From assembly GCA_902793005.1 (NCBI GenBank), contig CADBBQ010000006.1, positions 1-43,625 of the forward strand: 43,625 bases of DNA, given 5' to 3'. Of this stretch, positions 1 to 43,625 are shown piece after piece; the stretch's first letter is position 1, and each line of letters starts with the position of its first letter. Made by a program: the position numbers and the translations under genes. Source of the stretch: an uncultured Pseudomonadota bacterium (lineage in GTDB: Bacteria > Pseudomonadota > Alphaproteobacteria > Rs-D84). The notes under the pieces are model-generated. The model worked only from the letters and a program-made list of their open reading frames with translations, was not told the DNA's origin and did not search any database.

Positions 1-428
1 AATTGGGTTTGACTAATAATGAAAATTATAAATGGGATGAAACCAAATTTGTAACCACGGGAATAGAACAAGGTAAGCCGCTTCCCGGAAATGCACCTGA
101 CTTTAAGGCAAATGCAGAGGAAATATCTAACAAATGTAAAGGTATGTCAAACCTGGATGTATATACCAAAACTGTAGATGCTGGCGAGAAAAATCTCTGG
201 AACAATGGCGGCGGTCGTGCGATTATGGATGTTGCCGGTGCGGCGGTTTTGGGTACGGCGGGTGGTATCACCACGGCGCAAATTATGAAGGCCAACAACC
301 GTGCGAACTTTACCGCGGAACAACAAAAATGGATGGATGAAATCGGTTCGAAAATCCATTGCTATGTCGGCGGCCAATTGGTTGGTGACTTTGGCGACAT
401 CGTCAGCGTCGACATCAGCGAAGAATAA
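1..428 (+). CDS. C-terminal part of an unknown protein (5' end outside window)
   Basis: The open frame enters from the left edge and stops at 426-428, so this is only the last ~141 codons; a TTG at position 3 is in frame but has no ribosome site, so I treat the gene as truncated by the window. What remains is a hydrophilic region, a Gly/Ala-rich hydrophobic stretch (AGAAVLGTAGGITTAQI, about residues 79-95 of the visible part) that could be a membrane or loop-forming segment, and a tail with one Cys and several Gly and Asp residues. I do not recognise the family. A strong terminator follows 15 bp after the stop, so it ends its transcription unit. Confidence 0.55.
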   Translation, partial: LGLTNNENYKWDETKFVTTGIEQGKPLPGNAPDFKANAEEISNKCKGMSNLDVYTKTVDAGEKNLWNNGGGRAIMDVAGAAVLGTAGGITTAQIMKANNRANFTAEQQKWMDEIGSKIHCYVGGQLVGDFGDIVSVDISEE

Positions 429-443
429 CCCGTCGGAAACGAT

Positions 444-470
444 AAAATCCCCCATCCGGGGGATTTTTTT
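444..470 (+). terminator. Rho-independent terminator after the first gene
   Basis: A perfect 10-bp stem (AAAATCCCCC at 444-453 with GGGGGATTTT at 458-467), loop ATCC, and a T7 tract at 464-470. Confidence 0.9.
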
Positions 471-471
471 C

Positions 472-665
472 GGCCTTATGGCCGTCTCCTTCTTTATGAA
501 AGAAGGAGTACCCCACGCAAGTGGGGGGAGGTAATTGTGATTTAAAACCTTTTTATGGCGATTTCGTTTCACTGCATCGCTCCGGACATTCCCCGTCTTT
601 TTTGTGCGCCAGCACAAAAAGAAGGGGTGGCACAAAACCGCAACGCGGTTGAGTGACGGGGCAGT
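472..665. repeat. Intergenic repeat modules (copy 1)
   Basis: No gene fits here. The stretch is built of short GC-rich hairpins joined by CCCC/GGGG edges: GGCCTTATGGCC-like at 472-483, a TCCTTCTTT/AAAGAAGGA pair at 487-507 and a block at 585-627. The block at 585-627 recurs in inverted orientation at 7666-7706 (shared pieces: CCCCTTCTTTTT, GCTG, CGC, AAAAGACGGGGAATGTC). A GAAGGGGTGGC ... GACGGGG module at 621-663 recurs directly at 7603-7632. Function unknown; it looks like a dispersed non-coding repeat family. Confidence 0.65.
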
Positions 666-676
666 TCAATAATTTC

Positions 677-704
677 TTGCAATTCGCAAAATACAATGTA
701 TAAT
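677..704 (+). promoter_or_regulatory. Promoter for rpmE
   Basis: TTGCAA (677-682), 16-bp spacer, TATAAT (699-704) preceded by TG. A purine-rich ribosome site (AAAGGG) follows about 10 nt before the rpmE ATG. Confidence 0.7.
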
Positions 705-738
705 TTTTGGGCTTATATCAAAACAAAGGGTAAAAACT

Positions 739-951
739 ATGAAACAAGGAATTCATCCAGAATATCACAAAATCAACGTCACAATGACAAATGGTCAAAC
801 CGTTGAAATGTATTCTTCTGTGAAAAAAGATTTGGTTTTATCAACCGATAATTTGAATCATCCGGCGTGGACCGGCCAACGCAGCAACAATGACTCCAAG
901 GGTCAACGTGCCGCCGATTTCAAAAGCAAATTTGCTGGGTTCAAATTTTAA
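739..951 (+). CDS. rpmE: 50S ribosomal protein bL31
   Basis: A structural protein of the large ribosomal subunit. The 70-residue product opens with MKQGIHPEYHKINVTMTNG and has the family core TDNLNHPAWTG in the middle. The Cys pairs of the zinc-binding bL31 form are absent, so this is the zinc-independent (C-minus) type. The start is an ATG with AAAGGG upstream. The SuhB-like gene follows after 26 bp and is probably co-transcribed. Length and motifs fit the family well. Confidence 0.95.
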   Translation: MKQGIHPEYHKINVTMTNGQTVEMYSSVKKDLVLSTDNLNHPAWTGQRSNNDSKGQRAADFKSKFAGFKF

Positions 952-977
952 TATTGTCTTTTTGACTGGGGGGCGAA

Positions 978-1682
978 ATGGACTTGCTTATCAAGGGTTC
1001 AACCGAATTAAACAAAATGTTTGCGGCATTGGATAAAACCGCATCCAGCTTGCGCCACGATTTTGGCGAGGTTGAAAACCTGCAACAATCGTTAAAGGGT
1101 GCGCGTGATTTTGTAATGCGTGCGTCCGCCCGTATCGAGGAAAGTATATTAAACGATTTGCAATTGGTGCGCCCTATGGCGGGTCTGCTGACACCGAATG
1201 TGTCGCGTGCGGGTGATTCCCGTGACGAATTTGTTTTGGCAATATCGGGTGCGGCGAACTTTGTTCGTGCAAACCCAAATTTTGCAATATCATTGGCGTT
1301 ACGCTCGAACGGCGAAACGAAAATCGCGTTGGTTTATGCCCCTGTATTGGATAAATTATATTATGCCGAATCTGGTGGTGGTGCATATGTGTTTTCGGCA
1401 TTCCATTCGGTGAAAATCCGTGTGTCTCAAATTTCAGACCCTGCCGATTTAATGGTTGCATATAACACCGACGATAATTCCAATAAAATTGGCGATGTTC
1501 GTGTGTCGGGTTGCCCGGCGTTGGATTTGTGTGGCGTTGCATCGGGCAAATTGGACGCGTTTGTGTCTCGCCCATTGGATTTTGCCGAAATTGCCGCCGG
1601 CGATTTAATATTGCGCGAGGCCGGGGGAAAAATCACGTCTGGCGTGGAAATAGTTGCCACCAATGGCCATATTGAATTATAA
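978..1682 (+). CDS. Inositol-monophosphatase-fold protein (SuhB-like), catalytic residues lost
   Basis: The product has 234 residues with the overall pattern of the inositol monophosphatase/SuhB family: an N-terminal helical part, a central beta region with a degenerate metal motif, and a C-terminal IAAGDLILREAGG segment matching the family's AAG...EAGG signature. The metal-binding DPIDGTTNF motif is replaced by LAISGAANF (residues 87-95), so both aspartates and the threonine are missing; the upstream GEE motif is also not recognisable. Normal phosphatase activity is therefore unlikely. In E. coli SuhB has a second job in rRNA transcription antitermination that does not need catalysis, so a structural role is possible (inference). 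A GGGGGG ribosome site precedes the ATG, and a terminator follows directly. Confidence 0.75.
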   Translation: MDLLIKGSTELNKMFAALDKTASSLRHDFGEVENLQQSLKGARDFVMRASARIEESILNDLQLVRPMAGLLTPNVSRAGDSRDEFVLAISGAANFVRANPNFAISLALRSNGETKIALVYAPVLDKLYYAESGGGAYVFSAFHSVKIRVSQISDPADLMVAYNTDDNSNKIGDVRVSGCPALDLCGVASGKLDAFVSRPLDFAEIAAGDLILREAGGKITSGVEIVATNGHIEL

Positions 1683-1708
1683 AAAAAACCGCCATCGGCG
1701 GTTTTTTT
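1682..1708 (+). terminator. Rho-independent terminator
   Basis: Stem AAAAAAACCGCC / GGCGGTTTTTTT with loop ATC and a T7 tract, starting on the stop codon of the SuhB-like gene. Confidence 0.9.
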
Positions 1709-1710
1709 AC

Positions 1711-1850
1711 AGAGTGCAGTTTTCATAAGTTTAGTTGTGGTACGTCATCTGCGCCATTGGCGCAAACTTGTGTCATTTGGCATTATTACACAGGTTGACG
1801 ACATTTGTCGTCAACTGGATACCGCCCTTCGGCGGTATGACGGTGTTGCG
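1711..1850. repeat. Intergenic repeat modules with three hairpins
   Basis: AGAGTGCAGTTTTCA at 1711-1725 is repeated exactly at 7529-7543. It is followed by three tandem stem-loops: GCGCCATTGGCGC (about 1751-1763), TTGACGAC/GTCGTCAA (about 1793-1812) and ATACCGCC/GGCGGTAT (about 1819-1838). No coding potential was seen. Confidence 0.6.
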
Positions 1851-1860
1851 GAATTATAAA

Positions 1861-1889
1861 TTGCAAATTATAAATTCATATCGTATAAT
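1861..1889 (+). promoter_or_regulatory. Promoter giving a leaderless mrcA mRNA
   Basis: TTGCAA (1861-1866), 17-bp spacer, perfect TATAAT (1884-1889). Only 6 nt separate the -10 box from the mrcA ATG (1896), so transcription would begin on or next to the start codon. No Shine-Dalgarno is present. Confidence 0.65.
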
Positions 1890-1895
1890 ATATTT

Positions 1896-3971
1896 ATGCG
1901 TTTCAAAAAAGTTTTTAAAATTTTCATCAATGTAATATTTTGGTGCATAACCGCCGGAATTGCGGCATTGGCGGCACTGATTTTTGTTTATGGAAACGAT
2001 TTGCCGGATTATAAAAAATTGGCGACATATGCGCCCCCGGTTGCAACGCGCCTGTATGCGGCGGATGGTTCGCTGTTGATAGAATATGCGGCCGAACGTC
2101 GTGTTTTTATCGATTTTGACGATATTCCACCACAATTGGTAAACGCCTTTATCGCTGCCGAGGATCAAAATTTCTGGACACACCCCGGTATCGATGCCCA
2201 GGGTATTTTGCGTGCGTCATTAAATAATTTAATGCGGGCGATGGGTTTTGATGCAAAATTTTCTGGCGCATCAACCATCACGCAACAGGTTGCAAAAAAT
2301 TTCTTCCTGACATCGGACCGCACCATTTCCCGCAAAGTCAAAGAGGCGATTTTGGCACTGCGTCTGGAACGGTCTTTTTCTAAAAAGCATATAATGACAT
2401 TGTATTTGAACCAAATATTCCTGGGCGCGCGTGCATATGGCGTGGGTTCGGCCGCGTTGATGTATTTCAACAAACCGGTCCAGGATTTAACGCTGTCCGA
2501 ATGTGCGTTTTTGGCATCCCTGCCCAAGGCACCAAACAATCGTGATGCCGCCGTCGAACGTCGCAACTATGTTTTGCGTCGTATGGTGGACGAAGGTTTT
2601 ATTACCCAAGACGCGGCCGATGCCGCCGCGGCCGAGGAATTAAATATCAACAGTGGCTTTACCGCCCAGATGGAAGATACTTTTCAATATTTCGCCGAAG
2701 AGGTTCGTCGTCAATTACTGGACGCAATCGGCCGCGACGAATTGTATAACGACGGATTATATATCAAAACAACAATTCAGCCCGAATTGCAACGGGCGGC
2801 CTCCGCTGCGCTGAATAAAACATTGGATGCGTACAATGCGGGGCGTGCGGGCAATGAAAAACTCCAGGGCGCAATTATCGTTATGAATCCATATACCGGC
2901 CGCGTTTTGGCAATGTCGGGTGGGCGTTCGTTCGCGCAAAGTTCGTTTAATCGCGCAACCCAGGCTATGCGCCAGATTGGCAGTACGATTAAACCGTTCG
3001 TGTATTTGGCGGCATTGGAAAAAGGTATGTCGCCCGAAACAATTTTACTGGATGCGCCAATCGTCGGATGGAAAGATGCATATACCGAATGGAAACCTGA
3101 AAACAACGATAAAAAATTCTTGGGCGATGTGCCGTTGCGTTTTGCGCTGGAAACATCGCGTAATGTGCCAACGGTGCGATTGGTTGAACAAATTGGTGTT
3201 CGTGATGCAATTGATGTTGCAAAGCGGTTTGGTGTTTACCCGGACGATATGAAAGATGTTAATTTATCGATGGCGTTGGGGTCGGGTGAAACAACATTAC
3301 AAAATTTGGTGTCTGGATATTCGGCATTTGTGAACGGCGGGCACGTCATCCGTCCAAAATATGTCGATTATATCCAGGATAGATACGGTCGCACGATTTA
3401 TGGTGGCGATACAAAAATGGAAAAATGGTCGTCTGATATGTTGCCACCGGCGGATGATGATATGGGGCCGGCGTTATCTGACCCACAAAGTTTATATCAA
3501 TTGGTATCGATATTACAAGGCGCGGTTGAACGTGGCACCGGCCGCCAGGCAATGGTTCCCGGTCATACAATTGCGGGTAAAACCGGTACCACCAACGATG
3601 TCAAAGACGCGTGGTTTATCGGATTTTCTAAAAATTTAATTGCGGGTGTGTACCTGGGGTATGATACGCCACGTCCATTGGGCAAGGGCACCGGCTCGTA
3701 TACCGCCGCGCATATTTTTTCAGACTTTATGACGGTGGCCCTGGCAAACCAAAAAAATCAGCCGTTTTCGGTGCCGGACGGTCTGCATTTTGTGCGTGTA
3801 AATCGCAGCAATGGTGTTGCGGCAAACCGTGACCCAAACGGCGTGATTATAACCGAGGCTTTCAAACCAAACCAAGGTCCCAACATCCCGGTTGAACCGG
3901 AAACGGTTGTTATCCAAGTTGACGGTGCGACGGTCACACAATCTGCGCCAACGGTCGGCGGGGTATTTTAA
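1896..3971 (+). CDS. mrcA: Penicillin-binding protein 1A, bifunctional transglycosylase/transpeptidase
   Basis: A class A PBP that polymerises lipid II into glycan strands and cross-links them in the periplasm. The 691 residues comprise a short cytoplasmic tail and a membrane anchor (about 10-32), a GT51 domain with the catalytic Glu in AAEDQNFWTHPGID (E89), the GASTITQQ motif near 124-131 and LERSFSK, then a transpeptidase domain with the SxxK nucleophile in GSTIKPF (S363), SRN, and KTGT (K562). The start is the ATG at 1896; it lacks a ribosome site but sits right behind a strong promoter. It precedes mraY by 73 bp, which places a crosslinking synthase next to lipid II synthesis genes. The size is typical for the family. 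Confidence 0.95.
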   Translation: MRFKKVFKIFINVIFWCITAGIAALAALIFVYGNDLPDYKKLATYAPPVATRLYAADGSLLIEYAAERRVFIDFDDIPPQLVNAFIAAEDQNFWTHPGIDAQGILRASLNNLMRAMGFDAKFSGASTITQQVAKNFFLTSDRTISRKVKEAILALRLERSFSKKHIMTLYLNQIFLGARAYGVGSAALMYFNKPVQDLTLSECAFLASLPKAPNNRDAAVERRNYVLRRMVDEGFITQDAADAAAAEELNINSGFTAQMEDTFQYFAEEVRRQLLDAIGRDELYNDGLYIKTTIQPELQRAASAALNKTLDAYNAGRAGNEKLQGAIIVMNPYTGRVLAMSGGRSFAQSSFNRATQAMRQIGSTIKPFVYLAALEKGMSPETILLDAPIVGWKDAYTEWKPENNDKKFLGDVPLRFALETSRNVPTVRLVEQIGVRDAIDVAKRFGVYPDDMKDVNLSMALGSGETTLQNLVSGYSAFVNGGHVIRPKYVDYIQDRYGRTIYGGDTKMEKWSSDMLPPADDDMGPALSDPQSLYQLVSILQGAVERGTGRQAMVPGHTIAGKTGTTNDVKDAWFIGFSKNLIAGVYLGYDTPRPLGKGTGSYTAAHIFSDFMTVALANQKNQPFSVPDGLHFVRVNRSNGVAANRDPNGVIITEAFKPNQGPNIPVEPETVVIQVDGATVTQSAPTVGGVF

Positions 3972-3989
3972 TTTTTATCTGAAATCGAT

Positions 3990-4017
3990 TTGTATTGCCG
4001 TTATTTTGTGGTAAAAT
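3990..4017 (+). promoter_or_regulatory. Promoter for mraY-ftsW-murG
   Basis: TTGTAT (3990-3995), 16-bp spacer, TAAAAT (4012-4017); mraY starts at 4045 after an AAGGGAG ribosome site. Confidence 0.5.
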
Positions 4018-4044
4018 GTCAGTATAAACACAAGGGAGATTTTT

Positions 4045-5178
4045 ATGCTGGCTGATTACTTTTTATCACACGGATTTTATTCTTTTGCAAGTGGCTGGGT
4101 CCAGTTTGCCGCGGCGTTTGGCTGTGCGTTTTTGATAATGTTTTTGTTTGGTCGCGGTTTTATTCGTCTGATGCACGCGTGGCAAAAACGTGGCCAACCA
4201 ATCAGTGAAAATGTTCCGGAATCTCATCGGGTCAAAGCCGGCACCCCAACGATGGGTGGAATTTTAATTTTGTTTGCGATTATTGTGGCGTCTATATTGT
4301 TTATGCCAATGATAAATACCGCAGGTTGGATTTCGTTATTTGCATTGGTAATGTTTGGCGCATTGGGTTTTGTTGATGATTATAAAAAGGTTTCTTCCCA
4401 ATCGCACAAGGCATCCAACGGCCTGTCGCCGTCTTTCCGCCTGTGTGCCGAGGCCGTATTCGTTGTAATTTTGGTGTATTTAATCAATAAAACAATGCCA
4501 CCATATGTCCCAGATTTTTCAATCACAATTGGTTCATCAATTTTATTGCCGTTAAATTCTTGGGTGATGGGCAGTGTTTTTGGTATGCCGATAACATTGG
4601 GATTTTTGTATTTTATTTTTGGGTATTTTGTAATCTGTGGTTCGGCAAACGCCACAAACATCACAGACGGCCTGGACGGAATGTTATCCAAATTATATTT
4701 GCCGGTTTTAATTGTGTTGGTTGTCGCATTATACGGTGCAACCAGAATCGGTTTTATGGACAGTGTTGTTTTCTTGCCCGATGCATCCGCCCTGTACGCG
4801 CCATTGGGTGCGACCGCCGGTGCCGTATTGGGATTTTTGTGGTATAATGCGAAACCTGCCTCTATTTTTATGGGTGATGTTGGTTCGCTTGCATTGGGTG
4901 GATTTATGGGCACGGTTGCGATGTTATTAAAATCAGAAATCATTATGGGTGTTGCCGCCGGTATGATGGTGTTGATATTGTTGTCGTCATTTTTGCAAAC
5001 GATGTTTTTCAAAATCACACGTAAAATATCCGGCACAGGCCGTCGCATATTTTTGCGTGCACCGTTACACCATCATTTCGAAGAATTGGGTTGGGCGGAA
5101 ACAAAAATCGTGGACAGATTTTTCGTGTTATCGATATTGTTTTCTGGCATCGCATTGATATTGTTAAAATTTGCTTAA
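4045..5178 (+). CDS. mraY: Phospho-N-acetylmuramoyl-pentapeptide transferase
   Basis: An integral inner-membrane enzyme that transfers phospho-MurNAc-pentapeptide from UDP to undecaprenyl phosphate, making lipid I. The 377-residue polytopic protein carries the family motifs KAGTPTMGG, FVDDYKK (the catalytic Asp pair), NATNITDGLDGM, GDVGSLALGG and the C-terminal HHHFEELGW followed by the last membrane helix. Strong AAGGGAG ribosome site. It is followed immediately by ftsW; murD, which normally lies between mraY and ftsW, is absent. Confidence 0.96.
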   Translation: MLADYFLSHGFYSFASGWVQFAAAFGCAFLIMFLFGRGFIRLMHAWQKRGQPISENVPESHRVKAGTPTMGGILILFAIIVASILFMPMINTAGWISLFALVMFGALGFVDDYKKVSSQSHKASNGLSPSFRLCAEAVFVVILVYLINKTMPPYVPDFSITIGSSILLPLNSWVMGSVFGMPITLGFLYFIFGYFVICGSANATNITDGLDGMLSKLYLPVLIVLVVALYGATRIGFMDSVVFLPDASALYAPLGATAGAVLGFLWYNAKPASIFMGDVGSLALGGFMGTVAMLLKSEIIMGVAAGMMVLILLSSFLQTMFFKITRKISGTGRRIFLRAPLHHHFEELGWAETKIVDRFFVLSILFSGIALILLKFA

Positions 5179-5200
5179 AAATGAATATGGGACGGATGAA

Positions 5201-6364
5201 ATGGCGGTTATAAACGAAGTTGCACGCAGAACCGACGACAGTCAATTAACTGATTGGTATTTTGGCATTGACCGTTGGTTGCTGTTGTATGTTGGTATAA
5301 TGATTTTTGTCGGTATGATTGCAACCATATCAACCGGCAGTGCGAATTCCATCCGTGTTCACGGTGCATTACCGTGGTATCATTTTTTTGTTAAAATGTT
5401 TCCGTTTTACATTTTGGGATTGGGAACATTATTCATAACCAGTATGTTTAACAAGAAATGGGTTTTAAAATTGGCGTGGTTAAACGTGATTGTGTGCCTG
5501 CCGTTATTATTGATGACATTTGTTCATCCAATGGTTGTAAATGGTTCGGCGCGCTGGGTGGTGCTGGATGGGTTAAAATTGATGCCGTCGGATATTATGA
5601 AGCCCGGATTTGTTGTTATCACCGCGTGGTTTTTGGCGCGTATGAAGGAAAAATTTGGTGACGATATATTTCTAAATCGGGATGCCTGGAAATTCAGTTG
5701 GACATCGTGGTGGCCGTATGTTGGTGTGTTTTGCTTAGTTTTGGGAATTATGTTTTCCCAGCCCGATGTCGGCACATCGATATTATATTTTTCGGTATTG
5801 GGCATAATGTTGTTTGTATCAGGCTTGCCCAATAAAATCATTGCCATTATGGCCGGCATTGGTATTGGTGGATTAGGGGTTGCGTTTTGTATTTGGCCAC
5901 ACGTGCACGAACGAGTAATGGATTTCTTTAAACCGCTGGACCCCCTGTCCCAGGTTGGCTTTGCCGTAAACGCAATTCGCCAAGGCGGCCTGTTTGGTAT
6001 GGGGGACGAGGCATTTGCGGCCGAAAACCTGCCTATGGCGGAAAACGATTTTGTTTTTGCGGCCCTGGTCGAAGATTTTGGTGCAATTGCGGGGTGTTTA
6101 TTATTGGTTCTGTTTATGATGGTGATAAAGCGTTTAATGACGGCGGCGGCATCGGCGCGCGATAAATTTGTTTTGTATGTTATAACGGGCACAACGGCGT
6201 TATTTTCGGTCCAGATTTGCCTGAACCTGGCGACGACATTACACGTAATGCCGCCCAAGGGTATGACATTACCGTTTATATCATTCGGGGGCAGTTCGTT
6301 TCTGGGGTTCTGCCTGTTGTTCGGGTTAACACTGGCACTGATACGTGAAGACAAATGGAAATAA
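5201..6364 (+). CDS. ftsW: SEDS-family septal glycosyltransferase FtsW
   Basis: A polytopic inner-membrane peptidoglycan polymerase of the divisome. About ten hydrophobic segments are visible, with SEDS signatures: QPDVGTS, the large-loop region GLFGMG...LPMAENDFVFA, and PFISFGGSSFL near the C-terminus. The frame is open from a TTG at 5171 inside mraY, but the ATG at 5201 with GGGACGG at 5189-5195 is the more likely start (387 residues). FtsW rather than RodA is chosen from its position between mraY and murG. Its 28-bp gap to murG and lack of a terminator indicate a shared transcript. Confidence 0.93.
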   Translation: MAVINEVARRTDDSQLTDWYFGIDRWLLLYVGIMIFVGMIATISTGSANSIRVHGALPWYHFFVKMFPFYILGLGTLFITSMFNKKWVLKLAWLNVIVCLPLLLMTFVHPMVVNGSARWVVLDGLKLMPSDIMKPGFVVITAWFLARMKEKFGDDIFLNRDAWKFSWTSWWPYVGVFCLVLGIMFSQPDVGTSILYFSVLGIMLFVSGLPNKIIAIMAGIGIGGLGVAFCIWPHVHERVMDFFKPLDPLSQVGFAVNAIRQGGLFGMGDEAFAAENLPMAENDFVFAALVEDFGAIAGCLLLVLFMMVIKRLMTAAASARDKFVLYVITGTTALFSVQICLNLATTLHVMPPKGMTLPFISFGGSSFLGFCLLFGLTLALIREDKWK

Positions 6365-6391
6365 TAAACCCAAAACCAAAGGGGGACGGAT

Positions 6392-7435
6392 ATGAAAATA
6401 TGGATTGCAACGGGTGGAACGGGCGGACACGTTTTTCCAGCAATGGCGGTGGCGGCGGAATTGGCGCGGCGCGGTCATAAAATAACAATTTCTTGCGATG
6501 GGCGAACCGATAAAATGGTGCGCGATGCGGCGCCCAGTGGTGCGGGCACGGTGCATATTTGGGCGTCGGGCGTTGGCGCAAAAAGTCGCTTAAAGCAAAT
6601 CTATGCGTTATTCAAAATTGCTGTGTCGGCGTGTGCATTGATTTTGCGGTTTGTTTTCAGCCGCCCCAATCGCGTTGTTGCGTTTGGTGGATATGCATCT
6701 GTGCCGGTGGTATTTGCGGCGCACGTATGGGGAATACCGACATTTTTACACGAGCAAAACGCGGCCATCGGTCGTGCGAATAAATTTGCAATGCGCTGGG
6801 TCAAAACATTAATGACCAGTTTTCCAACCGTGTCCGGTATGCCAAAAACGAATACGCGCGTCGTGTACACAGGCCTGCCTGTGCGGGATGATTTTTTGGC
6901 GGCGGCCGGTGCGCCAATACCGAACAAGGCGCATTTATTGGTGACGGGCGGTTCATTGGGTGCGCAAATTTTGGACGAAGTTGTGCCAACGGCCATTGCG
7001 AATATGAAAAATAAAAAGATTTTTATAACGCATCAAACCCGACCAGAAAATGTTGAAAAATTGCAACGGTTTTATGCCGAACATAAAATTCACGCAAATG
7101 TATTGTCGTTTATTCGCGATATGGCGGGTGCAATCCGTGATGCAGACTTGGTTATCGGGCGCAGTGGTGCCAGCACCGTCATCGAATTGGAAACAATCGG
7201 TCGTCCGGCGATTTTGGTGCCATTGAATATAAACCCAGACCAGGCCGCCAACGCCGCCGCATTTGCAAAATTAGGTGGCGGGTTTGCAATAGAACAATCG
7301 AAATTCACACCGCGTTGGCTGGAATCGACATTAACGGAATTATTTGATAACCCAACGCGTTTGGAAAAAATGGCGAAGAAATCATTGGTAAAAAATACCG
7401 CCGCCCGAAACATCGCCGACACCGTCACAGCATAA
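6392..7435 (+). CDS. murG: UDP-GlcNAc:lipid I N-acetylglucosaminyltransferase
   Basis: A peripheral membrane GT-B glycosyltransferase that completes lipid II. The 347 residues show the N-terminal loop ATGGTGGHVFPA, FGGYASVPV, HEQNAAIGRANK, the TGGSLGAQ loop, and the donor-site segment IGRSGASTVIELETIGRPA followed by LVPLN..PDQAANA. The start has a GGGGGACGG ribosome site just upstream. It is the last gene of the mraY-ftsW-murG block; murC, the usual next gene, is not here. Confidence 0.95.
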   Translation: MKIWIATGGTGGHVFPAMAVAAELARRGHKITISCDGRTDKMVRDAAPSGAGTVHIWASGVGAKSRLKQIYALFKIAVSACALILRFVFSRPNRVVAFGGYASVPVVFAAHVWGIPTFLHEQNAAIGRANKFAMRWVKTLMTSFPTVSGMPKTNTRVVYTGLPVRDDFLAAAGAPIPNKAHLLVTGGSLGAQILDEVVPTAIANMKNKKIFITHQTRPENVEKLQRFYAEHKIHANVLSFIRDMAGAIRDADLVIGRSGASTVIELETIGRPAILVPLNINPDQAANAAAFAKLGGGFAIEQSKFTPRWLESTLTELFDNPTRLEKMAKKSLVKNTAARNIADTVTA

Positions 7436-7437
7436 CC

Positions 7438-7717
7438 AGTTCCCCTCCCTCGGAGGGGTGGTGATTCCGCCCCAAGGGCTCTGCCCGTGGGGAGGGGGAC
7501 CGTCGGAGACGGTGGCGGGGGTATAGTCAGAGTGCAGTTTTCAGAGTGCAGAGTTCAGTTGATGAATAATTATTCGTTCTTGCACCGTCCCCTTCTTTCA
7601 CAAAGAAGGGGTGGCGCCGTAGGCGACGGGGTAATTTGAACTGCCCCACCGGCTACGCCGGTCCCCCCCTTCTTTTTCGCTGACGCGATAAAAGACGGGG
7701 AATGTCCCAAGAGTGCA
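7438..7717. repeat. Intergenic repeat modules (copy 2)
   Basis: Non-coding stretch between murG and the surface-protein gene. It contains AGTTCCCCTCCCTCG at about 7439-7453, which also occurs in inverted form near 9288-9302; AGAGTGCAGTTTTCA at 7529-7543 (also at 1711); a CCCCTTCTTT/AAAGAAGGGG hairpin at about 7590-7612; a direct copy of the GAAGGGGTGGC...GACGGGG module; and an inverted copy (7666-7706) of the block at 585-627. It looks like a composite of mobile-looking non-coding units, with no transposase nearby. Confidence 0.65.
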
Positions 7718-9205
7718 TCACTCTGCCACCGGTCCGGCGATAAATTCACCAGTGCCTTGGTTGGTAAAGAACCGACCCGACACAGTATCATACAAACCAA
7801 CCGCACCGTCACTGTTCCGTTTTGCCGGAATGCCATTGAACAACATAACATTAGTTAAACTGTTTGTTATAACAAATAAATATACTTTACCTATACCATT
7901 ATTATTACTACTAGAAGTACCTGGACTACGGAACACGCCAACGTTACCATCTGTTGAGTATGGCGATATCGGAGTTAAAGTTCCAATTTCTGTATCATTA
8001 AGAACGACTTTATGTCCTGCAACATTAAACGTAAAATCAAATACGTCGTCAGTGATAGTCCTTGTTAATGTGTGTTCGCTAGAATTGTACATTGATGCAT
8101 AGTAAGAATCTCTATCCGTTCTTGATACAAGACCTTGATAATTGCCTTTACCACCAATAATAAAACCAAATCTAGAAAAAGTATTTGTTGTTTTTCCAAA
8201 TCTAACTTTTGTTTGAATATCTTCTCCAATATTTACACCAGTATCGATATACTGTGTCCCTGTGCTTTCGATATACTCCAATTCCGTATAACCGTCTGGC
8301 AGGCGGGAATATTGTTCCACAATCTCATACCAATGCGGGATGCCGCTGGCGTCTTCGACCAGCAGGCACTTTTTGCCGGCGGGGCATTTTTCATTATCAT
8401 CCGCAATGTCGTTCGGTCGCGTTTGTTTTTGCGCCTGCAAAGTCGCAATGCGGCCGGCCTGGGTTATCGTGTTCGACACTACCGAATCCACCACCGAAAT
8501 CGCATTCGCCAGCGCCGTATTCAACGGACTGAACGCAGTTTCGTTGTATTTCGTTGTTGCAATTTTAATTTCTGCAACCGGGCCGGCGACAAATTCGCCA
8601 CTGCCGGAGTTTTCAAAGAATTCGCCAGACACGGTATCATACAAACCAACCGCACCATCGCTGTTCCGTTTTGCCGGAATAAAGTTACCAACTAAATTGT
8701 TTGCTTGGTATATACTTGCTTTATAAAGCTTTTGTTTTACATAAAAAGATGTTCCTATATTGAACAATGTTATGTTTGTTTTACCTGTTCCTTTATATTC
8801 CGAAATGTCATAAGATTCTACTAGAACGTCGTCAATATAAAAATTTTTTAGAGCGCTATCCAAAACATAAGAATGTCTCGAAAAAACATTTTGTGATACA
8901 GTTATTGATGGATATAAATTACCTAGACCACAATATAATTGACCAGGATGATAGTAAGCAATCCAAAAATATGGACCAGCAGTCACACCATTTCCCCCAT
9001 TTTGTCTATTAGTGGATAAAAATTGAATATCCAACTCCATTCTCATTCCAGATGTTAATTTAGAAGCATTTACCTCGATTCCCGTGTCAATACTTTGCGT
9101 CCCGGTGGATTCGATGTATTCCAATTGAGTGTAGCCGCTGGGTAATGCGCCCCACACAGGCAATGTCCACAACAGCCCCAGTACGAGGCTTAATATTTTT
9201 CTCAT
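7718..9205 (-). CDS. Exported protein with two lectin-like LEYIESTGTQ domains
   Basis: The 495-residue product has a signal peptide (about 1-20, ending VWGA) and two homologous units, residues 21-212 and 301-495. Each opens with LPxGYTxLEYIESTGTQ and ends with PAKRNSDGAVGLYDTVSG ... GEF(V/I)AGPVAE. This layout resembles concanavalin-like (LamG-type) surface domains; that fold assignment is inference. A linker (213-300) with a helical, coiled-coil-like part and CPAGKKC separates them. The DNA of the two unit ends (7731-7834 and 8577-8680) is nearly identical, so recombination between them could change copy number. Ribosome site CGGGAG precedes the start. Probably cell-surface and adhesive; the ligand is unknown. 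Confidence 0.8.
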   Translation of the reverse strand: MRKILSLVLGLLWTLPVWGALPSGYTQLEYIESTGTQSIDTGIEVNASKLTSGMRMELDIQFLSTNRQNGGNGVTAGPYFWIAYYHPGQLYCGLGNLYPSITVSQNVFSRHSYVLDSALKNFYIDDVLVESYDISEYKGTGKTNITLFNIGTSFYVKQKLYKASIYQANNLVGNFIPAKRNSDGAVGLYDTVSGEFFENSGSGEFVAGPVAEIKIATTKYNETAFSPLNTALANAISVVDSVVSNTITQAGRIATLQAQKQTRPNDIADDNEKCPAGKKCLLVEDASGIPHWYEIVEQYSRLPDGYTELEYIESTGTQYIDTGVNIGEDIQTKVRFGKTTNTFSRFGFIIGGKGNYQGLVSRTDRDSYYASMYNSSEHTLTRTITDDVFDFTFNVAGHKVVLNDTEIGTLTPISPYSTDGNVGVFRSPGTSSSNNNGIGKVYLFVITNSLTNVMLFNGIPAKRNSDGAVGLYDTVSGRFFTNQGTGEFIAGPVAE

Positions 9206-9231
9206 GATTTTTTCTCCCGTTCTTTCTTTTT

Positions 9232-9302
9232 GTTAACCCCCGCCATCCCACTTCGCCAAGGCTTCGTGGGACAGGCCCCTCAACTTCGAGGGAGGGGAAC
9301 TT
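9232..9302. repeat. Intergenic repeat module (copy 3, inverted)
   Basis: Contains CCCCCGCCATCCCACTTCG, an arm pairing of TCCCACTTCG...CG(A/T)GGGA type and, read on the minus strand, AGTTCCCCTCCCTCG as at 7439. It sits directly upstream of the surface-protein gene. Confidence 0.5.
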
Positions 9303-9572
9303 TGCGGTGGGTTTGTTTCGGGACAAAAAGCCTGACTTTTGTATGGGAGTTGGATTCGGGGCCAATATCCCAAAACAAAAAAACACCGCCATCAACAGGA
9401 AGATTGCGGCAGGGGTGTTAGAAAAATCAGTTGTTCAATGACCCCGCGGGCGTTATCCGACACCGCGGCACCCCGCCGATTAACGGTTGTGGGGTATATA
9501 GTCAGGGATAAAATTTACATTTATAAATCTGGTGTAATGGAAAATTGTTCCTGCACCGTCGATGATGAATAA
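9303..9572. other. Intergenic stretch without a recognisable gene
   Basis: Open frames exist in both directions but none has a ribosome site, a recognisable domain or sensible composition. AACACC (about 9383) and GGTGTT (about 9415) could form the base of a long hairpin followed by AGAAAAA. It may hold remnants of the neighbouring surface gene or of the repeat family. Confidence 0.4.
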
Positions 9573-9761
9573 ATGTCGGTGCAAAATATGAATGCAACAA
9601 ACACAATCGTCCCGATTATCGAATCGGTTTTTTCAGATTGGGAGAGTCACGATGCAGACTTTGCACCGGAACAACCAGGCTTTTCTAAGGCCTTTACCGA
9701 AATCAACTCCCTGGTGATTTCTGATGTCATTATAGAAAAAATTTTTTTGCGTATGCAATAA
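9573..9761 (+). CDS. Possible small protein of 62 residues
   Basis: ATG at 9573 with a second in-frame ATG at 9588. Neither has a Shine-Dalgarno or clear promoter. The predicted product is acidic and soluble (FSDWESHDADFAPEQPGF in the middle) and I do not recognise it. Codon choice is compatible with real genes here but the call rests only on frame length. It ends just before a bidirectional terminator. Confidence 0.3.
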   Translation: MSVQNMNATNTIVPIIESVFSDWESHDADFAPEQPGFSKAFTEINSLVISDVIIEKIFLRMQ

Positions 9762-9772
9762 ATTTTTGCACA

Positions 9773-9804
9773 ATAAAAAAATACCCCATTGGGGTATGTT
9801 TTTT
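9773..9804. terminator. Bidirectional terminator next to tRNA-Glu
   Basis: Stem ATACCCC / GGGGTAT (9781-9787, 9791-9797) with A7 on the left and a T-rich tract on the right, so it can end transcription from the tRNA side (minus) and from the left (plus). Confidence 0.8.
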
Positions 9805-9809
9805 ATTGT

Positions 9810-9885
9810 TGGCACTCCCAATGGGAATCGAACCCATGTTGCCGGAATGAGAATCCGATGTCCTGGACCGCTAGACGATGGGAGC
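9810..9885 (-). tRNA. tRNA-Glu (anticodon CTC)
   Basis: 76 nt including an encoded CCA. On the minus strand it begins GCTCCCA, has the D-arm CGTCTAGCGGTCCAGGAC, an anticodon stem TCGGA/TCCGG around the loop TTCTCAT (anticodon CTC), and the T-arm ATGGG TTCGATT CCCAT. The acceptor ends TGGGAGT, then G73 and CCA, with a G1-U72 wobble. It reads GAG codons. Its own promoter lies in the end of the kinase gene, and a terminator follows. Confidence 0.93.
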
Positions 9886-9902
9886 AATTACAGAACCCGC
9901 AC

Positions 9903-9931
9903 AGAATACCCGATGTTTTTCAAAATGTCAA
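9903..9931 (-). promoter_or_regulatory. Promoter for tRNA-Glu
   Basis: On the minus strand: TTGACA (9926-9931), 17-bp spacer, TATTCT (9903-9908), giving a start near 9896. The -35 box overlaps the stop codon of the kinase gene. Confidence 0.7.
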
Positions 9932-10683
9932 TTCTGTTCAGATTTTTTTTCATACAATTCGCGATATTTTTTTATCACCGCGTCATACAAGCCATCAAAT
10001 CCGCATTTGTCCCAATTGCGCCGCATATACATAAATCCCAATTTGTAATCGGTAAACTGGGCATCCTCCCAATCAATAAAGTATTTTATGTCCAATGTGT
10101 GGGCGTCCACGGTAAAGTTATCGGCAATATCGTTATGAAACCATCCATACATAAATCCAGGCTTTGCATTTTTATCTTGTTTCAAATCACGCAAAGACGC
10201 CGGGTCTGATACGCCAATTGCGAAAATAAATTTTGCCAATTGGTCGGCGATTTTATCGCGATTTTGTATAACAACACCCGGTTTGATTTTTTTCAGCAAT
10301 ACCCCCGTCGCAAATTCATATTTTCGAACCCAGATGCCCCCCCATTGGAACACATCCATTTTTGGAATCTGTATCGGCGATATGCGCGCAAATGCATCAA
10401 TTATTTTTCGTTCGCGCATTGATTTTTCATACCCATTTTCGTGCAGTGGAAATTTAAACGCGCAAGCATTCCCGACTAATAAAATCAGGTTGTGTCCACG
10501 TGCCCCAACATCAATTTTTATCTTTTTATTTGGGCCATCCGTGTGTTCGCGGGCGAATTTTTTGCATCTTTTCAAATAATCGGCGTATTTAATTTTTATA
10601 CGCACAATATCACGCCGGTGCTTGCCCGGAATTGTTCCACAGACCGCATTCGCAAAAAAAGTCCTGAATTTTGATGTGTTCAT
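9928..10683 (-). CDS. Aminoglycoside-phosphotransferase-fold (APH-like) kinase
   Basis: 251 residues from the ATG at 10683; the longer frame up to 10857 is AT-rich non-coding translation. The small-molecule kinase fold shows in an ATP-lobe stretch with KFPLHENGYEKSMRERKII, a hinge-like GGIWVRKYEF, the catalytic loop GWFHNDIADNF (HxDxxxxN pattern) and the metal-binding IDWEDAQF in place of the usual DFD. The substrate cannot be read from sequence; sugar, choline or amino-sugar compounds are all possible. The gene has a promoter 7 nt before the ATG and no ribosome site, so it is probably leaderless. It is divergent from marR and lies just upstream of tRNA-Glu. Confidence 0.7.
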   Translation of the reverse strand: MNTSKFRTFFANAVCGTIPGKHRRDIVRIKIKYADYLKRCKKFAREHTDGPNKKIKIDVGARGHNLILLVGNACAFKFPLHENGYEKSMRERKIIDAFARISPIQIPKMDVFQWGGIWVRKYEFATGVLLKKIKPGVVIQNRDKIADQLAKFIFAIGVSDPASLRDLKQDKNAKPGFMYGWFHNDIADNFTVDAHTLDIKYFIDWEDAQFTDYKLGFMYMRRNWDKCGFDGLYDAVIKKYRELYEKKSEQN

Positions 10684-10690
10684 ACCCGGT

Positions 10691-10718
10691 ATGATACACC
10701 AAAACAAACGCCAATCAA
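10691..10718 (-). promoter_or_regulatory. Promoter giving a leaderless kinase mRNA
   Basis: Minus strand: TTGATT (10713-10718), 16-bp spacer, TATCAT (10691-10696), then 7 nt to the ATG at 10683. Confidence 0.5.
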
Positions 10719-10780
10719 GCAAGTTTTTTATAAATTCCCATTTGCAAGAAATAAATATTAAAAATTTTAATAAATAAAAC

Positions 10781-10808
10781 TTGAAAATAAAAACTTTATA
10801 TATATAAT
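10781..10808 (+). promoter_or_regulatory. Promoter of the marR-efflux operon
   Basis: TTGAAA (10781-10786), 16-bp spacer, perfect TATAAT (10803-10808), in a very AT-rich context. Confidence 0.75.
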
Positions 10809-10828
10809 CATTAAAGTTTTTAATGATT
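10806..10828. promoter_or_regulatory. Candidate MarR operator
   Basis: Perfect inverted repeat: AATCATTAAA (10806-10815), spacer GTT, TTTAATGATT (10819-10828). It overlaps the end of the -10 box and the expected start site, an ideal place for repression by the MarR protein encoded next. Confidence 0.7.
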
Positions 10829-10850
10829 AAAGGTAAACCCAGGGACCAAA

Positions 10851-11300
10851 ATGTCAAAGAAAGAATATATAAATTTGATTGCGGAAAACGGTATGATAAT
10901 GGAACGTATGCTGGCGCGAATTAATCAATTGCCGTCACAATCAATCGGATACAGTCGCCAACAATTGGGAATTTTGGTTGGATTGATGGCGTCTGGTAAA
11001 TCTAAATTAAAAGAAATTGCGCATCGCAATGGTATGCCGACACCGAATCTGTGTATTATGTTTCGGAAATTGGAATCTGATGGTTTGGTTATGCGTATGA
11101 TTGACGATGATGACCGGCGCAATACTTTGTATTCTTTGACGCCACGTGGGAAAAAGATTGTAAATCAATTTCGTGATGCGGTAATGGATACAATTGAATT
11201 TTTTTGCCGCAATTTAACCGTCGCGGATGAAAAAAAACTGACAGAATATTTGTTTGGAATAAATAAAATTTTAAAACGTGTGGAGGAACAAAATGCGTAA
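10851..11300 (+). CDS. MarR-family transcriptional regulator
   Basis: A 149-residue DNA-binding regulator. It has an N-terminal helix, the winged-helix core (LKEIAHRNGMPTPNLCIMFRKLESDGLV, about 60-87, then the wing MIDDDDRRNTLYSLTPRG), and a long C-terminal dimerisation helix. DDDRR in the wing is typical of MarR proteins. AGGGA upstream serves as ribosome site. The stop overlaps the tolC-like start by 8 bp, so it is translationally coupled to the efflux genes and most likely represses the whole operon through the palindrome at 10806-10828, responding to an unknown ligand. Confidence 0.9.
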   Translation: MSKKEYINLIAENGMIMERMLARINQLPSQSIGYSRQQLGILVGLMASGKSKLKEIAHRNGMPTPNLCIMFRKLESDGLVMRMIDDDDRRNTLYSLTPRGKKIVNQFRDAVMDTIEFFCRNLTVADEKKLTEYLFGINKILKRVEEQNA

Positions 11301-12615
11301 ATTTAAAATGGCTGTGTTTTTGGCTTGTTCGTGCATTATGACAAATGCGGGGTATGCGATGGATTTGTCATTAAATGATGCAGTTGAAAAAATTATTGCC
11401 GAATCGAACGATATTAAAAAGGCCGAGGCTAATGTTAAACGGGCACGTGCCCAATTGGATGCGGTAAATGCAAATCGTTGGGTAAATGTGTCGGCCAATG
11501 CATCGTATATGAATATGGTGGATGTTGCCCGCCCAACCAGTGGTGACGGTATAAAATTGCCACCGGAATTGGGTGGAATCTTGCAAGGTTTTGGCCAAGA
11601 CCCATCGCAAATTGTTATCCCGGATAATTTATTTATGGCGGGGGTCAGTATTTCACAACCAATTTACACTTTTGGTAAAATCGGTAATGCGGTGGACAGT
11701 GTGAAAAGCGCAATTAAAATGTCTGATGCGGGTGCAGAAATTGCCCGGCGCGAGGTTGCATACAGTGCCGCCGATTTATACTGGACCGCAAAAATGACTG
11801 ATGAAATTGTAAAATTGGCCGAGCAAGATTTAAAAAATGCAAAAACTTCGAAAACAAAATTAACCGCAACTGGGCGTGCAAATCGTGGAAATTTGGTTAA
11901 AATTGAAACCGATATTGCGTCCAAAGAAATCAATTTGTCTGATGCGGAATTTAATCGTGACACCGCGCATCGTATGTTGAAAATCTTTGCCGGAATTGAT
12001 GCCGATACGGAATTAAATTTGACTGATAATTTCCCGTCGGAATTTGCCCAGATGGATGAAAAAAAATTGACATCGTCGCCACAATGGCGCGTCTTGCAAG
12101 AGCAGGTTAATATGTACGAATCGCGCGCATCATCCCAACGCGCAAATGGGTATCCAACATTGGCGGCGGTTGGTTCGTATAACTATACATCAATGGCGGA
12201 CAAAGCCGAACACTTGTTCGATAAGTCCGGTTCGCAATCGGCGTATTGGGGATTATCATTGCAAGTGCCAATTTTTACGGGCGGATTGAACCGGGCAAAC
12301 GCAACCGTTGACGCTATGAATGCCGAGGCCGCACGCCAAGATTTAGACAAGGCAAAAAAATTAACAACCGAACAATTTAATACGGCAATTCGCCAATATA
12401 ATCATCTGCGTGATAATTTGGAAAATATGCAACACGCGCGTGATTTGGCGGCCAAGGCGTACAAGTTTTCCCAAGACCGTTTTGGCGCGGGGCAAACATC
12501 CGCCGTTGAATTGGCCGAGGTTGCATCCGGTTTGTATCAATTGGATATCGCACTGTTAAATGCAAAATATAAAATTTTAATGTCTGCGGAATCTGTTAAA
12601 AAATTAGGGGAATAA
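11293..12615 (+). CDS. TolC-family outer-membrane efflux protein
   Basis: The 440-residue outer-membrane channel subunit of a tripartite exporter. It has a signal peptide (about 1-22, ending NAGYA), then two repeats of the outer-membrane efflux domain with long amphipathic helices (LSLNDAVEKIIAES... and ...WGLSLQVPIFTGGLNRA, then the closing helix ...FGAGQTSAVELAEV). The frame is open from GTG 11278, but the ATG at 11293 with GGAGG at 11281-11285 gives the natural signal peptide. It overlaps marR by 8 bp and sits 1 bp before the adaptor gene. Confidence 0.93.
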   Translation: MRKFKMAVFLACSCIMTNAGYAMDLSLNDAVEKIIAESNDIKKAEANVKRARAQLDAVNANRWVNVSANASYMNMVDVARPTSGDGIKLPPELGGILQGFGQDPSQIVIPDNLFMAGVSISQPIYTFGKIGNAVDSVKSAIKMSDAGAEIARREVAYSAADLYWTAKMTDEIVKLAEQDLKNAKTSKTKLTATGRANRGNLVKIETDIASKEINLSDAEFNRDTAHRMLKIFAGIDADTELNLTDNFPSEFAQMDEKKLTSSPQWRVLQEQVNMYESRASSQRANGYPTLAAVGSYNYTSMADKAEHLFDKSGSQSAYWGLSLQVPIFTGGLNRANATVDAMNAEAARQDLDKAKKLTTEQFNTAIRQYNHLRDNLENMQHARDLAAKAYKFSQDRFGAGQTSAVELAEVASGLYQLDIALLNAKYKILMSAESVKKLGE

Positions 12616-12616
12616 T

Positions 12617-13255
12617 ATGGAACGCTTTTTCAGATTTTTTAAAATTTCAAATCCAGAAAAAATAAAAAAATGGATTTATATTTTGTGTGCAACTGCACTG
12701 GTATTTTGGGTGATTTTCAGAATCGTTATGCTGATTTTGCAACACAATCAATCTGTGTTTAATATGTCGCGTGATGTCGCGGATAACGGAACGCCGGTTG
12801 TTGTAATGACGGTGCAAAATTCATCGGGCGCGTTATTGGAACCAATAACAATCGAATCGAATCGCGCATATGTGACCGGAAATCGTGTTGGACTGTTTCG
12901 TCCGGGTCAACGTGTGGGGAATGGAAAAATTGTATCTGTGTCGCAAAATATAAATCTGGACACGGGTATGTATGTTATAAAAACCAGTGGTACCGAAAAC
13001 GGTTTACAATATGTTGAATATACACGAAATGGATATTTTATTCCGGTCTATGCGGTGGTAAATGACAATGTGTTTGTATATGAAAACGAGCGCGCCACAT
13101 CGCGTCGCGTGATTGTCGCACACAGTGATGCCGATACCGCATTAATAACCCAAGGTTTGCACGATGGCGATGTTGTTATATTGTCAAATGTTGCCGATGG
13201 GGAACGCGTTCGCATCCAGGGAAAAATTGAAAACACAACGGATAAAGGGGAGTAA
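12617..13255 (+). CDS. Shortened RND periplasmic adaptor (membrane-fusion protein) without hairpin
   Basis: The 212-residue product has a cytoplasmic Lys-rich start, one membrane anchor (about 18-41) and a periplasmic part that looks like the beta-barrel plus membrane-proximal domain of an HlyD/AcrA adaptor: ...YVTGNRVGLFRPGQRV... and ...YFIPVYAVV..NVFVYENERATSRRVIV, then ...LHDGDVVILSNVADGERVRIQGK. Normal adaptors are 350-400 residues and have a lipoyl domain and alpha-helical hairpin that dock onto TolC; these are missing. The family call comes from these motifs and its location between tolC and RND genes. AGGGGA upstream. Confidence 0.6.
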   Translation: MERFFRFFKISNPEKIKKWIYILCATALVFWVIFRIVMLILQHNQSVFNMSRDVADNGTPVVVMTVQNSSGALLEPITIESNRAYVTGNRVGLFRPGQRVGNGKIVSVSQNINLDTGMYVIKTSGTENGLQYVEYTRNGYFIPVYAVVNDNVFVYENERATSRRVIVAHSDADTALITQGLHDGDVVILSNVADGERVRIQGKIENTTDKGE

Positions 13256-13260
13256 TCACT

Positions 13261-16200
13261 ATGTTGAAATTTTTTGTAAAACGCCCAATCACAACGATTA
13301 TGTTTGTCCTGTTTTGGGTCGTGTTGGGATTTTATTCTTTCAATGGTATGAATATTGAACGCACGCCGTCGTTGGATTTTCCATATGTGACCGCGTCTTT
13401 TGTTTATCCCGGTGCAGAACCTGCGGAAATAGAATCACAAATTTTGAAAAAGGCCGAAGACGCAATGTCCGAGGTTTCCGGTTTGAAAAAAATTACATCC
13501 CAGGCATATGAAAACGGTGGTTATGTTATGGCGGAATTCAACCTGGGGGTAAATGTAAATGACAAAGCGTCCGAGGTTAAATCAAAATTGGATGCATTGT
13601 CTTCGGAATTCCCGGATGATATGAAACAACCGGTTGTTGAAAAATTAAATCCATTACAGCAATCTGTGATTGATATTGCAATTTATGGCGACAATGTGCG
13701 TGATTTGTATGAATATACGGATGAAACATTGTCTAATAAAATAACGGCTATTCGTGGTGTTGCAAATGTAAATGTGTTTGGGGGGCTGCAACGTGCGATT
13801 CGTATTGAAATGTCGCCTGATGAAATGGCGGCGCGTGGTGTTACAATTGTTGATATTGTATCGGCGTTGGGGAATAAAAATTTAAATGTTCCTGGCGGTA
13901 AAATAGAGGCCGGCACCGCGTCATCCAATGTTCGTTTTGTTGGTGAATTTGCCAGTGTTGATGAAATCCGTAATTTGCAAATCGTCACATCCGAAGGGCA
14001 AAATTTCAAATTATCTGATGTTGCAACGGTGCACGATTCTGCGCGTGATATTGAACGCGGCGCATTGTATAACGGCAATAATGTTATTATCGCATCTGTT
14101 ATCAAGGCATCTGATGGAAACGCAATTAAAATTTCAAAAGCATTGCGTGCGATTTTGCCAGATTTAGAAAAACAAATGCAAACAAAATTCCCAGATGCCA
14201 AAATGGAAATCGTGGCGGATTCATCTACAACCGTGGCGGACGAAACATACGATACGATTTATGGAATTGTTTTGGGTATTATTTTCACGGTTATTATATT
14301 GTTGGTGTTTACCCAAAATTGGCGTTCAACCGTTATTGCGGGTGTTGTGATTCCGGCATCCCTGGTTGCGGGTCTGTTCTTTATCAGTATCAGCGGTTTT
14401 ACAATCAACGCAATGACATTGTTGGCGTATTCGTCGGCGTTGGGAACATTGGTGTCTAATGCAATTATTTTGATTGAATCGGCATTACAAGAAATGCGCG
14501 CCGGTGCATCACCCGAAGACGCGGCAATTGTTGGTACTAAAAAGGTTGCTGTATCCGTCTTGGCGGGCGTTGGAACAAATGTTGTGGTGTTTTTACCGCT
14601 GGCGTTTATGGGCGGAATCGTCGGTCAGTTTATGGTTCAATTTGGTATGACGGTTGTGTATTTGACTTTGTTGTCATTACTGTTTTCGTTCACATTGACA
14701 CCAATGATGATAGCAAAGTTTTTGCGTTTGAATAACGTTCGTGAAAAAATCAATGTTGCCGAAGTTAAACGCGAAGAAAAACAAACGCGTCTGCGTCGTT
14801 GGTATGATTATCAATTTGCGCACGCCGGCCGTGTTATTTTGTTGGGGGTTGTGGCGTTGTTTGTTGCGGCACAATTGATGGGTTTTGTTGGTAACGAATT
14901 CCAACCGTCAACCGATGTGAATAAAATTACACTGACGGTGCGTGCGCCAATGGGGGCAACATATGAAAAATCGTTATCTGTGGCAAATGACATAGATAAA
15001 ATTTTGCATACCTATCCCGAGGTAGAATCCACCGTTGTAAAAATTGGTGAGCGTGGCTTGCAAAATATTACGATAACGACGAATTTGGTTGATCATACCA
15101 AACGCGATATATCTGATAAAAAATTAGCCCAAAAAATGTTGCGTGATATGGCAAATATTGCCGATGCAGAAATTCAAATTCGTGCGGGCGAATCGACATC
15201 GGGCGGTATATCGTCGGATATGGTGTTAAATATATACGGCGACGATGACGCAACGCGTGAACAATATGCAAATGAATTAATTCGTCGTATAAACAATATA
15301 CCCGAAGTCCAAAGTGCGGTATTGGCGCAACAAAAACCAAACAACGAAATTCGTTTTGTTCCAAACCAAGAACAAATGAGTGCGTGGGGCGTTAAAAATT
15401 CTTATGCGGGTTCTGTATTGCGTACGGCCGTTTATGGAAATGATTCGTATAAATATAAAGAAAATGGCAAAGAATATCCGATTGTTTTGGAATTTGCGCG
15501 TCCATTTAAAACAAACTTTATGTTTAACAGTGTTTTTGTAAATTCGCCACGCGGTATGGTTGCTTTGTCGGAATTGGGGGAAATACAAAATGTTCCATCC
15601 ACACCAAATATTACGCGTTTGGATAAATCACGCGTGACTGAAATTGATGTGAATATCGGTAAATCCACAATTGGCCCGGTCCAACAAAAGATAGAATCCG
15701 AAATCGCCGAAATGGAATGGCGTGCAGGATACAGTGCAAAATTTGCCGGTATGTCTGAAATACAAAGTGAATCAACATCTGAAATTGGTATGGCGTTTAT
15801 TTTGGCGTCTGTGTTGACATTTATGTTGTTGGCGGCGATTTTGAATTCTTTGACGCATCCATTGACGATTGCAACATCAATCATCACCAGTTTTATCGGT
15901 GTGTTTATGTTGTTATTCTTGTCCGGTGCATCAATGAATGTTGGCGCGATGTTGGCGTTCGTTATGTTGGTTGGATTGGTTGTGAATAACAATATTTTGG
16001 TGTTGGAACCAACGGTAAAACGTGTGCGTGCCGGTGAAAAACCGTTTAATGCATTGTGGACCGAATTGATGGCGAAACGCAATATGGTGTTGATGACATC
16101 TATTGCGATTATGGCGGGTATGTTGCCGCAATTATGGTCAGCCGACCAAATGAAATCTGGTATGGCGGCGGTTATGATTGGTGGTATGTTGGCAAGTTTG

Positions 16201-16320
16201 GTTTTAACATTTACCCTGACGCCGGCATTGTTCTTTGCAATGGAAAAGTTGCGTAACAATGTTCGTCGCAAATTAAATATGCGTATTCAATTGCCACGAT
16301 TAAAAAAACGCAAGAAATAA
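13261..16320 (+). CDS. RND-superfamily efflux transporter lacking the canonical proton relay
   Basis: At 1019 residues it has the full length of AcrB-type pumps: helix 1 (about 10-28), a periplasmic porter domain, helices 2-6, a second porter half, and helices 8-12. Aligned by eye to AcrB, the helix-4 motif GLLVDDAIVVVEN reads GTLVSNAIILIES (S399, N400) and the helix-10 motif GLSAKNAILIVE reads GLVVNNNILVLE (N909). The residues equivalent to Asp407, Asp408 and Lys940 are thus Ser, Asn and Asn; Arg971 is Lys939. The rest, including PASLVAG and LTP ends of helices, is well conserved, so the frame is not decaying. Its coupling ion and substrate are unknown. Last gene of the marR operon. Confidence 0.9.
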   Translation: MLKFFVKRPITTIMFVLFWVVLGFYSFNGMNIERTPSLDFPYVTASFVYPGAEPAEIESQILKKAEDAMSEVSGLKKITSQAYENGGYVMAEFNLGVNVNDKASEVKSKLDALSSEFPDDMKQPVVEKLNPLQQSVIDIAIYGDNVRDLYEYTDETLSNKITAIRGVANVNVFGGLQRAIRIEMSPDEMAARGVTIVDIVSALGNKNLNVPGGKIEAGTASSNVRFVGEFASVDEIRNLQIVTSEGQNFKLSDVATVHDSARDIERGALYNGNNVIIASVIKASDGNAIKISKALRAILPDLEKQMQTKFPDAKMEIVADSSTTVADETYDTIYGIVLGIIFTVIILLVFTQNWRSTVIAGVVIPASLVAGLFFISISGFTINAMTLLAYSSALGTLVSNAIILIESALQEMRAGASPEDAAIVGTKKVAVSVLAGVGTNVVVFLPLAFMGGIVGQFMVQFGMTVVYLTLLSLLFSFTLTPMMIAKFLRLNNVREKINVAEVKREEKQTRLRRWYDYQFAHAGRVILLGVVALFVAAQLMGFVGNEFQPSTDVNKITLTVRAPMGATYEKSLSVANDIDKILHTYPEVESTVVKIGERGLQNITITTNLVDHTKRDISDKKLAQKMLRDMANIADAEIQIRAGESTSGGISSDMVLNIYGDDDATREQYANELIRRINNIPEVQSAVLAQQKPNNEIRFVPNQEQMSAWGVKNSYAGSVLRTAVYGNDSYKYKENGKEYPIVLEFARPFKTNFMFNSVFVNSPRGMVALSELGEIQNVPSTPNITRLDKSRVTEIDVNIGKSTIGPVQQKIESEIAEMEWRAGYSAKFAGMSEIQSESTSEIGMAFILASVLTFMLLAAILNSLTHPLTIATSIITSFIGVFMLLFLSGASMNVGAMLAFVMLVGLVVNNNILVLEPTVKRVRAGEKPFNALWTELMAKRNMVLMTSIAIMAGMLPQLWSADQMKSGMAAVMIGGMLASLVLTFTLTPALFFAMEKLRNNVRRKLNMRIQLPRLKKRKK

Positions 16321-16323
16321 TAT

Positions 16324-16350
16324 CCGGCCCAAATGGGCCGATTTTTATTT
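16324..16350 (+). terminator. Terminator of the efflux operon
   Basis: CGGCCC (16325-16330), loop AAAT, GGGCCG (16335-16340), then ATTTTTATTTT. Confidence 0.85.
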
Positions 16351-16463
16351 TGTTTTATGTGGACTAATCGCGATGGAGTAAACAATAGTGAACACAGACG
16401 GATTTTTATGCTTGCGTGGGTTTTATGAATTGTTCTATGATGTATTCAGGAAGGAAAGGAATT

Positions 16464-17675
16464 ATGCGTTTCAAATTCATATCTGCGTTTGCGATTTTCG
16501 CGGTTTTGCCCGGGATTTCTGGGGCAAAATTACCGGCGGTTGATTTATCCAGTGGGTCGATTTCGGCTGCGTCTGCGTTTGGTGATGGTGCACAAACAAT
16601 GCGTGGTGATGCGACGCCGACCAAACGTGTTGTTTCACGCAATATGAAAAAAACAAATGTAAAATATACGGCAAAAAAATCGGATGTTGATATTTTGTCA
16701 CCCAATTTACCCAGTTCTAATTTGTGGGCGGAAAACGCGATGAATAACGATGCACCTTTGCGGATGCCCTTTGCGGACGAGGTTGCGGTTCTGCATAATG
16801 ATTTTGAATTGCCGGACGAAGATTTAAATGCAAAAAATATTGCAAAAAATTCCGATGATGATTTTGATATTGATGCCGCGATGGAACGTATGGCGCAATT
16901 GGATGCGAAACTTGCAAAATTGTCTGAATTGCAACGTCGTGCAAACGCCAGTGTGAAAACCGTATCACGCCGGGCAATTACAAATGACGAATCAGATGAT
17001 GTAAAAATTTCGCGTGCGGTTGTTCCAATGGATGAACCGGATGTTTTGATTCGCAGTGTTGAACAGCACAAGGTTTCTTCGCGTGCCGCCACAACGCCAC
17101 GCACGGAACAACGGGACAGTTTGGCCGGTTTGTCTCCGACCGAATTGCGTCGTGCATTTCGTAAAACATTTTTATCGGAAAACAAACATTTGTCCGCGTT
17201 GCGTGATGCATCTGGCGACGATATGGATTCGACAATTGTGACGGATATGGCCGGATTTACCGCAGAACAGAATTTATCGGAAATGGGTGGCGGTATTCGC
17301 CCGTTCGAGATTAAGGTTGGATTCCGTAATTCTGATTCTGCATTGTCGCGCGATAATTATACATTGTTAACGACATTTGCGGGAATTGTTGTAAATGACC
17401 CAAAACGCGCGGTTCAAATTTTAATTCCGAACGACGCAACAATCGATGCCGATGACCGTAAATTGACGGCGCGCCGCTTGGCCATAATTGAACAGGTTTT
17501 ACGCGATACCGGAATCCCGGAACAACGCATTATGCCGGTGCTGTCTAATCGCGAAGATGACGGCGCATTGGTTTTGCGTAATATCGACAGTACGCAATAC
17601 GAAACATTAACGCGTCAACAAAGAAATCAATTTGGCAAAACAACAAATAAAGTTTATAAAAGTATGACATGGTAA
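16464..17675 (+). CDS. Exported protein with OmpA-like C-terminal domain
   Basis: The frame is open from 16416 but the ATG at 16464, with AGGAAAGGA directly upstream and a signal peptide (RFKFISAFAIFAVLPGISGA), is the start (403 residues). A long low-complexity, charged middle (about 25-250, with an acidic DDDFDIDAAMERMAQLD helix) leads to a C-terminal domain of about 120 residues. Its alternating pattern (NYTLLTTFAGIVVNDP ... TARRLAIIEQVLRDTGIPEQRI) resembles the peptidoglycan-binding OmpA fold, where the second stretch corresponds to SxxRAxAVxxxLxxxGI. Likely periplasmic and tied to the cell wall (inference). Its end overlaps comF by 7 bp. Confidence 0.65.
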   Translation: MRFKFISAFAIFAVLPGISGAKLPAVDLSSGSISAASAFGDGAQTMRGDATPTKRVVSRNMKKTNVKYTAKKSDVDILSPNLPSSNLWAENAMNNDAPLRMPFADEVAVLHNDFELPDEDLNAKNIAKNSDDDFDIDAAMERMAQLDAKLAKLSELQRRANASVKTVSRRAITNDESDDVKISRAVVPMDEPDVLIRSVEQHKVSSRAATTPRTEQRDSLAGLSPTELRRAFRKTFLSENKHLSALRDASGDDMDSTIVTDMAGFTAEQNLSEMGGGIRPFEIKVGFRNSDSALSRDNYTLLTTFAGIVVNDPKRAVQILIPNDATIDADDRKLTARRLAIIEQVLRDTGIPEQRIMPVLSNREDDGALVLRNIDSTQYETLTRQQRNQFGKTTNKVYKSMTW

Positions 17676-18403
17676 AATGTCGTGAATTTTTTCGAATTAT
17701 ATTAAATTTTATCTATCCGCCCGTATGCCCGCTATGTAATACGGGCGTATCCATACACGGTGAATTTTGTGCGGATTGTTGGACCGCGGTAAATTGGATT
17801 GATGGGGCGCATTGTGCAAAATGTGGATATCCATTTGTTGCGGGATACGAACCCGATGGCGATATGTTGTGTCCGACCTGTGCGGCGGGCAAATCAGAAT
17901 TGGATTGGATACGTTCGGCGTGTGTTTATGATGATGCGTCAAAGCAAATTATGTTGCCGTTTAAACACGCAGCTAAAATAAAATATGCGCGTGCAATGGC
18001 AAATGCAATGATTTGGGCACTGCGTGATGTTGATGTGTCGAATATAGATATTGTTATGCCGGTGCCACTTGCGTGGCGGCGTCTGTTTCATCGTGGTTAT
18101 AACCAGGCATCACTTTTGGCGCGTCCGATTGCGCGCGCGATTGGGGTGAAATTGGATTATGATTCTGTGCGACGCAAATATCGTCCTGATATGGGACACA
18201 AAACCGCGCGCCAGCGTGCCGAAAATATCCGTGGTGTATTTCGTGTGATGCGTCCTGATAAAATCCGCGGAAAACACATATTGCTGGTTGATGATGTTAT
18301 GACATCGGGTGCAACATTTTCCGAGTTGCGTCGTGTATTGATGCGGGCGGGTGCGGCAAGCGTTTCCGGTGTGTCGTTTTGCCGTGTTGCGCACGGGTTA
18401 TAA
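17669..18403 (+). CDS. comF: ComF-family amidophosphoribosyltransferase-like protein
   Basis: The 244 residues comprise an N-terminal double zinc ribbon (CPLC, CADC, CAKC and CPTC pairs within the first ~75 residues) and a type I phosphoribosyltransferase domain with the PRPP loop LLVDDVMTSGAT and the upstream PVPLAWRRLFHRGYNQA motif typical of ComF/GntX. ComF homologues take part in DNA uptake in naturally competent bacteria, but the reaction is not established. It overlaps the OmpA-like gene by 7 bp and is probably translated with it. Confidence 0.92.
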   Translation: MVKCREFFRIILNFIYPPVCPLCNTGVSIHGEFCADCWTAVNWIDGAHCAKCGYPFVAGYEPDGDMLCPTCAAGKSELDWIRSACVYDDASKQIMLPFKHAAKIKYARAMANAMIWALRDVDVSNIDIVMPVPLAWRRLFHRGYNQASLLARPIARAIGVKLDYDSVRRKYRPDMGHKTARQRAENIRGVFRVMRPDKIRGKHILLVDDVMTSGATFSELRRVLMRAGAASVSGVSFCRVAHGL

Positions 18404-18417
18404 AGTTTTTGAAAAAC

Positions 18418-18445
18418 TTGATTTTGTGTTTATTTGTTGTAAAAT
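18418..18445 (+). promoter_or_regulatory. Promoter for valS
   Basis: TTGATT (18418-18423), 16-bp spacer, TAAAAT (18440-18445); AAAGGC precedes the valS ATG at 18485. Confidence 0.5.
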
Positions 18446-18484
18446 TCATCTCGCAATAATCTATGAAAATTTAAAGGCACAAAA

Positions 18485-20887
18485 ATGAATATAGAACTTG
18501 GCAAAAACGAAACGCGTGAAATGGAATCCCGAATCCAAGAATTTTGGGATAAAAATAATTTCTGGGAAAACGATGTTAAATCCAATAAAAAATCGTTTTG
18601 CACAATGATGCCGCCACCAAATGTGACGGGTAATTTGCATATGGGACACGCGTTGGATAATGTTTTGACTGATATTATTTGTCGTTATAAACGTATGTGC
18701 GGGTTTGATGTTTTGTGGCAACCGGGAACCGACCATGCGGCCATTGCGACCCAGTTGTTGATTGAACGTGATTTGTCTAAACGTGGTATAAATCCTCACA
18801 CTTTATCATTGGATGAAAAATTAGACTTTGCATGGAAATGGAAAGATGAATACGGTGGCCAGATTATCAAACAATTACATATTTTGGGCGCAACACCTGT
18901 GTGGCGTCGTGAAAGATTTACAATGGATAAAGGCTTGTCAGATAACGTGACCAGATTGTTTGTTAAAATGTATAACCAGGGTTTAATCTATCGTGCGGAA
19001 CGTATGGTAAATTGGTGTCCAAAACAGCAAACGACAGTGTCTGATTTGGAAATAGAAACACGTGAAGAACACGGTAAATTTTATTATTTTAATTATCCAA
19101 TTGTTGGTGGCGGGTTCATAGAAATTGCAACAACTCGCCCGGAAACATTATTCGGTGACAAGGCAATTGCAATTCATCCCGATAATGAAAAGTTAAAACA
19201 TTTGATTGGTAAAAAGGCAATTATTCCATTAACAAATATTGAAATTCCAATTATTGCAGACGAACACGCAGATCCTGAAAAGGGTACCGGTGCTGTAAAA
19301 ATTACACCCGCACACGATTTTGACGATTATGAAGTTGGTTTGCGCCATAATTTGGAACCGTTGTGTATTTTAACAATGGATGCCAAACTGAACAACGCGA
19401 AAGAGATTCCTGAAAAATATCGTGGTATGGATAGATATGTTGCGCGCAAGGCTATTATTGAAGATATCCAGGCCGCAGGATTGATGACAAAAATCGAAGA
19501 CAAGGTTATCCCAACACCATATTCGGAACGTGGTGGTGTGCCTGTTGAACCAATGATAACAACACAATGGTTTGTTGATGCTGAAAAATTAGCACAACCT
19601 GCAATCAAAGCTGTTGAAGAAGGTAAAATTAAATTTATGCCTGAACACAGATATAATTTATTTATGGCGTGGATGAAAAATATTCGCCCATGGAATATAT
19701 CTCGTCAATTATGGTGGGGGCATCATATCCCGGCGTGGTATGACGATGCGGGCAATGTTTATGTCGCAGAAACCGAAGAAGAGGCCGTAAAACAATCTGG
19801 TGGCAAAAAATTAACGCGTGATCCAGACACATTGGATACATGGTTTTCATCGGGACAATGGCCATTTGCAACACTGGATTGGCCTGATAATACACCTGAA
19901 TTCAAAAAATATTATCCAACAGATTATTTATGTACTGGATTTGATTTAATATTCTTTTGGGTTGCACGTATGATAATGATGTCTTTATATGCAACAGGTG
20001 AAGTTCCATTCAAGACGGTTTATATGCATGGTATGGTTGTTGATAAATTTGGCAAAAAAATGTCCAAGAGTAAAGGTAATGGAACAGATCCATTAGATGC
20101 AATCAATAAATTTGGTGTTGATGCAATTCGTTATTGGGTGGCAACTGCGCCAATCGGAACAAATTTGCCTTATAACGAAGACGAAGTTAAACGTGGTTCA
20201 AAATTATTAACAAAATTATGGAACGCATCGAAATATGTTTTGATGAATTTAACTGATTTTGACCCGAAAACGTCTAGCCCAATTCCGGTTGCCGAACGCT
20301 TTATCGAAGACCGCTGGGTGTTAAACGAATTAAACAAAGCAATCAGCGATACTCGTAAAAATTTAGATAAATATTTTAATTATAATGCGCGTGTCGCGGC
20401 GGATACATTTTTCTGGGAAATATTCTGCGATAAATATCTGGAATTTATCAAAGACCGTTTTTGGTCGCCTGAAAAATATAGTGCGGAATCAAAATTGTCT
20501 GCGCAATGGACACTGTTCACGGTTTTGCGTGCGATAATTGGTTTGTATGCGCCGTTTATTCCATTTGTCACCGAAGAATTATGGCAAAAAATTTATAAAG
20601 AATTTGAGGGCGGCGAAACATTGCACCTGACCCAATATCCAGAGGTGAAATCTGAATACGACACCGATGTTTCGGCGATGGGTGCGGCGTTGGAAATATT
20701 GAAAACCGTGCGTGGTCTGCGCACAGAACGCAAGGTTGGCAACGGTGCAAAATTGGAAACATTGACGATACCTGCGGATACAAATCCTGAATTGCACGGG
20801 TTGATTAAATCTGCGGCGCGTGCTAACAATATTGTGTTGGGTGACGGAATAGATTTTGTTGTTGCTGAAAATACAGAGGGAAAATAA
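18485..20887 (+). CDS. valS: Valyl-tRNA synthetase
   Basis: A class I aminoacyl-tRNA synthetase charging tRNA-Val. It has PPPNVTGNLHMGHAL with the HIGH-type HMGH signature, a CP1 editing domain (TTRPETLFGD ... GTGAVKITPAHDFDDYEVG), ISRQLWWGHHIP, and the KMSKS loop (FGKKMSKSKGN). The anticodon-binding helices follow. At 800 residues it is shorter than the ~950 of E. coli ValS: the C-terminal coiled-coil arm that contacts tRNA seems to be missing, as in some other bacteria. Its stop abuts the thioesterase start. Confidence 0.97.
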   Translation: MNIELGKNETREMESRIQEFWDKNNFWENDVKSNKKSFCTMMPPPNVTGNLHMGHALDNVLTDIICRYKRMCGFDVLWQPGTDHAAIATQLLIERDLSKRGINPHTLSLDEKLDFAWKWKDEYGGQIIKQLHILGATPVWRRERFTMDKGLSDNVTRLFVKMYNQGLIYRAERMVNWCPKQQTTVSDLEIETREEHGKFYYFNYPIVGGGFIEIATTRPETLFGDKAIAIHPDNEKLKHLIGKKAIIPLTNIEIPIIADEHADPEKGTGAVKITPAHDFDDYEVGLRHNLEPLCILTMDAKLNNAKEIPEKYRGMDRYVARKAIIEDIQAAGLMTKIEDKVIPTPYSERGGVPVEPMITTQWFVDAEKLAQPAIKAVEEGKIKFMPEHRYNLFMAWMKNIRPWNISRQLWWGHHIPAWYDDAGNVYVAETEEEAVKQSGGKKLTRDPDTLDTWFSSGQWPFATLDWPDNTPEFKKYYPTDYLCTGFDLIFFWVARMIMMSLYATGEVPFKTVYMHGMVVDKFGKKMSKSKGNGTDPLDAINKFGVDAIRYWVATAPIGTNLPYNEDEVKRGSKLLTKLWNASKYVLMNLTDFDPKTSSPIPVAERFIEDRWVLNELNKAISDTRKNLDKYFNYNARVAADTFFWEIFCDKYLEFIKDRFWSPEKYSAESKLSAQWTLFTVLRAIIGLYAPFIPFVTEELWQKIYKEFEGGETLHLTQYPEVKSEYDTDVSAMGAALEILKTVRGLRTERKVGNGAKLETLTIPADTNPELHGLIKSAARANNIVLGDGIDFVVAENTEGK

Positions 20888-21625
20888 ATGGAGATTACAA
20901 AACACACGCAAAACATATTGGTTAAATCATATCAGTGTGATCGATACGGGTATTTGCGTCCAATTATGTTGATGAATTTTTTACAAGGTGCCGCCGCATC
21001 ACACGCCCAAGAATTGGGGGCGGGGCGCACTTATTGCGAAGAACATAATATCGCGTGGGTTGTGACGCACAATATGGTTGATATTATTGAATTGCCAAAA
21101 TTCAAAGACCGGGTTGTGTTAAAAACCTGGCCGTCGATGCATAATGGTTTGCGTTCTTATCGTGATTATGAAATTCGCAGTGCGGATGATAATCGTTTAA
21201 TGATTCGCGCAACATCACAATGGGTATTGATAAATTTATCAACGCGTCGCTTGTTGCGCCTGAACGAAGAATTACCCGATTGGGGCAGTATTGATGAACG
21301 CACGTGGGATATTCCTTTTAACAAAGCACCAAAGTTTGATGCCGAAAAAACGCATACGATTAAATGTCGCTTTGATGATATCGATGTGAATCAGCATATT
21401 AACAACGCGGTCTATGCGGTTTGGGCAACGGAAAGTGTTGGTTTTGAATTTCGCAATACGCATAAATTGTCCGGTATTGAAATTTATTTCGAACACGAAA
21501 TAAGTGCAGATACTCCCGAAGTTCAAATTCATGTAAAACTTGAACCGACTGTGTCGTATCATAAAATTATGACGGGCGAAACCCAGCATGCAACAATCGT
21601 GTGTCATTGGGTTGCAAATGATTAA
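20888..21625 (+). CDS. Acyl-ACP thioesterase (FatA/FatB-type)
   Basis: The 245-residue double hotdog-fold enzyme would release fatty acids from acyl carrier protein in the cytoplasm. The first hotdog carries YQCDRYGYLRPIMLMNFLQGAA and WVVTHNMVDI; the second carries the family active-site segment DIDVNQHINNAVYAVWATE. These match bacterial members of the acyl-ACP thioesterase family. It starts directly at the valS stop with GAGGGAAAATAA as ribosome site and is co-transcribed with valS. A terminator follows. Confidence 0.9.
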   Translation: MEITKHTQNILVKSYQCDRYGYLRPIMLMNFLQGAAASHAQELGAGRTYCEEHNIAWVVTHNMVDIIELPKFKDRVVLKTWPSMHNGLRSYRDYEIRSADDNRLMIRATSQWVLINLSTRRLLRLNEELPDWGSIDERTWDIPFNKAPKFDAEKTHTIKCRFDDIDVNQHINNAVYAVWATESVGFEFRNTHKLSGIEIYFEHEISADTPEVQIHVKLEPTVSYHKIMTGETQHATIVCHWVAND

Positions 21626-21657
21626 ATAAAACCACGAACGATTGTTCGTGGTTTTAT
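21626..21657 (+). terminator. Terminator after valS-thioesterase
   Basis: 14-bp perfect stem (ATAAAACCACGAAC / GTTCGTGGTTTTAT) with loop GATT. Confidence 0.85.
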
Positions 21658-21695
21658 CATTAATTGTACTTTGAACTTTGCACTTTGATAATTGT

Positions 21696-21725
21696 AAAAA
21701 AAATCGGCAACTGCCGACTTTTTTT
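21696..21725. terminator. Bidirectional terminator serving rpmH
   Basis: TCGGCA (21704-21709) and TGCCGA (21712-21717) flanked by A8 on the left and T7 on the right; on the minus strand it ends rpmH. Confidence 0.8.
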
Positions 21726-21876
21726 AATTGATTGCGGAAACCGCCAAACGGGCACGGCCCTTGGCACGACGACGATTCAAAACATCGCGTCCGCTTTTTG
21801 TTGCCATTTTTTCACGAAATCCGTGTGTTTTAACACGACGTGTTTTCGATGGTTGATATGTTCTTTTTGTTGCCAT
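21724..21876 (-). CDS. rpmH: 50S ribosomal protein bL34
   Basis: A 50-residue, very basic ribosomal protein: it starts [20 protein letters not shown], continues [20 protein letters not shown] and ends [10 protein letters not shown], matching bL34. AAAGGA lies upstream of the ATG. In most bacteria rpmH is followed by rnpA and yidC; here the next feature downstream is a terminator and then a convergent gene, so rpmH is detached from rnpA. Confidence 0.95.
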
Positions 21877-21931
21877 AATTAAATCCTTTTGCCTAACTAT
21901 TTAATCATATTTTTATAAAAACGCAACCTTT

Positions 21932-22039
21932 TTATTTAGATTTTACCAAACCCAGTTTTTTCAATGCCTCTAACAGCATATACCAAACAAAAATTGCCAT
22001 AAATAATTTCCATATTGGCAAGAAAAATTTGCTTTCCAT
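21932..22039 (-). CDS. Small membrane protein of 35 residues
   Basis: The product begins MESKFFLPIW and ends LKKLGLVKSK, with one hydrophobic helix (about 5-24, LFMAIFVWYMLLEA in its centre) and a basic C-terminus. AAAGG lies about 9 nt before the ATG. It is 55 bp upstream of rpmH on the same strand and may share its transcript. I do not recognise it; length and composition fit a single-pass small membrane protein. Confidence 0.5.
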   Translation of the reverse strand: MESKFFLPIWKLFMAIFVWYMLLEALKKLGLVKSK

Positions 22040-22121
22040 CTGTTTTAACCTTTTTCGTTTTTACAATATTTATCATAACACCAATATAGGCTTTGTCAAT
22101 GTGTTTTTTTGGCTTTATTTC

Positions 22122-22151
22122 TTGACCAGCGGGGCGAAATTTTGCTATTGT
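22122..22151 (+). promoter_or_regulatory. Promoter for gyrA
   Basis: TTGACC (22122-22127), 18-bp spacer ending TGC (extended -10), TATTGT (22146-22151). AGGGGA precedes the ATG at 22182. Confidence 0.55.
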
Positions 22152-22181
22152 TGACTTGTCAAAAATAGGGGAAAATAAAGT

Positions 22182-24932
22182 ATGTCAGAAAATGAAATAA
22201 AAGAAATGAAAATTCCACAATCATCACTGGAACACGAAATGCGGACATCGTTTTTGGACTATGCGATGTCGGTTATTGTGGACCGTGCATTGCCGGATGT
22301 GCGCGATGGTTGTAAACCGGTGCATCGCCGCATTTTGTATGTTATGAACGATGTTGCGCCGGCAACGAAATCGACGGTGAAATCTGCGCGTATCGTGGGT
22401 GATGTTATGGGTAAATACCACCCGCACGGGGATTCATCTATTTACGAGGCTATGGCCCGTATGGCCCAGGATTTTTCAATGGGTGAAACATTGGTCCAAG
22501 GCCAGGGTAACTTTGGTTCGCGTGACGGCGATAAACCGGCGGCTATGCGTTATACCGAGGCTCGGCTTTCGAAACTTGGTGCATCGTTAATGGAAGATAT
22601 GGACAAAGACACTGTCGATTGGCAGCCGAACTTTGATGGTACTTTGCAAGAACCGGTGGTTTTACCAACGAAATTCCCGAATTTTTTGATAAACGGTGGG
22701 TCCGGTATTGCGGTTGGTATGGCAACCAATGTTCCAACATATAATTTGGGCGAGGTTTGCAACGGTATCTTAGCAATTTTAGATAACCGCGATATTTCTG
22801 ACGATGAATTGTTTGATATTATTCCTGGACCTGATTTTCCAACAGGTGCGGTGATAATGGGGCGCGCGGGTGCATATCGTGCGCACACAACGGGTCGTGG
22901 TTCGATTATTGTTCGTGCAAAAACACACATCGAAAATATTCACGACCACGAATCTATTGTTGTAGATGAAATCCCGTACCAGGTGAACAAGGCGCAAATG
23001 ATTGTGAAAATCGCCGAACTGGCCAAGGATAAAAAGATAGAGGGTATATCTGAAATTCGTGACGAATCGTCCAAGGAAGGCTTGCGCATTGTAATTGAAT
23101 TGAAACGTGATGCGATACCGGATGTTGTGTTGAATCACTTGTTTCAATATACGGAAATGCAGACGAATTTTCCTGTGAATATGATGGCGTTAAATCGTGG
23201 CCGTCCAATGTTATTCACAATACGTGGCGTTTTGGATGCGTTTATCGAATTCCGCGAGGAAGTTATCCGTCGCCGCACAATATTTGATTTGAACAAGGCA
23301 CGCAATCGTGCGCACACATTGTTGGGGTTGTCGGTTGCGGTTGGAAATTTGGACGCGGTTATCGAATTGATTAAATCCAGTGCAAATCCGGACGAGGCTC
23401 GTGTCGCCCTGGTTGCACGTGGTTGGCCTGCGGCGGATATTCAAAATTATATTGAATTGATTGATGACCCAAACACTGAATACAAAGACGGTATGTTTTA
23501 TATGTCCGAAGACCAAGCACGCGCAATTTTGGAATTGCAACTGCATCGATTGACGGGATTGGAACGTGATAAATTACACGCAGATTTGACGGAATTGGGT
23601 GCGTTGATTAAAGATTTGCTGGACATTTTGGGCAGTCACGAACGCATCATCCAAATTATTCGCGATGAAACAACATCTGTGCGTGATAATTGGGCGTCCC
23701 CGCGTCGCACAGAAATATCGGACGCATCCGTTGATATCGATGTCGAAGATTTAATTGCTCGCGAAGATATGGTTGTGACGGTATCTAACACGGGATATAT
23801 CAAACGCGTCAGTTTGGATACATATCGTGCGCAAAAACGTGGTGGCAAAGGGCGCAATGCTATGACGACCAAGGATGACGATTATGTGGTTAATGTGTTT
23901 GTTGCGAATACACACACACCATTGTTGTTCTTTTCATCCAAGGGATTATGTTACAAATTAAAAACATACAAATTGCCCGAGGCAACCGCCGCCGGCAAGG
24001 GTCGCCCATTGGTGAATTTGTTGCCATTGGAAAAAGATGAAACGATTACCGCAATTTTGCCGGTCCCCGAAGATGAAGTAAAACGCGTCCAGGAATCTGG
24101 CAAAGAACATTTCTTGATGTTTGTGACGGCATCGGGTACCGTGCGTCGTAATCGTATGGCGGATTTTGATTCAATTCGCGCAAACGGAAAAATTGCAATG
24201 AAATTGGATGACGGCGATTCTTTGATTTCTGTATTGCCGTGTAACGAAGACCAAGATGTTTTCTTGGCGACATATCGTGGTCGTTGCATCCGTTTCCCGG
24301 TGAACGAAATTCGTATTTTTGCGGGCCGTAATTCGACGGGTGTTCGCGGGTTAAATGTTGCCGATAATGATAAAATTATTGGTATGGCGATGTTGAATCA
24401 CGGCGAAAGTGATGCAACCGTGCGTGCCGCATATATCAAGCAATCGCGTGCTGCGCGTCGTGCCGCAACCGGTATCGAAGAAGACGCCGGCGACGCGGAC
24501 GAAGATACCGCAACCGATTTGGTTTTGACGCCGGAACAAATGGCAAAGATGGCAGAAACCGAAGAATTCATTTTAACGATTTCTGAAAATGGATTTGGAA
24601 AACGTACATCTTCGTATGAATATCGCACAACGCATCGTGGCGGAAATGGATTTACCAACATTAAATTGGGTGGTAAAAACACGGCCGTGGCGGGTTCTTT
24701 CCCTGTGGAAAATAACCAAGACATCATTATGGTGACTGACGGCGGAAAAATTATCAGAACGCCTGCGGCGGATGTTCGTATTGCGGGCCGTTCAACCGCG
24801 GGTGTGACTTTGTTCCGTACCGCCGATACAGAAAAGGTTGTATCCGCAATTGCAATTGTTGCAGACGAAGACAATGACAATACAACCGATGAATCTGATG
24901 CGGTCGCATCTGATACAACAATCACAGAATAA
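22182..24932 (+). CDS. gyrA: DNA gyrase subunit A
   Basis: The breakage-reunion subunit of type II topoisomerase. The 916 residues show [18 protein letters not shown], the quinolone-region segment [20 protein letters not shown] (Ser kept at the position of E. coli Ser83, Glu at that of Asp87), the catalytic Tyr in AMRYTEARL, and a six-bladed C-terminal domain with the GyrA box QKRGGKG, which separates it from ParC. An acidic insertion ([14 protein letters not shown]) sits in the C-terminal domain and the tail is Asp/Thr-rich. A MerR gene follows after 24 bp. Confidence 0.97.
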
Positions 24933-24956
24933 AAATACAAACAGGGGTGTGCGCAT

Positions 24957-25346
24957 ATGGATAACAACGAATATTTTGTATCTATTAACGATGTTTCCAA
25001 GCGGCTGGCCGTGCCGGCGCACACCTTGCGTTATTGGGAAAAGCAATTCTCAACCGCAATTCGGCCGGTGACGGGATCGGGAGGGCGTCGTTATTATCGG
25101 CCGGAAACGATTGAAAAACTGATGGTTATTCGTGATTTGTTATATAAAAATGGATTGACGATTGCGGGTGTAAAAAAATTAATACACGATGGCAAAATGC
25201 CAAACGCGGCGACGGAATTTCAACCAACAAATATTGGCGAGATTGCGCCTGTGGCACATACAACGGTGGTTGATGGTCAAAATGATGCAATTGATACGGC
25301 ACTGGATTTTTTACAAACAGCAAAACAGATTTTAACAAACGGATAA
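24957..25346 (+). CDS. MerR-family transcriptional regulator
   Basis: A 129-residue protein with an N-terminal MerR winged helix: YFVSINDVSKRLAVPAHTLRYWEKQF, then the wing with GGRRYYRPETIEKL and the second helix pair (LTIAGVKKLIHDG). The C-terminal part is short and has no metal-binding cysteines, so it is the small MerR type of unknown ligand often found in alphaproteobacteria. AGGGGTG upstream; probably co-transcribed with gyrA. Confidence 0.88.
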   Translation: MDNNEYFVSINDVSKRLAVPAHTLRYWEKQFSTAIRPVTGSGGRRYYRPETIEKLMVIRDLLYKNGLTIAGVKKLIHDGKMPNAATEFQPTNIGEIAPVAHTTVVDGQNDAIDTALDFLQTAKQILTNG

Positions 25347-25358
25347 AATAAATTAATA

Positions 25359-25388
25359 AAAACGGCGGCAATTGCCGCTGTTTTTTTA
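25359..25388. terminator. Bidirectional terminator between convergent genes
   Basis: GCGGCAATTGCCGC palindrome (25365-25378) extended by AA/TT pairs, with A-rich and T-rich flanks on both sides; serves merR (plus) and the next minus-strand gene, whose last codons it overlaps. Confidence 0.8.
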
Positions 25389-26300
25389 TATCTCTAATCC
25401 ATTACGTTTTTGTATCAAAGAATCGCGTTGTCGCCGTATTGATTGTTTGTATTCTTGCAAAGAATCCTCGGCTCGGAACATTGTATCCATTGTATTTTGA
25501 TACGAACGAATAATACTGTCGTTATGTAAATATTGTGTACGCACAGAATCAAATTCCGGAATTTCAAAATTCGGCCCAGATTGCGCAGCATACATTGTGT
25601 CGTGTGCGATTGAATCCGTTGTATTTGATGTATCATAAATTGGTGCACGCCACGCCATATTTAACAATTCTGATTCTTGGATTAATGCGCGATTCAAAGA
25701 ATCATTTTCAAAATTCAATACCGCTATATCCACAGAATCCGCCGCATTGACGGTATCACGATAAAAATTCCACGCCAATTTGTTTTCTAATTTTGTATTC
25801 ACAGAATCAAAATTGAACATTTCTAAAAAATAAGATAAATCGTGCAGCGAGCCGCAATTTGCCAATATCCGTCCACGCGCAGAACTGTGAATAAAATTCA
25901 TTGTGTCAATTTGTGCGACATATTGTTGAAATATTTTAATATCGTTTTCGGATAAAAACTTTGACATTTGAAAATCGCGTCCCACACGTACAGCATAATT
26001 GTTAAACGCGACATCTGTTAAACTGTCGTTTTGATTTATGCAAATTTCCAATGTATCATATTGTTGTGTCAAAAAATTTTTTGTGCGCACATATCTTTGT
26101 TGTGCCGGTTTCAATTTGCTGGGCACATTTGCAGTTGAAAAATCATTTGTGCTGATAATTTTTTTATCCAATTCAGAAATCTGTTCGTCCAAATTTTCGC
26201 GTGAATTATTGCGGCACATTGTGACAATGCCCGGCACCAAAAACACCGCCAAATAAATTGGTTTGATTTTTAAAAAATTGTTAAATTTATTTCGTTTCAT
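25386..26300 (-). CDS. Unknown membrane-anchored protein, Asp/Asn/Ser/Gln-rich
   Basis: The 304 residues comprise a basic N-terminus, a hydrophobic anchor or signal (about 14-28, IYLAVFLVPGIVTMC; the Cys at 29 is not in a good lipobox), then a long polar, probably helical region with recurring D-S-(I/L) steps and a charged tail. No family is recognised. A TTGACA-type promoter ends 9 nt before the ATG and there is no Shine-Dalgarno, so this is a likely leaderless gene. The next minus-strand gene upstream has its own terminator. Confidence 0.65.
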   Translation of the reverse strand: MKRNKFNNFLKIKPIYLAVFLVPGIVTMCRNNSRENLDEQISELDKKIISTNDFSTANVPSKLKPAQQRYVRTKNFLTQQYDTLEICINQNDSLTDVAFNNYAVRVGRDFQMSKFLSENDIKIFQQYVAQIDTMNFIHSSARGRILANCGSLHDLSYFLEMFNFDSVNTKLENKLAWNFYRDTVNAADSVDIAVLNFENDSLNRALIQESELLNMAWRAPIYDTSNTTDSIAHDTMYAAQSGPNFEIPEFDSVRTQYLHNDSIIRSYQNTMDTMFRAEDSLQEYKQSIRRQRDSLIQKRNGLEI

Positions 26301-26309
26301 AATAATGTA

Positions 26310-26337
26310 ATTGTATAACCTGGATTTTGTATGTCAA
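26310..26337 (-). promoter_or_regulatory. Promoter giving a leaderless mRNA
   Basis: Minus strand: consensus TTGACA (26332-26337), 16-bp spacer, TACAAT (26310-26315), then 9 nt to the ATG at 26300. Confidence 0.65.
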
Positions 26338-26352
26338 CAAAAACAGATATTT

Positions 26353-26374
26353 AAAAAATCCGCCATACGGCGGA
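26353..26374 (-). terminator. Terminator of the 26.4-27.1 kb gene
   Basis: TCCGCC (26359-26364), loop ATAC, GGCGGA (26369-26374); on the minus strand it is followed by T6 (26353-26358). Confidence 0.8.
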
Positions 26375-26389
26375 CATTTTACATAACAA

Positions 26390-27121
26390 TTATCGACGTT
26401 GATTGTTATAAGAATTCACAATCTGTTGTAAATAATATTTTGATTTATTCCGTGATTCTGCAAATTTTTCTGCATTACTCTGAACAACAACGCACTTTAC
26501 ATTTGCTGCACGAAAAGCCTGGTCTGCAATATTTACGGATTTACGATATAAATCCACAGGTGTATAGTGTTGAATCATTTGTGCTTGCAGATTTTTAAAA
26601 TGTTCAACCATCGATTTATCGATTTCGACGATATTCGCATCTTCTTCCAATATCATATCGTGTAAATTTGTTAATCCGGATACGACCAACGCAGATTCAA
26701 TATTCCGGCGTTCGTAATTGGATTTGTTTTCTTGTTTGCGTTGTTCCGATTCCAATTCTGCGACCAACAAATTCAGATTATTTTGTTTTTGCAATTCATA
26801 ATTTTCATAAATCGGCATATAGCGCAACACGTCTTTGCGTGCACGACCATTTTTGATGTAATTTGGTGTGCGGTGTTCGGCCGGAATTCTTTTTATTGAT
26901 ATTTGTGCAGGTGTTTTAAACACAACCGTAAAATCCAATACTATATATCCAGGTGTCGCAACACTTTTGCGTGAAACGCTTGTTCGTGTAAATGGGGTTG
27001 TCTTGACAGGTTGTTTTACAATTTTTGTCGGTTTTGCGGTAACACGAAGTTCGCGTTCGAATTTTGACAAATTACGTACCGGCATTTGTGGTACACGGGG
27101 TTGTTCAGATATAATGTTCAT
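26390..27121 (-). CDS. Unknown basic helical protein
   Basis: The 243-residue product has a Pro/Thr/Lys-rich start without a signal peptide, a short beta-like stretch (YIVLDFTVVFKTPAQISIKRI, in pieces), and a long charged helical second half (ELQKQNNLNLLVAELESEQR...) that could form coiled coil. I recognise no domain. Good ribosome site (GGAAAG) and a TTGACC/TATTAT promoter upstream support it as a real gene. Confidence 0.7.
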   Translation of the reverse strand: MNIISEQPRVPQMPVRNLSKFERELRVTAKPTKIVKQPVKTTPFTRTSVSRKSVATPGYIVLDFTVVFKTPAQISIKRIPAEHRTPNYIKNGRARKDVLRYMPIYENYELQKQNNLNLLVAELESEQRKQENKSNYERRNIESALVVSGLTNLHDMILEEDANIVEIDKSMVEHFKNLQAQMIQHYTPVDLYRKSVNIADQAFRAANVKCVVVQSNAEKFAESRNKSKYYLQQIVNSYNNQRR

Positions 27122-27169
27122 TATTACTTTCCTTTTTACTATAAAAAAATCAATTTCAAAAGCCCGCCT

Positions 27170-27197
27170 ATAATACCACGAATATTTGTTGGGTCAA
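27170..27197 (-). promoter_or_regulatory. Promoter of the 26.4-27.1 kb gene
   Basis: Minus strand: TTGACC (27192-27197), 16-bp spacer, TATTAT (27170-27175). Confidence 0.6.
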
Positions 27198-27303
27198 CAA
27201 TAAAATGCCGGTTTTTTGACGGTCTGACGGCAAAAACAAACAATTTGCAATCTTTTTTATATTAATATAAAATACCTTTGTTTTTTATAAAAGGGGACTG
27301 TTA

Positions 27304-27858
27304 ATGAACGTATATGATTTTTCTGTGGTTGATAACACGGGTAAAAAGGTTGCAATGGATGAATATCGTGGTGATGTTTTATTGATTGTTAATACTGCGA
27401 CCGAATGTGGTTTTACGCCACAGTATGACCCTTTGATGGAAATGTATAAAAAATATCACGGATTGGGATTTGAAATTTTGGATTTTCCGTGCAACCAATT
27501 TGGTCGCCAGGCACCCGGTACCGCATACGAAATTGCGAATTTTTGCAAAATGCATTTCGGCGTAACATTTCCACAATTTGCCAAGATTGATGTCAACGGT
27601 GAAAACACATCACCATTGTTTAAATATTTGAAATCTGTGGCGCCTTTTCGCGAATTTGATATGTCGCAACCGATGTCGAAACAAATGGATGAAATGCTGC
27701 GCGCGACGAATCCTGATTATGACAAGAATTCTGATATAAAATGGAATTTTACAAAGTTTTTGGTTAATCGTGACGGCAATGTTGTTGCGCGTTTTGAACC
27801 AACTGACGATATGGCAAAAATTGATGCCGCCGTCGCAGAATTGTGTAACAAAAAATGA
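27304..27858 (+). CDS. Glutathione peroxidase-family thiol peroxidase
   Basis: A 184-residue thioredoxin-fold peroxidase that reduces hydroperoxides. The peroxidatic Cys lies in NTATECGFTPQY (Cys, not selenocysteine), and the family motifs FPCNQFGRQAPG and WNFTKFLVNRDG complete the Cys/Gln/Trp/Asn active site. The Cys in FPCNQF makes a thioredoxin-dependent mechanism possible. AAAGGGGAC upstream of the ATG. Its stop overlaps the next start in an ATGA arrangement. Confidence 0.95.
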   Translation: MNVYDFSVVDNTGKKVAMDEYRGDVLLIVNTATECGFTPQYDPLMEMYKKYHGLGFEILDFPCNQFGRQAPGTAYEIANFCKMHFGVTFPQFAKIDVNGENTSPLFKYLKSVAPFREFDMSQPMSKQMDEMLRATNPDYDKNSDIKWNFTKFLVNRDGNVVARFEPTDDMAKIDAAVAELCNKK

Positions 27859-28238
27859 TTGATGAAAATTACGAAATTTATAAATTGGTTTTGGAAAAAA
27901 TCCAAACAAACGGCGTCAGCGTGTTGAAAAACAAACGTGGCGCGGGCAGTATTTTTGTTTGGCAATTAGGCCGCATCAACAACACTCAATTGGTGCTCAG
28001 TTATGAATATCGCCGCAACGAATACGGCAATATTGTCCCGAAACAGTTATCTGTGGGTCATATGGTGCCCGACACGCGAACGGGTGGCGAACGATACAAA
28101 CCGGTTGCGTGGTTTGATGTATATCCTGAACAGCACACAATGTTGACCGCGATACTAAAATCGTTATCCGATAACCGCACAGAAAACAAAAAATTGGCAT
28201 TGATTCGCGCATTGGCGGAAAACAAATATCAAAAATAA
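27855..28238 (+). CDS. Unknown small protein coupled to the peroxidase
   Basis: 127 residues, soluble, mixed alpha/beta with aromatic residues (IFVWQLGR, YKPVAWFDVYPEQ) and a helical Lys-rich end. The ATGA overlap with the peroxidase gene implies translational coupling. No family recognised. Confidence 0.75.
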   Translation: MIDENYEIYKLVLEKIQTNGVSVLKNKRGAGSIFVWQLGRINNTQLVLSYEYRRNEYGNIVPKQLSVGHMVPDTRTGGERYKPVAWFDVYPEQHTMLTAILKSLSDNRTENKKLALIRALAENKYQK

Positions 28239-28386
28239 AAACCAAAATAAAATTAAAATTTCAGTGGTCAATCCCGAATATCATCCGGCATAGATTCCGA
28301 TTCCGGATGCCCCAAAAAACAGACTACTTTCAATGTCGATTTTTTCCGGATTTCCGCCGGTTTTTATAGAAAAAATAGTCCCATTT

Positions 28387-28526
28387 AAACCAACGTTTGT
28401 GTACTATTTTTGCACCGACCGATTTATCAAAATCGCACAGCCAAAAAATACCGAAATTCCGACATTTTTTCGTTTTGAACAAACCCGAATTATTAATAAA
28501 AAATAGGTTGATTTTAACGTTGGTTT
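28387..28526. repeat. Long interrupted inverted repeat upstream of the recombinase-like gene
   Basis: Left arm 28387-28411 contains AAACCAACGTT ... CTATTTTT; right arm 28499-28526 contains AAAAATAG ... AACGTTGGTTT, in mirror order. The arms are 87 bp apart. The right arm lies over the spacer of the operon promoter (28508-28536). The 87 bp between arms are AT-rich and carry no gene. This is an operator pair or a relic of recombination sites. Confidence 0.6.
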
Positions 28527-28536
28527 GTTTTATATT
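28508..28536 (+). promoter_or_regulatory. Promoter of the polysaccharide operon
   Basis: TTGATT (28508-28513), 17-bp spacer, TATATT (28531-28536), then 7 nt to the ATG at 28544. No Shine-Dalgarno lies between, so the first gene is probably leaderless. Confidence 0.6.
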
Positions 28537-28543
28537 GCAATGT

Positions 28544-29101
28544 ATGATTTACGGGTTGATTTCTTTGGGCCACATAAAGCACGACGCCGGGGCACAGCGC
28601 GCCGCGATTGTTGCCTGGGCCAAACGCCAAAATTTAACCATAAACGCATTTATTTCATTTGAAAAAAATCCAGATATTTCCACTTTGGCCCCGGGCGACA
28701 CAGTTATTTGCCACGATTGGGATTGCCTGTGTGGCGAGCGTGCATTTTTGCGCGAATTTTTGCAACGCATCCTGACAGACGGCCTGTGCCTATATTCCAC
28801 GCGCAGTGAATATTGCCTGGACCAAGGCCGTCATTCTATGAAATACGCATTTGAAATGTATGCCGAAATTTGGGACACATTTATATCATACAAAAATTTC
28901 CAAGGTGCGCGCCGTCGTGCGGCGAACGGGGGCTTTATGGGTCGTCCGCGTGGTTCGCGCGGCACGCGCCACAAAATGGATGGCCGCGAAGAAATCGCCA
29001 TTGAAATGCATCGCGACGGGCGCAGTATGTACGCCATTGCGCACGAACTGGGCGTATCCGCCCCAACAATTAAACGATTTTTATCAGCCCAAGGATTCTA
29101 A
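28544..29101 (+). CDS. Serine-recombinase (invertase/Mpi-type) homologue without catalytic residues
   Basis: 185 residues from ATG 28544 (MIYGLISLGH). The layout matches small serine invertases: a resolvase domain (1-~125), a linker with MGRPRGSRGTRHK and a C-terminal helix-turn-helix (MYAIAHELGVSAPTIKRFLS). The catalytic residues are gone: the nucleophile motif YxRVS reads LISLG (Gly9 in place of Ser), and the SRLGR arginines read DCLCG (Cys61, Gly64). The HTH is intact. It may work as a DNA-binding regulator rather than a recombinase (inference). It is first in a co-directional run with only 2 bp to the next gene, so it probably regulates its own polysaccharide operon. Confidence 0.75.
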   Translation: MIYGLISLGHIKHDAGAQRAAIVAWAKRQNLTINAFISFEKNPDISTLAPGDTVICHDWDCLCGERAFLREFLQRILTDGLCLYSTRSEYCLDQGRHSMKYAFEMYAEIWDTFISYKNFQGARRRAANGGFMGRPRGSRGTRHKMDGREEIAIEMHRDGRSMYAIAHELGVSAPTIKRFLSAQGF

Positions 29102-29103
29102 TT

Positions 29104-30006
29104 ATGCCACGAACAAAAACCGCATTATCGAAACCGACAACCCGCGCGCCACGCACCGCAACCCGTGCCCCACGCGTATCGGTATTAACGCCGATTTACA
29201 ACACGAACCCGGCGCATTTGCGGGAAATGATTGAATCTATATTGAATCAGACCTTTACGGACTTTGAATTTTTAATTTTGAACGACAGTCCCGACAATCG
29301 TGACATCGAAAAAATCGTTCTTGATTATGCGAAAAAAGACGCCCGCATAAAGTATGCAAAAAACGAAAAAAATATGGGCATCACCCCCAGTCGCAACAAA
29401 TTGCTGAAAATGGCGCGTGGGGAGTATTTGGCGATATTTGACCACGACGACATATCGGTGCCGGACCGCCTGGAACAAGAGGTTGCATACCTGGACGCAC
29501 ACCCACACATCGGCGTAGTATCGGGCTGGCTGCAATATTTCGGCAACGACAACAGCATTTGGAAAACACCGGAATTTGACACAGACATCCGCATAATGTT
29601 ATGCCACAGTTGCTATATCGCGCACACGGCGGCAATGATACGGAAAAGTGTCCTGACCGACAATAACATAGAATACGAAGAATTCTATACCCCGGCCGAG
29701 GATTATCGCCTGTGGGCGCGTTTAATGGACGTGACGCATTTTTATAATTTGCAAACGGTATTGGTAAAGTATCGTTGGATGGGTGGTAACACATCCAATA
29801 TTTATTCATCGCGCACAGAGTCCGCGCGTCGTGCGATTCAGATTGATGTGTGGGATAAACACCCCGGGTTATATTCGATTAGCCAGATGTATGCACCCGG
29901 GACCAGATTCAGATTGCGTCTGTTTGGAATACCATTAATAAAAATCAAGAACAACAAAGTTTACTTATTTGAATTCATCCCTGTATTAAAAATGTTATGG
30001 AGATAA
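29104..30006 (+). CDS. Family 2 glycosyltransferase
   Basis: A GT-A fold enzyme adding a sugar from a nucleotide donor, here in surface polysaccharide assembly. The 300 residues have a basic N-terminal extension, then SVLTPIYNTNP, ESILNQTFTDFEFLILND and the metal site AIFDHDD at about 116-122. The pattern E-D-Y-x-L-W (AEDYRLWARL) marks the acceptor side. AAGGATTCTAATT is the ribosome site. Its closest relative in the window is the glycosyltransferase at 32356. Confidence 0.92.
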   Translation: MPRTKTALSKPTTRAPRTATRAPRVSVLTPIYNTNPAHLREMIESILNQTFTDFEFLILNDSPDNRDIEKIVLDYAKKDARIKYAKNEKNMGITPSRNKLLKMARGEYLAIFDHDDISVPDRLEQEVAYLDAHPHIGVVSGWLQYFGNDNSIWKTPEFDTDIRIMLCHSCYIAHTAAMIRKSVLTDNNIEYEEFYTPAEDYRLWARLMDVTHFYNLQTVLVKYRWMGGNTSNIYSSRTESARRAIQIDVWDKHPGLYSISQMYAPGTRFRLRLFGIPLIKIKNNKVYLFEFIPVLKMLWR

Positions 30007-30009
30007 GTT

Positions 30010-30879
30010 ATGCGAATTGAACACTGTCAAAATGGTCGCACGCATATATGGATTGGTGGTGTGAAAATACTATCGTGGGGACCACGTCGGGTAAAGCCGT
30101 TTAAAAATCCAAAACTTGGTATTTCATACAGTGTTTGGGACGGCGAAGAATTATTGGAACAATCAATAAAACAAATTCGCCCCGTTGCAGATTATATCAA
30201 TGTTGTTTGGCAAAAATTATCGTGGTATGGAAAACCGTGCAGTCCGGGATTGGAAAAATTATTATTAAAATTGAAAGCCAAAGGTTTGATTGATGAAATT
30301 ATATTTTTTGAACCAGATTTATCGTTGAACCCATCGTATAATGAAATCAATAAACGCAATGTGGGACTGTGTGCGGCACGGCGCGCGGGGTGTACACACT
30401 TTATGACAATGGACACCGACGAATTTTATGATACAGAAAAATTTCGCGCCGCATATAACGATATTGTTGAAAGAAATTTAACACATACGTGTTGCAATAT
30501 AATTTCGTATGTCACACCAACGGTTCGCTATCGTGACCCAGAAAGTTTTTTTGTTTCATTTATAAATCGAATTGACCATAACGAAAAATTTACATTTGAT
30601 GCATTTCGTGATTATATTCCGTGCTTGGTTGACCCGACGCGCAAGATTAAATTGTGTAAAAAATCGCGTTTTTGTTTTTTGGGCAATGTTGTTATGCATC
30701 ATATGACACATATTCGACGCGATATAAATAAAAAAGTCGAAAACAGCACAATCAGTCAAACCAACGAACGTGCTAACAATTTAAAAAAATCTGTCAATTC
30801 TGCCATACACAACATCGAATCAAAAATAAAATCAGGCGAGTACATTATCGTAAAAAACAAATTTGGAATAAGGATATAA
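30010..30879 (+). CDS. Probable glycosyltransferase with DxD motif
   Basis: The 289-residue product resembles GT-A glycosyltransferases: a beta start with GISYSVWDGEELLEQSI, a NxGLCAARRAGCTHFM helix and the metal motif MDTDEFYD near residue 139. The second half contains several Cys and His residues and ends in a Lys-rich helix. It lacks the classical GT2 nucleotide loop, so family placement is uncertain; substrate unknown. Three bp after the preceding gene. Confidence 0.72.
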   Translation: MRIEHCQNGRTHIWIGGVKILSWGPRRVKPFKNPKLGISYSVWDGEELLEQSIKQIRPVADYINVVWQKLSWYGKPCSPGLEKLLLKLKAKGLIDEIIFFEPDLSLNPSYNEINKRNVGLCAARRAGCTHFMTMDTDEFYDTEKFRAAYNDIVERNLTHTCCNIISYVTPTVRYRDPESFFVSFINRIDHNEKFTFDAFRDYIPCLVDPTRKIKLCKKSRFCFLGNVVMHHMTHIRRDINKKVENSTISQTNERANNLKKSVNSAIHNIESKIKSGEYIIVKNKFGIRI

Positions 30880-30881
30880 CA

Positions 30882-31631
30882 ATGAACAGAATATACAGAT
30901 TTTTATACCATTTATTAAAATTTATCCCGTTTAAATCCAAAAAAATGCGAAATTTTTTGCAAGTGTTGCGTTTTTATTACAAAGGCAATGACTTGATTGT
31001 TTTGTCTAACGACGGACGCAAAATAAAGAACCCGATTAAAATACCAAAATGCTTACAAATTCAAACATATTTGAATACACACAACAATAAAATTGTTATT
31101 GCAGAAAATCAAAAAACAGGTTCTTGTATAAAATTAAATTTTTATAACGCAAATTCAATAAATATAGAAATTGGCGAAAATAATATGCTTTGTATGACCG
31201 TAACTATCCAGGGCAAAAACGGTCATGCGGTTATTGGAAATAACAATTACATATGTCAGTCAACGGTATATTTATATTGTTCGGGAAAAACAACATTTAA
31301 TATTGGCAACAATAATTTATTTAGTGACGGCATTGTGCTTTGGGCTGGTGAAGGGCACTGTGTTATAAACCCAGTTGATAAATCCGTTACAAATATGGGT
31401 GGCAACATAACGATTGGAAATAATAATTGGGTTTGCCAAAATGTATGCTTTTTGAAACGCGCAAAAATAGGTAATGGTTGCATTGTTGGGTATGGTGCTG
31501 TTGTTGGTACAGATTTTTCAAAAAATGATAATTGTGTAATAGCAGGTAATCCCGCGGTTGTGACCAAAAGTAATGTCCAATGGTCAAATCAAGCACCATG
31601 GGAATATAACGGAAAAATTTATATGGAATAA
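30882..31631 (+). CDS. Hexapeptide-repeat acyltransferase (first of a tandem pair)
   Basis: A left-handed beta-helix enzyme probably transferring an acyl (acetyl) group to a sugar. It has 249 residues: a basic N-terminal helix (RIYRFLYHLLKFIPF), then imperfect hexapeptide turns (IGENNM, IGNNNY, IGNNNL, IGNNNW, IGNGCIVGYGAVV) and the family end NCVIAGNPAVV. The second half of the polypeptide has the trimeric acyltransferase signature. Ribosome site AAGGATATAACA. Similar in plan to the following gene. Confidence 0.88.
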   Translation: MNRIYRFLYHLLKFIPFKSKKMRNFLQVLRFYYKGNDLIVLSNDGRKIKNPIKIPKCLQIQTYLNTHNNKIVIAENQKTGSCIKLNFYNANSINIEIGENNMLCMTVTIQGKNGHAVIGNNNYICQSTVYLYCSGKTTFNIGNNNLFSDGIVLWAGEGHCVINPVDKSVTNMGGNITIGNNNWVCQNVCFLKRAKIGNGCIVGYGAVVGTDFSKNDNCVIAGNPAVVTKSNVQWSNQAPWEYNGKIYME

Positions 31632-31641
31632 GGATATAAAA

Positions 31642-32343
31642 ATGAAAAACATTATTGCGGTTTTGTGTTGGTTTATACCATTTAAAAATATACGACACAG
31701 ATTAAAAGTCAAATATGTCAAAAGCAAACGCATCAAGTATCACAATAACAATCGTATAATTATACATATGCCAAATGGTGATACGGTTATAAATCCGTAC
31801 AGTATTCCTGGACTTGAAGTGTCGTTTGAAGGGGCAAATTCAACAATTGAATTATTTTACCCAATAAGATTTCATAAATCGAATTTTATGTGCAAAGATG
31901 ACTGCAGTATTGTAATAAAACAATCGTGTTTTATGGGATTGACCGTTGATATGTATAACAACACATCCGTATTTATTGATGAAAATTGCCAAATCGGTGA
32001 ATGTCATGTTGCTATGCCAAACGAGCAAAACACATCATTACATATGGAACCAGATTGTGTGTTATCTACTGGAATTGAAATATGGACAACCGATGCCCAT
32101 CCTATTTTTGATATGAAGGGTAAATGTATAAACAATCGTAAATCATGTGTAAAAATTGGACGGCATACTTGGATTTGCAGAAACGCAACGTTGTTAAAAG
32201 GTGCACAAATTGCCCCAAACAGTATTGTTGGACATTCATCCGTAGTATCATCAAAATTCACGGATGAAAATGTTGTGATTGCTGGCAATCCGGCACAAAT
32301 TGTTAAACACGACATAAATTGGTCTGGCGGAAAAATTGATTAA
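31642..32343 (+). CDS. Hexapeptide-repeat acyltransferase (second of a tandem pair)
   Basis: 233 residues from ATG 31642 (ribosome site AAGGATATAAAA; the frame open from 31573 overlaps the previous gene). It starts with VLCWFIPFKNIRHRLK, has looser hexapeptide turns, then KIGRHTWICRNATLLKGAQI and the family end ENVVIAGNPAQIV. The N-terminus and the overall order mirror the preceding gene, which indicates tandem duplication and divergence. Acceptor sugar not deducible. Confidence 0.87.
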   Translation: MKNIIAVLCWFIPFKNIRHRLKVKYVKSKRIKYHNNNRIIIHMPNGDTVINPYSIPGLEVSFEGANSTIELFYPIRFHKSNFMCKDDCSIVIKQSCFMGLTVDMYNNTSVFIDENCQIGECHVAMPNEQNTSLHMEPDCVLSTGIEIWTTDAHPIFDMKGKCINNRKSCVKIGRHTWICRNATLLKGAQIAPNSIVGHSSVVSSKFTDENVVIAGNPAQIVKHDINWSGGKID

Positions 32344-32355
32344 AAGGATTACAAA

Positions 32356-33207
32356 ATGAAAAACAACAAAGTTTCGGTTATTATGCCAGCCTACAATGTT
32401 GAAAAATATGTCAGCGAGGCAATTGAATCTATATTAAATCAAACTTTTACTGATTTTGAACTTATCATCATAAATGACGGTTCAACTGATAATACAGCCA
32501 GCATTATTGACGAATATGCAAAAAAAGATAAAAGAATAAGATTCATAAATCATAGTAAAAATAAAGGACTTATTGCGGTATTAAATGAAGGGCTTGATTT
32601 GTGCAATGGCCAATATATTGCCCGCATGGACAGCGATGATATTTCATTACCGGAACGTTTTGCAAAACAAGTCGCATACTTGGACACCCACCCCGAATGT
32701 GGTGTCTTGGGGACATGGTTTCACGTGTTTGGAAACAAAGATTATATAAATAATACACACCCAAAAAAATTAGATATTCTTAAAATATTACAGGGATGTT
32801 TTGTTGCACACCCAACTGTTATGATGCGAAAATCTGTGATTGATAAATATGGTTTCCGTTATGATGCTGATTATAAACATGCAGAAGATTATGAATTATG
32901 GTCACGTATGATATTTGTAACTGAAATACATAATTTACAAGAAGTATTGTTACAATATCGCTGGACAGATACAAATATCAGTGTCGTCCATTCACAAACC
33001 CAACAAAATGTTGCCAAACAAGTGAAACAAAATATATTGGACAAACTTACCAATAACACAGAAAAACAGCAATATATTGTTGATTGGATAAATGGACGAA
33101 TTAAAAAGGGATTTTTGTTGCCAAAATGGCTAGGAAAAATCGTTTGTTTGTTCATATTTAAACACGACAAAAGACATGATTACCGTGAAAAATATGTAAA
33201 AATGTGA
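32356..33207 (+). CDS. Family 2 glycosyltransferase
   Basis: 283 residues with a textbook GT2 N-terminus: VSVIMPAYNVEKYVSEAIES, ILNQTFTDFELIIINDGSTDN, then GLIAVLNEGLDL and ARMDSDDIS as metal motif, and AEDYELWSRM. Ribosome site AAAAGGATTACAAA. It shares long blocks with the enzyme at 29104 (ESILNQTFTDFE; H-P-x-x-G-V), pointing to common origin. Part of the surface-polysaccharide operon. Confidence 0.95.
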   Translation: MKNNKVSVIMPAYNVEKYVSEAIESILNQTFTDFELIIINDGSTDNTASIIDEYAKKDKRIRFINHSKNKGLIAVLNEGLDLCNGQYIARMDSDDISLPERFAKQVAYLDTHPECGVLGTWFHVFGNKDYINNTHPKKLDILKILQGCFVAHPTVMMRKSVIDKYGFRYDADYKHAEDYELWSRMIFVTEIHNLQEVLLQYRWTDTNISVVHSQTQQNVAKQVKQNILDKLTNNTEKQQYIVDWINGRIKKGFLLPKWLGKIVCLFIFKHDKRHDYREKYVKM

Positions 33208-33222
33208 ACAAAAGGATAAAAA

Positions 33223-34605
33223 ATGACAAAAGTAAATGCGTTAGATTTATTTTTAAGACAACGAAGATTCGATTTAATTTTTAAATATATTTATATAAAG
33301 AATAAGAATAAAAATATTAAATTTTTCGAAGATTTATATGCAGAACATATTCGTGCTTTCAATAATTTTCATGAAAGAGTGCCAAGTGATGGTATTCCCA
33401 AAGAATCGCGTCAAGATTTTATAAATTCTTTCGATAAATTATATGATAATATTAAAAAAAATGGTTTTGATAAAAAACAGGGACTGATACCAGTTGGCGA
33501 GAATGGTGAAATTAATGATGGTGCACACAGATTAACAATCGCTGCCATATTAGGTTTAGAGGTTGATATAAAAAAAGAACATATTAATTGGCTTTGGGAT
33601 TATAAGTATTTTCAAAATCAAAATATTGATCCTTATTATTCTGATTATGCCGCATTAGAATATGTAAAGCTAAACCCAAATGCTTATATTGTAAACTTAC
33701 AACCTGTAGTATCTACAAAACACGACGAACAGGTTGAACACATATTGGAAAAATATGGTTTTATTTATTACAAGAAAAATGTTGATATAACATTTAATGG
33801 CTTAGTAAATCTTAAAAAATTATCTTATGGTTCTTGTTGGGAAAAAAATTGTAGTTGGATAGGTGATATAAAAAATGGTTTTTCTGGTGCTGTTTTGCAT
33901 GCAAAAAAATCGTTTGGTCGCAACCCCTTGAGAGTATATGTTTTTGTATGTGATAATTTACAAAAAGTTGTGGCGGCAAAAAAAGAAATACGCGAATTAT
34001 TTAATATTGGTAATTTCTGTGTACACATAAACGATACCAGAGAAGAGGCAATTGAATTAGCAGAAACGTATTTTAATGAAAATTCATTGCATATGATAAA
34101 CAAACGTCCATATCAATATGAAGATAAGCATTTTGACGACATGGTCACAGAATTAAGAAACAAAATATATGAGTGTAAAATTGAATTAGAAGATGTTTGC
34201 GGTGCAGGAAGCACACCCCTAGATATTTATGGAATAAGAAAAAGTAATGATTTAGATTTTCTTTATTGTGGAAATCAATCTTTTGATATTCAAACAAACA
34301 CACTATCTAATCACGATTCGCAGTTAATTTACTACCCTTATGATAAAAAAACTATTATATACTCACCAAAAAATTATTTTTATTACAAAGGTATTAAATT
34401 TATTAATTTAGATGTCTTATATAAAATGAAAAAAAATCGCAACGAGAAACCCAAAGATGTAAAAGATTGTAAAATAATAAAATCTTTCAAACAACGTAAG
34501 GTATATCGTAAATCAAACTTTAAAATATTACGTAAAATAAAAGACGGAAACAAACGAACGTTGGTATTTTGTAATTTCATAAAAATAAAATATACCAAAA
34601 GATAA
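33223..34605 (+). CDS. ParB-like domain fused to a minimal nucleotidyltransferase-like domain
   Basis: 460 residues, strongly AT-rich gene. Around 87-112 it has GLIPVGENGEINDGAHRL followed by TIAAILGLEV, the ParB/Srx-type GxHR pattern (G100-A-H102-R103). After a middle region of about 200 residues without recognisable family, residues 327-345 read GAGSTPLDIYGIRKSNDLDF, fitting the GS ... DxD motif of the polymerase-beta nucleotidyltransferase superfamily (GS at 329-330, D343/D345). A third part with VLYKMKKNRNEKPKDVKD follows, as in small nucleotidyltransferases. The activity and its role in polysaccharide synthesis are unknown. Last gene of the operon. Confidence 0.6.
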   Translation: MTKVNALDLFLRQRRFDLIFKYIYIKNKNKNIKFFEDLYAEHIRAFNNFHERVPSDGIPKESRQDFINSFDKLYDNIKKNGFDKKQGLIPVGENGEINDGAHRLTIAAILGLEVDIKKEHINWLWDYKYFQNQNIDPYYSDYAALEYVKLNPNAYIVNLQPVVSTKHDEQVEHILEKYGFIYYKKNVDITFNGLVNLKKLSYGSCWEKNCSWIGDIKNGFSGAVLHAKKSFGRNPLRVYVFVCDNLQKVVAAKKEIRELFNIGNFCVHINDTREEAIELAETYFNENSLHMINKRPYQYEDKHFDDMVTELRNKIYECKIELEDVCGAGSTPLDIYGIRKSNDLDFLYCGNQSFDIQTNTLSNHDSQLIYYPYDKKTIIYSPKNYFYYKGIKFINLDVLYKMKKNRNEKPKDVKDCKIIKSFKQRKVYRKSNFKILRKIKDGNKRTLVFCNFIKIKYTKR

Positions 34606-34630
34606 AAGTGGTACAAGAGTACCACTTTTT
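34604..34630. terminator. Bidirectional terminator between convergent genes
   Basis: 11-bp perfect stem (AAAAGTGGTAC / GTACCACTTTT) with loop AAGA; it overlaps the stop codons of both flanking genes. Confidence 0.9.
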
Positions 34631-35474
34631 AGGCAGCTAATCCACATACATACCATATATTATTTGTGGTTGCACAACTGAATGTAAATCCTGTTGTAGA
34701 GCGTGTTTTATATCCAGCAACCCATGCAGGATAATATGATTGTTGGTTTCCTGTTCCGCATTGGGTGCGAATAACGGTATAGTGTGTATCTGCCATTTCA
34801 ATTGGAAATGTTACGCTGGATGCATTATTTGTTGTTTCGCCGCCCATTTCTACCCATTTGGATTTGTATTTTCTGAACCAGGTATAATTATTTTCTGCGG
34901 TGGGAAATTGGGATTCAATTACATAATCTGTCATTCCCATTGTGCGCACATTTACCGCCGTGATATTTTCACTGTTCGTGGATACATCTGTGCGCAGTGT
35001 CGATATGTCGCCCAGGGCCGCAATTTTCGCGTCTATGTCCACAATCTCGTCGTGAATCGCCGAAATACGCGCTAATATCGCCACCGCGGAATCGTGGTCT
35101 GCGATTTCGGCATATTGCGTGCGCAAAGTGTCTAAATCGTCTTGTTTGTCTTTTAAAACCTCCATCAAATAATTCAAATCCTGGTTCAGCATCACCGGTT
35201 CAATCCGCGCCATCGGCTGGTAATCGGCTATCCGTATCAGTGGTAATTGCCGCGCTATCGTGATGTATTCCATTTGACGCGGCGGCGTGTCAAATACGAC
35301 TTTGCCACCGTTAAAAGGAACATCTGCGTTTGGGCCGCCCGCGTTCCCGATGATGTTGTATCCGTGCGCCGGCGCGTTGTCCACTGTGACGATGATGTTG
35401 CTGTGTTCGAAATAGGGGAAATTAAAGTAAAATTCGGAAATCCTGCCGTTTCCCATAAATGATATTTTTTGCAT
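34629..35474 (-). CDS. Phage tail-fibre-like protein
   Basis: 281 residues from ATG 35474 (AAGGAG ribosome site; an open frame to 35696 is not used). The N-terminus (FYFNFPYFEHSNIIVTVDN ... TIARQLPLIRIADYQP) resembles the T7-type tail-fibre attachment domain. A coiled-coil middle (MEVLKDKQDDLDTLRTQY...) follows, then a C-terminal domain (about 205-281; YTWFRKYKSKWVEMGG, ending CATTNNIWYVCGLAA) like the gp53-type fibre tip. No other phage gene is adjacent, so it is an orphan: a prophage remnant or a domesticated adhesin. Two terminators shield it from the gene upstream. Confidence 0.78.
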   Translation of the reverse strand: MQKISFMGNGRISEFYFNFPYFEHSNIIVTVDNAPAHGYNIIGNAGGPNADVPFNGGKVVFDTPPRQMEYITIARQLPLIRIADYQPMARIEPVMLNQDLNYLMEVLKDKQDDLDTLRTQYAEIADHDSAVAILARISAIHDEIVDIDAKIAALGDISTLRTDVSTNSENITAVNVRTMGMTDYVIESQFPTAENNYTWFRKYKSKWVEMGGETTNNASSVTFPIEMADTHYTVIRTQCGTGNQQSYYPAWVAGYKTRSTTGFTFSCATTNNIWYVCGLAA

Positions 35475-35524
35475 AAAAACTCCTTTTATTATCCGTCTTT
35501 GCCGATGCAAAGCCGCGATTTTAT

Positions 35525-35553
35525 AAAAAAATCCCCACGCCGCGGGGGTGGGG
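35525..35553 (-). terminator. Terminator upstream of the fibre gene
   Basis: TCCCCACGCC-type stem closing with GGGGGTGGGGA; on the minus strand followed by T7 (35525-35531). It would end transcription coming from the gene at 35790-36494. Confidence 0.7.
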
Positions 35554-35578
35554 ACGCGCCCGCACAAAACGGCGGGCA

Positions 35579-35609
35579 AAAAAACAGGCGGCAAAACGCC
35601 ACCTGTTGA
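35579..35609 (-). terminator. Second tandem terminator
   Basis: ACAGGCGGC / GCCACCTGT stem (one mismatch) with loop AAAAC; T7 on the minus strand (35579-35585). Confidence 0.65.
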
Positions 35610-35674
35610 TAAATTTATTATACCACAAACGCCCCCAAAAATCAACAGGGAAATGTTTTTTCCCCGTGGCCACG

Positions 35675-35719
35675 AACCAATATTAAAACGCACCACAAGG
35701 GTGCGTTTTAATATTGGTT
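35675..35719. repeat. Perfect 20-bp inverted repeat (long hairpin)
   Basis: Left arm AACCAATATT... (35675-35694) pairs fully with 35700-35719 across a 5-nt loop ACAAG. No T-tract follows on either strand, so it is not an ordinary terminator. It lies 70 bp from the stop of the membrane/pilin-like gene, at the edge of the AT-rich stretch. Confidence 0.75.
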
Positions 35720-35789
35720 GGAGTGTGTGGGCAAAACGCGGGTTGAAATAATGTTAGATTTGCAATAATCTCCCATTCTATGTGAATAA

Positions 35790-36494
35790 CTAATCAAACA
35801 TTATCTGAATTATATTATGAGAGTCAGAACAATCTTCCGGTGTGGCAATAGCACCATTATACTTTGTGCTATCTATACGATACAACGCAGAATCTGTCCA
35901 TTTGTGTTCAAGAAAATATTTACAATCTGAAGAAGGAACATTATCAATAGAAACGATGAAAAACTTTGTATTTTGTTCATATGCATCTATTCTATAAGTA
36001 CCGTTATAAGGATTATTATTTGACATCCCAAATGCTGCAAATATTGTGCTATTGTCTATTTTTGAATAATCATCGTAATCACCTAATAAAGCTCTAGTGC
36101 CAGCCACCATTTGTATAACCTCATCTTGGACAAGAATTCGTTTTTCAGATTGGTATGCCTTTGTGAATAATATAGACAAAAAGATAAGTACAAAAGCACC
36201 AATAAGGGTTCCGATAGGGATATACTTAAGAATCCATTTAATATTTTTGTGGGTTTTATCAAAATAAACAGCTAATCCTGTCCATAATCCGCTGCCTAAT
36301 AAATACATAAATAACCCAATTAAAAATCTTAAATAAAAATGCTCTATGTTTGTTAATCCGTATATAGTGGCACAGAATAGCCATGTAATAATCCCTGCCA
36401 AAATAAATTTTTTAGATTTTTTAACTTGCAAAATCCAACAAATCAAACCATAGAACATAGATGTTCCTATAATAGCACCTAATAATTCAGCCAT
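35790..36494 (-). CDS. Membrane protein with a pilin-like C-terminal domain
   Basis: The 234 residues have four hydrophobic helices (about 5-22, 31-49, 55-77, 92-112) and then a soluble tail: EVIQMVAGTRALLGDYDDYS ... IFAAFGMSNNNPYNGTYRID ... KFFIVSIDNVPSSDCKYFL ... CSDSHN. This tail follows the order of a type IV (IVb-type) pilin head, with the helix end, a GYxxL-like step, FxI..NVPxxxC and a second Cys for a disulfide loop. The N-terminal prepilin helix is replaced by the multi-pass part. Fold by analogy only. Ribosome site AAAGGATATAACA; promoter at 36525-36553. Low GC suggests acquisition. Confidence 0.55.
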   Translation of the reverse strand: MAELLGAIIGTSMFYGLICWILQVKKSKKFILAGIITWLFCATIYGLTNIEHFYLRFLIGLFMYLLGSGLWTGLAVYFDKTHKNIKWILKYIPIGTLIGAFVLIFLSILFTKAYQSEKRILVQDEVIQMVAGTRALLGDYDDYSKIDNSTIFAAFGMSNNNPYNGTYRIDAYEQNTKFFIVSIDNVPSSDCKYFLEHKWTDSALYRIDSTKYNGAIATPEDCSDSHNIIQIMFD

Positions 36495-36524
36495 TGTTAT
36501 ATCCTTTCTTTAAATACAGGAATA

Positions 36525-36553
36525 AGTATAAGAAGTTTTTGAATAAAAGACAA
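36525..36553 (-). promoter_or_regulatory. Promoter of the membrane/pilin-like gene
   Basis: Minus strand: TTGTCT (36548-36553), 17-bp spacer, TATACT (36525-36530). Confidence 0.5.
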
Positions 36554-36674
36554 TAAAAATAGTCATGAATATTGATTCTGTTTCGCCCACACGCCACAAC
36601 CACTTTGAATGGATGTATAAAGCGGGGGTAGAGTATTGTTGTAAATCTAGCCTTTTTATCGGTTCGAATGTTCT

Positions 36675-36704
36675 TTGACATTTTATCGCTTTTTTGCATA
36701 ATAA
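36675..36704 (+). promoter_or_regulatory. Promoter of the HEPN gene
   Basis: TTGACA (36675-36680), 17-bp spacer, ATAATA/TAATAA (36698-36704). Leader of about 25 nt with AAAGG before the ATG at 36732. Confidence 0.55.
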
Positions 36705-36731
36705 TGTATAGAAAATATAAAGGTTGGTGAT

Positions 36732-37533
36732 ATGGCCGGTTATTATCTAAACTTTACGTGTTTTAAATGTAATAAAAAATCTTTATCTACAAAGGGGTGT
36801 GAAAATGAAATAAATTCGTATATTGTTAAAAATCATGATATGGATGGAATGTTGCAAGTTGTTTGCCCAAAATGTAATGAAATAATAATTGTTGTTAATC
36901 AGTGTTTGCAATTTGAAATTTGTTTGCAGTGTGCAATTGAAAGATTTTTGACAGCTGATTATGCGGAAGCCGTCTTTTTATTGGCAAAATCTAAAGAGAG
37001 TTTTGTTGAATTTGTTATAGATTTATTATGCTATGAAAAAGGAAAAAAATTTGATTTATATAAGAATGGTGTTCATAGGTCAGAAAGACGATATGGTTTT
37101 TTTTATTGCATCATATTTTATGCGATTTGGAGATATTATAAATATGAGATTGTTGGATAGTGATGCAAAGCTAAGGAACGATATAATACATAATGGCGTT
37201 TACCCTAAAAAGCAACAAGTTATAGATTTTGGAAATAGTATTTTGCAATTTTTTTATAAAGTTATAGACAAAATAAAATCTGACATCCCCACTGATGTAT
37301 ACATGAGGTATGTGCATTCAATTAAACAAGGAAAAATAGATACATACAAACAGACATTTAAAGATAAGGATGTTCAAATTCAGACCGTTTCTGATGCAAT
37401 TGATTTTTTTACAAGAAATATTGATGGTATTGAAAATTTTGAAAAATTGTGTAGCATAATAGAGCAAAATAATAGAATGCTAGCTGCACATTCTATAGAT
37501 TTAGAAGCTTCAAATCGTACAAGAAGACAATAG
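36732..37533 (+). pseudogene. HEPN-type protein with zinc ribbon, split by a frameshift
   Basis: Two overlapping frames (36732-37160 and 37033-37533) read as one protein of about 266 residues if one T is removed from the T8 run at 37097-37104. The N-terminal part has a zinc ribbon (CFKC ... CPKC) and the join would give SERRYGFF then IASYFMRFGDI. The second part carries RNDIIH at 37174-37191, the R-x4-H signature of HEPN ribonucleases, and a Lys-rich helical tail. HEPN proteins often act in phage defence or toxin modules. The frameshift may be inactivation, phase variation, programmed slippage or a sequencing error; both halves remain otherwise intact. Confidence 0.6.
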
Positions 37534-37756
37534 TTCGAAAGTGTGGATAATGACATAATTTTTCGAAAATTAAACTTTCGAATTTGCCAAATTCTTATAT
37601 TTTTGCTCTCTGGGATGCGCACGGATTCCCTCGGGCTTTCGCCCTGCGGGGAAACCGTGACGATTGCGGTGCGTTAATACTTCCGCAATCTACTTGTTTT
37701 CGAACCGGGCAAACTGCGTTTGCCGTGGTGTCGCCCCGATGGCTCGCAACCAAAAA
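37534..37756. other. Structured intergenic region with several hairpins
   Basis: No gene seen. TTCGAAAGT (about 37533-37541) pairs with ACTTTCGAA (about 37573-37581). CACGG ... CCGTG (about 37620-37660) closes a long composite stem with TTCCC/GGGGAA and GGGC/GCCC inside. GATTGCGG / CCGCAATC and GGCAAAC / GTTTGCC follow. The row of stems could be a small RNA or a relic at the edge of an acquired segment. Confidence 0.45.
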
Positions 37757-37785
37757 TTAAACCGGCATAAAGCCGGTTGAATTTT
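37757..37785 (-). terminator. Terminator of tRNA-Gln
   Basis: AACCGGC / GCCGGTT stem; on the minus strand a TTTAATTTTTGG tract follows. Confidence 0.6.
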
Positions 37786-37859
37786 TGGTTGGGGCGCACG
37801 GATTCGAACCATGATAAAGAGAACCAAAATCTCTTGTCCTACCATTAGACGACACCCCA
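37786..37859 (-). tRNA. tRNA-Gln (anticodon TTG)
   Basis: 74 nt with an encoded CCA. The minus strand reads TGGGGTG acceptor, D-arm with TAATGGTAGGA, anticodon stem AGAGA/TCTCT around loop TTTTGGT (anticodon TTG), T-loop GGTTCGAATCC, and acceptor end CGCCCCA plus A73 and CCA. U1-A72 at the acceptor is typical of tRNA-Gln. It has its own promoter upstream and a terminator downstream. Confidence 0.94.
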
Positions 37860-37870
37860 ATGACGGGTAA

Positions 37871-37898
37871 ATTATATCTGGAAAAAATCTTTTTGCAA
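37871..37898 (-). promoter_or_regulatory. Promoter for tRNA-Gln
   Basis: Minus strand: TTGCAA (37893-37898), 16-bp spacer, TATAAT (37871-37876), start near 37865. Confidence 0.7.
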
Positions 37899-37936
37899 TA
37901 AAAAATTTGTCATGTGCAAATGTATACGATTTGTTG

Positions 37937-39337
37937 TCAAAACCGGAAATATATAAACGGATTATACGTTGATGCCGCAATGGCCGCAGTGCTTATTATA
38001 AACAACCCAATTAAATACGTGTTCAATGCCAATTTATACATCGGTTTGCGGTTGTCGTCTGGTAAAACCAAATTTTTGAATATCGGCATCGCACACACAA
38101 TTCCAATCACAAATATCAGTATTTCGTATGACCCAATAAAATAGTTTATTTTATACAGCATATCGGTATGCTTCATACCGAACATAACACGAATATATTT
38201 TGTTGCATATGTCATGTCCGGTGCGCGAAACATAACCCAACCGACAACAAACGCCAACATTGTGTATGCGTGTTGGAATGCGGTCATCGCCACTCCGCCA
38301 ACACGTTTGTGGATTCCGGTCAGTTTTTCTATGATTATAAAAAATCCGTGCCATATGCCCCATATTATGAAATTCCACGCTGCGCCGTGCCAAATGCCGG
38401 TCGCTAAAAATACCAGCCCCAGGTTCATTAAATTGCGGCGTTTTGATACCCTGTTTCCACCCAACGGAATATACAAATATTCTTTGAACCATGTCGACAG
38501 CGATATGTGCCACCGCCGCCAAAATTCAGTAATAGATTTTGATATATATGGGTAATTAAAGTTTTCTAAAAATCGAAATCCAAATATATAACCCAAACCA
38601 ATTGCCATATCTGAATATCCAGAAAAATCATAGAACAATTGCAAACTGTACGCGATGGCGCCAATCCATGCAACACCAACGCCCATGTCCGCCGGGTTTA
38701 TTAAAAATATATTATCTGCGACGGCCCCCATTGTGTTTGCAATTAGCATTTTTTTTGCCAATCCAACAATAAAGCGTTTCGCACCATATGCAATTTTTTC
38801 TGTGTTTATTGTGCGATTTTCGATTTGGTCTGCAACATCATGGTATTTAACGATGGGGCCTGCAATCAGTTGTGGAAACAAACAAATATACAGCGCCAGT
38901 TTGCATACATTGTGTTGCACCGGTACGTCCCGACGATAAACATCAACAACATAACTGATTGCCTGGAAAGTATAAAACGAAATACCGATTGGCATAATTA
39001 TGTCCAATGCAGATAAATTCGCATGCGCCACAGAATTTATATTTTCGATAATAAAGTTAAAATATTTGAAATAAAATAATATCGCCAAATCAGCCAATAT
39101 AGTGCCAATTAAAATTGGTTTACGATATGTGTTGTGTTTGTCTATTAAAATTGCGCCGCCCCAGTTTATAAATATTGTCCCCAACATTATAAATACATAT
39201 TTCGGTTCGCCCCAGGCATAGAATAAAATGGATGCTAACAACAAAATATAATTACGATATTTTGACCTTGCCAAAAAATACAGGGCAATAACTGTGGGTA
39301 AAAACATAAAGATAAAAGTCATAGACGAAAATAACAT
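37937..39337 (-). CDS. MBOAT membrane-bound O-acyltransferase (AlgI-like)
   Basis: A 466-residue polytopic enzyme that passes acyl groups across the inner membrane for O-acetylation of an exported polysaccharide. It shows the AlgI pattern: YAWGEPKYVFIM, FPQLIAGPIVKYHD, YDFSGYSDMAIG, FWRRWHISLSTWFKEYLYIPLGG and the catalytic His in ATGIWHGAAWNF. It lies 3 bp after the AlgJ-like gene with AAGGATTAAGAC as ribosome site, so the two work together. Alginate itself is not implied; no alginate genes are visible. Confidence 0.95.
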   Translation of the reverse strand: MLFSSMTFIFMFLPTVIALYFLARSKYRNYILLLASILFYAWGEPKYVFIMLGTIFINWGGAILIDKHNTYRKPILIGTILADLAILFYFKYFNFIIENINSVAHANLSALDIIMPIGISFYTFQAISYVVDVYRRDVPVQHNVCKLALYICLFPQLIAGPIVKYHDVADQIENRTINTEKIAYGAKRFIVGLAKKMLIANTMGAVADNIFLINPADMGVGVAWIGAIAYSLQLFYDFSGYSDMAIGLGYIFGFRFLENFNYPYISKSITEFWRRWHISLSTWFKEYLYIPLGGNRVSKRRNLMNLGLVFLATGIWHGAAWNFIIWGIWHGFFIIIEKLTGIHKRVGGVAMTAFQHAYTMLAFVVGWVMFRAPDMTYATKYIRVMFGMKHTDMLYKINYFIGSYEILIFVIGIVCAMPIFKNLVLPDDNRKPMYKLALNTYLIGLFIISTAAIAASTYNPFIYFRF

Positions 39338-39340
39338 GTC

Positions 39341-40411
39341 TTAATCCTTTGGAAATTTTTGATACGGCAATCCCGACAGGTTCCTTTCAACAATTTCAAA
39401 AATAACAATATCGATATTGTTGTTTTTTATATATTCTAAATCAACAAGTCGAACATCAGCGCGCCACCTGGAATCCACAGATTTGAATGTGTTTGTATAA
39501 TATGGCCCCAATGCAATGGAAAAACTGTCTCGATACGTAAACATCGATGCATTTATTGCCGGATGTTTGTTTTCGCAATGTGTGTCATCACGTGTTGCAA
39601 ATGGGCATATTTCAACGATATTTGGTACGTTGTAAATCGTTGCGTTGTCTGGCGGTAGCGCTGTATTCATATTGGTCAAATCGCCGTTTGGGTATTTTGT
39701 TTCTACCAAATTTTTATAAGCAATCGGTGTAATGTTTAACGCACGCATTATGGTTTTATAACCAATATATGCGCCTAATTTATTCCAATGCGTATCGTTT
39801 TTGAAATATAACAACCCTATATTTTTATTCGCATGCAGTTCATCATACGGGTAAACCACTGGCACATCAGAATTTTTGCGCAACCAATTCACTAATTGTT
39901 GTGAACGGGATTCTGTATCGGGATATTTTTTTGTGACTTTGGTTATGTATTCGCCATATATTTTATTTTTATCAGGTGCAATAAAGAACACAAATTTTTT
40001 ATTATGTTTCTTGCACCAATTGTTTATATCGGTTAAATAATTTTGTATTTGATATAATTGTTCGTCTGTAAATTTATCGATATTTGCAAAATTGCGCATA
40101 GAATCGCCCAATTTATAAAACAACCAATTGTCATTTTCGACCAATACTTGCACATTGCCAGTTGCACCAGCTTGTCGGCTGTACAATTTAATCAGTTGAT
40201 TGCGTCCAAAGAATCTGTCGGAAAACCAAGCGTCGTATTCGATGCCGAATTTGTTGTTTAATTCTGGAATAAACAGCTTTGGTCGCGCCGCCAACATACG
40301 GTTTTCTGTTGCAGATTTTTCATCTGTATTTATGTGCGACATCGGGATTAATAATGCAACTCCCAATACCACAATAAAGATTTTATCTATCAAATTCGTT
40401 TTGCTGGTCAT
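39341..40411 (-). CDS. AlgJ/AlgX-type SGNH acetyltransferase
   Basis: 356 residues from ATG 40411; an extension to 40504 would cross a terminator. A single anchor (about 9-27) holds a periplasmic SGNH-hydrolase-like domain with KFVFFIAPDKN, the Asp-His pair in YFKNDTHWNKLGA and the Ser in TYRDSFSIAL, as in the AlgJ/AlgX family that accepts acetyl groups from AlgI and puts them on polysaccharide. Promoter 10 nt from the ATG and no Shine-Dalgarno: likely leaderless. First gene of the pair with the MBOAT protein. Confidence 0.88.
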   Translation of the reverse strand: MTSKTNLIDKIFIVVLGVALLIPMSHINTDEKSATENRMLAARPKLFIPELNNKFGIEYDAWFSDRFFGRNQLIKLYSRQAGATGNVQVLVENDNWLFYKLGDSMRNFANIDKFTDEQLYQIQNYLTDINNWCKKHNKKFVFFIAPDKNKIYGEYITKVTKKYPDTESRSQQLVNWLRKNSDVPVVYPYDELHANKNIGLLYFKNDTHWNKLGAYIGYKTIMRALNITPIAYKNLVETKYPNGDLTNMNTALPPDNATIYNVPNIVEICPFATRDDTHCENKHPAINASMFTYRDSFSIALGPYYTNTFKSVDSRWRADVRLVDLEYIKNNNIDIVIFEIVERNLSGLPYQKFPKD

Positions 40412-40421
40412 AATACTAGCC

Positions 40422-40450
40422 AGTATAGGATAAAAACCAGATGTATGCAA
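40422..40450 (-). promoter_or_regulatory. Promoter of the O-acetylation pair
   Basis: Minus strand: TTGCAT (40445-40450), 17-bp spacer, TATACT (40422-40427), then 10 nt to the ATG at 40411. Confidence 0.6.
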
Positions 40451-40465
40451 ACGGTTTGTCAAAAC

Positions 40466-40491
40466 AAAAACCGGCGGTTGCCGGCTTTTTG
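40466..40491 (-). terminator. Terminator of the Cys-rich exported protein gene
   Basis: AAAAACCGGC / GCCGGCTTTTT stem around GGTT, with T-tracts on both strands. Confidence 0.8.
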
Positions 40492-40494
40492 TTT

Positions 40495-41586
40495 TTATGG
40501 GCACATCTCTAACTGGTGCAGGACATTTTGCACGTCCGCATTTACGGAACTGGCCGTTGCGCGTCCCACGCCGTCATAGTGCTTGTATTCAAACGATGCG
40601 TTTTTAAACGCCGGGTATTCCGCATACAATTCGGTAAATGGCGCCAACAGTGCCGCGAAATTCGCCCGCGATTTGCAAATGCATCCGTTGCGAACATCGG
40701 CAACCGTTGCGGCGGTGGCCTGGTATTCGTCCGCACCCATAATTTCGTCATCACCCATTACCAGGCAACGCATACTGTACCCGGAAAAATTCGCATCGTC
40801 AGACAAGAATTTATAAACCAATGCCTGGGTCGCGCCCGCCTTGTGTAATTTGTATGTAATGCCCCCGGTACAGCACGATTGTGACGCGCGCATTAAAACT
40901 TTATACCGGTTTAACAATGGGGCCATCACTTTTTCATTTGCCGAAATATTTGGGTTTTGCGCGATTGCATCCGAAATTTCGCACATAACATTGTCGCGCA
41001 AACGTTTGCTGCGCGGTGCAACAGTTTCGGAAATAACGGGCTTTCTGCGCCAAATTTCACATTCAGACGGTGTGCTGAACGGGCAATTGGAATATTCGGC
41101 GCGCCAACTTTGCTTTGTGCCATTGTATTCGCCATCAACCGTTGACACATTGTCGGTCGCCCCGGACAAGAAATTGTTTATGATATAAACCGTTTCGCCA
41201 TAATATGTCTGATCGCCCAACGAAAACCCAGCGTTAGGCATTTTTTGAATGTTGGTGCCACGCGCCTGTTTTTTTAATGGCTTTAATACAACGGATTGTG
41301 TTGATGCACTGTTTGAAATAATTGCATCGTCCGTCCATAAATTCTGTACAGATTCCTGGGGAATCAACAACTCGTCAACACGCGCACGCGTTTTGGCGAT
41401 ATCATCCATTGTTTGACGCGCGTATTCGTCCATACTGAATTCCACATTGTCGGGTTCCGCAACAACGGGTTCCACAACCGCAACGGGCGCAATTAATGGT
41501 TCTTCGTCCAAAGAATCAGATGCCCACGCCGCCGGTATGGCACATATACACATCAAAGATGATAAAATAAATATTGGCTGTTTCAT
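40495..41586 (-). CDS. Unknown exported Cys-rich protein
   Basis: The 363 residues open with a signal peptide (about 1-22, ending AAWA), then an acidic/proline segment (EEPLIAPVAVVEPVVAEPDN), a linker and a folded region with at least eight cysteines (NCPFSTPSECEIW, SQSCCTGG, CICKS, a final MCP), so several disulfides are likely in the periplasm or outside. No family recognised. Divergent from the outer-membrane barrel gene. The promoter ends 7 nt before the ATG, another likely leaderless start. Confidence 0.75.
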   Translation of the reverse strand: MKQPIFILSSLMCICAIPAAWASDSLDEEPLIAPVAVVEPVVAEPDNVEFSMDEYARQTMDDIAKTRARVDELLIPQESVQNLWTDDAIISNSASTQSVVLKPLKKQARGTNIQKMPNAGFSLGDQTYYGETVYIINNFLSGATDNVSTVDGEYNGTKQSWRAEYSNCPFSTPSECEIWRRKPVISETVAPRSKRLRDNVMCEISDAIAQNPNISANEKVMAPLLNRYKVLMRASQSCCTGGITYKLHKAGATQALVYKFLSDDANFSGYSMRCLVMGDDEIMGADEYQATAATVADVRNGCICKSRANFAALLAPFTELYAEYPAFKNASFEYKHYDGVGRATASSVNADVQNVLHQLEMCP

Positions 41587-41593
41587 ACCCTAT

Positions 41594-41621
41594 ATAATAT
41601 CACAAAAACAGCCCATTTAAA
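41594..41621 (-). promoter_or_regulatory. Possible promoter giving a leaderless mRNA
   Basis: Minus strand: TTTAAA (41616-41621), 16-bp spacer, TATTAT (41594-41599), then 7 nt to the ATG at 41586. The -35 box is weak. Confidence 0.4.
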
Positions 41622-41635
41622 ATAAAAATTTACGG

Positions 41636-41665
41636 TTGCATAACAATATCGTTTTTTATTATGTT
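41636..41665 (+). promoter_or_regulatory. Promoter of the outer-membrane barrel gene
   Basis: TTGCAT (41636-41641), 18-bp spacer, TATGTT (41660-41665); AAAAGGA before the ATG at 41698. Confidence 0.4.
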
Positions 41666-41697
41666 TAGGATATATATCATAACCAAAAGGATTCTTT

Positions 41698-42627
41698 ATG
41701 AAAAAGACTTGCGCGTTTGTATTATCTGCGGTTTTGGCATTGCCGGCATTTGCGGCATCTGATGCGGATTTATACGGCACAGATATCACCGAGGTATATG
41801 GCGAAACACCAACCGAAACATTAAATACTGATGCGGCGCCGGTTCAAAAAGATACTCAAAAATCTGAAAACCCGGATATAAAGTTTCCACGCGGTATGGA
41901 ATTGGGTTTTGGTGTATCTGGGACAACCGGATTAAATGCGTTTGTCGGATATAATAATAAAAAATTTGATTCATTTTGGTGGAAGCGTTTGGGATTGCGC
42001 CTGGATTTTGCAACCACATCCCCGATTAAAAATAAATTAAATTCCAGAATCAACAGTGCCCTGGGCGATGATGGTTTGGAAATTGATGATAATTTAAAAG
42101 TCCAAGATGTTGAATTCAAAAGTAATCACTATGGTTTGTTGGTTGATTTTTACCCGTTTGGCGACACGTGGTTTTTGGGCGGATTGCGTATGACCGGGGG
42201 ATATATGTTTGGCAAAATGGATATGGATGCAAAAATCCACGGCACAAACATCGGTGGCGATATCAAATTTACATTAAATGGCCGCGAGTATAAATATACA
42301 GGCAACGAAATGAATGGAACGGCTGCGCTGGATTGGAAGTTTAATGGCCCATATCTGGGAACGGGTTTTGATTTAGGCTTGTTCTATGGTTTCAAGATTT
42401 ACCTGGATGCGGGCGTTGTGTTTGCAAACAAATCAGCGAAAATCGATTTAGATGTGCCGTTAACCGATTTGTACGATATTACCGGTGGTGACGTGGTGGC
42501 GGGCAATACCGCATTGCAAAATGCGTATAATGTTGCCAAGGCGCGCGCCCTGGCCGATGCCCAGCACGAATTAGATAAATACCCATACTACCCAATTGTG
42601 AAAATGGGATTTATGTACCGGTTTTAA
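41698..42627 (+). CDS. Outer-membrane beta-barrel protein
   Basis: A 309-residue protein with a signal peptide (about 1-19, ending PAFAA), an acidic N-terminal stretch, then alternating amphipathic strands with Gly and aromatic residues (ELGFGVSGTTGLNAFVGY, WKRLGLRLDFATTS, HYGLLVDFYPFG, WFLGGLRMTGGYMFG, YLGTGFDLGLFYGFKIYLDAG) and a final strand VKMGFMYRF whose C-terminal Phe is the recognition signal for the BAM complex. The pattern suggests an 8-stranded barrel. Cargo or ligand unknown. AAAAGGA ribosome site. Confidence 0.82.
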   Translation: MKKTCAFVLSAVLALPAFAASDADLYGTDITEVYGETPTETLNTDAAPVQKDTQKSENPDIKFPRGMELGFGVSGTTGLNAFVGYNNKKFDSFWWKRLGLRLDFATTSPIKNKLNSRINSALGDDGLEIDDNLKVQDVEFKSNHYGLLVDFYPFGDTWFLGGLRMTGGYMFGKMDMDAKIHGTNIGGDIKFTLNGREYKYTGNEMNGTAALDWKFNGPYLGTGFDLGLFYGFKIYLDAGVVFANKSAKIDLDVPLTDLYDITGGDVVAGNTALQNAYNVAKARALADAQHELDKYPYYPIVKMGFMYRF

Positions 42628-42827
42628 TATGTAAAAAACGAATCAGGGCATTTTTGCCCTGGTTCTTTGTATGAACGAATCGTAAAACGTGCAAAAATAC
42701 GAATCGTTATCGTATAAAATGACCGGTGCTCAAGAAAGTTCGATTTTTTTATAAAAATTTTTTTGGCGGATTTCCGGGCTTTTTGGCGCGCGACCAAAAT
42801 AAATAAAAATTATTTCCCAAAAATCGC
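42628..42827. other. Intergenic region upstream of the rRNA promoter
   Basis: A hairpin GAATCAGGGCA / TGCCCTGGTTC (42640-42665) could terminate the barrel gene, but its T-tract is poor. ACGAATC occurs three times (near 42638, 42674 and 42700), twice as ACGAATCGT. An A/T-rich tract at 42795-42820 lies where an UP element would enhance the rRNA promoter. Confidence 0.5.
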
Positions 42828-42856
42828 TTGACATTTTGGATTTTCAACCACATAAT
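42828..42856 (+). promoter_or_regulatory. rRNA operon promoter
   Basis: Consensus TTGACA (42828-42833), 17-bp spacer, CATAAT (42851-42856). The discriminator after the -10 is GC-rich (AACCGGGC), as in stringently controlled rRNA promoters. Confidence 0.8.
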
Positions 42857-42862
42857 AACCGG

Positions 42863-43208
42863 GCTTTCAAGTTGAGAACAACAAAACTTCCCAACCTATG
42901 AAATTTGGCGATACCGGAAACGAAAAAATACTTCTGGAATTAATCGCAACATTGTTAATAAGAAGCAGCTCATCAAAATTGATTTTTGATGCATTTCAAA
43001 AATCTTCAAGAAGAGATATGCAGACAGTTGAATTTGGAATTATCCAAACTTTGACAAAAGTCAGTGCATATCCTAGACAGGTAGTAGGTTTACATATTAA
43101 ACCTCGTTAAAAACTTGTCTTGCGAATATATTATATGTAAAGACGAACTGAAATTTAAGTCAGCTTTGTTTATATATGCACAGGACTTATGACTACAAGT
43201 TTTTTTAG
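42863..43208 (+). other. rRNA leader
   Basis: About 345 nt between the expected transcription start and the mature 16S end. AAAAACTTGT (near 43108) and ACAAGTTTTT (near 43195) can pair and may be part of a processing stem. No clear boxA was found. A 70-codon open frame inside it is not convincing. Confidence 0.55.
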
Positions 43209-43625
43209 AACTTGAGAGTTTGATCCTGGCTCAGAACGAACGCTGGCGGCAGGTCTTAGGCATGCAAGTCGAACGAGCGAAGCAGGGCTTGCCCTGTGGA
43301 ACGAGTGGCGCACGAGTGAGTAACGCGTGGGAAACTGCCCACCACTGGGGAATAACGTCTGGAAACGGACGCTAATACCGCATACGCCGGAAACGGGAAA
43401 GATTTATCGGTGGTGGATGTGCCCGCGTTGGATTAGCTTGTTGGTGGGGTAATGGCCTACCAAGGCGATGATCCATAGCTGGTCTGAGAGGACGATCAGC
43501 CACGTTGGAACTGAGACACGGTCCAAACTCCTACGGGAGGCAGCAGCTAAGAATATTGGGCAATGGAGGAAACTCTGACCCAGCCATGCCGCGTGAATGA
43601 AGAAGGCCTTCGGGTTGTAAAGTTC
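43209..43625 (+). rRNA. 16S ribosomal RNA, 5' part
   Basis: Begins AACTTGAGAGTTTGATCCTGG and contains universal segments such as ACTCCTACGGGAGGCAGCAG, GTGAGTAACGCGTGGG and, at the edge, CTTCGGGTTGTAAAGTTC. About the first 417 nt are present and the gene runs out of the window. Sequence character (short V1 region, GAACGAACGCTGGCGGCAGG) fits Alphaproteobacteria; the segment after the 338-position primer (CTAAGAATATTGGGCAATGG) is unusual for the common orders. Confidence 0.97.

Follow-up and report, generated by a model that had tools for sequence, protein, structure and literature searches.

A catalytically dead Mpi-type invertase homologue heads a polysaccharide operon behind a putative invertible promoter and may regulate that switch

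The window analysed here, a stretch of 43,625 nucleotides, encodes an Mpi-family serine-recombinase homologue that is catalytically dead, as judged from its residues, yet is no decaying pseudogene. Its gene appears to be the first one behind an invertible promoter that the window holds in the ON orientation. Across its relatives, the gene is consistently marked by lost catalysis, signatures of purifying selection and a stable link to host polysaccharide genes. We propose, with a probability just under one half (about 0.48), that this dead paralogue has been kept as a DNA-binding regulator of the switch of a phase-variable polysaccharide operon. The features on which this proposal is built are the following.

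28387-28397, + strand: left inverted-repeat arm AAACCAACGTT, outer half of a recombination site plus core; homologous sites occur in relatives
28396-28517, + strand: putative invertible promoter segment, 122 bp when measured between the CG cores of left and right site; ON orientation here, with a -35 at its right end only
28508-28513, + strand: -35 hexamer TTGATT, inside the invertible segment; switches ends among relatives
28516-28526, + strand: right inverted-repeat arm AACGTTGGTTT, inside the -35/-10 spacer
28531-28536, + strand: -10 hexamer TATATT, not part of the segment, 7 nt upstream of the ATG
28544-29101, + strand: operon-leading gene for a dead 185-aa homologue of Mpi-family serine recombinases (profile, fold, alignment)
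29104-30006, + strand: GT2 glycosyltransferase (PF00535, E 7e-30)
30010-30879, + strand: operon gene without Pfam match
30882-31631, + strand: hexapeptide acyltransferase-like protein (PF00132)
31573-32343, + strand: hexapeptide acyltransferase-like protein (PF00132), true start probably further in
32356-33207, + strand: GT2 glycosyltransferase (PF00535, E 4e-42)
33223-34605, + strand: operon gene without Pfam match; a similar gene lies in the dead-led operon of genome G088
34629-35474, - strand: tail-fibre-like protein converging on the operon end; homologues end several other dead-led operons
G000:C1:91877-92473, another contig of the window genome: intact Mpi-type invertase, L002 type

The frame of the dead gene extends from an ATG at 28544 to a stop codon at 29099-29101, and the ATG of the GT2 gene follows at 29104 after a gap of 2 bp, in agreement with the coordinates, frame and gene order proposed in an earlier reading made from the sequence alone. 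The NCBIfam model of the Mpi family aligned to residues 1-183 of the protein (E 8e-17; 61 bits, the equivalog cut-off being 272 bits), and the Pfam families HTH_7, HTH_38 and Resolvase matched it only below their cut-offs. An AlphaFold2 model (pLDDT 82) retrieved Tn3 and gamma-delta resolvases as best Foldseek matches (E 1e-7). Profile alignment and structure prediction, both suggested with the sequence-only reading, thus converge on the Mpi kinship claimed there and on a resolvase/invertase N-terminal fold followed by a C-terminal HTH.

Comparison with 79 active relatives revealed that Gly9, Cys61 and Gly64 of the window protein stand in columns occupied by Ser (99%), Arg (100%) and Arg (100%), which bears out the earlier assignment of a lost nucleophile and lost SRLGR arginines. 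Equivalents of R7 (Ser there), Q13, E58, K87 and R117 are also missing, and a region with a further conserved Arg is deleted. This loss of the catalytic Ser and of the active-site Arg and Glu extends to the entire clade of dead relatives. A re-read frame with a Ser nucleophile was looked for on both strands, and none was found: no frame of 28380-29110 encodes a [YFV]xR[VIL]S or [SD]R[LF][GAS]R motif. We give next to no credence to a recombinase still active through other residues. The fold is retained and S7 lies two residues from the nucleophile position, but the S7 position holds Phe or Leu in other clade members, the nucleophile and the conserved Arg and Glu positions are gone in all of them, and no alternative frame restores the motif.

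A profile search of 156 genomes of the window organism's genus yielded a clean split, with ten proteins from nine genomes, the window included, at E <= 5e-61 and active invertases from E 1e-37. An eleventh dead member is carried by L085, a contig of a viral collection. Contig ends in G088 and G108 hold one more partial copy each, of which the G088 copy is probably the 5' portion of an already counted gene. The eleven members are all dead in the same way and are confined to one genus of reduced-genome gut Alphaproteobacteria. Records bearing the gene include Candidatus Enterousia onthequi and alphaproteobacterial MAGs, among them sheep-rumen and horse-faeces ones (for related reduced-genome lineages, see PMC12306168). 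The clade was absent from 45 genomes of other genera of the order, and a 289-genome draw of the class returned only the window's own genome. The single window protein recovered no related loci as a query; these were retrieved with the alignment. Chance would not account for this: ten proteins from nine genomes and the viral-collection contig all preserve both the reading frame and the dead state.

In a quick tree with long branches, the dead proteins form one clade (SH-aLRT 100) on a stem of 3.87 changes per site, with active invertases of a second type, H, as nearest neighbours, and the loss of catalysis appears to have had one origin. The dN/dS ratio was 0.12 between two G108 copies, 0.10 between G062 and G108 and up to 0.19 in other close pairs, this range of 0.10-0.19 coming from the closest pairs with finite dS, since synonymous sites are near saturation in most pairs; pN was below pS in 77 of 77 pairs. 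All full-length copies keep intact frames across deep divergence and have acquired newly invariant residues, and W59 and C61 are invariant in the ten aligned proteins. By these measures the clade is under purifying selection, and a pseudogene reading was ruled out by dN/dS together with the intact frames.

The DNA-binding part of the protein fared differently from the catalytic one. While all catalytic columns are lost in the clade, arm residues G133/R134 and the HTH core are kept, and identity to type H averages 40% (maximum 64%) over arm and HTH versus 24% (maximum 31%) over the catalytic part. Identity between the HTHs of the dead clade and of the L002 type is 25%, which makes shared site recognition uncertain. 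In the E-helix, a Glu and an Arg present in 97% of active enzymes are replaced by Arg (9/10) and Phe (8/10), and a conserved pattern new to the clade (Y106, E107, R110 and F113) suggests a dimer interface of its own; the E-helix of the window protein deviates from its relatives. The dead protein of G129 (L067) is 248 aa long, with a second HTH-like repeat at its C-terminus.

At every dead locus with downstream sequence the dead gene leads polysaccharide genes (annotation outside the window was done by eye), so that the operon-lead position noted from the window sequence holds in every relative examined. The next gene is mostly a GT2 of the window's kind; other loci have an FdtA-like gene plus an aminotransferase gene (G014), an RgpF-like first gene (G126) or a glycosyltransferase (L085). 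Active type-H invertases likewise head glycosyltransferase operons, and the lead slot therefore probably predates the loss of catalysis. The reverse strand of L176 (G108:C24) encodes, behind an ON inverton, an in-frame fusion of the initial ~42 residues of a dead-invertase gene with a glycosyltransferase. Tail-fibre-like genes converge on the end of glycosyltransferase operons in the window and in L065 (11702-12487) and L070 (8489-9400), with further cases in L067 (~8862-9677, by eye), L069 (8880-9473, by eye) and L071 (~14171-14356); their match to a PHROG tail protein reached E 4e-12 in L070 and E 0.002 in the window. Given these genes and the phage-type genes that also lie upstream of the active invertase in G088 and L085, a prophage tail-fibre locus may be the ancestor of the module.

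Directly upstream of the dead gene, inverted repeats with 118 bp between the arms flank a segment that holds only part of the promoter: the -35 lies inside and the -10 outside, with the spacer between them taken up by the right recombination site. An 11-bp repeat alone is not rare, as 8.5% of shuffled intergenic sequences reach that length; a call from the repeat by itself was hence rejected, and the assignment of an inverton rests on comparison. A TTGATT-like -35 occurs at one end only in 24 of 26 homologous segments (left in 14, right in 10), the remaining two having it, by the pattern used, at neither end and at both ends, respectively. Relatives' segments with a left-end -35 align better when inverted. 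Near-identical copies on contigs C20 and C24 of G108 lie in opposite orientation, scoring 119 over 125 bp when inverted and 8.5 when direct (shuffles, 7 +/- 4), so both orientations are represented among homologous loci and even within this genome. Dead loci were found ON in the window, G126, G129, G088:C30 and the second G108:C20 copy, and OFF in G014, G062 and the first G108:C20 copy. This higher ON frequency at dead-bearing loci (5/8 vs 4/15) has the direction expected of locking, but it is not significant (two-sided p 0.18) and was discarded as evidence for it. In G018 and G065 the dead gene sits behind promoters without clear CGTTGG-type sites, and the inverted repeats near it (10 and 9 bp, respectively) are possibly due to chance.

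The sequence-only reading stands as to catalytic death, Mpi kinship and lead position, but it had missed both the invertible promoter and the intact Mpi-type invertases elsewhere in the genome. The dead gene would thus not replace a switch, the promoter itself being apparently invertible. Only 7 nt separate the -10 from the ATG, so the ON transcript probably has no leader or almost none; G014 shows the same spacing. L080 (G088) and L085 share a conserved leader of ~200 nt ahead of the dead gene; it has complementary GGGGGTG/CGCCCCC-type arms and matches no Rfam family. Rfam searches of the G018, G088 and L085 leaders gave no hit at gathering (one chance-level match elsewhere), and a fold of three sequences gave no convincing common structure. 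G006 carries eight near-identical palindromic site pairs (L177-L184; ACGTTGGTTTGTTTTATA) with 78 bp between, several of which precede one same gene start, ATGCCGGCAATACATG; they resemble a multi-copy family of promoters built on the same half-site.

No active invertase adjoins the dead gene in the window, and the intact Mpi-type enzymes are encoded on other contigs. Relatives of the L002 type (E <= 6e-73) were detected in 38 of the 156 genomes, but in 9 of the 9 that bear the dead gene (P 1e-6, kinship ignored). Elsewhere the L002-type gene usually adjoins this kind of inverton: at 19 loci that were read, it is oriented divergently to a homologous segment whose left and right sites resemble AATAGAACG and TCGTTGGTTTG, respectively. 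The L002-type gene of the window genome lies beside an apparent decayed inverton and, being on another contig, would act in trans. The genome would accordingly hold a cognate-type recombinase for its inverton, and this intact enzyme is probably the flipper of the window segment. Most other L002 invertons drive, by eye, lipoproteins or long surface-type proteins without a dead gene, and one in G103 drives a glycosyltransferase operon, also without it. In three type-H loci, CGTTGGATTGTT matches the L002 right site significantly (p 0.003-0.007), which suggests that the DNA-binding ancestor of the dead protein probably used a related half-site. The type-H invertases of L046, L048, L058, L009 and L052 head glycosyltransferase operons and are followed by segments whose orientation, by eye, appears to differ between species (L009 opposite to L046/L048/L058), a second inverton family.

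Catalytic death, Mpi kinship, operon lead and purifying selection all fit a repurposed protein, for which we infer a regulatory role. With the L002-type invertase flipping the segment in trans, the dead protein would be made only in the ON phase, dimerise and bind the recombination half-sites through its arm and HTH; the better conservation of this part, the kept G133/R134 and the presence of CGTTGGATTGTT at type-H loci all point to such binding. Bound to the right site, it would sit across the -35/-10 spacer and damp transcription; at either site, it would contend with the invertase and keep the segment in its present orientation. Any protein on the right recombination site, in the gap between -35 and -10, would influence inversion and transcription alike. 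More tentatively, with a probability near one in three, the dead invertases would as a natural family serve as an ON-only feedback element that competes with invertase and RNA polymerase at the same sites, conferring memory and a dosage limit on a phase-variable sugar coat. The promoters of G018 and G065, the G103 operon, the G108:C24 fusion and the 25% HTH identity all fit poorly with a regulator of the switch.

Alternatively, the protein may be a DNA-binding transcription regulator whose target is not the inverton but other surface loci in trans, allowing one coat at a time, or a site inside its own operon. Such a regulator would also need the kept arm and HTH, its putative own dimer interface would be in keeping with the E-helix pattern, and the dead gene does occur behind varied arrangements (L002 divergent, H codirectional, neither in G018), in line with a target independent of the type of inverton. 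We nevertheless regard it as rather unlikely, given that the dead gene directly adjoins a switch in nearly every locus and that no common target motif was found.

The kept HTH would in turn be superfluous if the protein acted by contact only, poisoning or tuning active Mpi-type invertases in mixed dimers or tetramers with no need for a DNA site of its own. Serine-recombinase nucleophile mutants can still assemble on DNA, the fold is the same and active invertases are present in every dead-bearing genome, but the exchange of the E-helix Glu/Arg argues against a common interface, and we consider this mode of action improbable. Still harder to sustain is a vestige carried along with the operon. 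It would account for the absence of the gene from the inverton-driven operon of G103, for the remnant in G108:C24 and for the deviating E-helix of the window protein, whereas the dN/dS values, the intact full-length copies and the newly invariant residues all speak against it. We therefore retain regulation of the switch as the preferred reading.

The sequence-only reading drew a parallel with Bacteroides invertases that flip capsule promoters. Among the closest known systems is Mpi, the master DNA invertase of Bacteroides fragilis, by which seven polysaccharide promoters are inverted (PMC4747536). Fold, architecture and the coupling of an invertible promoter to a polysaccharide operon are common to Mpi (NCBIfam NF009949) and the window system, whose probable flipper is likewise an intact Mpi-type enzyme. 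Unlike Mpi, the window protein is devoid of catalytic residues, and its own gene comes first under the switch. The host is moreover alphaproteobacterial, and its promoter, with sigma-70-like hexamers, keeps the -10 outside the segment. In B. fragilis, the regulators UpxY and UpxZ are encoded by the leading genes of capsule operons; UpxY is NusG-like and acts on transcription elongation. The window protein resembles them in leading a phase-variable polysaccharide operon and, putatively, in its regulatory role, but UpxY is no recombinase relative. Another precedent is TldR, nuclease-dead TnpB relatives turned into RNA-guided repressors (PMC13418256). Here too, a dead descendant of a mobile-DNA enzyme has kept its DNA-binding part and is stably linked to a surface-structure gene; the enzyme family is a different one, no guide RNA is involved, and DNA binding and repression by the window protein are predictions.

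The open-access literature text searched contained no conserved dead serine invertase leading an inverton-controlled operon. Gut Alphaproteobacteria with reduced genomes (under about 1 Mb) hold a rich set of Mpi-type invertons on surface genes. Models of phase variation usually rest on a single enzyme inverting DNA at a more or less constant rate; if our proposal is true, a conserved dead paralogue as the first ON product would give the switch feedback, and serine recombinases would join the mobile-DNA enzymes domesticated after catalytic loss.
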